Source: Pengzhenrongella sicca (GTDB lineage: Bacteria > Actinomycetota > Actinomycetes > Actinomycetales > Cellulomonadaceae). From it: a stretch of 64,000 bases of DNA. How positions within the stretch are numbered: position 1 is the first letter of the stretch; the number at the start of each line of letters is the position of its first letter. Both the position numbers and the translations under genes were made by a program. The notes below the pieces were generated by a model that saw only the letters and a program-made list of their open reading frames with translations, was not told the origin of the DNA and searched no databases. Shown piece after piece: positions 1 through 64,000 of this stretch. The stretch is from NCBI RefSeq assembly GCF_017569225.1, contig NZ_CP071868.1, positions 3,534,001 through 3,598,000 on the forward strand, written 5' to 3'.

Positions 1-239
1 GCGTCATCCCGAGCATCGTCGGCCTCGGCGGCGGCGGGCTCGGCGCGCTCGCGTCGCTCGACGCCGCGGCGCTCGGCCGCGAGCACACGCGGCACACGGT
101 GCAGATGCTGCAGAGCTACTCCGCCGGGCTGTCGGAGGCGATCGCGGCCGGGAGGTGCGCGATCGTGGGCGTCGAGTACACGCTCGCGGACGGCCGCGTC
201 AGCGTCGTCGAGTCGGTGGGCATCGACCTGGAGAAATGA
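1..239 (+). CDS. Beta-carbonic anhydrase, C-terminal fragment
   Basis: Only the last 78 codons are in the window; the reading frame enters at base 3 and stops with TGA at 237-239. The tail reads [12 protein letters not shown], then [14 protein letters not shown], which fits the C-terminus of beta-class carbonic anhydrases (a helix followed by a final strand of the type ivGa.Y.L..G.V). The zinc ligands lie upstream, outside the window, so the catalytic site cannot be checked. Its stop overlaps the ATG at 236 of the fumarase gene (ATGA), so the two are probably co-translated. The family assignment rests on the short tail plus the common carbonic anhydrase-fumarase neighbourhood in related actinobacteria; it is likely but not certain. 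Confidence 0.6.
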
Positions 240-1756
240 CGCCCGGGCCGGCGATCTCGGGCACGATGAACGTCATGACCGACAACGCCGTCCGCGCGAC
301 CACCCCCGAGCCCGCGATGCCCGTGAACCCCGCCATGCCCCCCGAGCCCGCCACGCCCCTCGACCCCGGATACCGGATCGAGCACGACACGATGGGCGAC
401 GTGCGCGTGCCCGCCGCCGCGCTCTACCGCGCGCAGACGCAGCGCGCGGTCGAGAACTTCCCGATCTCCGGCGTGCACCTCGAGCGCTCGCACATCGAGG
501 CGCTCGCACGCGTGAAGAAGGCCGCGGCCCGGGCGAACGCCGAGCTCGGCGTCCTCGAGCCCGACGTGGCCGCCGCGATCGCGCTCGCCGCCGACGACGT
601 CGCCTCCGGCGCGCACGACGTCGACTTCCCGATCGACATCTTCCAGACCGGCTCCGGCACGTCGTCGAACATGAACGCGAACGAGGTCATCGCGACCCTG
701 GCCACGCGCCGGCTCGGGCGCGAGGTGCACCCGAACGACCACGTCAACGCGTCCCAGTCGTCGAACGACGTGTTCCCGACGTCGGTGCACGTCGCGGCCA
801 CAGCGGGCGTGGTCCGCGACCTCGTGCCCGCGCTGGACCACCTCGCGGCGACCCTCGAGGCGAAGGCCGTCGAGTTCGCGGACGTGGTCAAGGCAGGCCG
901 CACGCACCTGATGGACGCGACGCCGGTCACGCTCGGCCAGGAGTTCGGCGGGTACGCGGCCGCGATCCGGTACGGGGTCGAGCGGCTCGAGGCGGCGCTC
1001 CCCCGGGCCGCCGAGGTCCCGCTCGGCGGGACCGCCGTCGGCACCGGGATCAACACCCCGGCCGGGTTCCCGCAGCGGGTCATCGAGCTGCTGGTCGAGG
1101 ACACGGGGCTGCCGTTGACCGAGGCCCGCAACCACTTCGAGGCGCAGGGCACCCGCGACGGGCTCGTGGAGCTGTCAGGGGTGCTGCGCACCGTCGCGGT
1201 GAGCCTGACGAAGATCTGCAACGACCTGCGCTGGATGGGCTCCGGCCCGAACACCGGGCTCGGCGAGATCGCGATCCCGGACCTGCAGCCCGGCTCGTCG
1301 ATCATGCCCGGCAAGGTCAACCCGGTCATCCCCGAGGCCGTGCTCATGGTTGCGGCGCGCGTGATCGGCAACGACGCCACGGTCGCGTGGGCGGGCGCGA
1401 GCGGCTCGTTCGAGCTCAACGTACAGATCCCCGTCATCGCCCTCGGCGTCCTGGAGTCGATCCGACTGCTCACGAACGCGTCGACGGTGCTGGCCGACAA
1501 GGCGGTGGCCGGGATCGTGGCGAACGTCGCCCGGTCCCGAGCGCTCGCGGAGTCCTCGCCCTCGATCGTCACGCCGCTCAACCGCGTGATCGGGTACGAG
1601 TCCGCCGCGAAGGTCGCGAAGTACGCCGTCAAGCACGCGGTCACGGTCCGCGAGGCCGTCCTCGCGCTCGGCTTCGTCGATCGCGGCGAGCTCTCGGCGG
1701 CCGACCTCGACGCCGCCCTCGACGTGATGACGATGACGCGGCCCCCGCGGGCCTGA
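236..1756 (+). CDS. fumC: Class II fumarate hydratase
   Basis: Cytosolic TCA-cycle enzyme interconverting fumarate and malate. The core begins at [14 protein letters not shown] and follows class II fumarases along its length: [12 protein letters not shown], the [12 protein letters not shown] substrate-binding stretch, [16 protein letters not shown], and the superfamily signature [11 protein letters not shown]. Length with the 236 start is 506 residues, about 40 more than typical because of a Pro/Ala-rich leader before the core. ATG 236 overlaps the upstream stop (ATGA) and has GGAG just before it. ATG 275 (MTDNAV) is an alternative start that would give a more usual length. The stop codon lies inside a 7-bp inverted repeat (1745-1751 and 1757-1763) that may help end transcription towards the convergent phoH-like gene. 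Confidence 0.93.
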
Positions 1757-1780
1757 CCCGCGGGAGCCGCGCCGTCGGCG

Positions 1781-3142
1781 CTAGACCTCGATGCCCTCGA
1801 GCATCTCCGTGACGAGCGCGGCCACCGGGGAGCGCTCGGAGCGGGTGAGGGTCACGTGCGCGAACAGCGGGTGGCCCTTGAGCGCCTCGATCACCGCGGC
1901 GACGCCGTCGTGCCGTCCGACGCGCAGGTTGTCGCGCTGCGCGACGTCGTGCGTGAGGACCACCCGCGAGCTCTGCCCGATCCGGGACAGGACCGTGAGC
2001 AGCACGTTGCGCTCGAGCGACTGCGCCTCGTCCACGATCACGTAGGCGTCCTGGAGCGAGCGGCCGCGGATGTGCGTCAGGGGCAGGACCTCGAGGAGGT
2101 CGCGGTCCATGATCTCCTCGACGACCTCCTTGGACACGAGCGCCTCGAGCGTGTCGAAGACGGCCTGCGCCCACGGGTTCATCTTCTCCGACTCGCCCCC
2201 GGGCAGGTAGCCGAGGTCCTGGCCGCCGACGGCGTACAGGGGCCGGAACACCATCACCTTGCGGTGCTGGCGGCGCTCGAGCACGGCCTCGAGGCCCGCG
2301 CACAGCGCGAGCGCCGACTTGCCCGTGCCGGCGCGCCCGCCGAGCGAGACGATCCCGATGTCCGGGTCGAGCAGCAGGTCGATCGCGATGCGCTGCTCCG
2401 CGCTCCGGCCGTGCAGGCCGAAGACGTCCTGGTCGCCGCGCACGAGCTGCACGTGCTTGTCGGCCGTGACCCGGCCGAGCGCGGACCCGCGCGGCGAGCG
2501 CAGCACGAGGCCGGTGTGGCACAGCAGCTGGCGCTCGGCCGCGCCCTCGACCTCGGCGAGCTCGATCGACTCGTGCTCCCAGGTCGCGGCCATCTGGGCC
2601 TCGGACACGTCGAGCGTGTCCATGCCCGTCCAGCCCGAGTCGACCGCGAGCTCGGCGCGGTACTCCTGCGCCTGCAGCCCGACCGCCGACGCCTTGACCC
2701 GCATCGGCAGGTCCTTGGACACGAGCGTGACGTCCTGGCCCTCGAGCGCGAGATTTTTCGCGACGGCGAGGATCCGGTTGTCGTTGTCGCCGAGCCGGAA
2801 CCCGACCGGGAGCTGCTCGGAGCTCGTGTGGTTGAGCTCGACGTGCAGCGTGCCGCCGAGGTCGCCGATCGGGATCGGCTGGTCGAGCCGGCCGTGTTCT
2901 ATCCGCAGGTCGTCGAGCAGCCGCAGGGCCGACCGGGCGAAGTAGCCGAGCTCCGCGTGGTGGCGCTTCGCCTCGAGCTCCGTGATCACCACGACGGGCA
3001 GGACGACGTCGTGCTCCGCGAAGCGCAGGATCGCCCTCGGGTCGGACAGGAGGACCGAGGTGTCGAGAACATACGTGCGACGGCCGTCGGGGTTCGACCC
3101 CTCGGTGCGTGCGGTCTCCTGGCTCGTTGCCTTAGTGTCCAC
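1781..3142 (-). CDS. PIN domain plus PhoH-family ATPase
   Basis: A 453-residue PhoH2-type protein. The N-terminal PIN domain starts with [12 protein letters not shown] and has acidic residues typical of PIN ribonucleases. The C-terminal PhoH-like ATPase carries a Walker A motif [10 protein letters not shown], the family stretch [15 protein letters not shown] and a Walker B IVDEAQS. PIN-PhoH proteins are described as RNA helicase/RNase combinations acting in the cytosol; the substrate here is unknown. The GTG start at 3142 has AAGGGAG seven bases upstream, partly inside the palindrome CTTCGGCGCCGAAG (3153-3166), so start access could be structure-dependent. The gene faces fumC and is preceded by a 286-bp leader region that holds a short reading frame and a 20-bp palindrome. 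Confidence 0.9.
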
Positions 3143-3177
3143 GGCGGGCTCCCTTCGGCGCCGAAGCGCCGTTCTCG

Positions 3178-3276
3178 CTACCTCACGACGGCGCGGGGCC
3201 GTCGGTCGGCGACTGGGTGGGGGTCGGGCGGCCGCGAGGGCCGGATCCGGCCCTCCCCCGAGAGCTTTCGCTCCAT
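3178..3276 (-). CDS. Possible 32-residue leader peptide upstream of the PhoH gene
   Basis: A short reading frame starts with ATG at 3276, preceded by a full AGGAGG (plus-strand CCTCCT at 3284-3289) seven bases away, and ends in TAG at 3178. The predicted peptide begins [14 protein letters not shown] and is rich in Arg and Pro. The frame contains the 20-bp palindrome at 3236-3255 and ends 35 bases before the PhoH GTG. A TTGACG hexamer on the same strand (3340-3335) could be the -35 of a promoter for both, though no clear -10 follows. I recognise no family. The ribosome binding site is the only strong argument for translation; it could be a regulatory leader or chance. Confidence 0.35.
3236..3255. 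repeat. 20-bp perfect palindrome in the PhoH leader
   Basis: GAGGGCCGGATCCGGCCCTC reads identically on both strands, with no loop. It lies between the Z-prenyl synthase stop and the PhoH start, which are both on the minus strand. It could be a terminator stem for the upstream gene, an operator, or a leader structure. No T-run follows on the minus strand. Confidence 0.7.
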
Positions 3277-3428
3277 GGGCTGGCCTCCTGGGGACGACGG
3301 TTGCCGTCCGTTACCGCGGGACGCTACGCCCGGGCGTCAACCCCCCGGATGCGACACGCCAACGCGAAACATGACGTTCACGCGAGATCACCCGCTGTTC
3401 ATCTGGCGGTGTTTCGTCGGCCGAGCGT

Positions 3429-4229
3429 TCAGCGGCCGAGGCGGCGCTCGCGCGCGGCGAAGGCGCGCAGCGCCCGCAGGAAGTCCACCCGCCGGAAGTC
3501 GGGCCAGTAGGCCTCGCAGAAGTAGAACTCGGAATGGGCGCTCTGCCAGAGCAGGAACCCGCCCAGGCGCTGCTCGCCGGAGGTGCGGATCACGAGCTCG
3601 GGATCGGGCTGCCCGCGCGTGTACAGGTGATCGGCGATGTTCTCGACGTCGAACGACTCGGCCAGCTCGGCGAGCGTCGTGCCCCGCTGCACGTGCTCGC
3701 GCAGCAGCGAGCGGACCGCGTCGGCGATCTCGTGCCTGCCGCCGTACCCGATCGCGACGTTCACGTGCAGGCCGAGCACGTCGTGCGTGCGCTTCTCCGC
3801 GCTGCGCAGCGCGTCCGCCGACCCGGCGGGCAGCAGGTCGAGGTCGCCCATGACCTGGATCCGCCAGCGGCCGGTGTCGGCGAGGTGGCACACGGCGTCG
3901 GTGATGATCGTCACCAGCTCGGCGAGCTCGCCCGAGTCCCGGTTCAGGTTGTCGGTCGAGAGCATCCACAAGGTCACGACCTCGACGCCGACCTCCTCGG
4001 ACCACCCGAGCAGCTCGGTGATCTTGTCGGCGCCCTTGCGGTGGCCGGTCGACGCGGGCTCGCCGAAGGACCGGGCCCAGCGCCGGTTGCCGTCGAGGAT
4101 CACCCCGACGTGCCGCGGGATCGATCCGAGCGGGAGCGACGACGCGAGACGCCGCTCGTACAGCCCGTACAACACCTGGGGCAGGCGCACGCGGTGGACC
4201 TTCCGGCAGGGGGTAGCGAGTCGCCTCAC
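3429..4229 (-). CDS. Short-chain cis-prenyl (Z-isoprenyl) diphosphate synthase
   Basis: A cis-prenyltransferase of 266 residues that condenses isopentenyl diphosphate onto an allylic diphosphate in the cytosol or at the membrane. Visible motifs: HVGVILDGNRRWAR with the catalytic Asp, LSTDNLNRDSGEL, VNVAIGYGGRHE, and RTSGEQRLGGFLLWQSAHSE near the C-terminus. Wording around these motifs, and the adjacent hemolysin-III gene, match mycobacterial Rv1086 ((2Z,6E)-farnesyl diphosphate synthase beside Rv1085c) better than the long-chain UppS/Rv2361c. The product is therefore probably a short-chain Z-prenyl diphosphate feeding undecaprenyl or decaprenyl phosphate synthesis; that is inference. The GTG start at 4229 has GGGGG five bases upstream. 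Confidence 0.85.
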   Translation of the reverse strand: MRRLATPCRKVHRVRLPQVLYGLYERRLASSLPLGSIPRHVGVILDGNRRWARSFGEPASTGHRKGADKITELLGWSEEVGVEVVTLWMLSTDNLNRDSGELAELVTIITDAVCHLADTGRWRIQVMGDLDLLPAGSADALRSAEKRTHDVLGLHVNVAIGYGGRHEIADAVRSLLREHVQRGTTLAELAESFDVENIADHLYTRGQPDPELVIRTSGEQRLGGFLLWQSAHSEFYFCEAYWPDFRRVDFLRALRAFAARERRLGR

Positions 4230-4397
4230 GCTACCCCCAGCCGGCGCCGGGACGACGCCGATTCCTGGCCCGACACACCCGCCGTCGGCCGCGATCGGCC
4301 TAACCTACGGTGCAGTAACCTGGAGCCGGAACGTCCGGCGCGGACAGCGTGCACCGGACTGCACAGCAGAGCAGAGCACCGAAGGAGAGCCACCCCG

Positions 4398-5111
4398 ATG
4401 GGACGAAGTCGAGCGGCGACGCCGAGCGAGACCGCGGGTGCCGCCCTGCGCGAAGGCGCCGCGCAGGTCGCCGAGGCCGTCAAGCCGAAGCTGCGGGGCT
4501 GGATCCATGCCGGCATGTTCCCGATCGTGCTGGTCGCCGTCATCGTGCTCGTCGTGCTCACCCCGACGCCGGACGCCAAGGCGGCGACCGCCGTCTTCGG
4601 CCTCACGTCGGTGCTGCTGTTCGGCGTGAGCGCCGTCTACCACCGCGGCACGTGGTCGCCGCGCGTGACGGGCGTGCTGCGCCGCGTCGACCACTCGAAC
4701 ATCTTTCTCATCATCGCCGGCACCTGCACCCCGCTCGCGGTCATCCTGCTGTCCGCCTCGACCGCGCGCATCCTGCTGTGGATCGTGTGGACCGGCGCGT
4801 TCCTCGGACTCCTCGGCCGGGTCATCTGGCTCGGCGCGCCGCGGTGGGTCTACACGCCCGTGTACGTCGCGCTCGGCTGCGTCAACCTCGGCTTCCTCCC
4901 GCAGTTCGCGGAGACGGGTGGGCCGGCGATCGTGTGGCTCGTCGTCGGCGGCGGCGTCGCGTACATCGCGGGCGCCGTCGTGTACGCGCTGAAGCGGCCG
5001 AACCCGAGCCCGCGCTGGTTCGGGTTCCACGAGGTGTTCCACGCGCTGACCGTCGTGGGCTTCACCTGCAACTACATCGCGGTCTCGATCGCGGCCTACA
5101 GCCTGCGCTGA
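4398..5111 (+). CDS. Hemolysin III (PAQR-type) family membrane protein
   Basis: A 237-residue integral membrane protein with seven hydrophobic segments. Conserved PAQR/YqfA features are AVYHRGTW after the second segment, DHSNIFLIIAGTCTP, and HEVFHALTVVGF near the C-terminus; the Ser/His/Asp residues in these are the family's putative metal-binding hydrolase residues. The physiological role of bacterial members is poorly known despite the hemolysin name. ATG 4398 has AAGGAGAG eight bases upstream. It is divergent from the Z-prenyl synthase gene, the same pairing as Rv1085c/Rv1086. The stop codon is followed at once by a partial repeat of the last codons and by a CCCCTA repeat tract. Confidence 0.88.
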   Translation: MGRSRAATPSETAGAALREGAAQVAEAVKPKLRGWIHAGMFPIVLVAVIVLVVLTPTPDAKAATAVFGLTSVLLFGVSAVYHRGTWSPRVTGVLRRVDHSNIFLIIAGTCTPLAVILLSASTARILLWIVWTGAFLGLLGRVIWLGAPRWVYTPVYVALGCVNLGFLPQFAETGGPAIVWLVVGGGVAYIAGAVVYALKRPNPSPRWFGFHEVFHALTVVGFTCNYIAVSIAAYSLR

Positions 5112-5117
5112 GCCTGC

Positions 5118-5155
5118 GCCTACCCCTGCCCCTACCCCTACCCCTACCCCTACCC
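5118..5155. repeat. CCCCTA hexamer tract (telomere-like G-rich on the minus strand)
   Basis: About six near-perfect copies of CCCCTA (one copy has G for A) begin seven bases after the hlyIII stop. The minus strand reads as runs of G3-G4 separated by TA or CA, a pattern able to form a G-quadruplex. It directly abuts the nested inverted repeat at 5156. Confidence 0.8.
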
Positions 5156-5267
5156 AGTGTGGGCAATCGGCTCTCCTGCGCGCGCCTGTGGGCGATCTGC
5201 TGGTGACGAGGGACGTCAGGGGACAGTTTGCCCACACGCGCGCCGGTCGGAGCCGATTGCCCACACT
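5156..5267. repeat. Nested inverted repeat built from a TGTGGGC-type motif
   Basis: An 18-bp perfect inverted repeat (5156-5173, AGTGTGGGCAATCGGCTC; 5250-5267) encloses a second, imperfect one (about 5180-5193 and 5230-5243). Each arm holds a form of TGTGGGC followed by a variable tail, so four related motifs are present, two per orientation. It lies between the convergent hlyIII and nitrilase-family genes. It could act as a bidirectional terminator, a protein-binding array, or a REP-like element. No gene is visible between 5112 and 5364. Confidence 0.7.
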
Positions 5268-5364
5268 TGAGCCGAGCCGAGCTGCCGGCGTTGCTCACGC
5301 GGGCAGTCGGTCGGACCGGCGCACTCGCTCGGGGCGCGGCACGACGCCCCTGACGCCAGTTCGG

Positions 5365-6168
5365 TCAGCTCGTGCGCGGCACGACGGCGTAGCGCCGGTT
5401 CGCCAGCGACGGGTTGCGGTCGCGGACCGCGACGAGCGCGCCCGGGTCGAGGTCCGCGCACGCGAGCTCGGGTGCCGCGCCCAGCTCGAGCTGCACCACG
5501 CCGTCCGCCCCGACGACGAGTGAGCGGCCGACGACGCCCCGCCCGGCCTGGCCGACCGCGACGACGGCGCTCGTGTTCTCGATCGCGCGCGCGATCGCGA
5601 GGGCCCGCCAGTGCTCCGCCTTGAGCGGGCCGGCCGCCCATGCCGCCGGGACCACGAGCACCTGACCGCCGGCGTCGACGAGGCGCCGGGCCAGCTCGGG
5701 GAACCGCAGGTCGTAGCAGGTCATGACCGCGAACCGGAGCCCGGCGACGGCGAGCACGACGGGCGGCGCCTCGGCGGGGCCGGCCTCGAGCAGGTCGGAC
5801 TCGCGCTGGCCGAACGCGTCGTAGAGGTGGATCTTGCGATACACGCCCGCGACCGCGCCGGCGGCGTCGATCGCCACGACCGCGTTCACGGCGCGGCCGG
5901 CGTTCTCCCCCGGCAACGTCGTGCCGGCGATCACGGCCAGCCCGGCCGCGGCGGCCTTGGCCTGCAGCCCGCCGATGTACGGCCCGTCCAGCGCCTGCGC
6001 GTGCTCGGGTCCGACGCCGCGGGGGTCGAAGCAGGCGGAGTACTCGGGCAGCACGAGCAGGTCGGCGCCGGCCCGCGCGGCGTCGTCGGCCGCGGCCAGG
6101 GCCTGGCGCAGGTTCGCCGCCCGGTCGGTGCTGACCGCGAGCTGCCCGACCGCGACCCGGACGGTCAC
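5365..6168 (-). CDS. Carbon-nitrogen hydrolase (nitrilase superfamily amidase)
   Basis: A 267-residue cytosolic amidase. The nitrilase catalytic triad is visible: Glu in VLPEYSA, Lys in YRKIHLYDAFG and Cys in MTCYDLRFPE. The DAFG and CYDLRFPE wording resembles the Nit/omega-amidase branch, which includes deaminated-glutathione amidases, but the substrate cannot be fixed from sequence. The GTG start at 6168 has GAGG six bases upstream. It is the last gene of a probable operon after mca and the small membrane protein, 18 bases downstream of the latter. A link to mycothiol metabolism is suggested by context only. Confidence 0.85.
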   Translation of the reverse strand: MTVRVAVGQLAVSTDRAANLRQALAAADDAARAGADLLVLPEYSACFDPRGVGPEHAQALDGPYIGGLQAKAAAAGLAVIAGTTLPGENAGRAVNAVVAIDAAGAVAGVYRKIHLYDAFGQRESDLLEAGPAEAPPVVLAVAGLRFAVMTCYDLRFPELARRLVDAGGQVLVVPAAWAAGPLKAEHWRALAIARAIENTSAVVAVGQAGRGVVGRSLVVGADGVVQLELGAAPELACADLDPGALVAVRDRNPSLANRRYAVVPRTS

Positions 6169-6186
6169 CGGAGCCTCACCGGCGCA

Positions 6187-6540
6187 TCACCGGGGCGACT
6201 CGTCGGCGGGACGGCCCGTGCCGGCGTCGGCCGCGGGGTCTGCGCCGACCGCGGTGGCTGCGTCGGCCGCGGCCGCCTCCTCGGCGTCGAGCCGGGCCTG
6301 CCGGTGGTTGACCTTGCGCAGCTTCGCGGTGAGCGACAGGAACAGCCCGATGCACACGAGCGCGATCGCGAAAACGGGCAGGAAGCCGAGGAGCCCGGGC
6401 GAGACGAGGCCCGGCTCGATGCCCTCCTGCAGGTTCGACGTGGGCGCAGGCGACGGCGTCGACGTCGAGGCGATCGCCCCCTCGAGCGCCGATCCGGTGC
6501 CGATCGCCGCGAGGTCGAGCGTGCCGCCGACGGCCGGCAT
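6187..6540 (-). CDS. Small single-pass membrane protein next to mca (Rv1083-like position)
   Basis: A 117-residue protein with a Ser/Thr/Pro-rich N-terminal part, one strong transmembrane segment (about residues 49-71, LLGFLPVFAIALVCIGLFLSL), a short basic stretch KLRKVNHRQ and an Ala/Asp-rich cytosolic tail. Its ATG shares a base with the mca stop (TGATG), so translation is coupled. Mycobacteria have a small membrane protein gene, Rv1083, in the same place after mca (Rv1082), which suggests a conserved partner of unknown role. No enzyme motif is visible. Confidence 0.75.
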   Translation of the reverse strand: MPAVGGTLDLAAIGTGSALEGAIASTSTPSPAPTSNLQEGIEPGLVSPGLLGFLPVFAIALVCIGLFLSLTAKLRKVNHRQARLDAEEAAAADAATAVGADPAADAGTGRPADESPR

Positions 6541-7436
6541 CAGGCGCCGTCCGTTCGGCCGCCGGCGCCCGGGATCCCGGCGAACAGGTCATCCTCCGGC
6601 AGGGTCGTGGCGACGTGCGAGACCGCGAGCTCGAAATCCTCGAACGGCCAGGTCTCGGCCTCGATCTCGCGCGGGATCGCGAAGAAGAAGCCGTCGGGGT
6701 CGATCTGCGTCGCGTGCGCCCGCAGCGCGTCGTCGCGCCGCCCGAACCAGGCGGCGCAGTCGATCTGCGTCGTCACGGCGCGCTCCGGGACGTCGAGCGC
6801 CTGCCGCGACTCGATCCACTCGCCGAACGGCGACTCGCCGCCGGCCTCGACGATGGCCTCGTGCATCGCGCGCATGCGGAGCATCGAGAAGCCGTGGTTG
6901 TAGTAGAGCTTGAGGGGCTGCCAGGGCTCGCCCCGGTCCGGGTACCGCGCGGCGTCGCCGGCGGCCTCGAAGGCCTCCACCGCCACCTTGTGGGTCATCA
7001 CGTGGTCCGGGTGCGGATAGCCCCCGCTCGGGTCGTAGGTCGTCATGACATGCGGGCGGAACTCGCGGACCACCTCGACGAGTTCCGCCGCCGCGACCTC
7101 GAGCGGGGTCAGGGCGAAGCAGCCGGATGGCAACGGGGGCAGCGGCTCCCCCTCGGGCAGGCCCGAGTCGACGAAGCCGAGCGAGCGCTGCGTGACCCCA
7201 AGCGCCGCCGCGGCGGCGGCCATCTCGGCGCGCCGGATCGCCTGCATCGCCGGCGCCCCGCCCTCGACCGGCGGGTACTGCGGGTTGAGGATGTCGCCGC
7301 GCTCACCGCCCGTGCAGGTGACCACGAGCACGTCGACGCCCTGGTCGACGTAGCGCGCCATGGTCGCTGCGCCTTTGCTCGACTCGTCGTCGGGATGGGC
7401 GTGCACGGCCATGAGCCGAAGCTGCTCTGTGCTCAC
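6540..7436 (-). CDS. mca: Mycothiol S-conjugate amidase
   Basis: A 298-residue zinc-dependent LmbE/PIG-L family hydrolase that cleaves mycothiol conjugates, releasing a mercapturic acid for export. The zinc site is seen as AHPDDE near residue 13, with HPDH about residue 145. Close matches to actinobacterial Mca rather than MshB are LRLMAVHAHPDDESSKGAAT, TGGERGDILNP, LGFVDSGLPEG, HVMTTYDPSGGYPHPDH and RAHATQIDP. The GTG start at 7436 has AGGAGG upstream. It heads the operon mca, small membrane protein, nitrilase-family amidase and is divergent from the DUF4307 gene. Its presence implies that the organism makes mycothiol. Confidence 0.93.
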   Translation of the reverse strand: MSTEQLRLMAVHAHPDDESSKGAATMARYVDQGVDVLVVTCTGGERGDILNPQYPPVEGGAPAMQAIRRAEMAAAAAALGVTQRSLGFVDSGLPEGEPLPPLPSGCFALTPLEVAAAELVEVVREFRPHVMTTYDPSGGYPHPDHVMTHKVAVEAFEAAGDAARYPDRGEPWQPLKLYYNHGFSMLRMRAMHEAIVEAGGESPFGEWIESRQALDVPERAVTTQIDCAAWFGRRDDALRAHATQIDPDGFFFAIPREIEAETWPFEDFELAVSHVATTLPEDDLFAGIPGAGGRTDGA

Positions 7437-7533
7437 GAATCCTCCTGCGTTGACCGCTGCGGCTCACCCGGCGGCGGGGTCGAGGGACAATGCTCTCGCA
7501 CCCGCAGTGCCGCGCTTCACCGGGAGGATACCC

Positions 7534-7932
7534 ATGAGCCAGTCGACGGTCGGCCGGTACGGCCCTGCGCCGACCGCGCGCCGGCACCGCGCCGCGATCG
7601 CCGCCGCCTGGATCGGTGGCGCGCTCGCGCTCGCGCTGGTCGTCTGGCTCGGCATCGGGATCGTGCAAGACCCCGTGAAGTGGAGCGACGTGGGCTTCTC
7701 GGTCAAGGGCGCCGAGCGCGTCGACGTCACGTTCGAGGTGACCAAGGACCCCGAGTCGACCGTCGAGTGCATGGTGCACGCCCTGAACAGGGGCTACGCA
7801 GAGGTCGGGGTGATTCGGGTCACCGCGGGGCCGGCCACGACCCAGACGGTGCGGCACACCGTCACCGTGGCCACCCAGGAGCTGGCGGTGACCGGGCTCG
7901 TCGACTCGTGCGAGGTCGTCGCGGCGGGCTGA
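7534..7932 (+). CDS. DUF4307 membrane-anchored protein
   Basis: A 132-residue protein with a short cytosolic N-terminus, one transmembrane helix (about residues 22-43) and an extracytoplasmic beta-rich domain. It matches the DUF4307 family (mycobacterial Rv1081c) in size, topology and position between mca and greA. The domain has two Cys residues (VECMVHAL and DSCEVV) that may form a disulfide. ATG 7534 has GGGAGGA upstream. The function of the family is unknown. The conserved neighbourhood suggests a role linked to mca or cell-envelope homeostasis, but this is not shown. Confidence 0.8.
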   Translation: MSQSTVGRYGPAPTARRHRAAIAAAWIGGALALALVVWLGIGIVQDPVKWSDVGFSVKGAERVDVTFEVTKDPESTVECMVHALNRGYAEVGVIRVTAGPATTQTVRHTVTVATQELAVTGLVDSCEVVAAG

Positions 7933-7992
7933 CCCCGAGAGGTTGCCCGCCCGAATGCGCCCGGCCAGCGGGTCAACTCGGCCGCGGCTTGC

Positions 7993-7998
7993 TAGGCT
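7993..7998 (+). promoter_or_regulatory. Candidate -10 element for greA
   Basis: TAGGCT fits the actinobacterial TANNNT -10 pattern. The upstream GGTCAA (7971-7976) is only a weak -35 at 16 bp. It would give a leader of about 180 bases that contains the hairpin at 8125-8150. Confidence 0.35.
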
Positions 7999-8124
7999 GA
8001 CCGATTCAGACGCCGTCCCCGGCTCCACCCAGCCGCAGGCCGACGCCGTCGCACGCCCCCGACGCAACGGTTTCGCTGCGTCGATCGATCCACTGTGCCG
8101 TTCGTTCTCGCAGCGCAGTTCCGA

Positions 8125-8150
8125 GGCACACCCGGTCTTCCGGGTGTGCC
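8125..8150 (+). promoter_or_regulatory. Perfect hairpin in the greA leader
   Basis: GGCACACCCGG (8125-8135), loop TCTT, then CCGGGTGTGCC (8140-8150): an 11-bp perfect stem with a 4-base loop. It ends 33 bases before the greA ATG. It is followed by TTCACG rather than a T-run, so it could be an attenuator, an RNA stability element or a regulatory site. Confidence 0.6.
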
Positions 8151-8183
8151 TTCACGCGAAGTAGATGCAAGGAAGGAGCGATC

Positions 8184-8669
8184 ATGACCGAGACAGCTGC
8201 CGTCACATGGCTGACCCAGGACGCTTACGACCGGCTCAAGGCCGAGCTCGACAAGCTGAGCGGGCCGGGCCGGGCCGACATCACCGAGAAGATCGCCGCG
8301 GCGCGCGACGAGGGTGACCTCAAGGAGAACGGCGGGTACCACGCCGCCCGCGAGGAGCAGGCCAAGATGGAGGCTCGCATCCGCGAGCTCGAGGCCAAGC
8401 TCCGCAACGTGGAGATCGGGGTCCCGCGCGACGACGGCGTCGTCGAGCCGGGCATGGTGGTCACGGCTGTCGTCGCGGGCGACACGATGACGTTCCTGCT
8501 GGGCTCGCGCGAGATCGCCGGGTCCACCGAGATCGAGGTCTACTCGCCTACGTCACCCCTCGGTGCCGCGATCAGCGGGCACAAGGTGTCCGACAAGGTG
8601 AGCTACACGGCCCCGAACGGCAAGGAGATCGCGGTCAAGATCGTCGCGGCGAAGCCCTTCACCGGCTGA
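8184..8669 (+). CDS. greA: Transcription elongation factor GreA
   Basis: A 161-residue factor that enters the RNA polymerase secondary channel and stimulates transcript cleavage in backtracked complexes. The N-terminal coiled coil carries the acidic tip in DEGDLKENGGYHAAREEQ (about residues 44-61), and the C-terminal FKBP-like domain has YTAPNGKEIAVKI. Length is normal. ATG 8184 has AAGGAAGGA upstream, which decides the start. It stands alone, with a long leader containing a hairpin and a stem-loop after the stop. Confidence 0.95.
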   Translation: MTETAAVTWLTQDAYDRLKAELDKLSGPGRADITEKIAAARDEGDLKENGGYHAAREEQAKMEARIRELEAKLRNVEIGVPRDDGVVEPGMVVTAVVAGDTMTFLLGSREIAGSTEIEVYSPTSPLGAAISGHKVSDKVSYTAPNGKEIAVKIVAAKPFTG

Positions 8670-8707
8670 CGAGCACCGCTGCGCGCCGGGACGCTTCGGC
8701 ACGCGCG

Positions 8708-8764
8708 CGAACTGGGAGTAGTGGTCGAGTTCTCTGCCTCCGGGCGACCACTGCTCCCAGTTCG
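8708..8764 (+). terminator. Stem-loop downstream of greA
   Basis: Arms 8708-8727 and 8745-8764 are 20 bp with one mismatch (CGAACTGGGAGTAGTGGTCG on the left) and a 17-base loop. The element lies 38 bases after the greA stop and before the pseudogene. There is no T-run, as is common for actinobacterial terminators. Confidence 0.55.
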
Positions 8765-8908
8765 TCGTTCCGGAGCGCCTCGGCGCGCAGCGCCGCGCAG
8801 CGTTCGGGCCGACGGCGGGCCGACCCCAGGCGGAGCTGGCGACGGGTTGCGCACCGGCGGCGGCCTGATCGCTGGAGCGACGGCACGAGAGCGGTCAGGG
8901 TCGCGGGC

Positions 8909-9795
8909 ATGCCCGAGATCCCGTTCGACCTGACCCGCCCCGTCCGCGTCGCTGAGGCGATCGCGGCGGGCGTCCCGCGCCGTCGGCTGCCCGGTCCGAC
9001 CCTCGTCGCACCGATGCGCGGCGTCCGCATGCCCGCCGCCGACGCCGCCGACCTCGCGACCCGATGTCGCGCGCTCGGCCTCCAGCTGCCCGGCGACGCC
9101 GCGTTCTCGCGCGGCCCCCGTGCACGTCATCGGCCCGCCGGGCCGCCTCCCGGTCGACGCGCGCGGGGTCGCCCCGCACCAGGGACTGCTCCCCGCCGAC
9201 GCCGCCGCTCGCCGCGGTGTTCGCCTCACGTCGGTCGTGCGCACCTGGGTCGACCTGGGCGCGACGCTCGACCCCGTCGACCTCGTGATCCTCACGGATG
9301 CCGTCCTGGCGCTCCGCTACCCCGGCACGACCACCGCGCAGCTCACGGCCGCCCTCGAGCGGGCGGCCGGGCGGCGCGGGTGCCGCGCGCTCCGGCAGGC
9401 GCTCGCGCGCGCTCGCCACTTCGTCGACTCGCCGATGGAGACCCGGGTGCGCCTGCAGCTCATCGCGTCGGGCATTCCCTGCCCGCTCGTCGGGGCGGAC
9501 CTGTTCGACGACCTGGGCTGCTGGATAGCGCGGCCGGACCTGTGCTGGCCCGCGCTGCGCCTCGCGATCGAGTACGACGGCGCCCATCACCAGCGCGACC
9601 GCGCCCAGTACGTACGCGACATCCATCGCAAGGAGCAGGAGGACCTCCGGTGGCGGTCCATCGTCCTGCTGGCCGACCTGTGCTCCGGCGCTGGGCATCA
9701 TCGAGGCCCGCCTTACGGCAGCGTTCGCATCCCGCGGGGTCAGAAATCCCGCCGCGCTGGCCGACGAACCGGACCGCGAGCTCCGCCCCCGCTAG
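8909..9795 (+). pseudogene. Broken AbiEi-like/DUF559 protein gene
   Basis: Three frames must be joined to read one protein. The first (8909 to about 9105) gives MPEIPFDLTRPVRVAEA and a winged-helix-like N-terminus typical of AbiEi-type proteins. A shift near 9105 enters VHVIGPPGRLPVDARG, LTSVVRTWVDLG and the DUF559 endonuclease-like core FVDSPMETRVRLQL, IEYDGAHHQRDRAQYVRDIHR. A second shift near 9690 is needed to reach ARLTAAFASRG and the TAG at 9793. The segment that normally follows FSH/FSR appears about 20 residues short at the first break. Intact relatives are common single genes in Micrococcales. Two breaks plus a deletion argue for decay rather than sequencing error. Its stop overlaps the ilvA stop (CTAG). 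Confidence 0.7.
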
Positions 9796-11027
9796 CGCTG
9801 CTTGACGATGCGGAAGCCGGCCGCGCGGATGTGCTCGAGCACGTCGTGGCAGTGCTCGGGGCCCTTCGTCTCGAGCTGCACGTCGATCTCGACCTCGTCG
9901 ATCGCGAGGTCGACCCCCGTGCGCACGTGCCCGACGTCCATGACGTTCCCGCCGCTCGCGGCGAACTCGGCGAGCAGGCTGGCGAGCGAGCCGGGCCGGT
10001 CGTCGATCCGCACGCGGCACTGCAGGTACCGGCCGGCCGAGGCGAGGCCGTGCCGGACCACCCGCAGCAGCACGAGCGGGTCGATGTTCCCGCCCGAGAG
10101 GATCGCCACGACCGGGCCCTCGAAGCCGCCCGGATCGGCCATCAGCGCCGCCACCGCGGCGGCGCCCGACGGTTCGACCAGCAGCTTGCCGCGCTCGGCG
10201 ATCAGCAGCAGCGCGCGCGAGAGGTCCTCCTCGGAGACGGTGCGCACCTCGGTGCCCGCCTCCTGCAGCAGCGTGAACGGCACCAGCCCCGGCGTCCCGA
10301 CCGCGATGCCGTCGGCCATCGTCGACATGCCGGTCGCCGCCACGGGATGCCCGACGGCGATCGACGCCGGGTAGGCGGCCGCGTTCGCCGCCTGGACCCC
10401 GACGACGCGCACGTCGGGCCGCAGCGCCCGCACCACGGTGGCCACGCCCGCCGCGAGCCCGCCGCCGCCGACCGGGACGATGATCGTGCGCACCTGCGGC
10501 ACCTGCTCGAGGACCTCGAGCGCGAGCGTGCCCTGGCCCGCGACGATGTCGGGATGGTCGAACGGGTGGATCAGGACGGCCCCGGTCGTGCACGACTCCG
10601 CCAGCGCGGCCACGAGCGCCTCGTCCACCGTCGTGCCGACGAGCCGGACCTGCGCCCCGTACTCGCGCGTCGCGGCGATCTTGGGCAGCGCGGCGTCGGT
10701 CGGCATGTAGACGATCGCGTCGATGCCGAGCAGCTGGGCCGCGAGCGCGACCCCCTGCGCGTGGTTGCCGGCGCTCGCCGCGACGACGCCGCGGGCCTGC
10801 TCGGCGGCCGTGAGCTGGGCCATGCGCACGTAGGCGCCGCGAATCTTGAACGACCCGGCGCGCTGCAGGTTCTCGCACTTGAGCACGACCCGGGTGCCCG
10901 CGATCGCGGACAGCCCGCGGCTCTCCTCCACCGGGGTCAGCGTTGCGACGCCGTCGAGCAGCCGCGCGGCCGCGCGCACGTCCTCGAGCGTGACCGCCGG
11001 CGCCGGCGCCGCGGTCCGGGCCGTCAT
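9792..11027 (-). CDS. ilvA: Threonine ammonia-lyase with ACT domain
   Basis: A 411-residue PLP enzyme that deaminates threonine to 2-oxobutanoate, the first step to isoleucine. The PLP lysine sits in GSFKIRGAYVRM, the phosphate-binding loop is VGGGGLAAG, and SAGNHAQG lines the active site. The last 75 or so residues (YLQCRVRIDDRPGSLASLL...) form a single ACT domain, as in the shorter IlvA/TdcB-type enzymes, and suggest allosteric control. The ATG at 11027 overlaps the stop of the upstream permease gene (ATGA), so it belongs to an operon metB-like, permease, ilvA. The context with transsulfuration is notable because cystathionine cleavage also yields 2-oxobutanoate. Confidence 0.9.
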   Translation of the reverse strand: MTARTAAPAPAVTLEDVRAAARLLDGVATLTPVEESRGLSAIAGTRVVLKCENLQRAGSFKIRGAYVRMAQLTAAEQARGVVAASAGNHAQGVALAAQLLGIDAIVYMPTDAALPKIAATREYGAQVRLVGTTVDEALVAALAESCTTGAVLIHPFDHPDIVAGQGTLALEVLEQVPQVRTIIVPVGGGGLAAGVATVVRALRPDVRVVGVQAANAAAYPASIAVGHPVAATGMSTMADGIAVGTPGLVPFTLLQEAGTEVRTVSEEDLSRALLLIAERGKLLVEPSGAAAVAALMADPGGFEGPVVAILSGGNIDPLVLLRVVRHGLASAGRYLQCRVRIDDRPGSLASLLAEFAASGGNVMDVGHVRTGVDLAIDEVEIDVQLETKGPEHCHDVLEHIRAAGFRIVKQR

Positions 11028-12211
11028 GCGGGCCCCCGCAGCTGCAGCCCCGGTGCGGTCCCGAGTTCGGGGTACTTGTCGTGCCCGTGCAGGTACAGCA
11101 CGACGGTGTTGACCACGGCGACCACGGGCACCGCGAACAGCGCGCCGACGATCCCCGCCGCCATCGTGCCGCCCGCGACCGCGAGGATCACCGCGACCGG
11201 GTGCAGCGAGACCGCGTGGCCCATCAGGAGCGGCTGGAGCACGTGGCCCTCGATCTGCTGCACGAGCAGCACGACGGCGAACATGAGCAGCGCGACGAGC
11301 GGGCCGTGCGCGACAAGCGCGACCAGCACCGCCACCGCCCCGGTCACGAGCGCACCGACGATCGGGATGAACGAGCCGATGAACACCAGCGTGGCGAGCG
11401 GCAGCGCGAGCGGCACCTGCAGGATCGCGGCGCCGATGCCGATGCCGACCGCGTCGACCAGCGCCACCAGGATCTGGGTGCGGGTGTACGCGCCGAGCGC
11501 GACCAGCCCGCGCCGGCCGGCCTGATGGGTGGGCTCGCGGGCCTCGTTCGGCAGCAGGCCGATGAGCCACGCCCACACGCGCGCGCCGTCGATCAGGAAG
11601 AACAGCGTGCAGAACAGCGCGATGAGCGCGCCGGTCGCGACGTGCCCGAGCGTCGTCGTGACCGACAGGGCCCCCGAGAGCAGGGAGGACGAGTTGGCGC
11701 TCAGCGAGTCCGAGATCTGGGTGACGAACCCGTCGATCTGGGTCGCGCTGAGCTGCAGCGGGCCCTGCGCGAGCCACGACGTCGTGGTCTCGATGCCGGC
11801 CTCGGCCTGGCTCGCGAGGTCGGCGAAGCCGTTCGCGATCGAGTTCCCGGCCAGCGTCAGCAGGCCCGCGACGACGCCGAGCAGCGCGACGACGGAGGTG
11901 GCCGACGCCACGGCGCGGGGGAACCGCGCGCGCTCGCGCAGGAACGTCGCGACGGGCGCGAGCAGCACCGACAGCAGCAGCGCGACCAGCACCGCCACCA
12001 CGAGCACCTTGAAGTACGAGATGAGCCAGAGCGCGCCCGCCGTGGCCGCGACGATCACGACCAGGCGCCACGACCACGCCGCGGACACCTGGACCGAGCG
12101 CGGCAGGGACTCCGCCATCGAGCGACCGGCGGCCGGCCCGGCCGAGGTGGCCCCGGCGGCCGACGCCGCCGGAGCGGCGACGTCGGGCTCGGGGACGGCG
12201 GTCTCGCTCAT
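11024..12211 (-). CDS. AI-2E family transporter (PerM-type permease)
   Basis: A 395-residue inner-membrane protein. After an Ala/Pro-rich cytosolic N-terminus come two membrane segments (about residues 45-90), a third around 103-124, an extended soluble stretch (about 125-205) and then five more segments. The C-terminal part holds the family stretches [14 protein letters not shown] and [21 protein letters not shown]. Members export varied small molecules or Na+; the autoinducer name is historical and the substrate here is unknown. Both ends overlap neighbours by ATGA, so it is translated with the cystathionine gamma-synthase and ilvA genes. Confidence 0.87.
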
Positions 12212-13431
12212 GCCAGCGCCTGCTCCAGGTCGGCGATCAGGTCGGCGATCCCTTCGATCCCGACCGAGACCCGGACGAGGTCGTCGGGCACCTCGAGCGC
12301 GGTGCCCGCGACGGACCCGTGCGTCATCCGCGCCGGGTGCTCGATGAGCGACTCGACCCCGCCGAGCGACTCCGCGAGCGTGAACACGCGGGTCCGGCCA
12401 CACATCGCGACGGCCGTCTCGGCGTCGCCCGTGCGGAAGGAGACCATCCCGCCGAACCCGCTCATCTGGCGCGCCGCGACCTCGTGCGAGGGGTGCGACG
12501 CGAGCCCGGGGTAGATCACCTGCGTGACCTTCGGGTGTGCCTCGAGGAATGCCGCGACGGCGGCGGCGTTGGCGCAGTGGCGGTCCATCCGGACCGCGAG
12601 GGTCTTGAGCCCGCGCAGCGTGAGCCACGCGTCGAACGGGCCCGCCACGGCGCCCGAGGAGTTCTGGTGGAAGCCGACGGCGTCCGCGAGCGACGTCGTC
12701 CCGGTCGGCCCGACGAGGCCGATGGGCAGCTGCGCGCCGTCGCCGACGACGAGCGCGCCGCCGACGACGTCGCTGTGGCCGCCGATGTACTTGGTCGTCG
12801 AGTGCACGACGACGTCGGCGCCGAGCGCGAGCGGCTGCTGCAGGTACGGCGTCGCGAACGTGTTGTCGACCACGAGCAGCACGCCGGCGGCGCGGCACAT
12901 CGCGGCGATCGCGGCGATGTCGCTGACCCCGAGCAGCGGGTTCGTCGGGGTCTCGACCCAGACGACCTTCGTGCGCCCGGGCTCGATGGCCGCGAGCACG
13001 GCGTCGAGGTCGGTCAGGTCGACCGGGGTGTGCGCGATTCCCCACGGCCCGAACACCTTCGCCACGAGGCGGTACGTGCCGCCGTACGCGTCGTTCGGCA
13101 CGACGACATGGTCGCCCGGGCGCAGCACGGCACGCAGCAGGGTGTCCTCGGCCGCGAGGCCCGAGGAGAACGCGTACCCGCGGGCGCCGCCCTCGACCGC
13201 GGCGAGCGCCTCCTCGAGCGCGGTGCGGGTCGGGTTGCCGGAGCGGGAGTACTCGTACCCGCCGCGCAGCCCGCCGACCCCGTCCTGCTTGTACGTGGAG
13301 ACCTGGTAGATCGGCGTCACGACGGCGCCCGTCGCCGGGTCCGGGTCCTGGCCTGCGTGGATCGCGCGGGTCGCGAAGGCGGCGGCGGACCAGTCGTGGG
13401 TGGGCTCGAGGTCAGAAGATGGAGTACTCAC
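12208..13431 (-). CDS. metB: Cystathionine gamma-synthase/lyase (Cys/Met metabolism PLP enzyme)
   Basis: A 407-residue fold-type I PLP enzyme. The cofactor lysine lies in [16 protein letters not shown] and the PLP-phosphate Tyr/Arg pair in [23 protein letters not shown] and [13 protein letters not shown] are also conserved. The match to mycobacterial Rv1079 and the nearby cystathionine beta-synthase suggest a transsulfuration role, either synthase (homoserine ester plus cysteine) or gamma-lyase; sequence alone does not separate them. The GTG start at 13431 has no Shine-Dalgarno, but a TAGCCT hexamer ends exactly 6 bases upstream, so the mRNA may be leaderless. It heads the operon with the AI-2E permease and ilvA. 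Confidence 0.88.
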
Positions 13432-13437
13432 GCCGCC

Positions 13438-13443
13438 AGGCTA
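13438..13443 (-). promoter_or_regulatory. Candidate -10 for leaderless metB transcript
   Basis: TAGCCT on the minus strand, 6 bases before GTG 13431, with no Shine-Dalgarno between. Transcription would begin at or next to the start codon. No good -35 is visible. Confidence 0.4.
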
Positions 13444-13527
13444 CGGTGCCCGGCCGGGGGAACACCCGTCGGGTCGTCCGACGTTGAGCATGTCGAGCGA
13501 ACTGCTCACGGACGGAAGGCGAATTCC

Positions 13528-14190
13528 ATGTTCGGATCTGTGCTGCGAACCACGATGGTCACGCCCGAGCGCGCGCTGCGCGGCCGGGCGGGCTACACCT
13601 ACCCGATCCCCGCGAACCACGCCGTCCTCGGCACGCCGCTGCAGGGGCCCTGGCCAGTCGGCACCGCGCAGCTGTACCTCGCGATGGGGTGCTTCTGGGG
13701 AGCCGAGCGGGCGATGTGGCGCCTACCCGGGGTCGTGACGACCGCCGTCGGCTACCAGGGCGGATTCAGCCCGTACCCGAGCTACGAAGAGGTGTGCACC
13801 GGGATGACCGGGCACACCGAGGCCGTGCTCGTGGCGTACGACCCCGAGGTGCTCACGCACACCGAGCTGCTCCGGGCGTTCTGGACGTCGCACGACCCGA
13901 CGCAGGGCTTCGCGCAGGGCAACGACCGGGGCACCCAGTACCGGTCGGCGCTGTACACCACGGACCCCGAGCAGGCGGCCGCGGCGGAGTCGACCCGGGC
14001 GGTGTACCAGGCCGAGCTCGCGCGCGCGGGCTACGGCGCGATCACGACCGAGGTGCGCCCGGCGGCCGAGGCGGGCGAGTTCTTCTACGCCGAGGGCTAC
14101 CACCAGCAGTACCTCGAGAAGAACCCGAACGGGTACTGCGGCCTGGGCGGCACAGGCGTGTCCTGCCCGCGCCCGCTGAGCGGCGTCTAG
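13528..14190 (+). CDS. msrA: Peptide-methionine (S)-S-oxide reductase
   Basis: A 220-residue cytosolic repair enzyme reducing methionine-S-sulfoxide in proteins. The catalytic motif [11 protein letters not shown] is at about residue 53. Conserved [15 protein letters not shown] and the C-terminal [14 protein letters not shown] with resolving cysteines ([11 protein letters not shown]) show the three-Cys type, recycled by thioredoxin or mycoredoxin. An N-terminal extension of about 45 residues before the core is usual for actinobacterial MsrA. ATG 13528 has GGAAGG nine bases upstream. It is divergent from metB. Confidence 0.95.
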
Positions 14191-14222
14191 CGCGCGGCGT
14201 CGAGGCTCGCCGGCAAGGCTTC

Positions 14223-14645
14223 TCAGCGGGGCTCGACGACGACGACAGGGATCTCCCGCTCGGTCCTGTGCTGGTAGCCCGCGTAGCCGGCGTTGTTGGC
14301 CACGGCGGCGCGCCAGAGCTCGGCGCGCTCGGCCCCGACGGCGGTCCGGGCGCGCATCTCGCGGCTGACAGCCCCGCGCTGCAGACGGACGTCCGGATTC
14401 GCCACGAGGTTGCGGAACCACGCGGGGTCGTGCGCCGCGCCGCCGTCCGAGGCGATCAGGACGAGCCGCTCGCCGACCACCGTGACGGCGAGCGGCACCG
14501 TGCGGGACGCGCCCGTGGTGCGGCCCGTCGTCGTCAGCAGGACCTGCTCGAGGTGGCCCAGCCGGCCGCCGATCCGGCCGCCGGTCAGCCTGAAGACGGC
14601 GGCGTGCGCGCGGATCGCGAGGCGGGCGGCGCGGCTGGCGACCAT
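14223..14645 (-). CDS. Nitroreductase/F420-dependent (Ddn-type) family protein
   Basis: A 140-residue protein with the Ddn fold signatures: VLLTTTGRTTGASRTVPL, LVLIASDGGAAHDPAWFRNLVANPDV and the C-terminal WRAAVANNAGYAGYQHRTEREIPVVVVE. Members bind deazaflavin F420 and reduce quinones or nitro compounds at the membrane; others have unknown cofactors. Cofactor use here is inferred from family only. It starts 7 bases after the FKBP stop and is probably co-transcribed with it. No strong ribosome binding site is visible, so coupling to the upstream gene is likely. Confidence 0.82.
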   Translation of the reverse strand: MVASRAARLAIRAHAAVFRLTGGRIGGRLGHLEQVLLTTTGRTTGASRTVPLAVTVVGERLVLIASDGGAAHDPAWFRNLVANPDVRLQRGAVSREMRARTAVGAERAELWRAAVANNAGYAGYQHRTEREIPVVVVEPR

Positions 14646-14652
14646 CTCGGTG

Positions 14653-15057
14653 TCAGTTGACCGCGAGGATGTCGACCACGAACACGAGGGTGTCCGTGCC
14701 CTTGATCCGGGCCTGCGGCATGCCGCGCGGGCCGTAGCCGTGGTGCGGCGGGATCGACAGCAGCACGCGCGCGCCGATCTGCTGGCCGACCAGGCCCTGG
14801 TCCCAGCCCGCGATCACGGCGCCGACGCCGATCGGGAAGTTGATCGACGAGCCGCGGTCGTAGGAGTTGTCGAACACGTGCCCGCCCCACGTCTGGCCGA
14901 GGTAGTTCACGACGAGGTCGTCGCCGGCCTCGACGAGCGCCCCGTCGCCGGGCGAGAGCACGACGACCTCGAGCTCGGGCGGCGCCGGCGTGGCGGGGAA
15001 CGTGAGCGCGGGCTTCTCGCCGAAGGAACCGGACGCGAGCGGCAAGGTGGCAGTCAT
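14653..15057 (-). CDS. FKBP-type peptidyl-prolyl cis-trans isomerase
   Basis: A 134-residue single-domain FKBP. Core elements: VVNYLGQTWGGHVFDNSYDRGSS, FPIGVGAVIAGWDQGLVGQQIGARVLLSIPPHHGYG and the final strand DTLVFVVDILAVN. No signal peptide is seen, so it is cytosolic; it should speed prolyl isomerisation in folding. ATG 15057 has GAGGAG upstream. It is first of a two-gene unit with the Ddn-type gene and is divergent from the alpha/beta hydrolase gene across an inverted repeat. Confidence 0.92.
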   Translation of the reverse strand: MTATLPLASGSFGEKPALTFPATPAPPELEVVVLSPGDGALVEAGDDLVVNYLGQTWGGHVFDNSYDRGSSINFPIGVGAVIAGWDQGLVGQQIGARVLLSIPPHHGYGPRGMPQARIKGTDTLVFVVDILAVN

Positions 15058-15094
15058 GAAGGGTCTCCTCGAGCGGGGGTTTTCCCCATCTTCG

Positions 15095-15145
15095 CGGTTG
15101 TGGCCCGGATCCGCGCATTCGGCGCACGGATCCGGACCACAACCG
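15095..15145. promoter_or_regulatory. Inverted repeat in a divergent promoter region (candidate operator)
   Basis: Arms 15095-15113 and 15127-15145 are 19 bp with one mismatch (left arm CGGTTGTGGCCCGGATCCG) and a 13-base centre. It lies 16 bases before the -35 of the hydrolase promoter and 37 bases from the FKBP start. As the flanking genes diverge, it is not a terminator. The TetR regulator encoded in the hydrolase operon is a possible ligand. Confidence 0.5.
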
Positions 15146-15160
15146 GGTGGCCGCGGGGTG

Positions 15161-15190
15161 TTGACAGGCGTTGGCTAATGGCCTTAGCTT
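15161..15190 (+). promoter_or_regulatory. Sigma-70-type promoter of the hydrolase/TetR operon
   Basis: TTGACA at 15161-15166 is a perfect -35. TAGCTT at 15185-15190 is the -10 (18-bp spacer). The ATG at 15197 is exactly 6 bases after the -10, so the transcript is probably leaderless. Confidence 0.65.
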
Positions 15191-15196
15191 TTGGTC

Positions 15197-16090
15197 ATGG
15201 ACACCTTCGAAAGTTCCGGCCACGCGGGCATCCGCGCCGCGGTTCAGCTCCTGTCGCGGCCCGAGGGTCGCATCTCGTTCACGGTCGAGGGCTCCGGCCC
15301 GCTGCTGGTGCTCGTGCCCGGGATGGGCGACCTGCGCTCGACCTGGCGCGACGTCGGCCCGCGGCTGGTCGAGGCCGGCTACCGGGTCGCCACGACCGAC
15401 CTGCGTGGGCACGGCGACGGCGACGTCAGCTTCGCGCACCACGGCGACGTCGCGACGGGCGGAGACCTGATCGCCCTCGTCGAGCACCTGGACCACGGCC
15501 CGGCCGTGCTCGTCGGCAACTCGATGGGGGCGGCGTCGGCGGCGTGGGTCGCCGCCGAGCGACCCGACCTCGTCGCCGGCCTCGTCCTGGTCGCGCCGCT
15601 GCTGCGCAACCCCGCCCAGCACCCGGCGCTGGCTGCGGCGCTCCACCTGCTGTACCGCGGCCTGTTCGTCCGGCCCTGGGGCGCGGCCGCCTGGGCGGCG
15701 TACTACCGCTCGCCGCTCTCGCGCGGCGCGAAGGCGCCGTGGCTCGACGAGCACGTCGCCGAGATCCGCGCGAGCCTGTCGCGCCCCGGCCGGCTGCGAG
15801 CGTTCCGGCACCTCGCGCTCCAGCTCACGCACGCCCCGGTCGAGGCCCGGCTCGGCGAGGTCAGCGCCCCCGCGATCGCGTTCTTCGGCAGCCTCGACCC
15901 GGACTTCGTCGACCCCGCGGCCGAGCTCGCGTGGATCGAGGAGACCATCGCCGCGCAGGGGGTCTGGATCCCCGGGGTCTCCCACTACCCGCAGCACCAG
16001 GCGCCCGAGGTCGTCGTCCCCGCCACGACCGCGTTCCTCGCCGGGCTGCCCCGCGACGGTGCCCGCTGGGCGCCCGGCCCGCGTGCCTAG
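15197..16090 (+). CDS. Alpha/beta hydrolase
   Basis: A 297-residue cytosolic alpha/beta-fold hydrolase. The oxyanion-hole region is LVPGMGDLRSTW, the nucleophile elbow is VGNSMGAASAAW (Ser about residue 114), the acid is probably in GSLDPDFVDP and the catalytic His in GVSHYPQH. No lid signature fixes a substrate. ATG 15197 is preceded by a consensus promoter rather than a Shine-Dalgarno. A TTG two codons earlier is unlikely to be used. It overlaps the downstream TetR gene by 8 bases, so the regulator probably controls this hydrolase. Confidence 0.85.
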   Translation: MDTFESSGHAGIRAAVQLLSRPEGRISFTVEGSGPLLVLVPGMGDLRSTWRDVGPRLVEAGYRVATTDLRGHGDGDVSFAHHGDVATGGDLIALVEHLDHGPAVLVGNSMGAASAAWVAAERPDLVAGLVLVAPLLRNPAQHPALAAALHLLYRGLFVRPWGAAAWAAYYRSPLSRGAKAPWLDEHVAEIRASLSRPGRLRAFRHLALQLTHAPVEARLGEVSAPAIAFFGSLDPDFVDPAAELAWIEETIAAQGVWIPGVSHYPQHQAPEVVVPATTAFLAGLPRDGARWAPGPRA

Positions 16091-16661
16091 GGCCGGGCTG
16101 ACCCGGCAGGCGGTCGTCGAACTGGCCCTCGCGGTCGTGGACGACGGCGGCCCGCACGGCTTCGAGGCGCTCACCCTCGCCGCCGTCGCGGCGCGCGCGG
16201 GCGTCGCGGTGCCGAGCCTGTACAAGCACGTCGCGGGGCTGCCCGACCTGCGGCGCGCCGTCGTCCTCGCCTGCGTGGCTGGGATGACCGAGGCCGTCGA
16301 GTCACCCGCGGCGGGCCTGGCCGGACCGCCCGCGACGCGGGCGATGGCCGACGCGATCCGCGCGTTCGCGCACGCGTCGCCCGGGCGCTACCTCGCGGCG
16401 CAGCTGCCGACCTGGGCCGACGACCCGGAGGCCGGCGAGATCCGCGCGGCCGCCGCGCACTCGATCGAGGTGATCGCGTCGAGCCTGCGCGGGCTCGGCA
16501 TCCCGGCCGGCCGCGAGATCGACGCGATCCGCGCGCTGCGCGCGGCGCTGCACGGCTTCATCCTGTTCGAGCTCACGGGCGGCTTCCGCATGGCCGACGA
16601 CGTCGACGAGAGCTATCGCTACCTCGTCACCACCCTCGTCGCCGGGCTCTCGCGGAGCTAG
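16083..16661 (+). CDS. TetR family transcriptional regulator with WHG-type C-terminal domain
   Basis: A 192-residue repressor. The N-terminal helix-turn-helix is LTLAAVAARAGVAVPSLYKHV, and the ligand-binding part ends with ALHGFILFELTGGF, the WHG-domain pattern of TetR_C families. GTG 16083 gives a standard N-terminus (MPRAGLTRQAVV) and overlaps the hydrolase stop; GTG 16059 is an alternative eight codons longer. It is likely to autoregulate the hydrolase operon, perhaps through the inverted repeat at 15095-15145, which is inference. The stop overlaps the cystathionine beta-synthase stop (CTAG). Confidence 0.87.
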   Translation: MPRAGLTRQAVVELALAVVDDGGPHGFEALTLAAVAARAGVAVPSLYKHVAGLPDLRRAVVLACVAGMTEAVESPAAGLAGPPATRAMADAIRAFAHASPGRYLAAQLPTWADDPEAGEIRAAAAHSIEVIASSLRGLGIPAGREIDAIRALRAALHGFILFELTGGFRMADDVDESYRYLVTTLVAGLSRS

Positions 16662-18055
16662 CGGGTGAGGTACGCCAGGAGGTCGGACCGGGTGAGCACG
16701 CCAATCGGGTTGCCGTCGTCGACCACGAGCAGCGCGTCGACGTCGCGGAGCGCCGCGCGGGCCGCCTCGACGCTCTCCCCCGTGCCGATCAGCGGGAGCG
16801 GCGCGGACATGTGCGTGTCGACCCGGTCGGCGAGCGACGCGGCGCCCGAGAACACGGCGTCGGTGAGGTGCCGCTCGCTCACGGCGCCGGCCACCTCGCC
16901 GAGCATCACCGGCGGCTCGGCCTTGACCACCGGCATCTGGGACACGCCATAGGTCTGCAGGATCTCGATCGCGTCCCGGACCGTCTCCGTCGGGTGCGTG
17001 TGCACCAGCTTCGGCAGGTCGCCCGACTTGGTGCGCAGCACGTCCGCGACGCTCGCGCCGTCGCCGGAGCTCAGGAAGCCGTAGGACCGCATCCACGGGT
17101 CGCTGAAGATCTTCGACAGGTAGCCGCGCCCGCCGTCGGGCAGCAACACGACGATCACGGCGGCGGCGGCGGCCGCCGGGTCCGCGCTCTCCAGGGTCGC
17201 GGCCAGGCGCAGGGCGGCGACGACGGCCATGCCGGACGAGCCGCCCACGAGCAGCCCCTCCTCGCGCGCGAGCCGCCGCGTCATCTCGAACGAGTCGGCG
17301 TCGGAGACCGCGAGGATCTCGTCGGGCACGGCCGGGTCGTAGGCCGTGGGCCAGAAGTCCTCGCCGACGCCCTCGACGAGGTAGGGGCGGCCGTCGCCGC
17401 CGGAGTACACCGAGCCGGCCGGGTCGGCGCCGACGATGCGGACCCGGCCGCCGGCGCGTGCCGCGCTCGCGTCCTTGAGGAACCGCCCGGTTCCCGTGAT
17501 CGTGCCGCCGGTGCCGACGCCCGCGACGAAGTGCGTGAGCGTGCCGTCGGTGTCGGCCCAGATCTCGGGGCCGGTCGTCTCGTAGTGGCTCGCCGGGCCG
17601 TTGACGTTCGCGTACTGGTTCGGCTTCCAGCCCCCCTCGATCTCGGCGACGAGCCGGTCGGAGACCGAGTAGTAGGAGTCGGGATGGTCGGGGGCGACCG
17701 CGGTCGCCGTCACCACGACCTCGGCGCCGTACGCCGTGAGCACGTCCCGCTTGTCCTGGGACACCTTGTCGGGGCACACGAACACGCAGCGGTAGCCCTT
17801 GCGCTGGGCGACCAGGGCCAGCCCGACGCCGGTGTTGCCGCTGGTCGGCTCAACGATCGTGCCGCCGGGGGCGAGCTCGCCGCTCGCCTCGGCCGCCTCG
17901 ATCATCTTGAGCGCGATCCGGTCCTTCACCGACCCGCCGGGGTTGAGGTACTCGACCTTGACCAGGACCGTCGCCGCGAGGCCGCGGGTGACGGTCGAGA
18001 GCCGGACGAGCGGGGTGTTGCCGACGAGCTCGGAGATGTGCTGCGCGTACTTCAT
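16658..18055 (-). CDS. cbs: Cystathionine beta-synthase with C-terminal CBS domain pair
   Basis: A 465-residue PLP enzyme joining homocysteine and serine to cystathionine (reverse transsulfuration). The PLP lysine is in NPGGSVKDRIALKMIE, followed by the TSGNTG loop and VGTGGTITGTGRFLKD. The last about 130 residues hold two CBS motifs (from VADVLRTKSGDLPKLV to GVLTRSDLLAYLTR) that may bind an adenosyl ligand. ATG 18055 (MKYAQHISELVGNTPLV) matches family starts, but its GGAG is 12 bases away, rather far. A stem-loop lies just upstream. With metB it gives a complete route from homocysteine to cysteine, as in the Rv1077/Rv1079 pair. Confidence 0.93.
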   Translation of the reverse strand: MKYAQHISELVGNTPLVRLSTVTRGLAATVLVKVEYLNPGGSVKDRIALKMIEAAEASGELAPGGTIVEPTSGNTGVGLALVAQRKGYRCVFVCPDKVSQDKRDVLTAYGAEVVVTATAVAPDHPDSYYSVSDRLVAEIEGGWKPNQYANVNGPASHYETTGPEIWADTDGTLTHFVAGVGTGGTITGTGRFLKDASAARAGGRVRIVGADPAGSVYSGGDGRPYLVEGVGEDFWPTAYDPAVPDEILAVSDADSFEMTRRLAREEGLLVGGSSGMAVVAALRLAATLESADPAAAAAAVIVVLLPDGGRGYLSKIFSDPWMRSYGFLSSGDGASVADVLRTKSGDLPKLVHTHPTETVRDAIEILQTYGVSQMPVVKAEPPVMLGEVAGAVSERHLTDAVFSGAASLADRVDTHMSAPLPLIGTGESVEAARAALRDVDALLVVDDGNPIGVLTRSDLLAYLTR

Positions 18056-18086
18056 GCCGGACGGACGCTCCAGAGGCGAGGAAAAG

Positions 18087-18131
18087 CGCAACGTCCGCAC
18101 CGGTGGAAGGCCACGCGATGCGGACGTTGCG
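18087..18131 (-). terminator. Stem-loop between the Bax inhibitor gene and cbs
   Basis: A 13-bp perfect stem (18087-18099, CGCAACGTCCGCA; 18119-18131) encloses a small inner stem GTGG/CCAC. It lies 30 bases after the upstream gene and 31 bases before the cbs ATG. It may end transcription of the former or attenuate cbs. No T-run is present. Confidence 0.55.
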
Positions 18132-18161
18132 ACGACGGGGGTGAGACTGCTGGTCGAACCG

Positions 18162-19025
18162 CTAGTTGCTGCCGCGAAGGATCGCGATCAGCCGCAGGAA
18201 CTCGAGGTACATCCACACGAGGGTGACGACGAGCCCGAAAGCGGCGGTCCAGGCGAACTTCGCCGGGACGCCCTGCTCGACCCCACGCTTGATCGAGTCG
18301 AAGTCGAGGATCAGCATCGCCGCGGCGAGGCCGACGGCGAAGAGGCCGACGATGACGCCCAGGGCGCCACTCCTCAGCGGGCCGAACGCGCCGTCGCCGC
18401 CGACGTTGAAGACCATCAGCAGCACGTTGACGAGCGAGAACACGAGGTACCCGACCATGGAGACGAGGAGCCAGCGCGTGAACTTCGGGGTGACGCGCAC
18501 CTTGCCCGAGCGGAACAGCACGAGGCAGGCGGCGAACGTCGCCATGGTGGCGAGCACGGCCTGCGTCACGAGGCCCGGCAGGTCGAAGGCCACCTCGAAG
18601 TACCACGAGATGCCCCCGAGGAAGACGCCCTCGGCCGCCGCGTAGGCCAGGATGAGGGCCGGGCTCGGGCTCTTCTTGAACGAGTTCACCATGCCGAGCA
18701 CGAAACCGACGAGCGCGCCGATGATCGCGACGCCCATCCGCGACTCCTCGGGCACGACGAACCAGGTCAGCGCCGCCATGACGACGACGATGGTGAGCAG
18801 CCCGCCGGTCTTCATGATGACGTCGTCGTAGGTCATCCGCCCGGTCTGGGCCGTGGTCGCCGAGGGCGACTGGTACATCTGGTTCAGCGCCGCCGCGTCG
18901 TACGGCGCCGCGGTGACCGCGCTGTCCTGCAGCACGGCTCCCTGCTGGCGCCCGCGCTGGGGCTGCTGCCGCGACTTCTTGGGATCGCGGAAGATCGCGT
19001 TGTTGTCGAAGACGGGGTTGCTCAT
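18162..19025 (-). CDS. Bax inhibitor-1/YccA family membrane protein
   Basis: A 287-residue protein with a polar, Gln-rich cytosolic N-terminus of about 75 residues followed by seven membrane segments. The actinobacterial form of the family is recognised by SNPVFDN at the start, MTYDDVIMKTGGLL before the first helix and the closing WMYLEFLRLIAILRG. TMBIM/BI-1 members conduct Ca2+ or protons in some systems, but the role of this actinobacterial clade is unknown. ATG 19025 has GGAGGAA upstream. It is divergent from the ABC transporter operon. Confidence 0.88.
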   Translation of the reverse strand: MSNPVFDNNAIFRDPKKSRQQPQRGRQQGAVLQDSAVTAAPYDAAALNQMYQSPSATTAQTGRMTYDDVIMKTGGLLTIVVVMAALTWFVVPEESRMGVAIIGALVGFVLGMVNSFKKSPSPALILAYAAAEGVFLGGISWYFEVAFDLPGLVTQAVLATMATFAACLVLFRSGKVRVTPKFTRWLLVSMVGYLVFSLVNVLLMVFNVGGDGAFGPLRSGALGVIVGLFAVGLAAAMLILDFDSIKRGVEQGVPAKFAWTAAFGLVVTLVWMYLEFLRLIAILRGSN

Positions 19026-19107
19026 CAGTTCCTCCTGGTCGCGCCGTCCCGCCCCCTGCGCAGGTGCGCAAGTCGGTGCGAGTTTGCGGCCGTTTTCCTT
19101 ACTCTAT

Positions 19108-19170
19108 GCAACGCGGCACCCGCCGTGGGCGTTCCCGGCGCAACGCGGCACCCGCCGTGGGCGTTCCCGG
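19108..19170. repeat. Two tandem copies of a 31-bp direct repeat
   Basis: Copies at 19108-19138 and 19140-19170 are identical (start GCAACGCGGCACCCGCCG), with a 32-bp period. They lie in the 271-bp divergent gap between the Bax inhibitor gene and the ABC transporter operon, where regulators of either could bind. Nothing else is recognised in the gap. Confidence 0.8.
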
Positions 19171-19296
19171 CCGTGGCCGTCCTCCCTGCGAGGTATGCGC
19201 CGACGCGGGGCACGTCAGCCTCGAGGGGGTGCCGCCCGGGGCGCGGCGCGCTCTAGCCTCGACGTGGAAGCACACGCCGAACGAAGGACGACAGCC

Positions 19297-20280
19297 ATGA
19301 TCGAGGCCCACGGCCTGACGAAGCGATACGGGCCGAAGACGGCGGTGGACGACGTCACGTTCACCGTCCACCCCGGCAAGGTCACCGGATTCCTCGGCCC
19401 GAACGGCGCCGGGAAGTCCACGACGATGCGCATGATCGTCGGCCTGGACCGGCCCACCCACGGGACGGTGACCGTCAACGGCCGCCCGTACGCGCAGCAC
19501 CGGTCGCCGCTGCACGAGGTCGGCGCCCTGCTCGACGCGAAGGCGGTCCACACCGGCCGCAGCGCCTACAACCACCTGCTCGCGATGGCCGCGACCCACG
19601 GCATCGGCAAGGCCCGCGTGCGCGAGGTCATCGAGATGACCGGGCTCGACACCGTCGCCAAGAAGCGCGTCGGTGGCTTCTCGCTCGGCATGGGGCAGCG
19701 CCTCGGCATCGCCTCGGCCCTGCTCGGCGACCCGCGCACCCTCATCCTCGACGAGCCGGTCAACGGCCTCGACCCTGAGGGCGTCGTCTGGGTGCGCAAC
19801 CTCGTGCGCTACCTCGCCGGCGAGGGACGCACCGTCTTCCTGTCCTCCCACCTCATGAGCGAGATGGCGCTGACGGCGGACCACATCATCGTCGTCGGCC
19901 GCGGCCGGATCCTCGCGGATGCCCCCGTCGCCGACATCGTCGGCCGCGCGGCGGGCACGACCGTGCGCGTGCGCAGCCCGCACGCGACCCGGCTCGTCGA
20001 GCTCATGGCGGGCCCTGGCATCACGGTCACCTCGACCGCACCCGAGTCGTTCGAGATCACCGGCAGCACCGCCGAGGCGATCGGCGAGGCCGCCGCCGGC
20101 GCCCAGCTCGTGCTGCACGAGCTGACGCCGGTCAAGGGCTCGCTCGAGGACGCGTACATGGCGCTCACGCAGGACTCGGTCGAGTACCACTCGACCGACG
20201 CGGGGCTGCACCCCGACCACCTCAGCGACCACTCCGGTGCGCACGCCGCACCGAGCAGCACGGAAGGCGCACACCGATGA
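19297..20280 (+). CDS. ABC transporter ATP-binding protein (BcrA-like exporter)
   Basis: A 327-residue ATPase: Walker A GPNGAGKST (about residue 37), signature GFSLGMGQRLG, Walker B LILDEP with VNGLDPEGV, and switch His in SSHLMSEM. The pattern with AKAVHTGRSAYNHL is typical of BcrA/DrrA-type exporters often tied to antibiotic or peptide resistance. It has a His/Ser-rich tail after residue 300. ATG 19297 has GAAGGA upstream. The stop overlaps the permease ATG (ATGA). A linked two-component system follows, as in bacitracin-type resistance modules, though that link is inferred. Confidence 0.9.
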   Translation: MIEAHGLTKRYGPKTAVDDVTFTVHPGKVTGFLGPNGAGKSTTMRMIVGLDRPTHGTVTVNGRPYAQHRSPLHEVGALLDAKAVHTGRSAYNHLLAMAATHGIGKARVREVIEMTGLDTVAKKRVGGFSLGMGQRLGIASALLGDPRTLILDEPVNGLDPEGVVWVRNLVRYLAGEGRTVFLSSHLMSEMALTADHIIVVGRGRILADAPVADIVGRAAGTTVRVRSPHATRLVELMAGPGITVTSTAPESFEITGSTAEAIGEAAAGAQLVLHELTPVKGSLEDAYMALTQDSVEYHSTDAGLHPDHLSDHSGAHAAPSSTEGAHR

Positions 20281-21143
20281 GCATCGACACCCGCACGGCC
20301 GCCGCGCCGTCCTCGACGACGGGCGACTCGCGCGTCCACCTCAGCTTCGCGCGCGTGGTGCGCTCCGAGTGGATCAAGTTCCGCACCCTGCGCTCGACGG
20401 TCTGGACCCTCGGGACCACGATCGTGCTCATGGTGGGCATCTCGCTCCTGATCGCGTGGGGCGTGACTAGCGCCACCAGCCAGGGCGGCGGCTCCGAGGA
20501 CTTCGGGGGGATCGTCGGCGCCAACGTCGTGACCGGCGGCTACTACTTCGGCCAGCTGACGGTCGCCGTGCTCGGCGTCCTGGTGATCAGCGGCGAGTAC
20601 GGCACCGGCATGATTCGCTCCACCCTCGCGGCGGTGCCGACCCGGTTGCCGGCCCTGTGGGCCAAGGCGCTCGTGCTCGCGGTCACCTCCTTCGTGGTCG
20701 CGATCGTCGCGATCGCGCTCTCCATCCTGGCGACCCGTGCGATGCTCGGCCCGGTCGACCTCGCGGTCGACCTCGGCGACCCGGAGACCGCCCGGATCCT
20801 GTTCGGCACGGCCCTGTACCTGGCCGCGATCTCGCTGCTCGCGTTCGCGTTCGGCGCTTTGCTGCGGCACTCCGCGGCGGCGCTGGCCGCCGTGCTCGGC
20901 CTGCTGCTCGTGCTCGAGAACGTCTTCCTGCTCATCCCGCTGGACTTCTTCCGCGAGGTCAGCCCGTTCCTGCCGTCCACGGCCGGCAGCCAGCTGATGA
21001 TGCCCCAGGCGCAGATCGATCTGATGGCCACCACGGCCACCGGGACGGTCCTGAGCCCGTGGGAGGGCTTCGCCGTCCTGGTGGCCTGGGTCGTCGTGCT
21101 GCTCGGCACCGCAGCCGTCCTGCTTCGCCGGCGGGACGCCTGA
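20277..21143 (+). CDS. ABC transporter permease
   Basis: A 288-residue membrane subunit with six hydrophobic segments. It opens with a Ser/Thr-rich N-terminus and the typical VVRSEWIKFRTLRSTVWTLG before the first helix; GEYGTGMIRSTLAAVPTR after the second is a hallmark of ABC-2-type permeases partnered with BcrA-like ATPases. It is translationally coupled to the ATPase. A very strong hairpin follows 13 bases after the stop. Confidence 0.87.
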   Translation: MSIDTRTAAAPSSTTGDSRVHLSFARVVRSEWIKFRTLRSTVWTLGTTIVLMVGISLLIAWGVTSATSQGGGSEDFGGIVGANVVTGGYYFGQLTVAVLGVLVISGEYGTGMIRSTLAAVPTRLPALWAKALVLAVTSFVVAIVAIALSILATRAMLGPVDLAVDLGDPETARILFGTALYLAAISLLAFAFGALLRHSAAALAAVLGLLLVLENVFLLIPLDFFREVSPFLPSTAGSQLMMPQAQIDLMATTATGTVLSPWEGFAVLVAWVVVLLGTAAVLLRRRDA

Positions 21144-21156
21144 TCCTGCACCGCAC

Positions 21157-21190
21157 CGCGACGGCCGGCGCACCCGCGCCGGCCGTCGCG
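21157..21190 (+). terminator. 15-bp perfect hairpin after the ABC permease gene
   Basis: CGCGACGGCCGGCGC (21157-21171), loop ACCC, then the exact complement (21176-21190). It lies between the permease stop and the histidine kinase start. Its strength suggests a terminator or partial attenuator separating the transporter from the two-component genes. No T-run follows. Confidence 0.55.
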
Positions 21191-21211
21191 AACGTGGCGG
21201 CGGTCGGCTCC

Positions 21212-22522
21212 ATGAAGGCCGCCTCGCCCGCCCCGACCGAGCCCGGCCCGTTGTTCACCGAACTCAACACCCGCCGGCTCGGGCCGATCCGGCGATACTT
21301 CCTGCGCCACCCCGTCACGACCGACGTCGTCGTCGCCGCGTGCTTCGCCGTCCCGGGGGCTCTCCTGGCGGCCGCCACCAGCGACCGGCCGCGGCTCCCG
21401 CTGTTCGCGCTCGTGCTGGCCGGCTTCGTGGTGCTGCTCTGGCGGCGCCGGCAGCCGGTGTGGACCGCGGCGGCGATCGGCGCCTTGGGCGTGGTCTCGC
21501 TCGCGACCACCGGGACCATCGGCACCTTCGACACGGCGGTCGGGCTGGTGATCTACGCGGTCGCGGCCGCGCGCCGGCCCCGGACCGCGTGGCTCGCGCT
21601 CATCGCGCTGTGCCTGGCCGTCAGCGGCGCCTTCTGGCTGTGGGACGAGCCCATGAACGTCGCGGTGCTCGGCATCACGACGGACGCCTCGGAGTCGGCG
21701 ACCGAGACCCGCGTCTCGGCGATCACCGCGATCCTCATCTTCGCGCTCGCCGCGATGGCCATCGGCTCGAGCGTGCGCAACCGCCGCGAGCACGTGTCCG
21801 CCCTGATCGACCGGGCGAATCGCCTCGCCGTCGAGCGGGACCACGAGATCCAGCTCGCGAGCGCCGCGGAGCGCGCCCGGATCGCGCGTGAGATGCACGA
21901 CGTCGTCGCGCACAGCCTGTCCGTGATGATCGCCCTAGCAGACGGCGCGGGGGTCGCCTTGAACCGCTCGCCCGACCGGGCGCGGGAGGCCATCGCCGAG
22001 GTCTCGGAGACGGGCCGATCCGCGCTCGCCGACATGCGGCGCGTGCTGGGCGCGCTGCGTGACCCGCAGGCTCCGCTCGGGCCCCAGCCGGGCGCGGGCG
22101 ATCTCGCGGGGCTCGTCGAGGGCTTCCGTAGCGCGGGCCTGCCGGTGCGGACGACGGTGACGGGCACCCCGGTGCCCACCGACGCCGGGATCCAGCTCGC
22201 GGTGTACCGGATCGTGCAGGAGTCGTTAACGAACGTGCTCCGCCACGCCGTGGGGGCCGGCCAGGTCGACGTCCTCCTCGCGACCGCCGACGGCTGGATC
22301 GAGATCACCGTGACCGACGACGGTGGCGCGGGCATCAGCGCTGCCGCCCGCGCGCCGTCGGTACTCGGAGAGCGGCCCGCGACCGGCGCAGGCTCCGGCG
22401 GGCGGGGGATCATCGGGATGCGCGAGCGCGCCGCCGTCTACGGTGGCGTCGTCGACGCCGGCCCCTACCGGGCCGGCTGGCGCACCCGGGCCCGGCTGGC
22501 TTGGACCGAGGAGGATCGATGA
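21212..22522 (+). CDS. Sensor histidine kinase, NarL/LiaS-type (HisKA_3)
   Basis: A 436-residue membrane kinase. Residues about 30-185 hold several transmembrane segments without a large sensor domain. The phosphoacceptor motif is ARIAREMHDVVAHSLSVM (His about residue 229); the ATP-binding part has QESLTNVLRHA, DDGGAGI and GRGIIGMRERA. The ATG at 21212 is chosen because it starts MKAASPAPTEP, but its ribosome binding site is poor; GTG 21194 in frame is an alternative. The stop overlaps the response regulator start (ATGA). Confidence 0.88.
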   Translation: MKAASPAPTEPGPLFTELNTRRLGPIRRYFLRHPVTTDVVVAACFAVPGALLAAATSDRPRLPLFALVLAGFVVLLWRRRQPVWTAAAIGALGVVSLATTGTIGTFDTAVGLVIYAVAAARRPRTAWLALIALCLAVSGAFWLWDEPMNVAVLGITTDASESATETRVSAITAILIFALAAMAIGSSVRNRREHVSALIDRANRLAVERDHEIQLASAAERARIAREMHDVVAHSLSVMIALADGAGVALNRSPDRAREAIAEVSETGRSALADMRRVLGALRDPQAPLGPQPGAGDLAGLVEGFRSAGLPVRTTVTGTPVPTDAGIQLAVYRIVQESLTNVLRHAVGAGQVDVLLATADGWIEITVTDDGGAGISAAARAPSVLGERPATGAGSGGRGIIGMRERAAVYGGVVDAGPYRAGWRTRARLAWTEEDR

Positions 22523-23226
22523 GCGTTCCCGACGCCGTGCCCGCGCGGCGGACCGGCCTGCTGCTGGTCGACGACCAGGCGCTGCTGCGGATGGGGTTCC
22601 GCCTCGTGCTCGAGGCGGAGGACGACCTCGAGGTGCTCGGGGAGGCGGCCGACGGCGCCTCCGCCGTCCGCCAGGCGATCGCCCTGCGCCCCGACGTCGT
22701 GCTGATGGACGTCCGGATGCCAGGCATGAACGGGATCGAGGCGACGGCGCGGATCGTCGCCGCGCTGCCGGAGTGCCGCGTCATCATCCTCACCACGTTC
22801 GACCTGGACGAGTACGCGTTCGGGGCCCTGCGGGCGGGCGCGAGCGGCTTCCTGCTCAAGGACTCGCGGCCCGCCGAGCTCACGGGGGCGATCCGGGCGG
22901 TCGCGACCGGGGACGCCGTCGTCGCCCCGCGGGTTACCCGGCGCATGCTGGAGATGTTCTCGGGCTTCCTGCCCGCGAGCGGCGAGCCCGCGCCGGGCAC
23001 GGGCGGCCTCGACCCGCGCCTGCGGGTGCTCACGCCGCGCGAGCTCGAGGTCTTCGGCGCCCTCGCCGAGGGCCTCTCGAACGCGGAGATCGCCGCGCAC
23101 TTCATGCTGTCGGAGGCGACCGTCAAGACCCACGTCGGCCGGATCCTCGGCAAGCTCTCGCTGCGCGACCGGGTCCAGGCGGTCGTGCTCGCGTACGAGT
23201 CGGGCCTGGTGACGCCCGGCCTCTAG
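22519..23226 (+). CDS. LuxR/NarL-type response regulator
   Basis: A 235-residue regulator. The receiver domain has the acidic pair in LLVDDQALLRMG, the phosphorylated Asp in VVLMDVRMPGMNG and the Lys in GFLLKDSRP. The C-terminal helix-turn-helix reads LTPRELEVFGALAEGLSNAEIA and SEATVKTHVGRIL. ATG 22519 has GAGGAGG upstream and overlaps the kinase stop. The cognate kinase is the gene before it; a probable target is the ABC exporter upstream, by analogy with similar modules. Confidence 0.93.
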   Translation: MSVPDAVPARRTGLLLVDDQALLRMGFRLVLEAEDDLEVLGEAADGASAVRQAIALRPDVVLMDVRMPGMNGIEATARIVAALPECRVIILTTFDLDEYAFGALRAGASGFLLKDSRPAELTGAIRAVATGDAVVAPRVTRRMLEMFSGFLPASGEPAPGTGGLDPRLRVLTPRELEVFGALAEGLSNAEIAAHFMLSEATVKTHVGRILGKLSLRDRVQAVVLAYESGLVTPGL

Positions 23227-23293
23227 AGGACTGATTCCACGCCGTGCTGCACAGGTTGGGCTTCGGGGTGGGGTGCGTGTGGGTGGTCCGTCC

Positions 23294-23299
23294 TAGTGT
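23294..23299 (+). promoter_or_regulatory. Candidate -10 before the DUF222/HNH gene
   Basis: TAGTGT ends exactly 6 bases before the ATG at 23306, with no Shine-Dalgarno, the spacing expected of a leaderless start. No clear -35 is visible. Confidence 0.35.
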
Positions 23300-23305
23300 G
23301 TACAC

Positions 23306-24917
23306 ATGTTCGAACCGAGCGATGACGAGGTAACGGGGGGCCCCAGCGGGGGCCGGCCCGACGGGCGTCGGCGCCACCACCACGGGCGCCACCTCGACGG
23401 CGACGGCGCTGGCGACGGCGCTGCCAGTGTCGGTGGATGTGGCGTTCGGGGTGTTGCTTGGGCGGGTGTTCGCTGAAGCGGGGGCGGCGTTGGCGCAGGC
23501 CGCGGCGGCGGGGTCGTGCATCGCGGGGCCGATCGATCAGGTCGCGTTGGCTACGGCCCTGATGGGGCAGGTGCCGGGCTCGCCGCTGGTGGACCTGCTC
23601 GAGGGACTGTGCCCGTCGGATGTGCATGATGCGGTGTTGATCGAGGCGATCGCCGCCTGGGAGCGCGTCACCTCGCTGGCTGCGGCGCGGCAGGGCGAGA
23701 TGATCGCCGAGCTCGCCCGCCGCCGCGACGCGCAGCGGTTGGGTGAGTTCGTGGGTGATGAGGTCGCGTCGGTGCTGGTGATGACCCGGTCGGTGGCGGA
23801 GGCAAAGGTCAGCCTCGGGACGTCGCTGGCGGCGTGGCCCGCGGTGAATGAGGCGCTCGCATCTGGGGTGATTGATCACCGCAAGGCCACCGCCCTGGTC
23901 GACGGCGTCGGGCACCTCGACGACGACGCGGCCGCCGCGGTCCTGGACGCGGTGCTGCCGGTCGCGCCGGGGTTGACGGTGCCGGCGTTGAAGGCGCGCC
24001 TGCGCAAGGTCGAGCTCACCGTGAACCCGGCCGCCGTCGCCCAGCGGCGCGCCCGCGACGCCGCCGACAGGAATGTGCGGGTCAGCCCGGCGCCGGGGGT
24101 GATGGCGTGGTTGACCGCGTACCTACCCGCCAAGGACGCGATGACGATCACCGCGATCGACGCCATCGCCGCCTCCGCCGACCCCGCCGACCCGCGGTGT
24201 GGCGGCGCGGCGCGCGGACGCCCTGACCGACCTCTGCACCGACATCCTCGACAACGGCATCGCCCCCACCACCGCACTACCCGGCACAGCGGGACCGGGT
24301 CCCGGGACAGCGGGTCAGGCCGGCGGGACTCCGAAGGCCGGCGGGGTCTTGAAGACCGAGCACGGGCGTCGACCGCACCTGCAGGTGACCGCCGCCGCGA
24401 CCACGTTGCTGGGGTTGGATGAGGTGCCCGGGGAGCTGGCCGGGTACGGGCCGATCCCGCGGATCTGGTGCGGGCGATCGCGGCGGACGCGACGTGGCGG
24501 CGGATCTTCACCGACCCCGCCACCGGGTGCGTGACCGGGATCGGGCCGCGCGGGTACCGCCCCGGCGCCGACCTGACCGGCACAATCCTGGCGCGGGACA
24601 AGACCTGCACGTTCGTGGGGTGCCGGATGCCCGCGTGGCGATGCGACCTGGACCACCGCGACCCCTACGACCACGACCACCCCGACCTCGGCGGGCAAAC
24701 CTGTCCGGAGAACCTGCACTCGTTGTGTCGTCATCATCATCGGGCCAAGACCTACGGCGGCTGGCACCCCGACCTCGACACCTCCACCGGCGACACCTGG
24801 TGGACCTCACCGACCAAGCACCGCTACAAGCGGCCCTCCGTCGACGTCAACCCCGAACCCCCGCCACCCGACCGGCCCTGGCTCCACGAGCCCCAGCCCG
24901 ACGACCCACCCTTCTAG
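23306..24917 (+). pseudogene. DUF222/HNH endonuclease (13E12 repeat family), frameshifted
   Basis: The DUF222 part (LLEGLCPSDVHDAVLIEAIAAW, MIAELARRRDA, VIDHRKATALVDGV) and the C-terminal HNH nuclease (CTFVGCRMPAWRCDLDHRDPYD, CPENLHSLCRHHHRAKT) are both well preserved but are not in one frame. The frame changes near 24195 (loss of two bases before VAARRADALTD) and again near 24470 (loss of one base before ADLVRAIAADATW), so the two events sum to three bases. A further shift is needed early (about 23330-23430) to join the ATG 23306 start (MFEPSDDEV) to the rest; GTG 23427 is an in-frame alternative. Such genes are multicopy in actinobacteria. It may be decaying, or carry base-call errors. Confidence 0.75.
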
Positions 24918-24935
24918 GAGTCGGCCGTCAGTCAG

Positions 24936-26084
24936 CTAGCCGCGCGTGGCCAGCTCGAGCGGGACCGGGCGCTGGGCCACGCCCTCGTACTGGCTCAGCG
25001 GGCGGATGAGCGCGTTGTGCGCGCGCTGCTCCGCGATGTGGGCGGTCCAGCCCACGATGCGGGCCATCACGAACATCGGCGTGAACATCTCGATGTCGAA
25101 GCCCATCAGGTAGTACGCCGGGCCGGTCGGGAAGTCGAGGTTCGGCCAGATCCCGCGCTCGGCGAGCATCGTCTGCTCCAGCTCGGTGTACATCGCGGTC
25201 CAGCGCTCGCCGCCCTCGACGGCCGCGGCGGCGGACCAGAGCGCGGCCTTCATCGTCGGGACCCGCGAGTCCTCGTTCTTGTAGACGCGGTGCCCGAACC
25301 CCATCACCTTGCGGTGCGCGGCGAGCTCGCCGCGCAGCCAGTCGGCGGCTTTCGCGGGCTCCCCGATCTCGAGCATCGCGAGCATCACGGCCTCGTTCGC
25401 CCCGCCGTGCAGCGGGCCCTTCAGCGTGCCGATCGCGCCCGTGATCGCGCTGTACAGGTCGGAGAGCGTCGAGGTCACCACGCGCGCCGTGAACGTCGAG
25501 GCGTTGAACGAGTGCTCGGCGTACAGGATCAGCGAGGTCTCGAACGCGCGCACGAGCTCGGTCGCCGGGACCGCCCCGAAACACATCGTGAAGTAGTTCT
25601 CCACGAACCCGAGGTCAGGGTTCGGGGCGATCGGCTCGAGGCCGCGCCGGCGCCGGTAGTCGAGCGCGACGACCGTCGGCAGCTGCGCGAGGAGGGTCTC
25701 GGCCTTGACCTGGTTCGCGGCGGGGTCGGCCGTCCACGCGTCGGGGTCCTCGGCGCCCAGGAAGCTCACGGCCGTGCGCAGCGTGTCCATCGGGTGGCAC
25801 GTGGTCGGCAGGAGCCGCAGCACCTCGAGCAGCCCGGGAGACAGGACCCGGCGCGGGCGCAGGGCGGTCGTGAAGTCCAGGAGCTGGGCCGGCGTCGGCA
25901 GCTCGCCATGCCAGAGCAGGTACGCGACCTGCTCGAAGTTGCAGTGCGCAGCGAGGTCCTGCACCGCGTACCCGCGGTAGGTCAGCGAGTTCGTCGCGGC
26001 CACGACGTTGGAGACGCTCGTCGTGTCGGCCACCACCCCGGCCAGCCCGCGATGGATCACGGGTAGCTCTGCGGCTGTCGTCAT
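24936..26084 (-). CDS. prpC: 2-methylcitrate synthase (citrate synthase family)
   Basis: A 382-residue enzyme condensing propionyl-CoA with oxaloacetate. Citrate-synthase landmarks: GPLHGGANEAVM and GFGHRVYKNEDSRVP with catalytic His residues, and NLDFPTGPAYYLMGFD containing the active-site Asp region. Length is typical of the short type. It could also act on acetyl-CoA, but its place as third gene after prpD and prpB makes methylcitrate synthase the likely role. Its ATG overlaps the prpB stop (ATGA). Confidence 0.92.
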   Translation of the reverse strand: MTTAAELPVIHRGLAGVVADTTSVSNVVAATNSLTYRGYAVQDLAAHCNFEQVAYLLWHGELPTPAQLLDFTTALRPRRVLSPGLLEVLRLLPTTCHPMDTLRTAVSFLGAEDPDAWTADPAANQVKAETLLAQLPTVVALDYRRRRGLEPIAPNPDLGFVENYFTMCFGAVPATELVRAFETSLILYAEHSFNASTFTARVVTSTLSDLYSAITGAIGTLKGPLHGGANEAVMLAMLEIGEPAKAADWLRGELAAHRKVMGFGHRVYKNEDSRVPTMKAALWSAAAAVEGGERWTAMYTELEQTMLAERGIWPNLDFPTGPAYYLMGFDIEMFTPMFVMARIVGWTAHIAEQRAHNALIRPLSQYEGVAQRPVPLELATRG

Positions 26085-26989
26085 TGATCAGCACCTCCGA
26101 GAGTGAAGTTGTACACCGACGAGTCGAACTGGTTGTAGTCCGCATAGTCGACCAGCTCGTACAGCCGCGCGCGCGTCTGCATGGCCGGCACCAGAGCCGC
26201 CTGCGTCCCGTCGGCGGCGATCGTGCGCAGGCCCGCCTCGACCGCGCCCATTGCGATCCGCAGCGTCGTGACGGGGTAGATGACCACGTTGAAGCCGAGC
26301 CGCTCGAGCGTCGCGGCGTCAAGCAGCGCGGACTTGCCGAACTCGGTCATGTTCGCGAGCAGGGGGATGTCGACGCCGGCCCGGAACGCCTCGAACTCCG
26401 ACTCGTCCGCGAGCGCCTCGGCGAAGATCAGGTCCGCGCCGGCGTCCGCGTAGGCCTTGGCCCGGTCGATCGCGGCGGGCAGGCCCTCGACGGCGCGCGC
26501 GTCGGTGCGCGCGCACACCACGAAGTTCGGGTCCGTGCGGGCGCCGACGGCGGCCCGGATGCGCCCGAGCATCTCGGCCACGCTGACCACGGCCTTGTTG
26601 TCGAGATGCCCGCACCGCTTCGGGTTGACCTGGTCCTCGAGGTGCAGCCCGGCAAGCCCGGCCTGCTCGAGCACGCGCGTGGTCCGCGCGGCGTTGAGCG
26701 GTTCGCCGAACCCGGTGTCGGCGTCGATCAGCGACGGAAGGTCCGTGGCCTGGGCGATCGCGCCGCCGCGGGCGGCGACCTCGGTCAGCGTGGTCAGGCC
26801 GATGTCCGGCAGGGCGAGGTCGGCCGAGAGCGCGGCGCCCGAGATGTAGACGCCGTCGAAGCCGGTCTCGGCGACGATGCGCGCCACCAGCGGCGAGAAC
26901 GCGCCGGGCATCCGCAGCAGGCGGCCCGAGGCGAGCCCGGCCCGGAACGCCACGCGCTTGCTCGCGGCGGGGATCGTCGAGCCCAGCAT
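26081..26989 (-). CDS. prpB: Methylisocitrate lyase
   Basis: A 302-residue member of the isocitrate lyase/PEP mutase superfamily that splits 2-methylisocitrate to pyruvate and succinate. Seen: DADTGFGEPLN, HLEDQVNPKRCGHL with the catalytic Cys (KRCGH instead of the common KKCGH), CARTDARAVEG and FAEAL. ATG 26989 shares a base with the prpD stop (TGATG), so translation is coupled on both sides of the gene. Confidence 0.93.
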   Translation of the reverse strand: MLGSTIPAASKRVAFRAGLASGRLLRMPGAFSPLVARIVAETGFDGVYISGAALSADLALPDIGLTTLTEVAARGGAIAQATDLPSLIDADTGFGEPLNAARTTRVLEQAGLAGLHLEDQVNPKRCGHLDNKAVVSVAEMLGRIRAAVGARTDPNFVVCARTDARAVEGLPAAIDRAKAYADAGADLIFAEALADESEFEAFRAGVDIPLLANMTEFGKSALLDAATLERLGFNVVIYPVTTLRIAMGAVEAGLRTIAADGTQAALVPAMQTRARLYELVDYADYNQFDSSVYNFTLGGADQ

Positions 26990-28497
26990 CAGAAGATCCC
27001 CCGGCTCGTCGCGGGGGTGTCTCCGAGCCGGTCGGCCGTCACGGTGACGGTCAGCCGGTGCAGCTCGCCGGCCGGCAGGTCGGCCAGCTCGCCGACGGCG
27101 GCGAGGAACCGGTCCTGCTCCCCCGCCGCGACCACGCCGTCGGCCAGCGTGCGGAACTTGTCGACGTACTGCGGGCGCGCGAAAGGGCGCGCGCCGAGGG
27201 GGTGCGCGTCGGCGACCGCAAGCTCGTCCTCGATCACCGTGCCGTCGTCCAGCGTGACGACGACGCGGCCGCCGAACGCCTGCTCCGCGGGCTCGACCGC
27301 GTGGTAGCGCCGGGTCCACGCGGGATCCTCGGCCGTGGTGATCGTGCGCCACAGCGCGACGGTGTCGGGCCGGGCCGCGCGGTCCGGGGCGTACGAGCGC
27401 TCGTGGTGCCACGCGCCGTCCTGCAGCGCCACCGCGAAGATGTACGTGATCGAGTGGTCGAGCGTCTCGCGCGAGGCGGTCGGGTCCGACTTCTGCGGGT
27501 CGTTCGCGCCCGTGCCGATGACGACGTGCGTGTGGTGGCTCGTATGGATGACGATGCTGCGCACGCGGGACGTGTCGCCGACGGCCGGTCCCATCCGCCG
27601 CGCGAGGTCGATCAGGGCCTGCGACTGGTACTCGGCCGAGTGCTCCTTCGTATAGGTGTCGAGGATCGCGCGCTTGGGCTCGCCGGGCCCGGGCAGCCCG
27701 ATCTCGTACACGTGGCCGGGCCCAGACAGCAGCCACGCGATGACGCCGTCCTCGCCCTCGTAGATCGGGGTCGGCGACGTCTCGCCGCGCATCGCGCGGT
27801 CCACCGCCTCGACCGCCATCTTCCCGGCGAACGCGGGCGCGTACGCCTTCCACGAGGAGATCTCCCCCTTGCGGGACTGCCGCGTCGTCGTCGTCGTGTG
27901 CAGGGCCTGGCCGACGGCCTGGAAGATCACGGCGGGGCTCAGGCCGAGCGCGGTGCCGATGCCGGCCGCCGCCGAGGGGCCGAGGTGGGCGATGTGGTCG
28001 ATCTTGTGCTCGTGCAGGCACATGCCGCGGGCCAGGTCGACCTGGATCTCGTACCCGGTCGCGATGCCGCGCACGAGGTCGCGGCCGCTGCGCCGGGCGT
28101 GCTGCGCGACGGCGAGCACGGGCGGGATGTTGTCCCCGGGGTGGGAGTACTCGGCCGCGAGGAAGGTGTCGTGGAAGTCGAGCTCGCGGACCGCGACGCC
28201 GTTCGCCCACGCGGCCCACTCGGGTGAGAACCCGCGCCCGGGTGCGAGCCCGAGGACCGTGGCGCCGGGGGCCGCCGGGTGCGCCACGGCCTGCGCGCGC
28301 GCCACGACGGCCGGGTGCCGCGCGATCGACGCCGCCGCGACCGCCGCGTTGTCGATGATCCGGTTCCCGATCATCTCGACCACGGCGGGCTCCACCTCGA
28401 CCGGGTCGGCCGCGACCTCCGCGAAGCTCCAGGCGAGCTGCTCCTGCCGCGGCAGCCGGTCGGCGGACGGGTGGGTGCGCACGGCGTGCTGCTTCAT
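26989..28497 (-). CDS. prpD: 2-methylcitrate dehydratase (MmgE/PrpD family)
   Basis: A 502-residue enzyme dehydrating 2-methylcitrate to 2-methylaconitate or methylisocitrate in propionate breakdown. The MmgE/PrpD fold shows as [45 protein letters not shown] and [27 protein letters not shown] 28497 has AGGAGG ten bases upstream. It is first in prpD-prpB-prpC. No prpR-type regulator is visible next to the operon in this window. Confidence 0.93.
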
Positions 28498-28642
28498 CGG
28501 CGAAGGACCTCCTGCGTGGTTCGGTCTGCAGCAGCGTACGCACGCGCGGGGCCGTCCGGGCCCGGAAACCCGGGTCGCGCCCGCGGCGGGCCGCCGCGGG
28601 CCGCGGCAGTCGGGGGCGCTCGGGCCGCGGCGGTCGGCGCGC

Positions 28643-29518
28643 TCAAGCCGTGGGCGCCATCGCCCAGCGGATCGCGGCCGTGATGGCGTGCCCGCCCGCG
28701 CGGCCGAGCGTGGCGTCGACCGGGGGCAGGTACGGCAGGGCCAGCGGCCGGCGCGCCCAGCGCGGCAGCAGGCCGACCGCGGCGCCCGTCAGCGCGGTGT
28801 ACGGCCCCAGGGCGAGCCACGGCACGGGCGGACGCAGCAGGATGAAGCGCGCCGCCTCGCGCGCCGCGGGCGTCGCCGCGAGCTCGGGTCGGTAGGCCTC
28901 GAGCTGGGCGGCGAGCTCGGCGCGCGTGCGCGGCGGATCGATCACCCCGAGTCGTTCGCCGACGACGGCGACCTCGGCCACGTAGCGGTCGCACCCCGCG
29001 CGGTCCAGGGGCTCCGCGCCGTAGCGCTGGTGCGCCGCGAGGAAGCTGTCGGCCTCGGCGACGTGCACCCACCGCAGCAGGTGCGGGTCGGACGCCGCGT
29101 ACGCGAGCCCCTCGGGCGTGACGCCGCTGATGCGCTCGTGCACGGAGCGCACGTGCGCGATGACCGCCGCGGCGTCGTCGGCCGCACCGAAGGTCGTCAT
29201 CGCGAGGAAGGTGCTCGTGCGCTCGAGCCGGCCCCACGGGTCCCCGAGGTAGCCCGAGTGGGCAGCGACGGCGGCCATCGCGCCGGGGTGCAGGGACTGC
29301 AGCAGGAGCGCGCGCAGGCCGCCGACGAACATGGACGCGTCGCCGTGCACGCGGCAGATCGCGGAGTCGGTCGCGAACCAGCGCGGTCCCGGCCGGTGGT
29401 GGATCCGCTCGCGCTGCGCCGGGCCCCGGTCGCCCGCGACCCGGGCGAACAGCGCGGCGCCCGCCCGCTGCCGGACCCGTTCGACCAGGCCTGGGTCGAG
29501 GGTGGTCACGTCGGCCAT
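28643..29518 (-). CDS. MpaB/DUF2236 family protein (putative oxygenase)
   Basis: A 291-residue protein of the MpaB/rubber oxygenase-like DUF2236 family. Typical parts are [53 protein letters not shown] and the central [24 protein letters not shown], with conserved His and Asp/Glu residues suited to heme or metal. Some relatives are heme oxygenases acting on polyisoprene or prenyl chains; the substrate here is unknown. GGAGC precedes the ATG at 29518. It follows prpD in reverse order of transcription by 145 bases of GC-rich repeats and is probably its own unit. Confidence 0.82.
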
Positions 29519-29593
29519 CGGGTGCTCCGCTCATCGGTCGCCCGGGAGCATCAGTGTCTCCCGCGCGGCCATTGTCACCCGCGCGGCGCCCGA

Positions 29594-29674
29594 GCGCGCG
29601 GCGTCAGCCCCCGGCGCGGCGTCAGCCCCGAGCGCGGCGTCAGCGCCGGAGTGCGCTGCGTCAGCCCCCGGCGC
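29594..29674. repeat. Tandem 18-21 bp repeats copying the 3' end of the permease gene
   Basis: GCGTCAGC-type units begin at 29601, 29619, 29637 and 29658. The last copy is the end of the permease gene, including its stop codon; the other three extend into the gap towards the MpaB-like gene. Confidence 0.75.
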
Positions 29675-30911
29675 GCAGCGCGGCGATCGGCTCGATCGCG
29701 GCGGCCTTGAGCGCGGGGTACGTGCCGGCCGCGAGGCCGATGACGCCGCCGAGCAACGCCGCGCCGACCACGACCAGCGGGTCCAGCAACGGCGTCCATT
29801 CCTGGGCGAGGGACACGAGCACGACCGTCAGCACGCCCGTCGCCGCGCCGATGAGGCCCCCCAGCAGGCCGATCACCACGGACTCGACCAGGAACTGGCG
29901 GCCGATGTCCGCCTGGCTCGCGCCGAGCGCGCGGCGCAAGCCGATCTCGGCGGTCCGTTCCCGGACGCTCAGGAGCGTGACGTTCGCGATCCCGAGCCCG
30001 CCGACGAGCAGCGCGACGGCGCCGAGCGCCAGGAAGATCGCGTTGATGTCGGCCTGCACGCTCGCCCGGACCGCCGACGCGACGGCCGGAACCTGCACGT
30101 CGAGGTTCTCGGGCGCGTTCGGGTCGAGCGCGATCGGGGCCTGCGTCCCGACGACCGGTCCGGCGCCGACGGCGATCGTCAGGTGCGCCTGGTCGAGCGC
30201 GGCGAGGCCGAAGTCGGCGCGTGCGGTGCCGACCGGCAGAATCACGGCGTCGAGCAGGTCGGTGCGTCGCTCGACGCTGTCGAGGATGCCGATGACCGTG
30301 TAGGGGCGCTCGCCGATGAAGATCGATGGCTGCCGGTCGACGCGGTTGACGCCGAGGCGGCCCGCCGCTCGCGAGCCGAGCACCACGACCCGGTCGGCGC
30401 GCTCGTCGTGGCCGGCGTCGAAGTACCGGCCGGTCGCGATCGTGCCGCGGACCGCGGCGAGCAGGCCCGGCGTCGTGGCCAGCACCTGGGGCGACGCGAG
30501 CGTCGGGGCCGACGGGTCGTTGACCGGCACGGCGGTGATGGCCGCGCCGTCGATGTCGACCGCGGCCACCGCGCCGACGGCCTCGACCCCGGCGATCCGG
30601 CCCAGCCGGTCCTCCACGTCCCAAGGCAGGCGGCCGATCGCGCGCTCGCCGCCCTGGGTCTGCGCGGTGGCGGGCTCGACCATCGCCTGCGTGGCGGCGA
30701 CGGCGTCGAACTGGCGCCCGATCTGCCCGGCCGCGGTCTGGGCGAGCCCGACCGTCACGACGAGCGAGCCGACCCCGAGCACCGTGCCGACGATCGTCAG
30801 GACGAGGCGGCCCGGCCGCGACCCGACGCCGTAGGCCGCCTCGGACACGAGGTCGCGCAGGCCGAACCGGTCGCGCGTGCGGCGGCTGAAGCGGAGGCGG
30901 GGGCGGGCCAT
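29661..30911 (-). CDS. MacB-like ABC transporter permease (FtsX domain)
   Basis: A 416-residue membrane protein: one N-terminal transmembrane helix (about residues 35-60), a large extracytoplasmic MacB-type domain (about 65-280), then three helices with the FtsX signature GLGIANVTLLSVRERTAEIGLRRALGAS. The domain order is that of MacB/LolCE permeases, which drive transport by mechanotransmission rather than a channel. The start codon shares a base with the ATPase stop (TGATG). Its substrate is unknown. Confidence 0.9.
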   Translation of the reverse strand: MARPRLRFSRRTRDRFGLRDLVSEAAYGVGSRPGRLVLTIVGTVLGVGSLVVTVGLAQTAAGQIGRQFDAVAATQAMVEPATAQTQGGERAIGRLPWDVEDRLGRIAGVEAVGAVAAVDIDGAAITAVPVNDPSAPTLASPQVLATTPGLLAAVRGTIATGRYFDAGHDERADRVVVLGSRAAGRLGVNRVDRQPSIFIGERPYTVIGILDSVERRTDLLDAVILPVGTARADFGLAALDQAHLTIAVGAGPVVGTQAPIALDPNAPENLDVQVPAVASAVRASVQADINAIFLALGAVALLVGGLGIANVTLLSVRERTAEIGLRRALGASQADIGRQFLVESVVIGLLGGLIGAATGVLTVVLVSLAQEWTPLLDPLVVVGAALLGGVIGLAAGTYPALKAAAIEPIAALRAGG

Positions 30912-31672
30912 CAGCCCACCTCGACGAGCGTGCCGTCGACGATCCGCACGCGCCGCTGGGCGCGGGACGAGACGGCGGCGTCGTGGGTGATCACGACGAG
31001 CGTGAGGCCGTCGCGGTGCAGCTCGTCGAACAGGTCGAGCACGCCGCCCGAGGTCGCAGAGTCGAGGTTGCCGGTCGGCTCGTCCGCGAGCAGCACGTGC
31101 GGCGACGCGATGACCGCGCGCGCGATCGCGACGCGCTGGCGCTCGCCGCCGGACAGGACGGTCGGCAGGAAGTCGAGCCGGTGCCCCATGCCGACCCGCT
31201 CGAGCGACGCCAGGGCGCGCGCGCGGCGCTCGGCGCGCGGCACGCCGCTGTACAGCGTCGCGAGCAGCACATTGTCGAGCACCGTGCGATGCGGCAGCAG
31301 GTGGAACGACTGGAACACGAAGCCGATGCGCCCGCCGCGCAGCGCGGCCCGGGCGGAGTCGGACGCCGTGCCGGTCGCGATCCCGTCGAACAGGTAGTCG
31401 CCCGACGTGGGCCGGTCGAGCAGGCCGAGGATGTGCAGGAGCGTCGACTTGCCCGAGCCGGACGGGCCGATGACCGACAGGTACTCGCCGGAGGAGATCG
31501 TCAGGTCGACGGACCGCAGGGCCTCGACGGGCGGGGTGCCCGGAAAGCTGCGGGTGAGCCCGCGGAGCTCGATCACGGCCGGCTCGACCGCGGCCAGCTC
31601 GACCCCGGCCGGCTCGACCGCCGCCGCCTCGACCGCGAGGGCGCCGAGCTCGCCGGGCTCCGACCCGCTCAC
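30911..31672 (-). CDS. MacB-like ABC transporter ATPase
   Basis: A 253-residue ATPase: Walker A GPSGSGKSTLL, Q-loop in FVFQSFHLLPHRTV, signature LSGGERQRVAIARA, Walker B VLLADEPTGNLD and switch His VVITHD, all as in the MacB/LolD group. The first 35 residues are an unusual repeat (AVEPAGVELAAVEPA) encoded by a GC-rich tandem repeat (about 31575-31640). The start is GTG overlapping the adaptor stop (GTGA); a start nearer VIELRGLTRSFPG is possible and would remove the repeat. Confidence 0.92.
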   Translation of the reverse strand: MSGSEPGELGALAVEAAAVEPAGVELAAVEPAVIELRGLTRSFPGTPPVEALRSVDLTISSGEYLSVIGPSGSGKSTLLHILGLLDRPTSGDYLFDGIATGTASDSARAALRGGRIGFVFQSFHLLPHRTVLDNVLLATLYSGVPRAERRARALASLERVGMGHRLDFLPTVLSGGERQRVAIARAVIASPHVLLADEPTGNLDSATSGGVLDLFDELHRDGLTLVVITHDAAVSSRAQRRVRIVDGTLVEVG

Positions 31673-33213
31673 GCGCCGCCCGACTCCTCGCTCGTCGGTT
31701 CCTCCTCCGCCGCGCTCGCGACGCCGACGACGACCCGATCGCCCTCCTCGAGGGTCCCCGTGGTCGCCGTCACCTCGGCGAACCCGTCCGCGGCGAGGCC
31801 GGTCTCGACCGTCACGAGGGACGTCGCGCCGTCGGCCCCGAGGACCTCGACCCGGGCCTGGCCGCCCGGGCCCGCGGTGAGCGCGGCCGTCGGGACGGCG
31901 AGCACCTCGCCATCGGTCGAGCTCACCGGGATCGTCATCCGGACGTTCGCGCCCTGCAGCTCGGCACGCTGCTCCGGCGTCAGCTCGGCCGGCACGACGA
32001 CGACGCGCAGGCGGGCGGCGTCCGTCGCCGGGGCGACGGACTGGACCGTGCCGGGTACGTCCGCTCCGCTCGGCAGCGTGACCGCCACGGCCGCCCCCAC
32101 CGCGACGAGCTCGCCGTCGACGATCGCGATCTCGCCCGCGACCTGGAGCGCGGCCCCCGACACGCTCATCACCGCCGTGCCGGCGACGGTCGAGCCGCGG
32201 TGCACCTCGACCGAGTCGACCCGGCGCGGGAGGGCGGTGAGGTACACGACCTCGCTCGCCGGCAGGGGCGTGAGCACGCTCTTCTGGGCGGCCTCCAGCG
32301 CGGTTGCCGCGTCGGCGCGGGCCCGCTGCGCGGCGTCGACCATCGCCCGCTCCTGCGCCGGGTCGGTCGGTGCGAGCAGCGCGTCGCGGTCGACGAGCGC
32401 GGCCGTGACCTGGTCGTCAAGGTTGGCGATCTCGCTCGCGGTCACGAGCGGGGCCCCCGACTCGGGGTCCACCTGGCCGGCGAGCGCCTGCGCGTCGGCG
32501 AGGGCGCGCTGCGCGGCCCGGACCTGGTTGTCCTTCGCGATCCGGTCGACCGGCCCGGGGCCGGCCGAGGCGGCGGCGAGCGCGCGGCGGGCCGACGCGA
32601 CCTCGTCCTCCGCCGCGCGCAACGCCTCGCGCGCGCCGACGACCGCCAGGTCCGCGTCCGCGCCGGCGGTGGGGGCCGGGTACCCGGCGCGGGCGTACAG
32701 CGCGGCGACCGCGTCGGCGGTGGCCGCGTCGTACACCGGCGAGGCGGCGTCGCCCGGGTCGATGCCGAGCTGCTCGAGCGCAGCCTTGAGCTGCGTGACG
32801 TCGGGACCGGCCACCCCGGCGCGCAGCGTGCGATAGACCGGAAGCTCGCCGGGCAGCAGGAGGACGGGGCGGCCGGCGACCTCGAGCAGCAGGTCGCCGG
32901 CGGCGAGCGTGGCACCGACCGCGGGGACCTGGCCGGTGACCACCGCCGGGCCCTCGAGGTCGCCGGTCTCGAGCAGCACGCTCGCCGGGTCCTCGTAGAT
33001 CGCGTCGCCGCGGAGCACGACGTCGGTCGCGAGGACGCGCCGCTCGACCGGGACTGTGATCGGGCCGGCCGCGGGCGGCGCGGCGCCCGCGGCGGCGTCG
33101 GCCGGCGAGGTGATCAGCTGACTCAGGCCGAGCCCCGCGACGAGGGCGACGACGCCGGTCAGCGCCATCAGCCAGATCGTGCGGGAAGGACCGGTCAGGC
33201 GCGGGCGCCGCAT
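31669..33213 (-). CDS. Membrane-fusion (HlyD/MacA-like) adaptor with peptidoglycan-binding domain
   Basis: A 514-residue envelope protein. A transmembrane anchor spans residues about 14-35. A barrel region with split lipoyl-like parts is interrupted by a PG_binding_1-type module (VYRTLRAGVAGPDVTQLKAAL, about residues 126-180). A long alpha-hairpin/coiled coil rich in Ala, Arg, Asp and Glu follows (about 190-330), then the barrel (MSVSGAALQVAGEIAIVDG) and a C-terminal beta domain. This layout is common in Gram-positive MacAB-type exporters, where the adaptor reaches the cell wall. ATG 33213 is 5 bases after the lipoprotein stop. Confidence 0.87.
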   Translation of the reverse strand: MRRPRLTGPSRTIWLMALTGVVALVAGLGLSQLITSPADAAAGAAPPAAGPITVPVERRVLATDVVLRGDAIYEDPASVLLETGDLEGPAVVTGQVPAVGATLAAGDLLLEVAGRPVLLLPGELPVYRTLRAGVAGPDVTQLKAALEQLGIDPGDAASPVYDAATADAVAALYARAGYPAPTAGADADLAVVGAREALRAAEDEVASARRALAAASAGPGPVDRIAKDNQVRAAQRALADAQALAGQVDPESGAPLVTASEIANLDDQVTAALVDRDALLAPTDPAQERAMVDAAQRARADAATALEAAQKSVLTPLPASEVVYLTALPRRVDSVEVHRGSTVAGTAVMSVSGAALQVAGEIAIVDGELVAVGAAVAVTLPSGADVPGTVQSVAPATDAARLRVVVVPAELTPEQRAELQGANVRMTIPVSSTDGEVLAVPTAALTAGPGGQARVEVLGADGATSLVTVETGLAADGFAEVTATTGTLEEGDRVVVGVASAAEEEPTSEESGGA

Positions 33214-33218
33214 CCCGG

Positions 33219-34283
33219 TCAAGACTTCGCGTCGTTCGACGCCGCGAGCCACGCGTCGAGCTCGGCCTTGTGGCTGTCGACGAACTCCTGCTGCAGCTCG
33301 ACGTTGACCTCCTGGGAGATCGCGTCGTAGTCGGCGTCCTCGCGGCACTGATAGTCCGCCACCGCGGTCTTGATCTCCCGCGGGGTCAGCTCCGCCGTCT
33401 TGGCCTCGACATCCGCCTGCGCCTGCGCGGCGGTCTCCTCGGTGAGCTCGACGACCGCGTCGCCGCTGCCGTACGCCTCCTCCTGGATCGCGTTCAGCGC
33501 GTCGTAGATCGACGTCTCGCCGTCACCGATCGCGGCGAAGCCGTCGAAGCCCGCGTCCGCCATGCACGAGGCCCACTCGGCGTTGACCGCCGCCAGCCGC
33601 GGGTCCGCCGCGACCGCCTCGTACAGCGCGCCCATGTCGTCCTGGAGCGCCGAGAACTCGTCGGCCTCGGCGCCGCCCTCGTAGACCTCATGCTGCGCTT
33701 TGCCCTGGCAGCCGCCGTCCTCCCAGTTGTACTCGACGACCTCCTCGGGGTCGGCGGCCGGGTCGACCTCGGACTGCGCTCCGTACAACGCGGCGTAGAA
33801 CGCCGCCTGTTCGGTCTCGGACATCGCGGCGACGTAGTCCTGGTTCGGATCGACGAACTCCTCGCCGTCGGCCGCCTCCGCCTCGGACGCAGCCTGCATC
33901 CCGCCCGGATCGGTCGTCGCGCCGTAGCCGTACTGCGCGGCGAACTCCTTCGTCCCCCACTGCACGTCGAGGTCGTCCGCCGCGAACGAGGTGGAGTTCA
34001 TCGACTGGTCGACCGGCGTGTACTCGAAGCCCTCGTCGCGCATGCACGCGGCGACGATCTCCTCGACCCGGACCATCTGCCGGTTCGACTCGGCCACCTG
34101 CTGCTCCTGCGAGACCGAGTCACCCCCGCCGTACATCTGCTGGAAGTACTCGTCCAGCGGCCCGAGCTCGACCTCGTCGGCCTGCCCGGCGGCGCCGGGA
34201 TCCGGGTCGTTCTGCGAACCGCCGCACGCGGCGAGAGTCAAGGCGATGATGACTGCGGCGGCCGTGGATACGGACCGGGACAC
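33219..34283 (-). CDS. Cys-rich secreted lipoprotein of an exporter operon
   Basis: A lipoprotein of about 354 residues. With the GTG start at 34283 the signal peptide is VSRSVSTAAAVIIALTLAACGGS, with lipobox LAAC. The mature part is acidic (many Glu/Asp) and mostly helical by composition, and has four further cysteines: ACMRDEGFEYTP, GGCQGKAQHEV, SCMADAGFDGF and YQCREDADYD. Two of these share a CM-(R/A)-D-x-GF pattern. I do not recognise a named family. The gene precedes the adaptor, ATPase and permease of a MacAB-type exporter with a 5-base gap, suggesting a substrate-binding or accessory role. The start is uncertain: TTG 34340 overlaps a candidate -10 (TAATTT, 34344-34339). Confidence 0.75.
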   Translation of the reverse strand: MSRSVSTAAAVIIALTLAACGGSQNDPDPGAAGQADEVELGPLDEYFQQMYGGGDSVSQEQQVAESNRQMVRVEEIVAACMRDEGFEYTPVDQSMNSTSFAADDLDVQWGTKEFAAQYGYGATTDPGGMQAASEAEAADGEEFVDPNQDYVAAMSETEQAAFYAALYGAQSEVDPAADPEEVVEYNWEDGGCQGKAQHEVYEGGAEADEFSALQDDMGALYEAVAADPRLAAVNAEWASCMADAGFDGFAAIGDGETSIYDALNAIQEEAYGSGDAVVELTEETAAQAQADVEAKTAELTPREIKTAVADYQCREDADYDAISQEVNVELQQEFVDSHKAELDAWLAASNDAKS

Positions 34284-34485
34284 GAAGGCGTTGATGGCCG
34301 AGCCTCTCGGGAATGGTTCGACTGTGAATCCTCTGTGCAAATTAGCAGTTCACCGAGCGTCCCGAGGCGCGTTTGCGTGGCTGACTTTCCAGGCACTCTT
34401 GCCCGGCTCCTGGTCACACCAATCCCGCCGAGAGTCACAGGCCGGGGCTTCGGCTGGCGCCGGGTCGAGCGCGGCGCGCACGGGC

Positions 34486-34533
34486 GGCGCGATCGGCGGG
34501 GCGCGCGCCGGCGCGATCGACGGGGCGCGCGCG
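34486..34533. repeat. Tandem 24-bp direct repeat beside the tRNA gene
   Basis: Two copies (34486-34509 and 34510-34533) differ at two positions; each begins GGCGCGATCG. They lie 4 bases beyond the 3' end of the tRNA gene. The rest of the gap from 34284 shows a candidate promoter for the lipoprotein gene and nothing else recognisable. Confidence 0.7.
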
Positions 34534-34537
34534 CCGG

Positions 34538-34614
34538 TGGTGCCCCCGACGGGAATCGAACCCGCGCTGGACCGGGTTTAAGCCGGTTGCCTCTGCCGAT
34601 TGGGCTACGGGGGC
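34538..34614 (-). tRNA. tRNA with UAA anticodon, class I body (leucine by anticodon, identity uncertain)
   Basis: A 77-base cloverleaf with encoded 3' CCA. Acceptor GCCCCCG pairs with CGGGGGC; the D arm has a 3-bp stem and the usual GG; the anticodon stem ACCGG/CCGGT closes the loop CTTAAAC, giving anticodon TAA; the T loop is TTCGATT. The discriminator is A. The variable region is only 5 bases (CCAGC). Bacterial tRNA-Leu is normally class II with a long variable arm, so this molecule combines a leucine anticodon with a class I body. The gene lies 22 bases after the NDH-2 stop and may be co-transcribed. Confidence 0.88.
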
Positions 34615-34636
34615 GCCGCCCATCCTGCCAACAGTT

Positions 34637-36046
34637 CTAGTCGGTGCGGGCATCCCGCTCGACGGGCGGCAGCGGCAGCGGCAACGAGGCGGCGCGGAAC
34701 TCCGCGCGCGGGTCGTGCAGGGAGCCGAGCGCGACGACCTCGCGGCGGAAGATGAGCGAACTGGTCCAGTCGGCCATGATGCGCACCTTGCGGTTGAGCG
34801 TCGGCATGGCGAAGACGTGGTAGGTCCGGTGCAGCACCCACGCGGGGAACCCGCGCACCTTGACCCGGCCGAACATCTGCGCGACGCCCTTGTACATGCC
34901 CAGCGACGCCACGGCTCCGACGTTCTTGTGCTTGTACTCGGTGGGCTCCGCGCTGCGCAGGATGCGCGCGAGGTTGTCGCCGAGGTGGTTGCCCTCGCGC
35001 AGGGCGTGCTGGGCGTTCGGCGGGCAGAACTGGCCGGGGTTGTACAGGTCGGGCACGGCCGCGCAGTCCCCGGCGGCCCACGCGTCGGGCACCACGGTCC
35101 CGTCCTCGGCGGCGACCTGCAGCGTCGGCAGGCAGGTGACCCGGCCGAGCTTGTCGAGCGGCAGGTCCGAGCGCGTGAGCACTGGGTTCGGCCGCACCCC
35201 CGCGGTCCACACGATCGTCTCGGCGTCGAACTCCACGGCGTTGGAGAGCACGACGTGCCCGTCGATGCAGGAGGTCAGGAACGTGGACAGGTGGATCTCG
35301 ATGTTGCGCTTGCGCAGCTGCTCGAGCGTGTACCCGCCGAGCTCCTCGTTCACCTCCGGCAGGATCCGCCGCGAGCCCTCCACGAGCACGAAGCGGAGCT
35401 CGCCGACGTCCACGGAGGCGTAGTACTTGGCGGCGTCGCGGGCCATGTCCTCGACCTCGGCCAGCGCCTCGATCCCCGCGAACCCTCCGCCGACGAACAC
35501 GAAGGTCAGCATCTTGCGGCGGAGCTCGGGGTCCCAGGTCGACGAGGCGAGGTCGATCCGGTTGAGCACGTGGTTGCGCAGCGCGATGGCCTCTTCGACG
35601 TTCTTGAACCCGATGCCTACGTCCGCGAGGCCGGGGATCGGCAGCGTCCGGGCGACGGACCCGAGCCCGACGATGAGGTGGTCGTAGGTGACCTCGTACG
35701 GCGCACCCTCCTGCGGGGTGATCTCGACCTTGCGGTCGGCGTGCCGGATCGCCGAGACCTTCCCGTAGAGCACGTCGATGTTCTTCAGCGCGCGGCGGTG
35801 CGGCGCGACAACGTTCCGGGGATCGATCGAACCCGCCGCCGCCTCGGGCAGGAACGGGTAGTAGGTCATGTACGGCCGCGGGTCGACGACGACGATCGCC
35901 GCGTCCTGCTTGCCGAGCCGCTTGCGCAGGCGGCGCGCGGAGTACAGGCCGACCGTGCCGCCGCCGAGGATGAGCACGCGCGGCACCTTGCGGGAGCGCG
36001 GGGTCCCGGTGGGCGGGGCGGGCGAGGTCTGGGCCGTGGTGTCCAT
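34637..36046 (-). CDS. ndh: Type II NADH dehydrogenase (NDH-2)
   Basis: A 469-residue FAD enzyme on the inner face of the membrane, passing electrons from NADH to menaquinone without pumping protons. The first Rossmann motif is VLILGGGTVGLYSARRL (FAD); the second is FVFVGGGFAGIEALAEVED (NADH). The third FAD contact is AWAAGDCAAVPD and the quinone-site-like stretch is CPPNAQHALREGNHLGDN. The C-terminal about 60 residues would form the membrane-binding helices. There is no Shine-Dalgarno before ATG 36046; a TACCGT hexamer ends 6 bases upstream, consistent with a leaderless mRNA. Confidence 0.9.
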   Translation of the reverse strand: MDTTAQTSPAPPTGTPRSRKVPRVLILGGGTVGLYSARRLRKRLGKQDAAIVVVDPRPYMTYYPFLPEAAAGSIDPRNVVAPHRRALKNIDVLYGKVSAIRHADRKVEITPQEGAPYEVTYDHLIVGLGSVARTLPIPGLADVGIGFKNVEEAIALRNHVLNRIDLASSTWDPELRRKMLTFVFVGGGFAGIEALAEVEDMARDAAKYYASVDVGELRFVLVEGSRRILPEVNEELGGYTLEQLRKRNIEIHLSTFLTSCIDGHVVLSNAVEFDAETIVWTAGVRPNPVLTRSDLPLDKLGRVTCLPTLQVAAEDGTVVPDAWAAGDCAAVPDLYNPGQFCPPNAQHALREGNHLGDNLARILRSAEPTEYKHKNVGAVASLGMYKGVAQMFGRVKVRGFPAWVLHRTYHVFAMPTLNRKVRIMADWTSSLIFRREVVALGSLHDPRAEFRAASLPLPLPPVERDARTD

Positions 36047-36052
36047 CTTGGT

Positions 36053-36058
36053 ACGGTA
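36053..36058 (-). promoter_or_regulatory. Candidate -10 for leaderless NDH-2 transcript
   Basis: TACCGT (overlapping TATACC) ends 6 bases before ATG 36046 on the minus strand. No convincing -35 is seen. Confidence 0.4.
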
Positions 36059-36154
36059 TACGGCGGAGCCGACCGTGGGCAGGTCGAGCCCGGGTCACGC
36101 TGATCACACGGGCGCGTGGTCACACGGGCGCTGCTCACCCGGACTCTGCCGCCC

Positions 36155-37105
36155 TCAGCCTGCGACGCTCCAGGCGATGCCGTCGAGGATGTCGTGCTCG
36201 GACGTCACGACGTGGGTGAGGCGGCCGCCCGCGACCGCCACGTCGGACCGCACGCGGGCGACGATGTCGGACCACACGAGCGCGCCCGCGCCGATCACGT
36301 CCGCCCGGCCGGGGTGCATGAACGGGAGCGCCGCGCGCTCCGCGCGGGTCCGGCCGAGCAGGTCTGCGCACGACCTGAGCACGGCGTCGACGGGCAGGCG
36401 GGCGCCGTCGATGCGCTCGGGGTCGTAGGACTTGAGCTTGAGCGCGTGCGCGGTCACGGTCGTCACGGTGCCGGCGAGGCCGACGAGCGTGCCCGTGCGC
36501 CCGAACGGCACGACGGCGCCCGCGGCGTCCAGGGCCGCGGCGACGTCGGCGCTCGCGGCGGCGATCTCCGCGGGCGTGGGCGGGTCCTCGCTCAGGTGCC
36601 GCTCGGTCAGCCGGACGCAGCCGACGTCCATCGAGACGGCGGCCACGGGCGACGTCGTGCCGAGGACGAGCTCGGTCGAGCCGCCGCCGAGGTCGACGAC
36701 GAGGTACGGCCCGCGATGGCCGCGCCCGAGCGCGCCGGTCGCGCCCCGGAACGACAGCAACGCCTCCTCCTGCCCCCCGATGACCTCGGGCTCGACGCCG
36801 ACCGCCGCGAGCACGCCGTCGACGAAGTCCTGCCGGTTCTCCGCGTCGCGCGACGCCGAGGTCGCGACGAACCGGATCCGCTCGACGCCGCGCTCCGCGC
36901 AGATGCCGGCGTACCGGCGGGCGGCGTCGAGCGTGCGCTCGAGGGCGTCGGGGGCGATGCGGCCGGTCCGGTCGACCCCCGCGCCGAGGCGGACGACCTC
37001 CATCCGCCGGTCGAGGTCGACGAGCGTGCCAGCCGTCGAGTCGACGTCGGCCACCAGCAGTCGGATCGAGTTCGTCCCGCAGTCGATGGCTGCCACGCGC
37101 GTCAT
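36155..37105 (-). CDS. Exopolyphosphatase/guanosine pentaphosphatase (Ppx/GppA)
   Basis: A 316-residue member of the ASKHA Ppx/GppA family, hydrolysing polyphosphate or pppGpp. The phosphate loops are AAIDCGTNSIRLLVAD at the N-terminus and VVDLGGGSTELVLG at about residue 140; FVATSASRDAENRQ and the conserved GLAGTVTTVTA follow. Length is that of the short actinobacterial form lacking the C-terminal HD domain. The gene follows DUF501 in the eno-ftsB-DUF501-ppx order seen in mycobacteria (Rv1023-Rv1026). GGGTGGGGGG precedes the ATG. Confidence 0.9.
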   Translation of the reverse strand: MTRVAAIDCGTNSIRLLVADVDSTAGTLVDLDRRMEVVRLGAGVDRTGRIAPDALERTLDAARRYAGICAERGVERIRFVATSASRDAENRQDFVDGVLAAVGVEPEVIGGQEEALLSFRGATGALGRGHRGPYLVVDLGGGSTELVLGTTSPVAAVSMDVGCVRLTERHLSEDPPTPAEIAAASADVAAALDAAGAVVPFGRTGTLVGLAGTVTTVTAHALKLKSYDPERIDGARLPVDAVLRSCADLLGRTRAERAALPFMHPGRADVIGAGALVWSDIVARVRSDVAVAGGRLTHVVTSEHDILDGIAWSVAG

Positions 37106-37148
37106 CCCCCCACCCTGCCACGCCGCCGCGCGCGGCCCGACCCGCAGG

Positions 37149-37712
37149 TCAGCAGGTGCAGCGGTCAGGGTTCCAGCTGGGGCGGATCAGCGCGAGGGCC
37201 TCGTCGCCCAGGGGGTTGACGCCGGGGCCGGCGGCGAGGGCGTGCCCGACCAGGACGTGCAGGCACTTGACCCGCGTCGGCATGCCGCCGGCCGAGATCC
37301 CGTCGATCTCGTCGACGTGCCCCAGCTCCTCGCGGCGGGCGAGGTAGTGCGCGTGCGCGCGCGCGTACGCGGCCGCGAGCTCGGGCTCGACGCCGAGCCG
37401 CGCGGTCCACTCCTTCATCAGGCCGCCCGCCTCGAGCGTGCTGACCGCCTGCACGGCGGGCGGGCAGGTCAGGTAGTACGTCGTCGGGAACGGGGTGCCG
37501 TCGTCGAGGCGCGGCGCGGTGCGCACGACCAGTGGGCGACCGCACACGCACCGCGCCGCGATGCCGACGACGCCGCGCGGCACGCGGCCGAGCTGCTCGC
37601 GCAGGGTCGCGAGGTCGCGCTCGACGACGTCGGGTCCGCTCGCGTAGGGGGCCGGCGGGTCGGGAAGCAGCGGGTCGGGAAGCGGCGGGTCGGGAAGCGG
37701 GTCTGCGGGCAC
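37149..37712 (-). CDS. DUF501 domain protein
   Basis: A 187-residue protein with a Pro/Leu/Asp repeat at the N-terminus (PLPDPPLPDPLLPDPP, encoded by about three 15-bp units) and then the DUF501 core: LGRVPRGVVGIAARCVCGRP, FPTTYYLTCP, EAGGLMKEW and GISAGGMPTRVKCLHVLVGH. Conserved Cys residues in CVCG and LTCP, plus the closing CTC, suggest metal binding, but no function is known. Its GTG start lacks a good ribosome binding site. It lies 35 bases after the ftsB-like gene and matches the position of Rv1025. Confidence 0.85.
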   Translation of the reverse strand: MPADPLPDPPLPDPLLPDPPAPYASGPDVVERDLATLREQLGRVPRGVVGIAARCVCGRPLVVRTAPRLDDGTPFPTTYYLTCPPAVQAVSTLEAGGLMKEWTARLGVEPELAAAYARAHAHYLARREELGHVDEIDGISAGGMPTRVKCLHVLVGHALAAGPGVNPLGDEALALIRPSWNPDRCTC

Positions 37713-37747
37713 GGGGTGATCCGATCGGTGCGTGGGCTGCGGGTTCG

Positions 37748-38455
37748 TCAGGGTATGGCGGGGTCGGTCGCGGGCTCGGCGGCCGGGTCCGTCGCCGGAT
37801 CGGTCGCCGGGTCCGTCGCCGGGTCGACTGCCGGATCGGTCGCCGGGTCGACGGCCGGATCGGTCGCGACGTCGGCCTCACCCGCCGCGCGGACGGACTC
37901 CCAGATCGTCGTGTACCAGGGCGTCGTCGTGCCCTCGGGCACGACCGCCGGCCCGCTGCCGGCGGCGGCGACGGCCGGCGCCGTCGGGTCGGGGACGACC
38001 TCGGGGTCGACCACCCGGAACGCCGTCTCCCCCGGCAGGACGAACGCGAGGCGCTCCCTGGCCTGCGCCGCGACGTAGGCCGGGTCGTCCCAGCGGTCGA
38101 GCTCGGCCTCCAGGTCGGCATTCGCCTCGCGCGCCTGCGCGACCTCCTGCGCCAGCTGGGCGTTCTCCGCCTTCTGGGTGAGGTAACCACGCACGGTCGG
38201 GAACAGCAGCACGAACGCGAGCAGGCACACGACGAACAGCACGAGCGCGCGCACCGTGAACAGGCGGGGCAGGCCGACCGCGGCGAGCTGACCGCGCTCG
38301 GCGCCCCGCGTCGCGCCCGTGCGCCGCGTCCCGCCGGTGGCCGTCGGCCCCGTCGAGCCGGATCGCAGCCGGGCGGCCCCGGGCCGCGTGCCGGACCCGC
38401 CGGACCCGCCCGCCCGGCCGCCGGCGTGCGGCGTGATCGGGCGGCGGGCAGACAT
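37748..38455 (-). CDS. FtsB/DivIC-like septum formation initiator
   Basis: A 235-residue bitopic membrane protein. A Gly/Arg/Ser-rich cytosolic N-terminus of about 65 residues is followed by one transmembrane helix (LFTVRALVLFVVCLLAFVLL), a coiled coil (KAENAQLAQEVAQAREANADLEAELDRWDD split by the 20-residue limit into its two halves QLAQEVAQ and DLEAELDRW) and the FtsB/DivIC signature DPAYVAAQARERLAFVLPGE. The last about 45 residues are an unusual TDPA repeat. FtsB-type proteins join the divisome with FtsL and FtsQ. ATG 38455 has GGAGG eight bases upstream. It follows eno, as Rv1024 follows Rv1023. Confidence 0.87.
   Translation of the reverse strand: MSARRPITPHAGGRAGGSGGSGTRPGAARLRSGSTGPTATGGTRRTGATRGAERGQLAAVGLPRLFTVRALVLFVVCLLAFVLLFPTVRGYLTQKAENAQLAQEVAQAREANADLEAELDRWDDPAYVAAQARERLAFVLPGETAFRVVDPEVVPDPTAPAVAAAGSGPAVVPEGTTTPWYTTIWESVRAAGEADVATDPAVDPATDPAVDPATDPATDPATDPAAEPATDPAIP
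37754..37876. repeat. 12-bp tandem repeats coding the TDPA tail of the FtsB-like protein
   Basis: About ten units of the form GGGTCGGTCGCC, with small changes, encode (T/V)DPA repeats at the end of the FtsB-like protein. The array ends close to the stop codon and could change in length by slippage. Confidence 0.75.
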
Positions 38456-38530
38456 GAGGACATCCTCCCCCGCCCCGCCGCTCCCGGCAGCCCCGACCCT
38501 CCGGCGCACGGCCGCGAGTGTGGGGCCTGA

Positions 38531-38577
38531 CGCACGAAACCCGGCACCCCGCCGAGGCGGGCTACCGGGTTCGTGCG
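38531..38577 (-). terminator. Two-step hairpin downstream of eno
   Basis: An outer stem (38531-38544 and 38565-38577, one bulged base) surrounds an inner CCCGCC/GGCGGG stem. It starts about 64 bases after the eno stop and ends 75 bases before the ftsB-like start, so it may end or attenuate transcription from eno. No T-run follows. Confidence 0.6.
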
Positions 38578-38640
38578 GCGCGCGGGGCCAAGGGCCCCGG
38601 AGCGCCGGTCAGGCTGGGTGGTGCTCAGGCCTTGTGGTGC

Positions 38641-39999
<1,359 letters not shown>

Positions 40000-40034
40000 T
40001 CACCGCGCAAGAGAACGGGCGACGAACAGCGTCA

Positions 40035-40083
40035 GGCCACGAGGGTCCGTTGGGCCACGGGGGTCAGCTAGGCCACGAGGGTC
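40035..40083. repeat. Three 18-bp tandem copies of the pntB 3' end
   Basis: GGCCACG(A/G)GGGTC begins at 40035, 40053 and 40071, an exact 18-bp period. The copy at 40071 encodes the last codons of pntB (TLVA) next to its TAG; the other two lie in the gap towards eno. Confidence 0.8.
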
Positions 40084-41513
40084 TTGACGGCCGCCAGGAC
40101 CTGCGCGAGGCCCTTCTTGGCATCGGCGAAGAGCATCCCCGTCTGGGGCTGCCCGTACAGCTCGTTGTCGAGGCCGGCGTAGCCGTGCCCGAGCGAGCGC
40201 TTGATCACGACGACCGAGCGGGCCTTGTCGACGTCGAGGATCGGCATGCCGGAGATCGCGTTGCCGGTCCGGCGGGCCGCCGGGTTCGTGACGTCATTGG
40301 CGCCGACGACGAGCGCGACGTCGCAGGTCGCGAACTCGGGGTTGATCTCCTCCATCTCGATCAGCTGCGTGTACGGCACGTCCGCCTCGGCGAGCAGCAC
40401 GTTCATGTGCCCGGGCATCCGCCCGGCGACGGGGTGGATCGCGTACAGCACCGTGATGCCGCGCTCGGTCAGGAGGGCGCCGAGCTCGCCGCACTCGCGC
40501 TGGGCCTGCGCCGCGGCGAGCCCGTAGCCGGGCACGATGATGACCTTGGTGGCGTACGCGAGCTGGATCGCGACGTCGTCGGCGTCCACGCGGCGCACGT
40601 CGGCGCCCGCGACGCCGGCCACGGCCTCCCCGCCCGCGCCGTCGCCGGTGCCGAAGCCGCCGATCATGATGGCGATCACCGACCTGTTCATCGCGTCGGC
40701 CATGAGCTTGGTGAGGATCGTGCCGGACGCCCCGACGAGGGCGCCCGCGATGATGAGGATCTGGTTGCCGATGACGAACCCGGCCATCGCGACCGCGAGG
40801 CCGGTGAACGCGTTGAGCAGCGAGATCACGACGGGCATGTCGGCGCCGCCGATCGGCAGCACCATGAGCACGCCGAAGGCGAGCGCCCCGACGATCACGG
40901 CGGCGAGCAGGTAGGCGTTCCCCTGCCCCCAGACCAGCCCGGCGCCGCCGGCCAGCGCGACGACGGCGCTGAAGATGTTCAGCGCGCGGGACCCGCGGAA
41001 CGTGATCGGCGCGCCCGAGATCCAGCCCTGCAGCTTGCCGGCCGCGATGAGCGAGCCGGAGAAGGTGACCGAGCCGATGATGACGTCGAGCACGACCGGG
41101 ATCGAGAAGCTGGCGGTGATCGCCGCTCCTTCGCCGGACAGGCGCACGAAGTCGACGATGCCGACGAGCGCCGCGGCGCCACCGCCGACGGCGTTGAAGA
41201 TCGACACGAGCTGCGGCATCGCGGTCATCTGAACGCGGCGCGCGGAGACGAGGCCGGCGACCGAGCCGACGACGAGGCCGGAGATCAGCGCGACCCAGGC
41301 CCACCCGGAGACGCTGACGTCGCCGCCCTCGGCCGCGGTCCCGCCGGCGGCGAGCAGCGCGATGGTGACGGCGATCGCGGCGGTCATGCCGGCGGCGGAC
41401 AGCAGGTTGCCGCGCCGGGCCGTCGCGGGCGAGCGCATGAGGTGCAGGCCGAGCACGAAGCACACGGCCGCGCCCAGGTAGACGAGCCGGGCGGCGATCT
41501 CGAGCGCGCTCAT
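40068..41513 (-). CDS. pntB: NAD(P) transhydrogenase subunit beta
   Basis: A 481-residue subunit with nine or so membrane helices (domain II) and a C-terminal NADP(H)-binding domain III beginning about residue 300. Characteristic parts: GNLLSAAGMTAAIAVTIAL, the domain II loops, then VIIVPGYGLAAAQAQ, HPVAGRMPGHMNVLLAEA, VGANDVTNPAARR and MPILDVDKARSVVVIKRSLGHGYAGLDN. With the two alpha subunits it uses the proton gradient to reduce NADP+ with NADH. ATG overlaps the pntAb stop (ATGA). Confidence 0.94.
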   Translation of the reverse strand: MSALEIAARLVYLGAAVCFVLGLHLMRSPATARRGNLLSAAGMTAAIAVTIALLAAGGTAAEGGDVSVSGWAWVALISGLVVGSVAGLVSARRVQMTAMPQLVSIFNAVGGGAAALVGIVDFVRLSGEGAAITASFSIPVVLDVIIGSVTFSGSLIAAGKLQGWISGAPITFRGSRALNIFSAVVALAGGAGLVWGQGNAYLLAAVIVGALAFGVLMVLPIGGADMPVVISLLNAFTGLAVAMAGFVIGNQILIIAGALVGASGTILTKLMADAMNRSVIAIMIGGFGTGDGAGGEAVAGVAGADVRRVDADDVAIQLAYATKVIIVPGYGLAAAQAQRECGELGALLTERGITVLYAIHPVAGRMPGHMNVLLAEADVPYTQLIEMEEINPEFATCDVALVVGANDVTNPAARRTGNAISGMPILDVDKARSVVVIKRSLGHGYAGLDNELYGQPQTGMLFADAKKGLAQVLAAVKTLVA

Positions 41514-41848
41514 CGGGCGGTCTCCTGGGTCGGTGCGGACGGCTGGTCGGCGGCCGCGGGGCGGGACGGGCGGGCCTTGAACATCCCGAGCATCCGGTCC
41601 GTGACGACGTAGCCGCCCACGACGTTCATGGCGGCGAAGGCCGCCGCGACGAACGTCAGGACGTACGCGAACGGGTCGTCCGCGAGCCCGGCGATGATCA
41701 CGGCGCCAACGACGACGACGCCGTGGATGGCGTTCGCGCCCGACATCATCGGGGTGTGCAGCGTCGCCGGGATCTTGCTGATGACCTCGAACCCCACCAG
41801 CACGGCCAGGACGAACAGCCCCAGGTCACTCAACAGGTCACTCGTCAT
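41510..41848 (-). CDS. pntAb: NAD(P) transhydrogenase subunit alpha, membrane part
   Basis: A 112-residue protein with three hydrophobic segments (VLAVLVGFEVISKIP, HGVVVVGAVIIAGL and VLTFVAAAFAAMNVVGGYVVTDRML) that complete the transhydrogenase membrane domain. TLHTPMMSGANAIHGVV is highly conserved in the family. It overlaps pntAa by 11 bases and pntB by ATGA, so the three subunits are made together. The split alpha subunit is the usual form in actinobacteria. Confidence 0.93.
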   Translation of the reverse strand: MTSDLLSDLGLFVLAVLVGFEVISKIPATLHTPMMSGANAIHGVVVVGAVIIAGLADDPFAYVLTFVAAAFAAMNVVGGYVVTDRMLGMFKARPSRPAAADQPSAPTQETAR

Positions 41849-42998
41849 CGGTCGTGCCTTCCGCCGGTACGCGCTGGGAGAACCAGACGGCCGCGACGAT
41901 CTCGTCGGCCGGGTCGAGGTGAAGGGCGCCGTCCGCGACGATGGCCGTGAGCAGCGCGGTCACGTTGCGGGAGTAAGCGGCCGAGGCGCCGGGCGCCATC
42001 TGCGCCGGCAGGTTGCCCGCGCCGACGACGGTCACGCCGCCGGGGGTCACGACCCGCTCGTCCGCGACCGAGCCCGCGACGTTGCCGCCGAGCGGGCCGG
42101 CGGCGAGGTCGACAAGCACCGAGCCGGGCGACATGGCCGCGACGGTCTCGGCCGAGACGAGCACGGGCGGCTTGCCGCCCGGCACCTGCGCGGTCGTGAT
42201 GACGATGTCGAACTTGCGGATCGCGGCGTCGAGCTCGGCCCGCTGGGCCGCGCCCTCCTCGGGCGTCAGGGCCCGCGCGTAGCCGCCGGCACCGTCGCCC
42301 GCGGCCATCGTGGTCGCCGTCTTGAGGAACGTCGCACCGAGGGACTTGACCTCGCCCTCGGCCGCGGACCGGACGTCGTAGCCGGTGACCTGCGCGCCGA
42401 GGCGACGGGCGGTGCCGATGGCCTGCAGGCCGGCGACGCCGGCGCCGAGCACGAGCACCTTCGCGGGCCGCGCGGTGCCGGCGGCCGTGATCATCATGGG
42501 GAAGTAGCGGCCGTAGGCCTCGGCGGCGACGACGGCGGCGCGGTAGCCGGCGACCGACGCCTGCGAGCTGAGCGCGTCCATCGTCTGGGCGCGCGACAGC
42601 GTTCGCGGCAGGAGGTCGAGGCTGAGCAGGACGACGCCGCGCGCGGCGGCGTCCTCGAGGTCGGCGCGCTCGGCGCCCGCGACCCGCGCGTCGAGCATGC
42701 CGATCACGACCTGGCCGGGACGGAGCCGGGCGAGGACGGCCGCGACCGGGCGGCGCACGGCGAGGATCACGTCGGCGCGGGCGAGGATGTCGTCGAGCGG
42801 GCAGACCTTCGCCCCGGCGCTCGCGTACGCGTCGTCGGGGGCCAGCGCGCCGGCGCCGGCGCCGGCCTCGACCAGCACCTCGAAGCCCTGGGCGACGAGT
42901 CGTTCCACGACCTCGGGGACGAGAGCGACTCGCCGCTCGCCTGGTGTGCGCTCGGTGAGCGCAGCGACCACGAGCACCTTTGCATCTTCGCGCGTCAT
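41838..42998 (-). CDS. pntAa: NAD(P) transhydrogenase subunit alpha, NAD-binding part
   Basis: A 386-residue soluble domain I, related to alanine dehydrogenase. Seen: ERTPGERRVALVPEVVERL at the N-terminus, SSQASVAGYRAAVVAAEAYGRYFPMM, the NAD Rossmann loop VLVLGAGVAGLQAIGTARRLGA, the mobile loop QVPGGKPPVLVSAE and SVLVDLAAGPLGGN. ATG 42998 has GGAGGA about five bases upstream; a further ATG at 43040 lacks one. It starts the pntAa-Ab-B operon. Confidence 0.94.
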   Translation of the reverse strand: MTREDAKVLVVAALTERTPGERRVALVPEVVERLVAQGFEVLVEAGAGAGALAPDDAYASAGAKVCPLDDILARADVILAVRRPVAAVLARLRPGQVVIGMLDARVAGAERADLEDAAARGVVLLSLDLLPRTLSRAQTMDALSSQASVAGYRAAVVAAEAYGRYFPMMITAAGTARPAKVLVLGAGVAGLQAIGTARRLGAQVTGYDVRSAAEGEVKSLGATFLKTATTMAAGDGAGGYARALTPEEGAAQRAELDAAIRKFDIVITTAQVPGGKPPVLVSAETVAAMSPGSVLVDLAAGPLGGNVAGSVADERVVTPGGVTVVGAGNLPAQMAPGASAAYSRNVTALLTAIVADGALHLDPADEIVAAVWFSQRVPAEGTTDDE

Positions 42999-43079
42999 GA
43001 GTCCTCCTCGGGTGCCAACCCGAGCGGGCAGCGCCATCAAGTGTGCCCTTTCGTTCCCGGGGGCACCAAGGACCTTTGC

Positions 43080-44696
43080 CTAGGCGCGCCCGAGCGCCTC
43101 GAGGTGCATCCGGGTGGTGTTGCGGCCCGACCCCTTCGCCAGGTACAGCGCGACGTCGGCGGCGTGGAAGAGCTCGTTCATGCTCGTGCCGGCCGCCGGG
43201 TAGTTCGCCAGGCCGATGCTCACGGTGCAGTGGACAGTCGCGCCGGTGACGTCGATCCCGTCGCGCTCGCACCGGCGGCGCACGTCGTCGGCGACGGCGA
43301 ACCCCTGCGCCACGGTGGCGCCGGGCAGCGCGACGAAGAACTCCTCGCCGCCCCAGCGGCACACGAGCGCGCCGGCGGGCAGGTGCGCGCGGACTCGGTC
43401 GGCGAGGGCGACCAGCACCTCGTCGCCGATGAGGTGCCCGTAGTGGTCGTTGATGGACTTGAACCGGTCGACGTCGATGAGGGCCACCGCGAGCTCGGTG
43501 CCGGTGCGTTCGGCGGCGTCCAGCATCCCCGCGAACTGCTCGACGAGGTAGCGGCGGTTGTGCAGCCCGGTGAGCGGGTCGCGGCTCGCGACCTCGACCA
43601 GGTCGGCCCGGAGGCGGTCGATGGTCTCGATCTGACCGAGCAGCTGGGCGTTGGCCTCGAACAGGCGCCGGGTCTGCGCCTTCGCCTCCGTGACGTCCCG
43701 GGCGACGAAGACCGTGCCGAGCACGCGCCGGCGCCGGTCGATCAGCGGGGAGGACCGCACCTGGTAGTCGGCCCGCTCGCCGCCGGCGAGCACGAACTCG
43801 AAGCCAGCCTCGCCCGCCGGCCGAGCGAGCAGCCCGCCGCGCAGCGCGCTCGCCTCGGCGCCGATGAGCTCGACGGGCGCGTCCGGGTCCATCTGCCGCA
43901 CGAGCGCGACGGCGGCCGGGTTGAGGTCGAGGACGCGCCCGGCCGGGCTCACGGCCACGATCGCGTCACCGATCTGGTCGACGATCAGCGCCCGCGCCAC
44001 CGGCGCGAACGTGAACAGGTCCTGGCGGAAGATCGCGTACGCCATCACCGTCCCGGTCACCGCGAATCCCAGCGGCGTCGGGTCCGGGAACTCCCGGAAC
44101 CCGCCGGCGAGGCGGATCACATTGACCACGATCGGGGCGAGGGACGCGACGAACAGCGTGATGCGCTGGCCGCGGAACGCCGGCGGCGCCTGCCAGCAGC
44201 TCATGGCGATGAGCAGGATGCCCAGGCCGAGCGCGACGTAGGAGTAGCCCGCGTGGCACCAGAAGGCGGGCCCGTAGGTCCACGCGGCCGGGGTGGTGAG
44301 GTCGCTGGCACCCGGCCCGCCGTAGACGAGCTGGTGCCACGGGTTGGTCGCCGCCAGCAGGGTGATGGCGACCGGCTCGATCAGGGCCAGCTGCAGGTAG
44401 CGCCGCGACGGCACCCACTGGGGCCGGGCGATGGCGATGCTCAGGAAGCCGAACGCCGCAACGACTGTGCCGAGGCCGGGGAACATCGCCAGCGACGCGA
44501 CAGACGCGACGGTCTCGCTCGTCGCGGCGAGCCCGAAGGCGTCCGCGAGCGACCACCAACACGCGCCGGCCATGACGGCGGTCAGCGCGATCGCGACGCC
44601 GGGGTTGTTCGCGCGGCGGCGCCATGTGACGAGCGCCAGGACGGCGAACACGGCTGCCGCGGCCGCGAAGAGGGTCGCCGTGATGTCAAACTGCAT
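43080..44696 (-). CDS. Diguanylate cyclase with 7TM sensor and PAS domain
   Basis: A 538-residue membrane protein. Residues 1-about 215 hold seven hydrophobic helices of the histidine-kinase-type 7TM sensor (NPWHQLVYGG between them is typical). A PAS domain (VDQIGDAIVAVSPAGRVLDLN to FVARDVTEAKAQ, about 218-335) and a short coiled linker lead to a GGDEF domain with RDPLTGLHNRRYL, DVDRFKSINDHYGH and an intact active site RWGGEEF. No RxxD inhibitory site precedes the active motif. It should make c-di-GMP in response to an unknown membrane signal. ATG 44696 has GGGAGG upstream. Confidence 0.9.
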   Translation of the reverse strand: MQFDITATLFAAAAAVFAVLALVTWRRRANNPGVAIALTAVMAGACWWSLADAFGLAATSETVASVASLAMFPGLGTVVAAFGFLSIAIARPQWVPSRRYLQLALIEPVAITLLAATNPWHQLVYGGPGASDLTTPAAWTYGPAFWCHAGYSYVALGLGILLIAMSCWQAPPAFRGQRITLFVASLAPIVVNVIRLAGGFREFPDPTPLGFAVTGTVMAYAIFRQDLFTFAPVARALIVDQIGDAIVAVSPAGRVLDLNPAAVALVRQMDPDAPVELIGAEASALRGGLLARPAGEAGFEFVLAGGERADYQVRSSPLIDRRRRVLGTVFVARDVTEAKAQTRRLFEANAQLLGQIETIDRLRADLVEVASRDPLTGLHNRRYLVEQFAGMLDAAERTGTELAVALIDVDRFKSINDHYGHLIGDEVLVALADRVRAHLPAGALVCRWGGEEFFVALPGATVAQGFAVADDVRRRCERDGIDVTGATVHCTVSIGLANYPAAGTSMNELFHAADVALYLAKGSGRNTTRMHLEALGRA

Positions 44697-44789
44697 GGAC
44701 CGCCTCCCGTCCGTCGGCCGCGACCCGGGGCGGCGACCTTGCACCGGTATCGACCCACTGATCGGCAGCCGGAGCGCGGTGTTGAGGGG

Positions 44790-45494
44790 TCAGCCGGCCT
44801 CGGCAGCGCGCACCGCTGATTCCACCGTGCGCAGCGCAGCCCGCAGCGCCGCCTCGGCATCGATCCCGGCGGCGTCGGCCTCGGCCGCCAGCGCGAGCAG
44901 GCGCGCCCCGAGAGCCGCGGCGGGTCCGCCCGCGTCCGCCTCCCCGTCCGCGTGCCGCCGGGCGACGGCGCCGACGTCCAGACCGAGGTCGGCGCGCGCG
45001 GCCCGCGCGAGCACCTTTTGGGTGCGCGCCAGCGCGCCCTGTGCGAGCGGGATGCCGTCGAGCACCGAGGTGCGCTGCTTCTCGGCCTTCTTGATCTGAT
45101 CCCACCGGCGGTGCGCGTCCTCGCCGCCGCCCGCCGCCGCGCCCGGCTCCACGGCGAACACGTGCGGGTGCCGCCGGACGAGCTTCGCGGCGACGCCGCG
45201 GGCCACGTCGTCGAGGTCGAATGGGTCGCCGGGGTGCTCCTGCGCGAGGCGCGCGTGGAAGACGACCTGCAACAGCAGGTCCCCGAGCTCCTCGCGCATC
45301 CCTGCGCGGTCGCCCGCCTCGATGGCCTCGGCGACCTCGTGCGCCTCCTCGAGCGCGTAGGGCACCAGGCTCGCGTGCGTCTGCTCCGCGTCCCACGGGC
45401 AGCCGCCCGGGGAGCGCAGCAGGTCCATCACGGCGACCAGCTGCCGCACCCCCGCGCCGCCCCCGCCGCCGACCGGGGGCACGGGCAGGCTCAC
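44790..45494 (-). CDS. mazG: MazG nucleoside triphosphate pyrophosphohydrolase
   Basis: A 234-residue house-cleaning enzyme hydrolysing NTPs to NMP and pyrophosphate. The metal-binding core is CPWDAEQTHASLVPYALEEAHEVAEAI and REELGDLLLQVVFHARLAQE; RRHPHVF and RWDQIKKAEK also fit MazG. An Ala-rich tail follows. The GTG start at 45494 overlaps the SurA-like gene stop (GTGA). The two genes are commonly adjacent in related actinobacteria. Confidence 0.92.
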   Translation of the reverse strand: MSLPVPPVGGGGGAGVRQLVAVMDLLRSPGGCPWDAEQTHASLVPYALEEAHEVAEAIEAGDRAGMREELGDLLLQVVFHARLAQEHPGDPFDLDDVARGVAAKLVRRHPHVFAVEPGAAAGGGEDAHRRWDQIKKAEKQRTSVLDGIPLAQGALARTQKVLARAARADLGLDVGAVARRHADGEADAGGPAAALGARLLALAAEADAAGIDAEAALRAALRTVESAVRAAEAG

Positions 45495-46054
45495 TCGGCC
45501 GGCGCGGTCTCGACGAGCCAGGGCGCGGTGACCGGGGTGACGCTCCAGGTCGAGAAGTCCGCCTCGCCGTAGCGCGGGTTCACCTCGGCGTCGAGATCGG
45601 CGAGGTCGGCGGTGATCTGCGCGGTGACGTCGTCGTCCGCGAGCTCGGTGAGGTTCGTCTGGATCAGCGTGAACCTGATCACCTCGATCGCGGCATCGCT
45701 GAACGGTGTCGTCCGGGCCGTCAGGTCACCGGCCTCGACGGCCGAGGCCGCGGTCTGCTCGAGGGCCTCCTTGGCCTGCGAGGTCGACACGCCGACCCCG
45801 GCGTCCTCAGCCGCCTGGACGAACGTGGGCGCCACGACGAGCACCATGAGGATGGTTCCCTGGGTGACGTCCTGGAAGAAGGGGCTCAGGTCGGAGGTTG
45901 CGTCCTGGAGCTCGGCGACCGGGATCGCCTCGCCGTCGACGACGGCCGCCGCGCCCGGCTGGCCGGAGCAGCCGCTGAGGCTGCCCACCACGAGCGCGCC
46001 AGCCATGAGCAGAACCGGCACGGCGCGCCGTCGTAGCGGGGATCGGACCGTCAC
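45491..46054 (-). CDS. SurA N-terminal-like lipoprotein
   Basis: A 187-residue envelope lipoprotein: signal peptide RRRAVPVLLMAGALVVGSLSGC with lipobox LSGC, followed by AAAVVDGEAIPVAELQDA, a typical opening of SurA/PrsA-type chaperone domains, and a helical region. No parvulin isomerase domain follows, so it is a chaperone-like protein only by analogy. The GTG at 46054 is preferred because GGAGG lies six bases upstream. ATG 46099, overlapping the acyltransferase stop (TGATG), is the alternative and would add 15 residues. Confidence 0.78.
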   Translation of the reverse strand: MTVRSPLRRRAVPVLLMAGALVVGSLSGCSGQPGAAAVVDGEAIPVAELQDATSDLSPFFQDVTQGTILMVLVVAPTFVQAAEDAGVGVSTSQAKEALEQTAASAVEAGDLTARTTPFSDAAIEVIRFTLIQTNLTELADDDVTAQITADLADLDAEVNPRYGEADFSTWSVTPVTAPWLVETAPAE

Positions 46055-46098
46055 CTGGGACCTCCAAAGTCGTTGAACGCTGGCCATCGTAAGCCGCA

Positions 46099-48096
46099 TC
46101 ACCCCGCCGCGCGGACGGCCTCCTCGAGGAACATCGTCGCGAGGGCCTCGGCTCCCGCCGGCCGGGGGTGGATGCGGTCGGCCCACAGCCATTCCGGGTT
46201 CGCCTCCGCGAGCGCGTTCCAGTCGAGCACGACGCCGTTGGGGTACTGCGGCACCACCGCCGCGATGAGCGCGTTGTTGCGCTCGGCCCAGGGTCGCTCG
46301 ACGAAGTTGGTCAGGACGAGCACGGTCCTCGCCGGGCTCGCCACGTCCAGCATCGCCCGCAGCTGCTCGTCGGAGATCGCCCCGTTGGTGCCCGCCGAGA
46401 TCACGACGAAACTGCCCAGCCGCCCGGCGGCCGCGATGGCGCTGAGCGCGGTCAGCACGTCGGCCGGCTGCCGGCTCGTCACGGCGTCGACCTCGAGCGC
46501 GGGGAACCGCGCCGGCAGAGCCGGCGCGATCGCCGCCATGACCGAGTCGCCCACCGCGGTGGTCGGCGGCGGACCGGCGGGCGGCGGCGGCGCGGGTGCC
46601 GGTGCCGGTGCCTGCGCCGGAGCACCGGGTGCGGGCGCGGCCGCGGGCGCGGGTGCGGGTGCGGGTGCGGGTGCACCCGGGGCGCGGGAGGCGGACACGA
46701 CGAAGAGGAAGTCGGGGCCGGTCTCCGGCTGGGCGAGCACGAACCGGGCGGTCCCGCCGACGCCGTCGGCCCGGGTGGCCTGCCCCGTGCGCAGCACGAC
46801 CGAGTGCGGGGCGCCCGCGACCGGGTCGGCCGCGGGCGGAGCGGCGAGCGTGCCGCCGAGCGAGACCACGAGCACGGCCAGCGCGACCGGGGCCGCGAGG
46901 AGGCGCATCCTCCGCAGCCCGGTCGGGCCGGCGCCGCCGCGCGCGAGCCCGCGCGCCCAGCGGCCGAGCGCACCGCGCCGGACCGGGAGCTCGACCAGGC
47001 GGTAGGACGCCTCGGCGAGAGCGAGCGTCAACGCGACGCGCAGCCCCGTGGCCAGGGCCGTGCTCGCCGGCAGCTCGAAGCCCGGGCGGGTCAGCATCGC
47101 CACGGGCCAGTGCCACAGGTAGAGGCCGTAGGACCGTTGGCCGAGGTACCGCAGCGGCGCGAGGCCGAGGACGGCGCCCAGGCGCGAGGCCGGGCGCGCG
47201 ATCGCCGCGACGGCCGCCAGCGCGAGGACGCTCACGGCGGCGAACCCGCCACGGTAGAGCGCCGGGTCCAGCTCGTCGAACCGCCAGAACGCCAGCACGA
47301 GCCCGACCACGCCTGCGCCGCCGAGTAGGTCGAGCGCCCACGGCGACCGCGGGCGCGCGCCCGGGTCGGCGCGCCACGGCGCCCAGACGGCGCCGAGCGC
47401 CGCGCCGAGCAGCAGCCCCATGGCGTGGGTGGCCGAGCCGAGGTAGGCGGGGCTCGGGTCGTGCGGGATCGGCATGCCGCCGCGCACGGCGAGGGCAGCC
47501 ATCGCCGCCGTCGACAGGCCCGCCCCGGCCAGCGCGAGCCACGCGAGCCGGCGTCGGCCCGGGAACCGCCGCGCGAGCAGCAGCACGACCAGCGGCCAGA
47601 GCACGTAGAACTGCCCCTCGATCGCGAGGGTCCACAGGTGCGCGAGCAGCGGCGGCCGGCCGGTGGTCTCGAAGTACGACTCGTCGGCGCCGATCGTCAC
47701 CCAGTTCGAGACGTACGCCAGGGCGGCGGGCACGTCGCGGCGCAGCTCGCCGAGCTCGCCGCGGAAGGCGAGGGCCGCCGTCGTGCACACCACGAGCAGC
47801 ATCGTCCACAGCGCGGGCAGCAGGCGGCGGGCCCGCCGCGCGACGAACCGTCGCAGCGCGATCCCGCCCGTGCGGGCGTGCTCGGCGACCAGCAGCGCCG
47901 TGATGAGGTACCCCGAGAGCACGAAGAACACGTCGACGCCGAGGAAGCCGCCGGGGGCCCGGGCCCAGCCGAGGTGGTAGGCCAGGACGGCGACGACGGC
48001 GAGGGCCCGCAGCCCGTCCAGCCCGGGCAGGTACGGCAGGCCAGCGGGCCGGCCGGCGGGCGCCGCTGCCCGCCCCGACTGCTCGATGTTCGTCAC
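46099..48096 (-). CDS. Membrane acyltransferase (OafA/AT3) fused to an SGNH domain
   Basis: A 665-residue protein. The N-terminal AT3 domain has about ten membrane helices, with YLPGLDGLRALAVVAVLAYHLG, the motif VDVFFVLSGYLIT and FVARRARRLLPALW. A further membrane helix follows (about residue 410). After a Pro/Ala repeat linker (PAPAPAPAPAAAPAP) comes an extracytoplasmic SGNH domain with the nucleophile block TAVGDSVMAA and the DRIHPR Asp-His dyad. Such fusions O-acylate surface glycans or peptidoglycan. GTG 48096 (VTNIEQSG) is the most likely start. Confidence 0.87.
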   Translation of the reverse strand: MTNIEQSGRAAAPAGRPAGLPYLPGLDGLRALAVVAVLAYHLGWARAPGGFLGVDVFFVLSGYLITALLVAEHARTGGIALRRFVARRARRLLPALWTMLLVVCTTAALAFRGELGELRRDVPAALAYVSNWVTIGADESYFETTGRPPLLAHLWTLAIEGQFYVLWPLVVLLLARRFPGRRRLAWLALAGAGLSTAAMAALAVRGGMPIPHDPSPAYLGSATHAMGLLLGAALGAVWAPWRADPGARPRSPWALDLLGGAGVVGLVLAFWRFDELDPALYRGGFAAVSVLALAAVAAIARPASRLGAVLGLAPLRYLGQRSYGLYLWHWPVAMLTRPGFELPASTALATGLRVALTLALAEASYRLVELPVRRGALGRWARGLARGGAGPTGLRRMRLLAAPVALAVLVVSLGGTLAAPPAADPVAGAPHSVVLRTGQATRADGVGGTARFVLAQPETGPDFLFVVSASRAPGAPAPAPAPAPAAAPAPGAPAQAPAPAPAPPPPAGPPPTTAVGDSVMAAIAPALPARFPALEVDAVTSRQPADVLTALSAIAAAGRLGSFVVISAGTNGAISDEQLRAMLDVASPARTVLVLTNFVERPWAERNNALIAAVVPQYPNGVVLDWNALAEANPEWLWADRIHPRPAGAEALATMFLEEAVRAAG

Positions 48097-48182
48097 GTCC
48101 TGCCCCGCTCGCGCACTCCGCCTACACACCCCGCTTGCACACCCCGGCGTGCGCACTCCGCACGCCCGCGCTCGAGGCTACG

Positions 48183-51100
48183 TCAGGACCGGCTCGCGGC
48201 CGCGGCGGCCGCGCCGACGTCGCCGACCACGATCGCGTCGACGAGCTGGCGCACCCACGCCAGGATCTCGCCGCCGTGCAGCGGCCGCCCGCCGATGCGC
48301 GCCGTCGTCGGGAACGGCACGAGGATCGTGCGCAGCGCCGGCTTGAGCACCGTGCCCGGGTAGAGCCGCTTGAGCCGCAGCTGGGCCGACTCGGGCAGGT
48401 CCACCGGCGCGAACCGCACGAACTTGCCCTGCGCCGTCACGTCCGCGAGCCCGGCCGTGCGGGCCACGTTGCGGAAGTCCGCGACCGCGAACAGGTTCTC
48501 GATGGCCTCGGGGATCGGGCCGTAGCGGTCGACGAGCTCCGCCCGCACCTCGGCGAGCGCCTGCGGGGTCTGGCCCGCCGCGAGCTTGCGGTACGCCTCG
48601 AGGCGCAGCCGCTCATGCGCGATGTAGTCGTGCGGGATGTGCGCGTCGACCGGCAGCTCGATCGTGATCTCGGGCGCCTCCTCGGGCGCGTCGCCGCGGA
48701 AGCCCGCGACCGCCTCCCCCACCATGCGGATGTACAGGTCGAACCCGACGCCCTCGATGTGCCCGGACTGCTCGCCGCCGAGCAGGTTCCCCGCGCCGCG
48801 GATCTCGAGGTCCTTCATCGCGATCTGGATGCCGGCGCCCAGGTCGGTGTGCGCCGCCATCGTCGCGAGCCGGTCGTGCGCGGTCTCCGTGAGCGGCTTC
48901 TCCGGCGGGTAGAGCAGGTACGCGTACGCGCGCTCGCGCCCGCGGCCGACCCGCCCGCGCAGCTGGTGCAGCTGGGACAGCCCGAGCACGTCCGCGCGCT
49001 CGAGGATGAGCGTGTTCGCGTTGGAGATGTCGAGCCCGGTCTCGATGATCGTCGTGCACACGAGCACGTCGAACTTCTTCTCCCAGAAGTCGCCGATCAC
49101 GCGCTCGAGCGTGTGCTCGGGCATCTTCCCGTGGCCGACGGCGATGCGCGCCTCGGGCACGAGCTCGGCCAGCCGCGCGGCGGCCCGGTCGATCGACGCG
49201 ACCTTGTTGTGCACGTAGAACACCTGGCCCTCGCGCAGCAGCTCGCGCCGGATCGCGGCGGTGATCTGCTTCTCGTCGTACGCGCCGACGAACGTCAGGA
49301 CCGGGTGACGCTCCTCGGGCGGCGTCGCGAGGGTCGACATCTCGCGGATGCCGGTGATCGCCATCTCGAGCGTGCGCGGGATGGGCGTGGCGCTCATCGA
49401 GAGCACGTCGACGTTGGTGCGCAGCTGCTTGAGGGTCTCCTTGTGCTCGACCCCGAACCGCTGCTCCTCGTCGACGACGACGAGGCCGAGGTCCTTGAAG
49501 TGCACCTCGCCCGTGATCAGACGATGGGTCCCGATGACGACGTCGACGGTGCCGTCGGCGAGCCCCTCGAGGACCTCCTTCGACTCGGCGGGCGACTGGA
49601 ACCGCGACAGCGCCTTGACCCGCACGGGGTACGGCGCGTACCGCTCCGAGAACGTGTCGAGGTGCTGCTGGACGAGCAGCGTCGTCGGCACGAGCACCGC
49701 CACCTGCTTGCCGTCCTGGACGGCCTTGAACGCGGCGCGCACGGCGATCTCGGTCTTGCCGTAGCCGACGTCGCCCGAGATGAGGCGGTCCATCGGGACC
49801 GTCTTCTCCATGTCCCCCTTGACCTCCTCGATCGTCGCGAGCTGGTCGGGGGTCTCGACGTACGCGAACGCGTCCTCGAGCTCGCGCTGCCACGGCGTGT
49901 CCGGGCTGAACGCGTGCCCGGAGGTCGCCATCCGGGCCGAGTACAGCCGGATGAGCTCGGCGGCGATCTCCTTGATCGCCTTGCGCGCGCGGCCCTTGGT
50001 CTTGGCCCAGTCGCCGCCGCCCATCTTGTTGAGCGTCGGCGCCTCGCCGCCGGTGTACTTGGTCACCTGGTCGAGCTGGTCGGTCGGCACGTACAGCCGG
50101 TCGCCGGGGTGCCCGCGCTTGGACGGCGCGTACTCGATCACGAGGTACTCGCGGGTCGAGGCGTGCGCGCCGGAGCCGATGGTCCGCTGCACCAGCTCGG
50201 CGAACCGCCCGACGCCGTGCTGCTCGTGCACGACGTTGTCGCCCGGGCGCAGCTGCAGGGGGTCGACGACGTTGCGCCGCTTCGACGGCATCTTGCGCAT
50301 GTCGCGGGTCGAGGTGCCGGCCCGCCCGGTCAGGTCGGACTCGGAGAACACCGCGAGCCGCCGGTCCGGCGCGACGAACCCGGGCCCCACGGGCGCCGGG
50401 GTGACGAGGACGACGCCGCCCTCGGGCTCGGTGACGATCTCGCCGACGAGGCGGGCCGGCACGTCGGCGGCGGCAAGCTGCTCGACCATCCGGCGGGCCG
50501 GGCCGTGGCCCTCCGTGGTGAGCACGAGCCGCCAGCCGGCCTGCTGCAGCGCGCGCACGTCGTCGACCGCGCGCTCGACGTCGCCGCGGTAGCTCGCGAC
50601 GTCGCGCGCGGAGATGGTCAGCGCGGCGTCCACCGCGCCCGCGACGCCGGCCGGTGCGACGACGTCGGCGCCGACCGGTGCGTCGTCGTCGGCGCCGGTC
50701 GCGGCCTCGGGGTCGAGCCCGAACGCGCTGAGCGTCCACCAGCCGAGCCCGCGGTCTGCCGCGATGTCGCGCGCCTGCGCGAACGTCGCGAAGGACGCGG
50801 CGCGCAGGTCGATCGGGGTGCTGCCGCCCGCCGCGGCGGACGTCCACGCGGCCGCGAGGAACTCCTCGGTGGTGGCGACGAGGTCGTGCGCGCGCCGGCG
50901 CACGCGCTCCGGGTCCGCGACGACGAGCAGCGCGTCGGCCGGCACGAGGTCGAGCACGGGCACCATGGCGTCGGCGAGCACCGGGGCGAGCGACTCCATG
51001 CCCTCGACGACGATCCCCTCGGCGAGGCGACCGAGCATCTCGATCGCGCCCGGGTACTGCTCGACGAGCGCCGCGGCGCGCGCGCGCACCTGGGGCGTGA

Positions 51101-51809
51101 GCAGGATCTCGCGGCAGGGCGGGGCCCACACGCCGCGCTCGGCGACCTCGAGGCTGCGCTGGTCGGCGACGGCGAACCAGCGGATCTCCTCGACCTCGTC
51201 GCCCCAGAACTCGACGCGCAGCGGGTGGTCCTCGGTCGGCGGGAAGACGTCGAGAATGCCCCCGCGCACGGCGAACTCGCCGCGCCGCTCGACCATGTCG
51301 ACGCGCGCGTACGCGGCGGCGACGAGTCGGTCGGCGATCGCCGCGAGGTCCGCGCGGTCCCGCACCCGGAGCTCGACCGGCTCGAGCTCGCCGAGGCCGG
51401 CCACCACGGGCTGCAGCAGCGCGCGCACGGGCAGCACGAGCACCCGGATCGGGCCGGTCTGCCCGGACCCGTCGGTCGGGTGCGCGAGCCGACGGAACAC
51501 CGCGAGCCGCCGCGCGACGGTGTCGCTGCGCGGGGACAGGCGCTCGTGCGGGAGCGTCTCCCACGCGGGCAGCACCGCGACGTCGTCGGGCGGCAGGTAG
51601 CAGCGCAGCGACGAGGCGAGGTCGTCGGCGTCCCGGCCCGTCGCGGTGACGACCACGAGCGGTCGCCCGGCGGCCATCGCCGCGAGCAGGGGCGGGCGGA
51701 TCCCGGCGGGGCCGACGATGTCGACGCTGCCGCGCGTGCGCACGAGCTGCGCGGCCTCGGCGGCCGCGGGGTCGGCGAGCAGGGCGGGCAGCAGTCCGGT
51801 CAGGTTCAT
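48183..51809 (-). CDS. mfd: Transcription-repair coupling factor
   Basis: A 1208-residue DNA translocase that removes stalled RNA polymerase and recruits UvrA. The UvrB-like N-terminal modules (LPAWETLPHERLSPRSDTVARR) lead to an RNA polymerase interaction domain (QLRPGDNVVHEQHGVGRFAELV). RecG-like motor motifs are GDVGYGKTEIAVRAAF, IGTHRLI, VVDEEQRFGVEHKE and SATPIPRTL, and then GRVGRGRERAYAYLLYP. The C-terminal D7 domain ends with an Ala-rich tail. Length is standard. ATG 51809 has no strong ribosome binding site. Confidence 0.95.
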   Translation of the reverse strand: MNLTGLLPALLADPAAAEAAQLVRTRGSVDIVGPAGIRPPLLAAMAAGRPLVVVTATGRDADDLASSLRCYLPPDDVAVLPAWETLPHERLSPRSDTVARRLAVFRRLAHPTDGSGQTGPIRVLVLPVRALLQPVVAGLGELEPVELRVRDRADLAAIADRLVAAAYARVDMVERRGEFAVRGGILDVFPPTEDHPLRVEFWGDEVEEIRWFAVADQRSLEVAERGVWAPPCREILLTPQVRARAAALVEQYPGAIEMLGRLAEGIVVEGMESLAPVLADAMVPVLDLVPADALLVVADPERVRRRAHDLVATTEEFLAAAWTSAAAGGSTPIDLRAASFATFAQARDIAADRGLGWWTLSAFGLDPEAATGADDDAPVGADVVAPAGVAGAVDAALTISARDVASYRGDVERAVDDVRALQQAGWRLVLTTEGHGPARRMVEQLAAADVPARLVGEIVTEPEGGVVLVTPAPVGPGFVAPDRRLAVFSESDLTGRAGTSTRDMRKMPSKRRNVVDPLQLRPGDNVVHEQHGVGRFAELVQRTIGSGAHASTREYLVIEYAPSKRGHPGDRLYVPTDQLDQVTKYTGGEAPTLNKMGGGDWAKTKGRARKAIKEIAAELIRLYSARMATSGHAFSPDTPWQRELEDAFAYVETPDQLATIEEVKGDMEKTVPMDRLISGDVGYGKTEIAVRAAFKAVQDGKQVAVLVPTTLLVQQHLDTFSERYAPYPVRVKALSRFQSPAESKEVLEGLADGTVDVVIGTHRLITGEVHFKDLGLVVVDEEQRFGVEHKETLKQLRTNVDVLSMSATPIPRTLEMAITGIREMSTLATPPEERHPVLTFVGAYDEKQITAAIRRELLREGQVFYVHNKVASIDRAAARLAELVPEARIAVGHGKMPEHTLERVIGDFWEKKFDVLVCTTIIETGLDISNANTLILERADVLGLSQLHQLRGRVGRGRERAYAYLLYPPEKPLTETAHDRLATMAAHTDLGAGIQIAMKDLEIRGAGNLLGGEQSGHIEGVGFDLYIRMVGEAVAGFRGDAPEEAPEITIELPVDAHIPHDYIAHERLRLEAYRKLAAGQTPQALAEVRAELVDRYGPIPEAIENLFAVADFRNVARTAGLADVTAQGKFVRFAPVDLPESAQLRLKRLYPGTVLKPALRTILVPFPTTARIGGRPLHGGEILAWVRQLVDAIVVGDVGAAAAAASRS

Positions 51810-51994
51810 GGCGGCGATCTCACGGTTCCTTCGGGCGACGGCGTGGCCCGCGCGCGGGCCACGGCGGGGCCACGGGCGCAGGCTGAACATCCCGCATCCC
51901 GGCGAGGGGGGATGCGAGGCGAACGTCCATCGTACGGCGGGGCGCCCACACCGCCCGCGCCCGTGCACCCGCGCCGATCCCCCGCACCACCTCT

Positions 51995-52057
51995 CGCCGA
52001 GTGCGACGGTGCGGGCCCCCATCGACACTGACGGGGGAAGCGACGTCGCACTCGGCG
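51995..52057 (-). terminator. Stem-loop after the cytidylyltransferase gene
   Basis: A 13-bp perfect stem (51995-52007, CGCCGAGTGCGAC; 52045-52057) with a 37-base interior that holds a CCCCC/GGGGG inner stem. It begins 9 bases after the cytidylyltransferase stop. The rest of the gap to mfd (51810-51994) shows nothing recognisable. Confidence 0.55.
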
Positions 52058-52066
52058 GAAAGGCTG

Positions 52067-52543
52067 TCAGTTGCCGATGCGCTCCAGGCGCTCGAGCTCG
52101 AGCTTGTCGAGCTCGCCCTCGTCGCCGTTGATCACGGCGAGCGCGCGCCGCAGCGCGGTGCTCGAGGTGTGCTTGGTGTACGGGAAGTACACGATCTGGA
52201 CGCCGACCGCCGCGAAGTCCCGCTCGAGCTTGTCGCCCTTGGGTGTCCCCCGCCAGTCGTCGCCCTTGAACAGCACGTCGAACGGGCGCGTTCGCCACGT
52301 CTCGACCTTGTCCGGGACGACCTCGGCGAACACCTCGTCGACGAACGAGATGTGGCTGACGATCTCCATGCGCTCGGCGAGCGGAACGACCGGACGCTTG
52401 CCCTTGGCCCGCAGCAACATCTCGTCGGAGACGACGCCGGCGACGAGGTAGTCGCAGTGCTCCTTGGCGTGCCGCAGGATGTTGAGGTGCCCGATGTGGA
52501 ACAGGTCATACGCACCGGGTGCGTACCCGACGATCCGGCCCAT
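52067..52543 (-). CDS. Glycerol-3-phosphate cytidylyltransferase-like enzyme
   Basis: A 158-residue nucleotidylyltransferase. The HxGH motif lies in YDLFHIGHLNILRHAK, and VLFKGDDWRGTPKGDKLE and YTKHTSSTALRR match the TagD/GCT group, whose RTxGISTT-like site binds CTP. It would make CDP-glycerol or another CDP-alcohol. The product fits the nearby CDP-alcohol phosphotransferase. It has GAGGAGG upstream of ATG 52543 and is the last gene of the glycopolymer cluster. Confidence 0.85.
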   Translation of the reverse strand: MGRIVGYAPGAYDLFHIGHLNILRHAKEHCDYLVAGVVSDEMLLRAKGKRPVVPLAERMEIVSHISFVDEVFAEVVPDKVETWRTRPFDVLFKGDDWRGTPKGDKLERDFAAVGVQIVYFPYTKHTSSTALRRALAVINGDEGELDKLELERLERIGN

Positions 52544-52618
52544 GTGGTCCTCCTCGCGGTCGGGTCGCTGCCCACGGTAGCCGTTGATCGGACAAACCCG
52601 GCCGAACCGCCGCAGTTT

Positions 52619-53743
52619 TCACCCAACCAGCACAGCGTCGAGCTGGTCCCAGTACGCCGTGGCGCTGAGCTCGCCGGCGCGCTTGAGCGCACCGGAGCGC
52701 AGGTCGCGACGCTGCGCGGCCGTCAGCTCGGCGACCTGGACGAGGGCGGCCCGCAGCGAGCCGGCGTCGTCGGGCTCGAACAGGATCCCGGCGGACCCGA
52801 GCAGCTCGGGGATGCCACCGGTGCGCGCCGCGAGCACGACGCAGCCGCGCGCGAGCGCCTCGATGACGACCAGCGGCGCCGGGTCGGGGACGGTCGAGGG
52901 GACCACGACGACGGCGCCGGCCGCGAAACCCTCCTCCTTGGGCAGGTACCCGGGGAACCGGGCGTCGATGCCGTGCTCGGCGGCGACCTCGCGGAGCTTC
53001 GTCTCGTACCACTCGTACCCCGTGAAGACCGTGCCCACGAGAGCGACCGACGGGCGCCGCGCGGGGTCGAGCCCGGCGATCGCCTCGAGCACGACGTGCT
53101 GCCCCTTGCGCGGGCTCAGCCGGCCGACGACGACGAGGTCCCGCGCGTCGGGCGCCGGCTCGAGCGGCTCCGCCCGCGCGACGGCCTCGAAGTCGGCATT
53201 GAGCACGGTGACCGCGCGGTCGGCGAGCCGGGGCCAGGCCGCGAGCACGTCGCGCCGGACTGCGTCCGAGACGCAGATGACACGCCCGGCGGCGAACAGC
53301 TGGACGTACAACGCCCGGCGGACCAGGCGCGCCCGCCCCGAGCCCCCGCCCAGGATCTCGTGGACATGGATCACGGTCGGGCGCCCGGCGGCGCGCGCGA
53401 GCAGCGGCCACAGCGGCACCGTAACGGTGTTGACGTACACGGCCGCGCCGGTGGCGGCGCGCAGGAGCCGCACGTGCCGGACGATCCGCGCCGGGGTGCG
53501 CGCGAGCTCGCGGAGCCCGAACGCGGGCTGCGCGAGCCGCTTGCGGAGCACGAACGTGGGCGAGACCTCGTGCGCGATGCCCCGCTCCGCGATCAGCTCG
53601 CGCAGCGGCCCGTCCTCGGGCAGGACGACCCGGACCCTCGGCTGCCGGTCCCGCAGGTGGCCGGCGACGTACACGAGCATCGCGTCGGCTCCGTACCGGT
53701 CGGCGGCCGCGGCGATTAGCAGCCAGGGCCGCAGCTCAGCCAT
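52619..53743 (-). CDS. Glycosyltransferase family 4 protein
   Basis: A 374-residue GT-B enzyme. The N-terminal acceptor domain begins RPWLLIAAAADRYGADAMLV with the YGAD loop; HVHEILGG and VICVSDAVRRDVL follow. The donor domain has VVVGRLSPRKGQHVVLEAI and the C-terminal motif PSTVPDPAPLVVIEALARGCVVLA, with the EX7E-type Glu residues. It transfers a sugar to a lipid or polymer acceptor at the inner membrane face; donor and acceptor are unknown. It overlaps the CDP-alcohol phosphotransferase gene by 8 bases. Confidence 0.88.
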   Translation of the reverse strand: MAELRPWLLIAAAADRYGADAMLVYVAGHLRDRQPRVRVVLPEDGPLRELIAERGIAHEVSPTFVLRKRLAQPAFGLRELARTPARIVRHVRLLRAATGAAVYVNTVTVPLWPLLARAAGRPTVIHVHEILGGGSGRARLVRRALYVQLFAAGRVICVSDAVRRDVLAAWPRLADRAVTVLNADFEAVARAEPLEPAPDARDLVVVGRLSPRKGQHVVLEAIAGLDPARRPSVALVGTVFTGYEWYETKLREVAAEHGIDARFPGYLPKEEGFAAGAVVVVPSTVPDPAPLVVIEALARGCVVLAARTGGIPELLGSAGILFEPDDAGSLRAALVQVAELTAAQRRDLRSGALKRAGELSATAYWDQLDAVLVG

Positions 53744-54503
53744 GGCCGGGCACGGCCGGTCGGTCGAGCGCCGAGATCTCCTTGAACCACGAGATGCAGG
53801 CCAGCGCGAGGTAGCCCGCGGTCGCGACGAAGAGCACGGTGTAGGCGACGACGAAGGCGGTCGTGACGCCGTAGAGCGCGAAGACGAGGCAGAGCAGGCC
53901 GTAGTCGGTCGGGACCACGAGCAGGGAGCGCAGCACGGGCGCGCGGGTCCCGTCCGCCGTCGATCGCGGCACGGCGCCGCCGCGGTGGCGCAGCTGGTCG
54001 TTGAGGATCATCGCGAAGAACAGCACCGAGCCGACGGCGGACGCGCCGAGCGGGACGAGGAGCCACGCGTCCGGCAGGTCCGTGAAGCGGTAGAGCCCCA
54101 CGAGCACGGCCAGGTGCAGGCTCGCCACCTTGACGGAGTCGACCATGTGGTCGAGCCACTCGCCGACCAGGCTGCCGCCGCCGCGCAGCCGGGCGAGCTG
54201 GCCGTCAGCGGAGTCGAAGGCGTACCCGAGCACGAGGCCGGCCGCGACCGCGATCCCCATCCCGACCGACGGCGGCACCGCGATGAGCAGCGCGATCGCC
54301 GAGAACGTCAGCACCGCGCTGATGGCGGTGACGCCGTTCGGGGTCAGCCCGACGCGGAACGCCACGGTCGCGAGGAACCGCCCGAGCTTGCGGTTGACGA
54401 AGCGCGAGTAGGCGGGCGCACCCTTGGCGCCCTTCTGGCTCGTCGCGAGGCGCGCGTAGGTCTGGCCGAAGCTCTCGTCGCTCGGGAGCACGCGGGTCGC
54501 CAT
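53736..54503 (-). CDS. CDP-alcohol phosphatidyltransferase family enzyme
   Basis: A 255-residue membrane enzyme with about six helices. The full CDP-alcohol motif D-x2-D-G-x2-A-R-x8-G-x3-D-x3-D is present from DSADGQLAR to GEWLDHMVD. It replaces CMP of a CDP-alcohol with an alcohol acceptor. A soluble N-terminal stretch (FGQTYARLATSQKG and YSRFVNRKLGRFLA) resembles variants linked to surface polymers rather than the housekeeping phosphatidyl enzymes. ATG 54503 shares a base with the preceding glycosyltransferase stop (TGATG). Confidence 0.87.
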   Translation of the reverse strand: MATRVLPSDESFGQTYARLATSQKGAKGAPAYSRFVNRKLGRFLATVAFRVGLTPNGVTAISAVLTFSAIALLIAVPPSVGMGIAVAAGLVLGYAFDSADGQLARLRGGGSLVGEWLDHMVDSVKVASLHLAVLVGLYRFTDLPDAWLLVPLGASAVGSVLFFAMILNDQLRHRGGAVPRSTADGTRAPVLRSLLVVPTDYGLLCLVFALYGVTTAFVVAYTVLFVATAGYLALACISWFKEISALDRPAVPGHG

Positions 54504-55864
54504 CAGGCCTCCCGCACCGGGGCGGGGCCGGGCTGCGGGAACGACTGGTCGGCGCCCGCCTGCTCGGCGAGAGCCTGGTCGTGCGGGCTCACCTCGGGCG
54601 ACCGGAGCCGGCGCCCGTTGGGGCGCGGCGCGCGCGCCTGATGCGCCACGCGCCGGCACAGCTCCTCGTAGGACGCCGCGACGTCGTCCCAGTCGTAGTC
54701 CGCCGCCCGCTCCCGCGCCGCCAGGCCCCGGGCCCGCTCCCCCGCCGGGTCGTCCTCCGCGGCCTCGAGCAGGCGCGCGACGTCGTCGGGGGTGCGAAAG
54801 TACCGGCCCGTGCCGCGCAGGACCTCGCGGTTGAACGTGACGTCGTACGCGAGGCAGGGCGCCCCCACGCCCATCGCCCGCAGCAGCGACGGGTTCGTGC
54901 CGCCCACGCTGTGCCCGTGCAGGTAGGTGAGGCTGTGGGCGTACAGCTGATCGAGCAGGCCCTGGTCCCAGATCCCGCCGAGGAGCCGCACGCGGGAGTC
55001 GGCCGCCTGCTGCACGCGCCGCGTGTACTCGTCGGCGTACGGCGCCGAGCCGACGACGACGAGGGGAAGGGTCGATCCCGACCGCTTGTACCCCTCGACG
55101 ATCTCCTCGACGTGGTTCTCCGGCTCGAACCGGGCGACCACGAGGTGGTACCGGCCGGGCTCGAGGTCCAGCCCCGCAAGCCCGTCCGACGGCGTGTCCG
55201 TCAGGATCGGCGCACCGTAGGAGATCAGCTCGGTCGGCGCCCCGAACTCCTGGTCGTAGTAGTCGCGGATCCCGACGGCGTCGGCGATCAGCGCGTCGGA
55301 CCAGCGCACCGCGAGCGACTCGGCCGCGCGGTAGTAGCGGCGACCGGTGGGCCCCCACTTCGCGCGCCGCCACTCGAGACCGTCGACGTGGGTGATCACC
55401 GGGATGCGGCGGGCCCGCAGCACGGGCAGCAGCGGTGCGTTCGCGGCGTTGAACACCAGCGCGACGTCGGCGGTCCGCACGACCTGGTGCACGACGGAGA
55501 GCGCGGTGTGGCTGAGGGTCTCGAGCGCGCGCGTGCGCATCGCGGGGAGCTGCACCAGGCGCATGCCCCGATGGGTGGCGCCGATGCGGTCCGCCGGGTC
55601 GGCGTCCGCTGCGCCGGGCACCGCGCGGCAGTAGACCATGACGTCGAGCCCGCGCTGCACGAGGCGCGCGCCGACCTCCTCGACGCAGGTCTCGAACCCC
55701 CCGTACCGTGCCGGCACCCCCCGGGTACCGATCATGGCCACGCTCAGCCGGTCGTGGTCACGCGCCACCCGAGCCTCCACATCCCTCGCACCGTCTCGGT
55801 CTGGCCCGCGCGTACGGCCCAGGTATGTCCCGTCGCCACTGCCAGCAGAGGGCCGCGGCGACAT
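54503..55864 (-). CDS. Glycosyltransferase with DUF1972 N-terminal domain (rhamnosyltransferase-like)
   Basis: A protein of about 453 residues. The DUF1972 opening VAMIGTRGVPARYGGFETCVEEVG and HVDGLEWRRAKWGPTGRRYYRAAE are typical of rhamnosyl-type GT1/GT4 enzymes. The donor domain has VARFEPENHVEEIVEGY, and YLHGHSVGGTNPSLLRAMGVGAPCLAYD is the sugar-nucleotide region. A Pro/Arg-rich tail follows. The start is uncertain: ATG 55864 has AAGGG upstream, ATGs at 55870 and 55915 exist, and a start near the core VARDHDRLSVAMIG is possible. Confidence 0.85.
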   Translation of the reverse strand: MSPRPSAGSGDGTYLGRTRGPDRDGARDVEARVARDHDRLSVAMIGTRGVPARYGGFETCVEEVGARLVQRGLDVMVYCRAVPGAADADPADRIGATHRGMRLVQLPAMRTRALETLSHTALSVVHQVVRTADVALVFNAANAPLLPVLRARRIPVITHVDGLEWRRAKWGPTGRRYYRAAESLAVRWSDALIADAVGIRDYYDQEFGAPTELISYGAPILTDTPSDGLAGLDLEPGRYHLVVARFEPENHVEEIVEGYKRSGSTLPLVVVGSAPYADEYTRRVQQAADSRVRLLGGIWDQGLLDQLYAHSLTYLHGHSVGGTNPSLLRAMGVGAPCLAYDVTFNREVLRGTGRYFRTPDDVARLLEAAEDDPAGERARGLAARERAADYDWDDVAASYEELCRRVAHQARAPRPNGRRLRSPEVSPHDQALAEQAGADQSFPQPGPAPVREA

Positions 55865-55997
55865 GAACATACCCTTGACGGCTGGTGTCTTTCGCACCTT
55901 TGCATGCCATTTCACCCGATAGGCGGCGCCCCGGCGCGCGGGCGAACCGGCCCGCCGGCGCGGCCCGACGACCGATCGCGTCGAGCGACGGCGGCGG

Positions 55998-58900
55998 TCA
56001 GGGGATCGTGGTGACGGTGTAGTCGTCCATCGTGGTCGTCACCGGCCCGTTGGTGGTGGTGCTCGAGGTGAGCGCGGCGATGCCGGTGTGGCCGCTCGTC
56101 TGCAGCGCGGCGGTCGCGTCCGTCGCGCTGACGACCCACGCCGCCGGCTGGGAGCCCGTCGCGGCCCACACCTTCGCGCGCAACGCCGTCGGCGACGTGC
56201 CCGTCACCTCGAAGAGAACGACGACGCCGGACCCGGCCGAGTACGTCAGCCCCGGCACCGTGACCTCCCCGGTCAGCTGCGTCTCGACCCCCGCCGACGT
56301 CGTCCGGGCCAGCCGCGCTGTCACCGCCCCGTTCGCCTTGTGCGCGATCTTGAGCCGGTACTCCTCGCCGGTCGCCGTGATCCGCCCGCGCACCAGGAAC
56401 CAGCCGCCCGCCCCCGCCGGGCGCTTGTCCCAGGTCTCGGTCGCCTGCGTCGCCAGCCTGGTCCCGCTCGCGCCCGGCAGCCGCGAGGTCACGGTCGAGC
56501 TGGCTCCGGCCAGCGTCAGCCGACCCACCCCGTCCGAGACGCTCGCGGTGGCCGACGGCGCCGTCCACGCACCGCCCGCGTCCGCCGACCCCCACCCGGC
56601 CGCGACCGTGCGTCCGAACGCGTCCGCCGCGAGCACCTCGGGCGGCTGCGCCACCTCCGAGACTGTGACGTCCTGGGTCACCGAGCCCGTCGAGCCGTCG
56701 TCGTCCGTGACCGTCAAGGTCACCGGGTAGGTCCCCTCGGCCGCATACTCGTGCGTCGCCGCGGCGCCCGTGCCCGTGCCGCCGTCGCCGAACTCCCAGG
56801 AGTACGCCGTGACGGTGCCGTCGGGGTCCGAGCTCGCGGCGCCGTCGACCGCGACGGACAGGCCCGTCGGGGTCGCGCCGAAGCTCGCGACGGGCGGCTG
56901 GTTCGGGACCACTCCCCCGGAGCCGGTCGAGTAGTGGGTCGCGACCTCGCTCGGGGCGAGGGCGCGGCCGTAGATCGCGACGTCGTCGACGTCGCCGGCG
57001 AAGTTCTGCCCGCCCGCGCCCGGCCAGTCGGCGGCCAGGGTGTCGCCGCCGATGCGCCAGTAGCCGGTGTACTGGCCCGCCGAGGTCGTGTCCGTCCGCT
57101 CGGCCGCCAGCACCCCATCGACATAGAGCCGCATCCCGGCCGTGCCGAGGGTGGCCACCACGTGGTGCCACTGCCCGTCGTTGTAGCTCGACGGGGTCGT
57201 GATCGCCCGCACCGCGTTCGGGTAGACCCCGAAGGTGAGCCGGCCGTTCGGGTTCAGGTAGACGTGCCGGTCGTAGGTGGAGCTGTTGCCCGTGGAGGAG
57301 TTGCCGAACCCGACGATCTTGCCGCCCGCGGTCGAGGTCGTTCGGATCCACGCCTCGACCGAGAGCCGGTTCGTGCCGGCCGCCGACCGCGCGCCGTACA
57401 CGCGCGAGGACGAGGCCCCGGAGAACCGCGCCGCCCGGTTGGCGTCGCCGGCGATCGCGCCGGTCACGGCGCGGGTCACGCCCGACCCGACGGTCGAGCT
57501 CGCGTACGCGGTCCAGTCCAAAGCCGCGCCGCTGCTCTCGCCCAGGCGCCAGTACGCGGCGGGGTTGTCCAGCAGCACCTCCTGCGCGTACGTCGACATC
57601 GCCCCGGCGCTCGAGCCTGCGACCGTCACGCTGGCCACCCCCGACGTCTGGGAGTTGCCGAACGGGTCGCTCGCGCGAACGCGGTAGGTATAGGTTCGCC
57701 CGGCCACCAGGCCGGTGTCCGTGAACGAGGCACGCGACAGCGACCACCAGGTCGAGTCGGCCGTGGTGGTGTAGACGGGCGTCGTCGCGCCGTCCCGCAG
57801 CACCGCGTAGGTGAGCGTCCCGTTGTCCCGGTCCCAGTTCGTCGGCCAGGACACCTGCGCGGTCCCCGCCGCCCGCGACGTCACCGCGAGGTTCAGCGCC
57901 GTGCCGGACAGCCGCGGCCCCTGCTTGTTCGTCGACGAGCCGCTCACCGCCATCCGGACCAGGCCCTGCTGCGGGGTTCCGTTGACGGTGAGGAACTCCC
58001 CGCCGTAGACGACGTAGTCGCCGCTGCCCGTGACGTGCCACGCGGCCTGGCCCGTGCCGGTGAACTCGCCGCCGGTGAGCTCCGGGGAGAACGCGAGCAG
58101 CGCGGGCGCCCGCAGCCCCTGCCAGTCGTAGTACTTGGCGACGGTGTTGGGCGTGATGGTCGTCGCGGCCTCCTTCGAGAACGCGAGCGCGAACTTCCAG
58201 GAGGAGTCGCCGAAGCCGCCGATGTTGGCGCAGTAGTGCGGGTGCCCGACGACGTAGACGGAGCCCTTGCCCGGGTTCCCGTACACCGAGTAGGTGTCGC
58301 CGTGGCAGTCCTCGACCCAGACGATCGCGCCGGTCGTGGGGTCGGCGGCGAACGTGCCCTCGAGGTTGCCGTAGCCGCCGTTGTGCCCCAGGTAGGCGAA
58401 CCCCGTGCCGTAGATCAGGGTGCCGTCGGTCGCCAGGGACTCGATCCCGGCGTCGTAGCCGTAGTTCGTGACGACCTTGTTCGCCGCCCACGGCAGCACC
58501 GCACCGGTCGAGGCCGACACCGATCCGGACCCGAGCGCCGCGACCCCGTTGAGCGTCTCGAACCGGCCGCCCACGATGAGCCGCGAGGAGTCGGGGCTGA
58601 GCACCAACGCGTCGACCTGCGCCGCCGACGCCGACACCCGCCACGACAGCAGCGCGCCCGTGCTGGCGCTGAGCGCCGCGAGCCGGGGCCGCGAGCTCCC
58701 CGCGACCGTGCCGAAGGCCCCGCCGAGGTACACGGTGCTCGCCGACGCGGCGATCGCCCGGACCGACCCGTTCGGCGCGGGGTTGATCCCGCTGATCCGC
58801 GCCCCCGTGGCCCGGTTGAGGACCACGAACCGGGTCTGGGACGCCCCGTTGACGGTGGTGAACGCGCCGCCGACGTACAGGCGCGACCCGTCGGGCGACG

Positions 58901-59336
58901 CCGCGATCGCGTACGCCGCCCCGTTCAGCGACGGCGCCCACGAGTTCACCAGCACGCCCGTGGCCAGGTCGTACGCCAGCAGGTTCGAGCGCGTGACGGT
59001 CGACGACCCGGCCGCCGCCCCGGCCGGGCGTGCGTTCGTGAACTGCCCCGCGACGTACACCGTCCCGGCCACCACGACCTGCGACCACGCGACGCCGTTG
59101 ATCTGCGCCGTCGGCAGCGCGTCGGCGGCGACGGTCGCCGGCGTCGTCGGGTCCCCGGGGTCGGCCGGGGCGGAGTCGGCGGCCGCGCTCCCGGCCGGGC
59201 CGACCACAGACCCCACCGTGACCACCGCGGCGACGACCGCCGAGGCAAGGGCAGAGGCAGCGAACCACCGCCGGATGCCCGGGAGCCCCGGACCGTCGCT
59301 CCGGCGGCCCAGCAGTCGACGTCGACGCCCGATCAT
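55998..59336 (-). CDS. Large secreted protein: beta-propeller, FnIII, LamG, PKD and C-terminal module
   Basis: A 1112-residue exported protein. A signal peptide with a long Arg-rich leader ends near residue 53 (GSAAA-D). Residues about 70-465 form a propeller with repeated blades such as LYVGGAFTTVNG (DUF5122-like). An FnIII domain (about 475-573) leads to a LamG-type lectin fold (about 585-800, with GQWHHVVATLG and MRLYVDG). One PKD domain follows (about 813-893, YSWEFGDGGTGTG), then a roughly 210-residue module beginning DAFGRTVAAGWG. It has no LPXTG or C-terminal anchor. It probably binds glycans or acts as a surface adhesin. ATG 59336 has GGGAG six bases upstream. Confidence 0.85.
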   Translation of the reverse strand: MIGRRRRLLGRRSDGPGLPGIRRWFAASALASAVVAAVVTVGSVVGPAGSAAADSAPADPGDPTTPATVAADALPTAQINGVAWSQVVVAGTVYVAGQFTNARPAGAAAGSSTVTRSNLLAYDLATGVLVNSWAPSLNGAAYAIAASPDGSRLYVGGAFTTVNGASQTRFVVLNRATGARISGINPAPNGSVRAIAASASTVYLGGAFGTVAGSSRPRLAALSASTGALLSWRVSASAAQVDALVLSPDSSRLIVGGRFETLNGVAALGSGSVSASTGAVLPWAANKVVTNYGYDAGIESLATDGTLIYGTGFAYLGHNGGYGNLEGTFAADPTTGAIVWVEDCHGDTYSVYGNPGKGSVYVVGHPHYCANIGGFGDSSWKFALAFSKEAATTITPNTVAKYYDWQGLRAPALLAFSPELTGGEFTGTGQAAWHVTGSGDYVVYGGEFLTVNGTPQQGLVRMAVSGSSTNKQGPRLSGTALNLAVTSRAAGTAQVSWPTNWDRDNGTLTYAVLRDGATTPVYTTTADSTWWSLSRASFTDTGLVAGRTYTYRVRASDPFGNSQTSGVASVTVAGSSAGAMSTYAQEVLLDNPAAYWRLGESSGAALDWTAYASSTVGSGVTRAVTGAIAGDANRAARFSGASSSRVYGARSAAGTNRLSVEAWIRTTSTAGGKIVGFGNSSTGNSSTYDRHVYLNPNGRLTFGVYPNAVRAITTPSSYNDGQWHHVVATLGTAGMRLYVDGVLAAERTDTTSAGQYTGYWRIGGDTLAADWPGAGGQNFAGDVDDVAIYGRALAPSEVATHYSTGSGGVVPNQPPVASFGATPTGLSVAVDGAASSDPDGTVTAYSWEFGDGGTGTGAAATHEYAAEGTYPVTLTVTDDDGSTGSVTQDVTVSEVAQPPEVLAADAFGRTVAAGWGSADAGGAWTAPSATASVSDGVGRLTLAGASSTVTSRLPGASGTRLATQATETWDKRPAGAGGWFLVRGRITATGEEYRLKIAHKANGAVTARLARTTSAGVETQLTGEVTVPGLTYSAGSGVVVLFEVTGTSPTALRAKVWAATGSQPAAWVVSATDATAALQTSGHTGIAALTSSTTTNGPVTTTMDDYTVTTIP

Positions 59337-59439
59337 GGCTTGCTCCCATGCACCCGTCATGCGGCGCCATGTCGAATGGCGCCCTCATTCAGAGTGGAAC
59401 GGGAACGGGATCAATCGGGACATCCCCCGCCTGAATTCA

Positions 59440-59471
59440 CCCGTACGGCCCTCAGCTGAGGTCCGTACGGG
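59440..59471 (-). terminator. 32-bp near-perfect palindrome after the second giant gene
   Basis: The 16-bp half-sites (CCCGTACGGCCCTCAG and its partner) match at 15 of 16 positions with no loop. It begins 6 bases after the stop of the gene at 59478 and lies 103 bases before the next start. A strong terminator stem is the simplest reading. Confidence 0.65.
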
Positions 59472-59477
59472 CGAGGC

Positions 59478-62400
59478 TCAGGGCGCGGGCTGCGTGACCG
59501 TGTAGTCGTCGATCGACACCGTGATCGGCGCGTTGGTGGCCGTGCTCGAGGTGAGCGCCGCGACACCGGTGTGGCCGCTCCCCTGCAGCGCGGCCGTCGA
59601 GTCGGTCGCCGAGATCAGCCAGGCCGCCGGCTCGCTCGTTCCGGTGGCCCAGACCTTGGCCCGCAGCGACGTCGTCGTGGTCGTCGACACCTCGAACAGC
59701 AGCGTCACCCCCGTGCCGGCGGCGTAGGTCACGCCCGGCACGGTCAGCTCGGTCGTGATCGCGGTCTCCGTGCCGGCCGAGTTGGTCCGCATCACGCGCG
59801 CCGTCACGACGCCGTTGGACCGGTGGTTGATCCTGAGCCGGTACTCTCCGCCGGTCGTGATGCGACCCCGCAGCAGGAACCACCCGCCCGAGCCCGCCGG
59901 CCGCTTGTCCCAGCTCTCGACCACCCGGGTGGTCAGGGTGGTGCCCGAGATCCCCGGGAGTCGCGCGCTCGCAGTGACGTTGACCCCCGAGAGCGCGAGC
60001 CGCCCGGCGCCGCCGGACACGCTCGTCGCGCCCGCCGTCGCCGTCCACGCGCCGCCGAGGTCGGCGTCGCCGAGACCCGAGGCGACCGTCCGGCCGAACG
60101 CGTCGGTGGCGAGCGCGGTCGGCACCGGAGCGACGGACAGGTCGCGGGTCGTGGTCGCCGTCGCGCCGTCCGAGTCGGTCACGGTCAGGGTCACGGTGTA
60201 GGTGCCGGTGCTCGCGTAGTCGTGCGACGCCGTCACCCCGGTCGCGGTCGCGCCGTCACCGAAGGTCCACGCGTACGAGGAGATCGTCCCGTCCGGGTCG
60301 GAGCTGCCGGCGGCGTCGACCGCGGCCGACAGCCCCGTCGCCGTGGCGGTGAAGCTCGCGGTCGGCGGGACGTTCGCCAGCGCGACCGTGACGTCGCGGG
60401 TCGTGGTCGCCGTCGCGCCGCTGTTGTCGGTCACGGTGAGGGTGATCGTGTAGGTCCCCCCGGCCGTGTAGGCGTGCGACGCCGTGGCGCCGGTCGCGGT
60501 GCCGCCGTCGCCGAACGACCAGGCGTACCCCGCGATCGTCCCGTCCGGGTCGGAGCTGCCCGTGGCGTCGACGTCGGCCGTCAGGAGCGACGACGCGGCC
60601 GTGAAGCTCGCGATGGGCACCTGGTTCACCGGCTCGACCGACACCTGCCGCGTCGTGGTCGCCGTCGCACCACCGCTGTCGGTCACCGTGAGCGTGATGG
60701 TGAACGTCCCCGCCGTCGCGTAGGTGTGCGACGCCGTCGCACCCGTCCCGGTGCTGCCGTCGCCGAACGACCACGCGTACCCCGCGATCGTCCCGTCCGG
60801 GTCGGAGCTGGCCGCGGCGTCGACGTCGGCCGTCAGACCCGTCGTCGCGGCGGTGAACGACGCGACCGGCGAGACGTTGGTCGTGCTGAACGGGCCGTCC
60901 ACGGTGAAGTTGTCGACCTGGACCGTCACCGGCCCGTTGGTCGTCGAGCTGGACAGCAGCGCCGCGACGCCGGTGTGGCCAGCGGCCTGCAGGGCGGCCG
61001 TGGTGTCGGTCGCCTCGATGAGCCAGCCCGCCGGCTCGACGCCGGAGCCGACCCAGACCTTGGCGCGCAGCGTGGTCGGGGACGTCCCGGTGACCTCGAA
61101 CGCGGCCTTGAGCGTGGTGCCCGTCGTGTACGTCAGGCCGGGGACCGTCAGGTCCGTCGTGATGGACGTCTCGACCCCGGCGGCCGTCGTGCGCACCAGG
61201 CGCGCGGTGACCGCCCCGCTGAAGGTGTGGCCCACCCGGAGCCGATACTCGCCGCCGGTCGTGATCCGGCCGCGCACCAGCAGCCAGCCGCCCGAGCCGT
61301 TCGGGCGCTTGCTCCAGCTCTCCGTCACGCGGGTGGTCAGCTGAGTCCCCGAGACGCCGGGCAGGCGCGCGCTCACGGTCGAGCTCGCCGCGCCGAGCTG
61401 GAGCCGGCCGGTGCCCGACGCGACGCTTGTCACGCCCGACGTCGTGGCCCAGGCCCCGCCGAGGTCGGCGGAGCCGAAGCCGTTCGAGACCGTGCGGCCG
61501 AACGCGTCGGACGCCACGACACCCGCGGTGGGCGCGGTGACGGTGACTTCGCCGTCGGCGCCGTCGGAGCCGCCGTCGTTGTCCGTGACGGTCAGGGTGA
61601 CCGGGTAGGTGCCCGCGGCCGCGTACGTGTGCGTCGTCGTGGCGCCCGTACCGGTCGAGCCGTCACCGAAGGTCCACGCGTACGTCGGGATCGTGCCGTC
61701 GGAGTCGGTGCTGCTCGTCGCGTCGAAGGCCGCGGTCAGGTCTGTGTTGGTCGCCGTGAAGCTCGCGACGGGCAGGACGTTGGGCGCCCGGACGACGACC
61801 TGCTGCGAGGTTGCGTTGGTGGTACCGCCCGAGTCCGTCACGGTGAGCGTGACGGTGTACGTGCCGCCCACGTCGTAGGCGTGCGTCGCGCTCACGCCGG
61901 TGCCGCTCTGCCCGTCGCCGAAGTCCCACGCGTAGCCCGCGATCGGGCCCTCGAAGTCCGTCGAGGCAGACGCGTCGAAGCTCGCGGTGAGCACTCCGGG
62001 GTCGGCGGTGAATGCCGCGGTGGGCGGCAGGTTCGGGATCGCGCCCGACTGGCCCGTCCCGTAGTGGATGGCCACCTGGCTGGCGGGCAGCGCGCGGCCG
62101 TAGACGGCGACGTCGTCGATGTCGCCGACGAAGTTCTCCCCCGCGGCCCCCGGCCAGGTCGACGACAGCGCGTCGCCGCCGATGCGCCAGTAGCCCGTGT
62201 AGGGCTGCGCGCTGATCGTGGTCGCGTCCGCGGCGCGCTCGGCGCCGTCGACGTAGAGCTTCATACCGTCGGCGCCGAGCGTCGCGACGACGTGGTGCCA
62301 CTGCCCGTCGTTGTAGCTGGCGGGCGTGGTGACCGTGCGGACCTCGCCCGGGTACACCCCGAACGTCAGCGTGCCGTCGGCGCGCATGTACACGTGCCGG

Positions 62401-64000
62401 TCGTTGCTCGAGCTGTTCGAGGTGCCGGACGAGCTGCCGAAGCCGACGATCTTGCCGCCGGTGGTCGAGGTGGTCGTGAACCACGCCTCGACCGAGAAGC
62501 GGTTGGAGCCGACGGCGGACTTTGTCGCGGCCGCGCGCGACGTCGACGAGCCGGTGAACCGTGCGGCCCGGTTGCTGTCGCCGGTGAGCGCGCCGGTCAC
62601 CGCGCGCGTCACCCCCGAGCCCACGGACGCGCTGCCCCAGGCGGTCAGGTCTGCCGTCTGGCCCGAGTTCTCGGCGAGCCGCCAGTACGCGGCGGGGTTG
62701 TCGCCGAGGATCTCGGCCGCGTAGGTGCTCAGCGGGCCGGCGCTCGCCCCGGCGACGGTGACGCTCACGGTCGAGGACGTCACGGAGTTGCCGAACGGGT
62801 CGGACGCCGTCACCTTGTAGGTGTGGGCGCTGCCGTTGGCGAGCCCGGAGTCCGAGAAGGACACCCGCGGCAGCTGCCACGGCAGCGAGTTGGCCTTGAC
62901 CGAGTAGATCGGCGTCGTCTCGTTGTCGCGGTACACGTCGTAGGTGAGGGTCTCGTTGTCCTGGTCCCAGTTGGTCTGCCAGGACACCTGCGCGGTGCCC
63001 GCGGCCCGGGACAGCGCCGCCGGAGCCATAGCGGTGCTGCTGAGCTTGAGCGGCAGGACGTTGGTGGACTTCGCGCTCACGGCCATGCGGGCCAGGCCCT
63101 GCTGGCCGGAGCCGTTCACGGTCGGGAACTCGCCGCCGTACAGGACGTAGTCGGCGTTCCCCGTGACCTGCCAGGTCGCCTGGCCCTGGCCCGTGTAGGA
63201 GCCGACGGTGAAGTCCGGGTAGTAGGCGAGCTGGGCCGGGGCCCGGTAGCCCGCCCAGTTGTAGTACGAGGAGCTCGTGCTCGGCGTGATCGTCGAGACC
63301 GCCTGCTTGGAGAACGCCAGACCGTGCTTCCAGTTCGACTCGGGGTAGGCCCCGATGTTCTGGCAGTTGTGGATGTGCCCGACGACGTACACGCTCGAGC
63401 CGCCGGGGTTGGCGAACACCGAGTACGTGTCGCCGCGGCAGTCCTCGACCCACTCGATCTCGCCGGTGTTCGGGTCGGCCGCGAACGTGCCCTCGAGGTT
63501 CCCCGCGCTCGTGGCGTCCTTGATGTAGGCGAACCCGGTGCCGTAGATGAGGGTGCCGTCGGTCTGGAGAGACTGGATGCCCGCGCCGGCGCCCCAGTTC
63601 TTGATCACCGAGTTCGCGGCCCACGGCAGCACCGCGGCCGTGGTCGTCGACACGGCGCCCGACCCGAGTGCCGGGATCCCGCCGAGCATCGTGAAGCGGC
63701 CGCCCACGATCAGCCTGCTGTTGTCCGGGCTGAGCACGAGCGCGTCGACCTGGAGCGACTGCGCCGAGACGGCCCAGGACAGCAGCGCGCCGGTGGTCGA
63801 GCTCATGGCCGCGAGCCGGTTGCGGGTGGCGCCCGTGACCGTGTTGAAGTTCCCCGCGAAGTAGATGGTGCTGGGCGTGGACACGATGGCCCGGACGGCG
63901 GCGTTGGCCCCGACCGTGAAGCCAGGCACGCGCAGGCCGGTCGCCCGGTCGAGCACGACGATGCGGTTCTGGGGCGAGCCGTTGACGTAGGTGAAGTCGC
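59478..64000 (-). CDS. Giant secreted propeller/FnIII/LamG/multi-PKD protein, start outside the window
   Basis: At least 1506 residues are visible; the frame runs off the right edge (first residues DFTYVNGSPQNR), so the N-terminus is missing. Order from the right: propeller (64000 to about 63060, VGGRFTMLGG), FnIII (to about 62740), LamG (about 62710-62060, GQWHHVVATLG), PKD 1 and 2 (about 62040-61540), a DAFGRTV module (about 61530-60880), PKD 3-5 (about 60870-60130) and a second DAFGRTV module (60120-59481). It is a paralogue of the gene at 55998 with four extra PKDs and one extra module. No anchor motif is seen at the C-terminus. Substrate and role are unknown; adhesion or glycan binding is likely. 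Confidence 0.85.
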   Translation of the reverse strand, partial: DFTYVNGSPQNRIVVLDRATGLRVPGFTVGANAAVRAIVSTPSTIYFAGNFNTVTGATRNRLAAMSSTTGALLSWAVSAQSLQVDALVLSPDNSRLIVGGRFTMLGGIPALGSGAVSTTTAAVLPWAANSVIKNWGAGAGIQSLQTDGTLIYGTGFAYIKDATSAGNLEGTFAADPNTGEIEWVEDCRGDTYSVFANPGGSSVYVVGHIHNCQNIGAYPESNWKHGLAFSKQAVSTITPSTSSSYYNWAGYRAPAQLAYYPDFTVGSYTGQGQATWQVTGNADYVLYGGEFPTVNGSGQQGLARMAVSAKSTNVLPLKLSSTAMAPAALSRAAGTAQVSWQTNWDQDNETLTYDVYRDNETTPIYSVKANSLPWQLPRVSFSDSGLANGSAHTYKVTASDPFGNSVTSSTVSVTVAGASAGPLSTYAAEILGDNPAAYWRLAENSGQTADLTAWGSASVGSGVTRAVTGALTGDSNRAARFTGSSTSRAAATKSAVGSNRFSVEAWFTTTSTTGGKIVGFGSSSGTSNSSSNDRHVYMRADGTLTFGVYPGEVRTVTTPASYNDGQWHHVVATLGADGMKLYVDGAERAADATTISAQPYTGYWRIGGDALSSTWPGAAGENFVGDIDDVAVYGRALPASQVAIHYGTGQSGAIPNLPPTAAFTADPGVLTASFDASASTDFEGPIAGYAWDFGDGQSGTGVSATHAYDVGGTYTVTLTVTDSGGTTNATSQQVVVRAPNVLPVASFTATNTDLTAAFDATSSTDSDGTIPTYAWTFGDGSTGTGATTTHTYAAAGTYPVTLTVTDNDGGSDGADGEVTVTAPTAGVVASDAFGRTVSNGFGSADLGGAWATTSGVTSVASGTGRLQLGAASSTVSARLPGVSGTQLTTRVTESWSKRPNGSGGWLLVRGRITTGGEYRLRVGHTFSGAVTARLVRTTAAGVETSITTDLTVPGLTYTTGTTLKAAFEVTGTSPTTLRAKVWVGSGVEPAGWLIEATDTTAALQAAGHTGVAALLSSSTTNGPVTVQVDNFTVDGPFSTTNVSPVASFTAATTGLTADVDAAASSDPDGTIAGYAWSFGDGSTGTGATASHTYATAGTFTITLTVTDSGGATATTTRQVSVEPVNQVPIASFTAASSLLTADVDATGSSDPDGTIAGYAWSFGDGGTATGATASHAYTAGGTYTITLTVTDNSGATATTTRDVTVALANVPPTASFTATATGLSAAVDAAGSSDPDGTISSYAWTFGDGATATGVTASHDYASTGTYTVTLTVTDSDGATATTTRDLSVAPVPTALATDAFGRTVASGLGDADLGGAWTATAGATSVSGGAGRLALSGVNVTASARLPGISGTTLTTRVVESWDKRPAGSGGWFLLRGRITTGGEYRLRINHRSNGVVTARVMRTNSAGTETAITTELTVPGVTYAAGTGVTLLFEVSTTTTTSLRAKVWATGTSEPAAWLISATDSTAALQGSGHTGVAALTSSTATNAPITVSIDDYTVTQPAP

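Follow-up and report, generated by a model that had tools for sequence, protein, structure and literature searches.

Streptomyces bldA and E. coli Leu(UAA) are examples of bacterial class II tRNA-Leu(UAA). The two tRNA classes are told apart by the variable region, which is a loop of 4–5 bases in class I and has at least 10 bases in class II (accessible part of PMC7609411), and a 2023 review, in the sections of it that are open, presents tRNA-Leu as long-armed everywhere but in animal mitochondria. According to excerpts of PMC9976931, leucine identity in E. coli is set by A73, A15-U48, G18G19, A20a and contacts between the D and T loops, with A73 as the main determinant, and the long arm is not needed; SerRS, by the same excerpts and those of PMC7609411, depends on the long arm of tRNA-Ser. 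Two reports from Mycobacterium come near to the case described here. A tRNA-Leu(TAG) with a short variable loop occurs as a cluster copy beside the normal isoacceptor (PMC6582537, in part), and a 2024 paper on Mycobacterium tuberculosis states that "especially" Leu-2, 3 and 5 have long variable loops, which hints at an exception that its available text does not discuss (PMC11541572). Searches of an open-access library gave no explicit description of a class I bacterial tRNA-Leu(UUR); curators of tRNA databases may well be aware of class I leucine tRNAs already.

The gene analysed here lies in a 64-kb stretch of the Pengzhenrongella sicca genome (hereafter the window). Its product would share with class II tRNA-Leu(UAA) the anticodon, A73 and the leucine D-arm layout, and in three relatives the class II gene also lies downstream of ndh; it differs in having no long arm, in its acceptor stem, in C12-G23 and C13.A22 of the D arm and, for 134 of 140 class I sequences, in U8-A9 where class II tRNA-Leu(UAA) has U8-G9. 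Animal mitochondrial tRNA-Leu(UUR) is likewise without the long arm, and its LeuRS uses A73 and A14 (PMC9976931, excerpts), but it is an organelle tRNA with a weak anticodon arm whereas the window tRNA is bacterial and well paired. The Mycobacterium tRNA-Leu(TAG) resembles it in combining a leucine anticodon with a short variable loop in an actinobacterium, yet has another anticodon and an isoacceptor beside it, while the window tRNA is the sole UUA reader found.

A class I tRNA-Leu(UAA) gene in the window

ARAGORN placed a tRNA-Leu(taa) exactly at 34538-34614 on the minus strand, the only tRNA of the window, and cmscan against Rfam RF00005 aligned it over the full model (positions 1-71) with 58.4 bits, against a gathering score of 29 (E 4.9e-10). 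The features of the locus are as follows.

34538..34614, minus strand: class I tRNA-Leu(UAA) gene with encoded CCA (ARAGORN; RF00005, 58.4 bits)
34541..34541, minus strand: discriminator A73 (parse; A73 in 140/140 class I strings)
34566..34570, minus strand: variable loop CCAGC, 5 bases, its final base C48 at 34566 (parse)
34578..34580, minus strand: anticodon UAA (34-36) within the loop CUUAAAC (ARAGORN, parse)
34589..34605, minus strand: leucine-type D arm with 3-bp stem GCC/GGC, A14, A15, G18G19, A20a and C13.A22 (parse)
34637..36046, minus strand: ndh-like pyridine nucleotide-disulphide oxidoreductase gene, directly upstream of the tRNA (Pfam PF07992)

The parse gives an acceptor stem GCCCCCG/CGGGGGC, a D stem GCC/GGC, an anticodon stem ACCGG/CCGGU with the loop CUUAAAC, the variable loop CCAGC and a T arm GCGGG/CCCGU, followed by A73. 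The lone non-standard pair in the RF00005 alignment is the outer D-stem pair 13.22, and the variable loop is short in it too. With 5 bases this loop lies within the class I range and below that of class II, and a class II arm was placed by neither ARAGORN nor the RF00005 cmscan. The original prediction of a complete cloverleaf with a UAA anticodon, an encoded CCA and a 5-base variable region is thus confirmed. Nor does the gene look degenerate: the stems are intact in the RF00005 alignment, and the type is kept across the order. A scan for promoter- and terminator-like sequences near the gene was uninformative (0 matches), and the 4.2 kb around it had no match among plasmids.

UUR and CUN decoding in Pengzhenrongella sicca

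The genome is a single contig of 4,395,128 bases, of which the window covers 3,534,001-3,598,000. RF00005 gave 45 matches over the whole contig, and ARAGORN, run on the stretches around these matches, called 46 tRNAs, including a 98-base 'Arg(tcg)' that was judged spurious. Five leucine tRNAs were called: CAG (84 bases), GAG (84) and UAG (83) are class II, while CAA (75) and UAA (77) are class I, the CAA gene lying at C1:2049459 on the minus strand. Neither the RF00005 search of the contig nor ARAGORN at the matched places turned up a class II UUR tRNA in this genome, and a pattern written for both classes returned just the two class I UUR genes. With class I bodies on both UUR tRNAs and class II bodies on the three CUN tRNAs, P. 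sicca appears to use class I leucine tRNAs for decoding UUR and class II ones for CUN. GGCAGA and the 3-bp D-stem layout of the window tRNA also occur in the class II Leu(CAG) and Leu(GAG) of the same genome. A single atypical tRNA had been predicted, on the assumption that leucine tRNAs of bacteria belong to class II. The class I body of the UAA tRNA stands, the account of it as a lone case was incomplete as the CAA isoacceptor is class I too, no coexisting class II tRNA-Leu(UAA) turned up with RF00005, ARAGORN or the both-class pattern, and the assumption proved too broad. Many other actinobacteria likewise read UUA and UUG with class I leucine tRNAs.

Distribution of class I tRNA-Leu(UUR)

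A class I pattern with a YAA anticodon, one mismatch allowed, matched 58 of the 59 genomes of the genus, family and order (own genome included), or 45 of 46 by genus; in the 59th (G052) the loop of the UAA tRNA is 6 bases long. In the class Actinomycetes the both-class pattern matched 104 of 148 genomes and left 44 without a match, which is not the same as absence of the gene because the survey patterns require a leucine-like D loop. Unpaired anticodon stems led us to drop two rows, one from G082 and one from G191; G191 left the count in this way, and 103 scorable genomes remained. At least one class I UAA or CAA tRNA is present in 84 of these 103. For UAA, 63 genomes have the class I form and 15 a longer one (8 bases in one case); for CAA the split is 31 class I to 28 class II. 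Apart from the 8-base case the variable loops fall at 5–6 bases (class I) and 13–17 bases. None of the 103 carries both classes of one anticodon.

A further set of 50 genomes had been picked for a class I hit and so is not a representative sample, and there the combinations vary. UAA and CAA are both class I in Cellulomonas, Cellulosimicrobium, Corynebacterium, Gordonia, Dietzia and Amycolatopsis; a class I UAA goes with a class II CAA in Microbacterium, Brachybacterium, Nocardia and Aeromicrobium, and a class II UAA with a class I CAA in Micromonospora. Class I CAA also occurs in three Streptomyces and one Kitasatospora, and CAA is present in both classes in Saccharothrix, Kibdelosporangium, a Chloroflexaceae MAG and an Acidobacteria MAG. 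Among the matches listed in a scan of GTDB genomes, actinobacterial titles account for 108 of 118 loci; the other 10 of 118 are MAGs titled as other phyla or no phylum, where contamination is possible. A phylum-level search matched 92 of 119 genomes, and among the matches listed those outside the class Actinomycetes are mostly class II, with some class I CAA.

Three individual loci may be mentioned. A contig of the Chloroflexaceae MAG (L118:56-1674) has class I UAA and CAA alongside class II GAG and CAG leucine tRNAs, class I Leu(CAA) adjoins a class I Leu(CAG) in an Acidobacteria gp7 MAG (L147:6053-6208), and Streptomyces sp. SAJ15 has a UAA tRNA-like match with a 6-base loop (G237:C4:137998-138040), perhaps an extra UUA reader.

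The two forms occur at the same chromosomal places

The window tRNA gene begins 22 bases after the ndh-like gene. We examined 113 class I UAA loci, of which 96 include at least 1400 bases upstream, and in 31 of the 113 an ndh-like gene is the immediate upstream neighbour on the same strand, with its alignment ending at most 600 bases away; it is elsewhere in the locus in 11 more. These 31 include loci from Streptosporangium, Kibdelosporangium, Rothia and Sinomonas. Of nine class II UAA loci fetched, three (L245, L246, L252) have the ndh-like gene directly upstream on the same strand and one (L244) has it 3 kb upstream, the remaining five being without it. For CAA, 8 of 11 loci are divergent from the same response-regulator-like gene, and these comprise two class I genes (L253, the window genome; L262, Amycolatopsis) and six class II genes (L254, L255, L256, L257, L258, L263). 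The other three lie elsewhere, L259 (class II) and L261 (class I) in tRNA clusters and L260 (class I) beside polA. For both isoacceptors, then, class I and class II genes take the same position at some loci but not at all. Across Actinomycetota each UUR isoacceptor exists in two forms, class I or class II, and their sharing of chromosomal places in different lineages suggests that in some of these one form was exchanged for the other at its locus; the direction and mode of replacement we infer. Related genomes with both forms at the same locus would also be a natural experiment on what LeuRS and SerRS require of their tRNAs.

Class I leucine tRNAs in phages

Twenty-four phage records are similar to the window tRNA, and five were examined. 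Class I Leu(UAA) is found in Enterococcus phage PEf771 (L239:1494-1568) and cyanophage P-RSM6 (L240:1494-1569), whose hosts are outside Actinobacteria, class I Leu(UAG) in Mycobacterium phage Bromden (L241:1497-1571) and Streptomyces phage Manuel (L242:1496-1572), and class I Leu(CAA) in Corynebacterium phage StAB. The record of phage PEf771 has no feature annotated at its class I Leu(UAA). The class I pattern, run over viral contigs, matched at least 120 loci, and ARAGORN called class I Leu(YAA) in 118 of those listed. The phage tRNAs have the same body signature as the window tRNA and differ from it in being viral copies, some of them with UAG, GAG or CAG anticodons. Among mycobacteriophages, some use tRNA-Leu-CAA as their integration site and one brings a tRNA-Leu-CAA of its own (accessible part of PMC10865867). 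A role of phages in replacing class II genes is possible. A stronger version, which we hold only tentatively and think on balance improbable, is that class I tRNA-Leu(UUR) is a mobile form that circulates in phage tRNA clusters and took over the loci of bacterial class II genes, perhaps by means of integrases whose recombination within tRNA genes exchanges the 3' half together with its variable loop. Were it true, the long arm of tRNA-Leu would be dispensable and exchangeable in living bacteria, lost and possibly regained repeatedly across Actinomycetota.

Leucine identity determinants

We surveyed 140 distinct class I Leu(YAA) strings, representing 150 copies. A73, A14 and C12-G23 are each present in 140/140 and none of them was imposed by the patterns; pair 11-24 covaries (C-G 130, U-A 10), and 15-48 is A-U in 133, G-C in 5 and A-C in 2. 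The window tRNA, one of the two A15.C48 strings, has A14, G18G19 and A20a and departs from the E. coli determinant A15-U48 in that U48 is replaced by C48. Because G18G19, position 20a and the anticodon loop were built into the search patterns, they count as evidence in the window tRNA only. LeuRS would have no need of the long arm: the E. coli enzyme relies on A73, the D-loop/T-loop elbow, the 15-48 pair and A20a, and these elements are mostly kept here. As SerRS needs the long arm, its loss should not invite charging with serine. No second full-length LeuRS was seen among the matches listed in 30 genomes (our own and 29 from named loci), 28 of which have a LeuRS match above the family cut-off.

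UUA and UUG align with leucine

In the actinobacterium IMCC26103, RF00005 detects 38 tRNAs. Three of them are UUR leucine tRNAs, two with a UAA and one with a CAA anticodon; all three are class I, and the 38 include no class II UUR tRNA. When its genes were aligned with those of the window genome (36 non-overlapping gene pairs), leucine stood opposite UUA at 69/83 and UUG at 106/126 positions, compared with 67–85% for the four CUN codons, and no other residue exceeded 5 at UUA or UUG. The same comparison with Corynebacterium (38 pairs) gave 43/64 for UUA, 89/114 for UUG and 60–69% for CUN, with no other residue above 7; Corynebacterium UUG met leucine of the window genome at 51/71. UUG codons of the window genome aligned with leucine at 13/19 and 14/19 against two relatives, and there were 0 aligned UUA codons, which are very rare. 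In earlier versions of the test, a comparison with E. coli proteins was weaker, with leucine at 10/23 UUA codons, a small sample, and all ORFs of at least 45% identity gave Phe at 14/66 UUG codons of the window genome, which we ascribe to antisense ORFs. The Phe count dropped to 1/19 once non-overlapping gene pairs were used. UUR codons thus align with leucine as CUN codons do, so reassignment is not supported, and UUA and UUG appear to mean leucine as far as these codon comparisons reach.

The predicted rarity of UUA held: it occurs 7 times among 41,015 codons, counted over 113 crude ORFs of the window and a further 80 kb. Two TTA codons fall in crude ORFs of the window, one of them in a plausible gene, a histidine kinase ORF (20657-22522); the other (18853-20280) precedes a likelier start.

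Function and origin of the class I body

We consider it highly probable, judging from sequence comparisons, that 34538-34614 is a functional housekeeping class I tRNA-Leu(UAA) that LeuRS would charge and that would read UUA as leucine. The ordinary LeuRS would supply the leucine, the tRNA would read UUA and probably, by wobble, UUG, and tRNA-Leu(CAA) is built on the same kind of class I body; charging by LeuRS and expression we infer. Of the possibilities first proposed, acceptance of the body by LeuRS is well supported by the kept leucine determinants, the conservation of the type, the lack of a second full-length LeuRS among the matches listed in 30 genomes and the alignment of UUR codons with leucine, and a switch of synthetase or reassignment of UUA is not. 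Charging by another enzyme such as PheRS, which would make UUA and UUG ambiguous or reassigned, draws on the class I body, on the A35-A36 that tRNA-Phe shares with Leu(UAA) and on the fact that after Leu(CAA) the nearest tRNA of the own genome is Arg(UCU), at 72.5%; we regard it as very improbable, given the leucine found at UUA (69/83) and UUG (106/126) in IMCC26103, whose UUR tRNAs are class I only, and the invariant A73 and A14 in 140 strings. There is equally little room for a degenerate or accessory class I copy beside a class II tRNA-Leu(UAA) that does the work. A15.C48, where the window copy departs from most of the family, would fit such a copy, but the genome has no class II UUR tRNA by our searches, the stems are intact, the type is conserved across the order and the ndh-like neighbour recurs. 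A bldA-like regulatory role, in which the tRNA besides decoding would limit translation of the rare genes with UUA, is somewhat less remote though still unlikely. The scarcity of UUA (7/41,015) and the histidine kinase ORF as the window's plausible UUA gene would suit it, but scarcity is expected from high GC, and the class I body is not tied to it, as the housekeeping genes of IMCC26103 use UUA (83 aligned in 36 pairs against 0 in the window genome). Moreover Streptomyces bldA is class II, so a short loop would not be the regulatory feature. A short loop under a leucine anticodon is, by itself, no sign of a pseudogene or of a changed code.

As to origin, the class I form may stem not from loss of the arm by the class II gene but from recruitment, in which a class I tRNA such as one resembling Arg(UCU) acquired the D arm and anticodon of a leucine tRNA and ousted the class II gene; we give this recruitment slightly less than an even chance. 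Over 60 columns that leave out the anticodon and variable loop, class I Leu is nearer to Arg(UCU) (0.738) than to class II UUR Leu (0.651), and in a tree of these 60 columns and 129 sequences 15 of 16 class II Leu join one Gly at support 0.966, apart from class I Leu. The comparison uses a single Arg(UCU) sequence, however, the best class I Leu group holds 20 other tRNAs at support 0.0, and the likeness may reflect convergence on class I tertiary contacts; class I genes at class II chromosomal places, for their part, suit a change in place.

LeuRS forms and position 38

Actinobacterial LeuRS comes in two forms (leuS loci L192-L221), a long one, whose match is interrupted near model position 142, and a short one that skips model positions of about 570-603. 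All 11 class I CAA genomes with a full-length LeuRS in a first set have the long form; a link between LeuRS architecture and class I CAA was rejected on a second set of 24, which gave 17 short, 6 long and 1 in fragments. In the anticodon loop, the window tRNA has C38 (34576), as do 43 of the 140 class I strings, and this base breaks the A36A37A38 motif, which TrmL uses (PMC9976931, excerpts).
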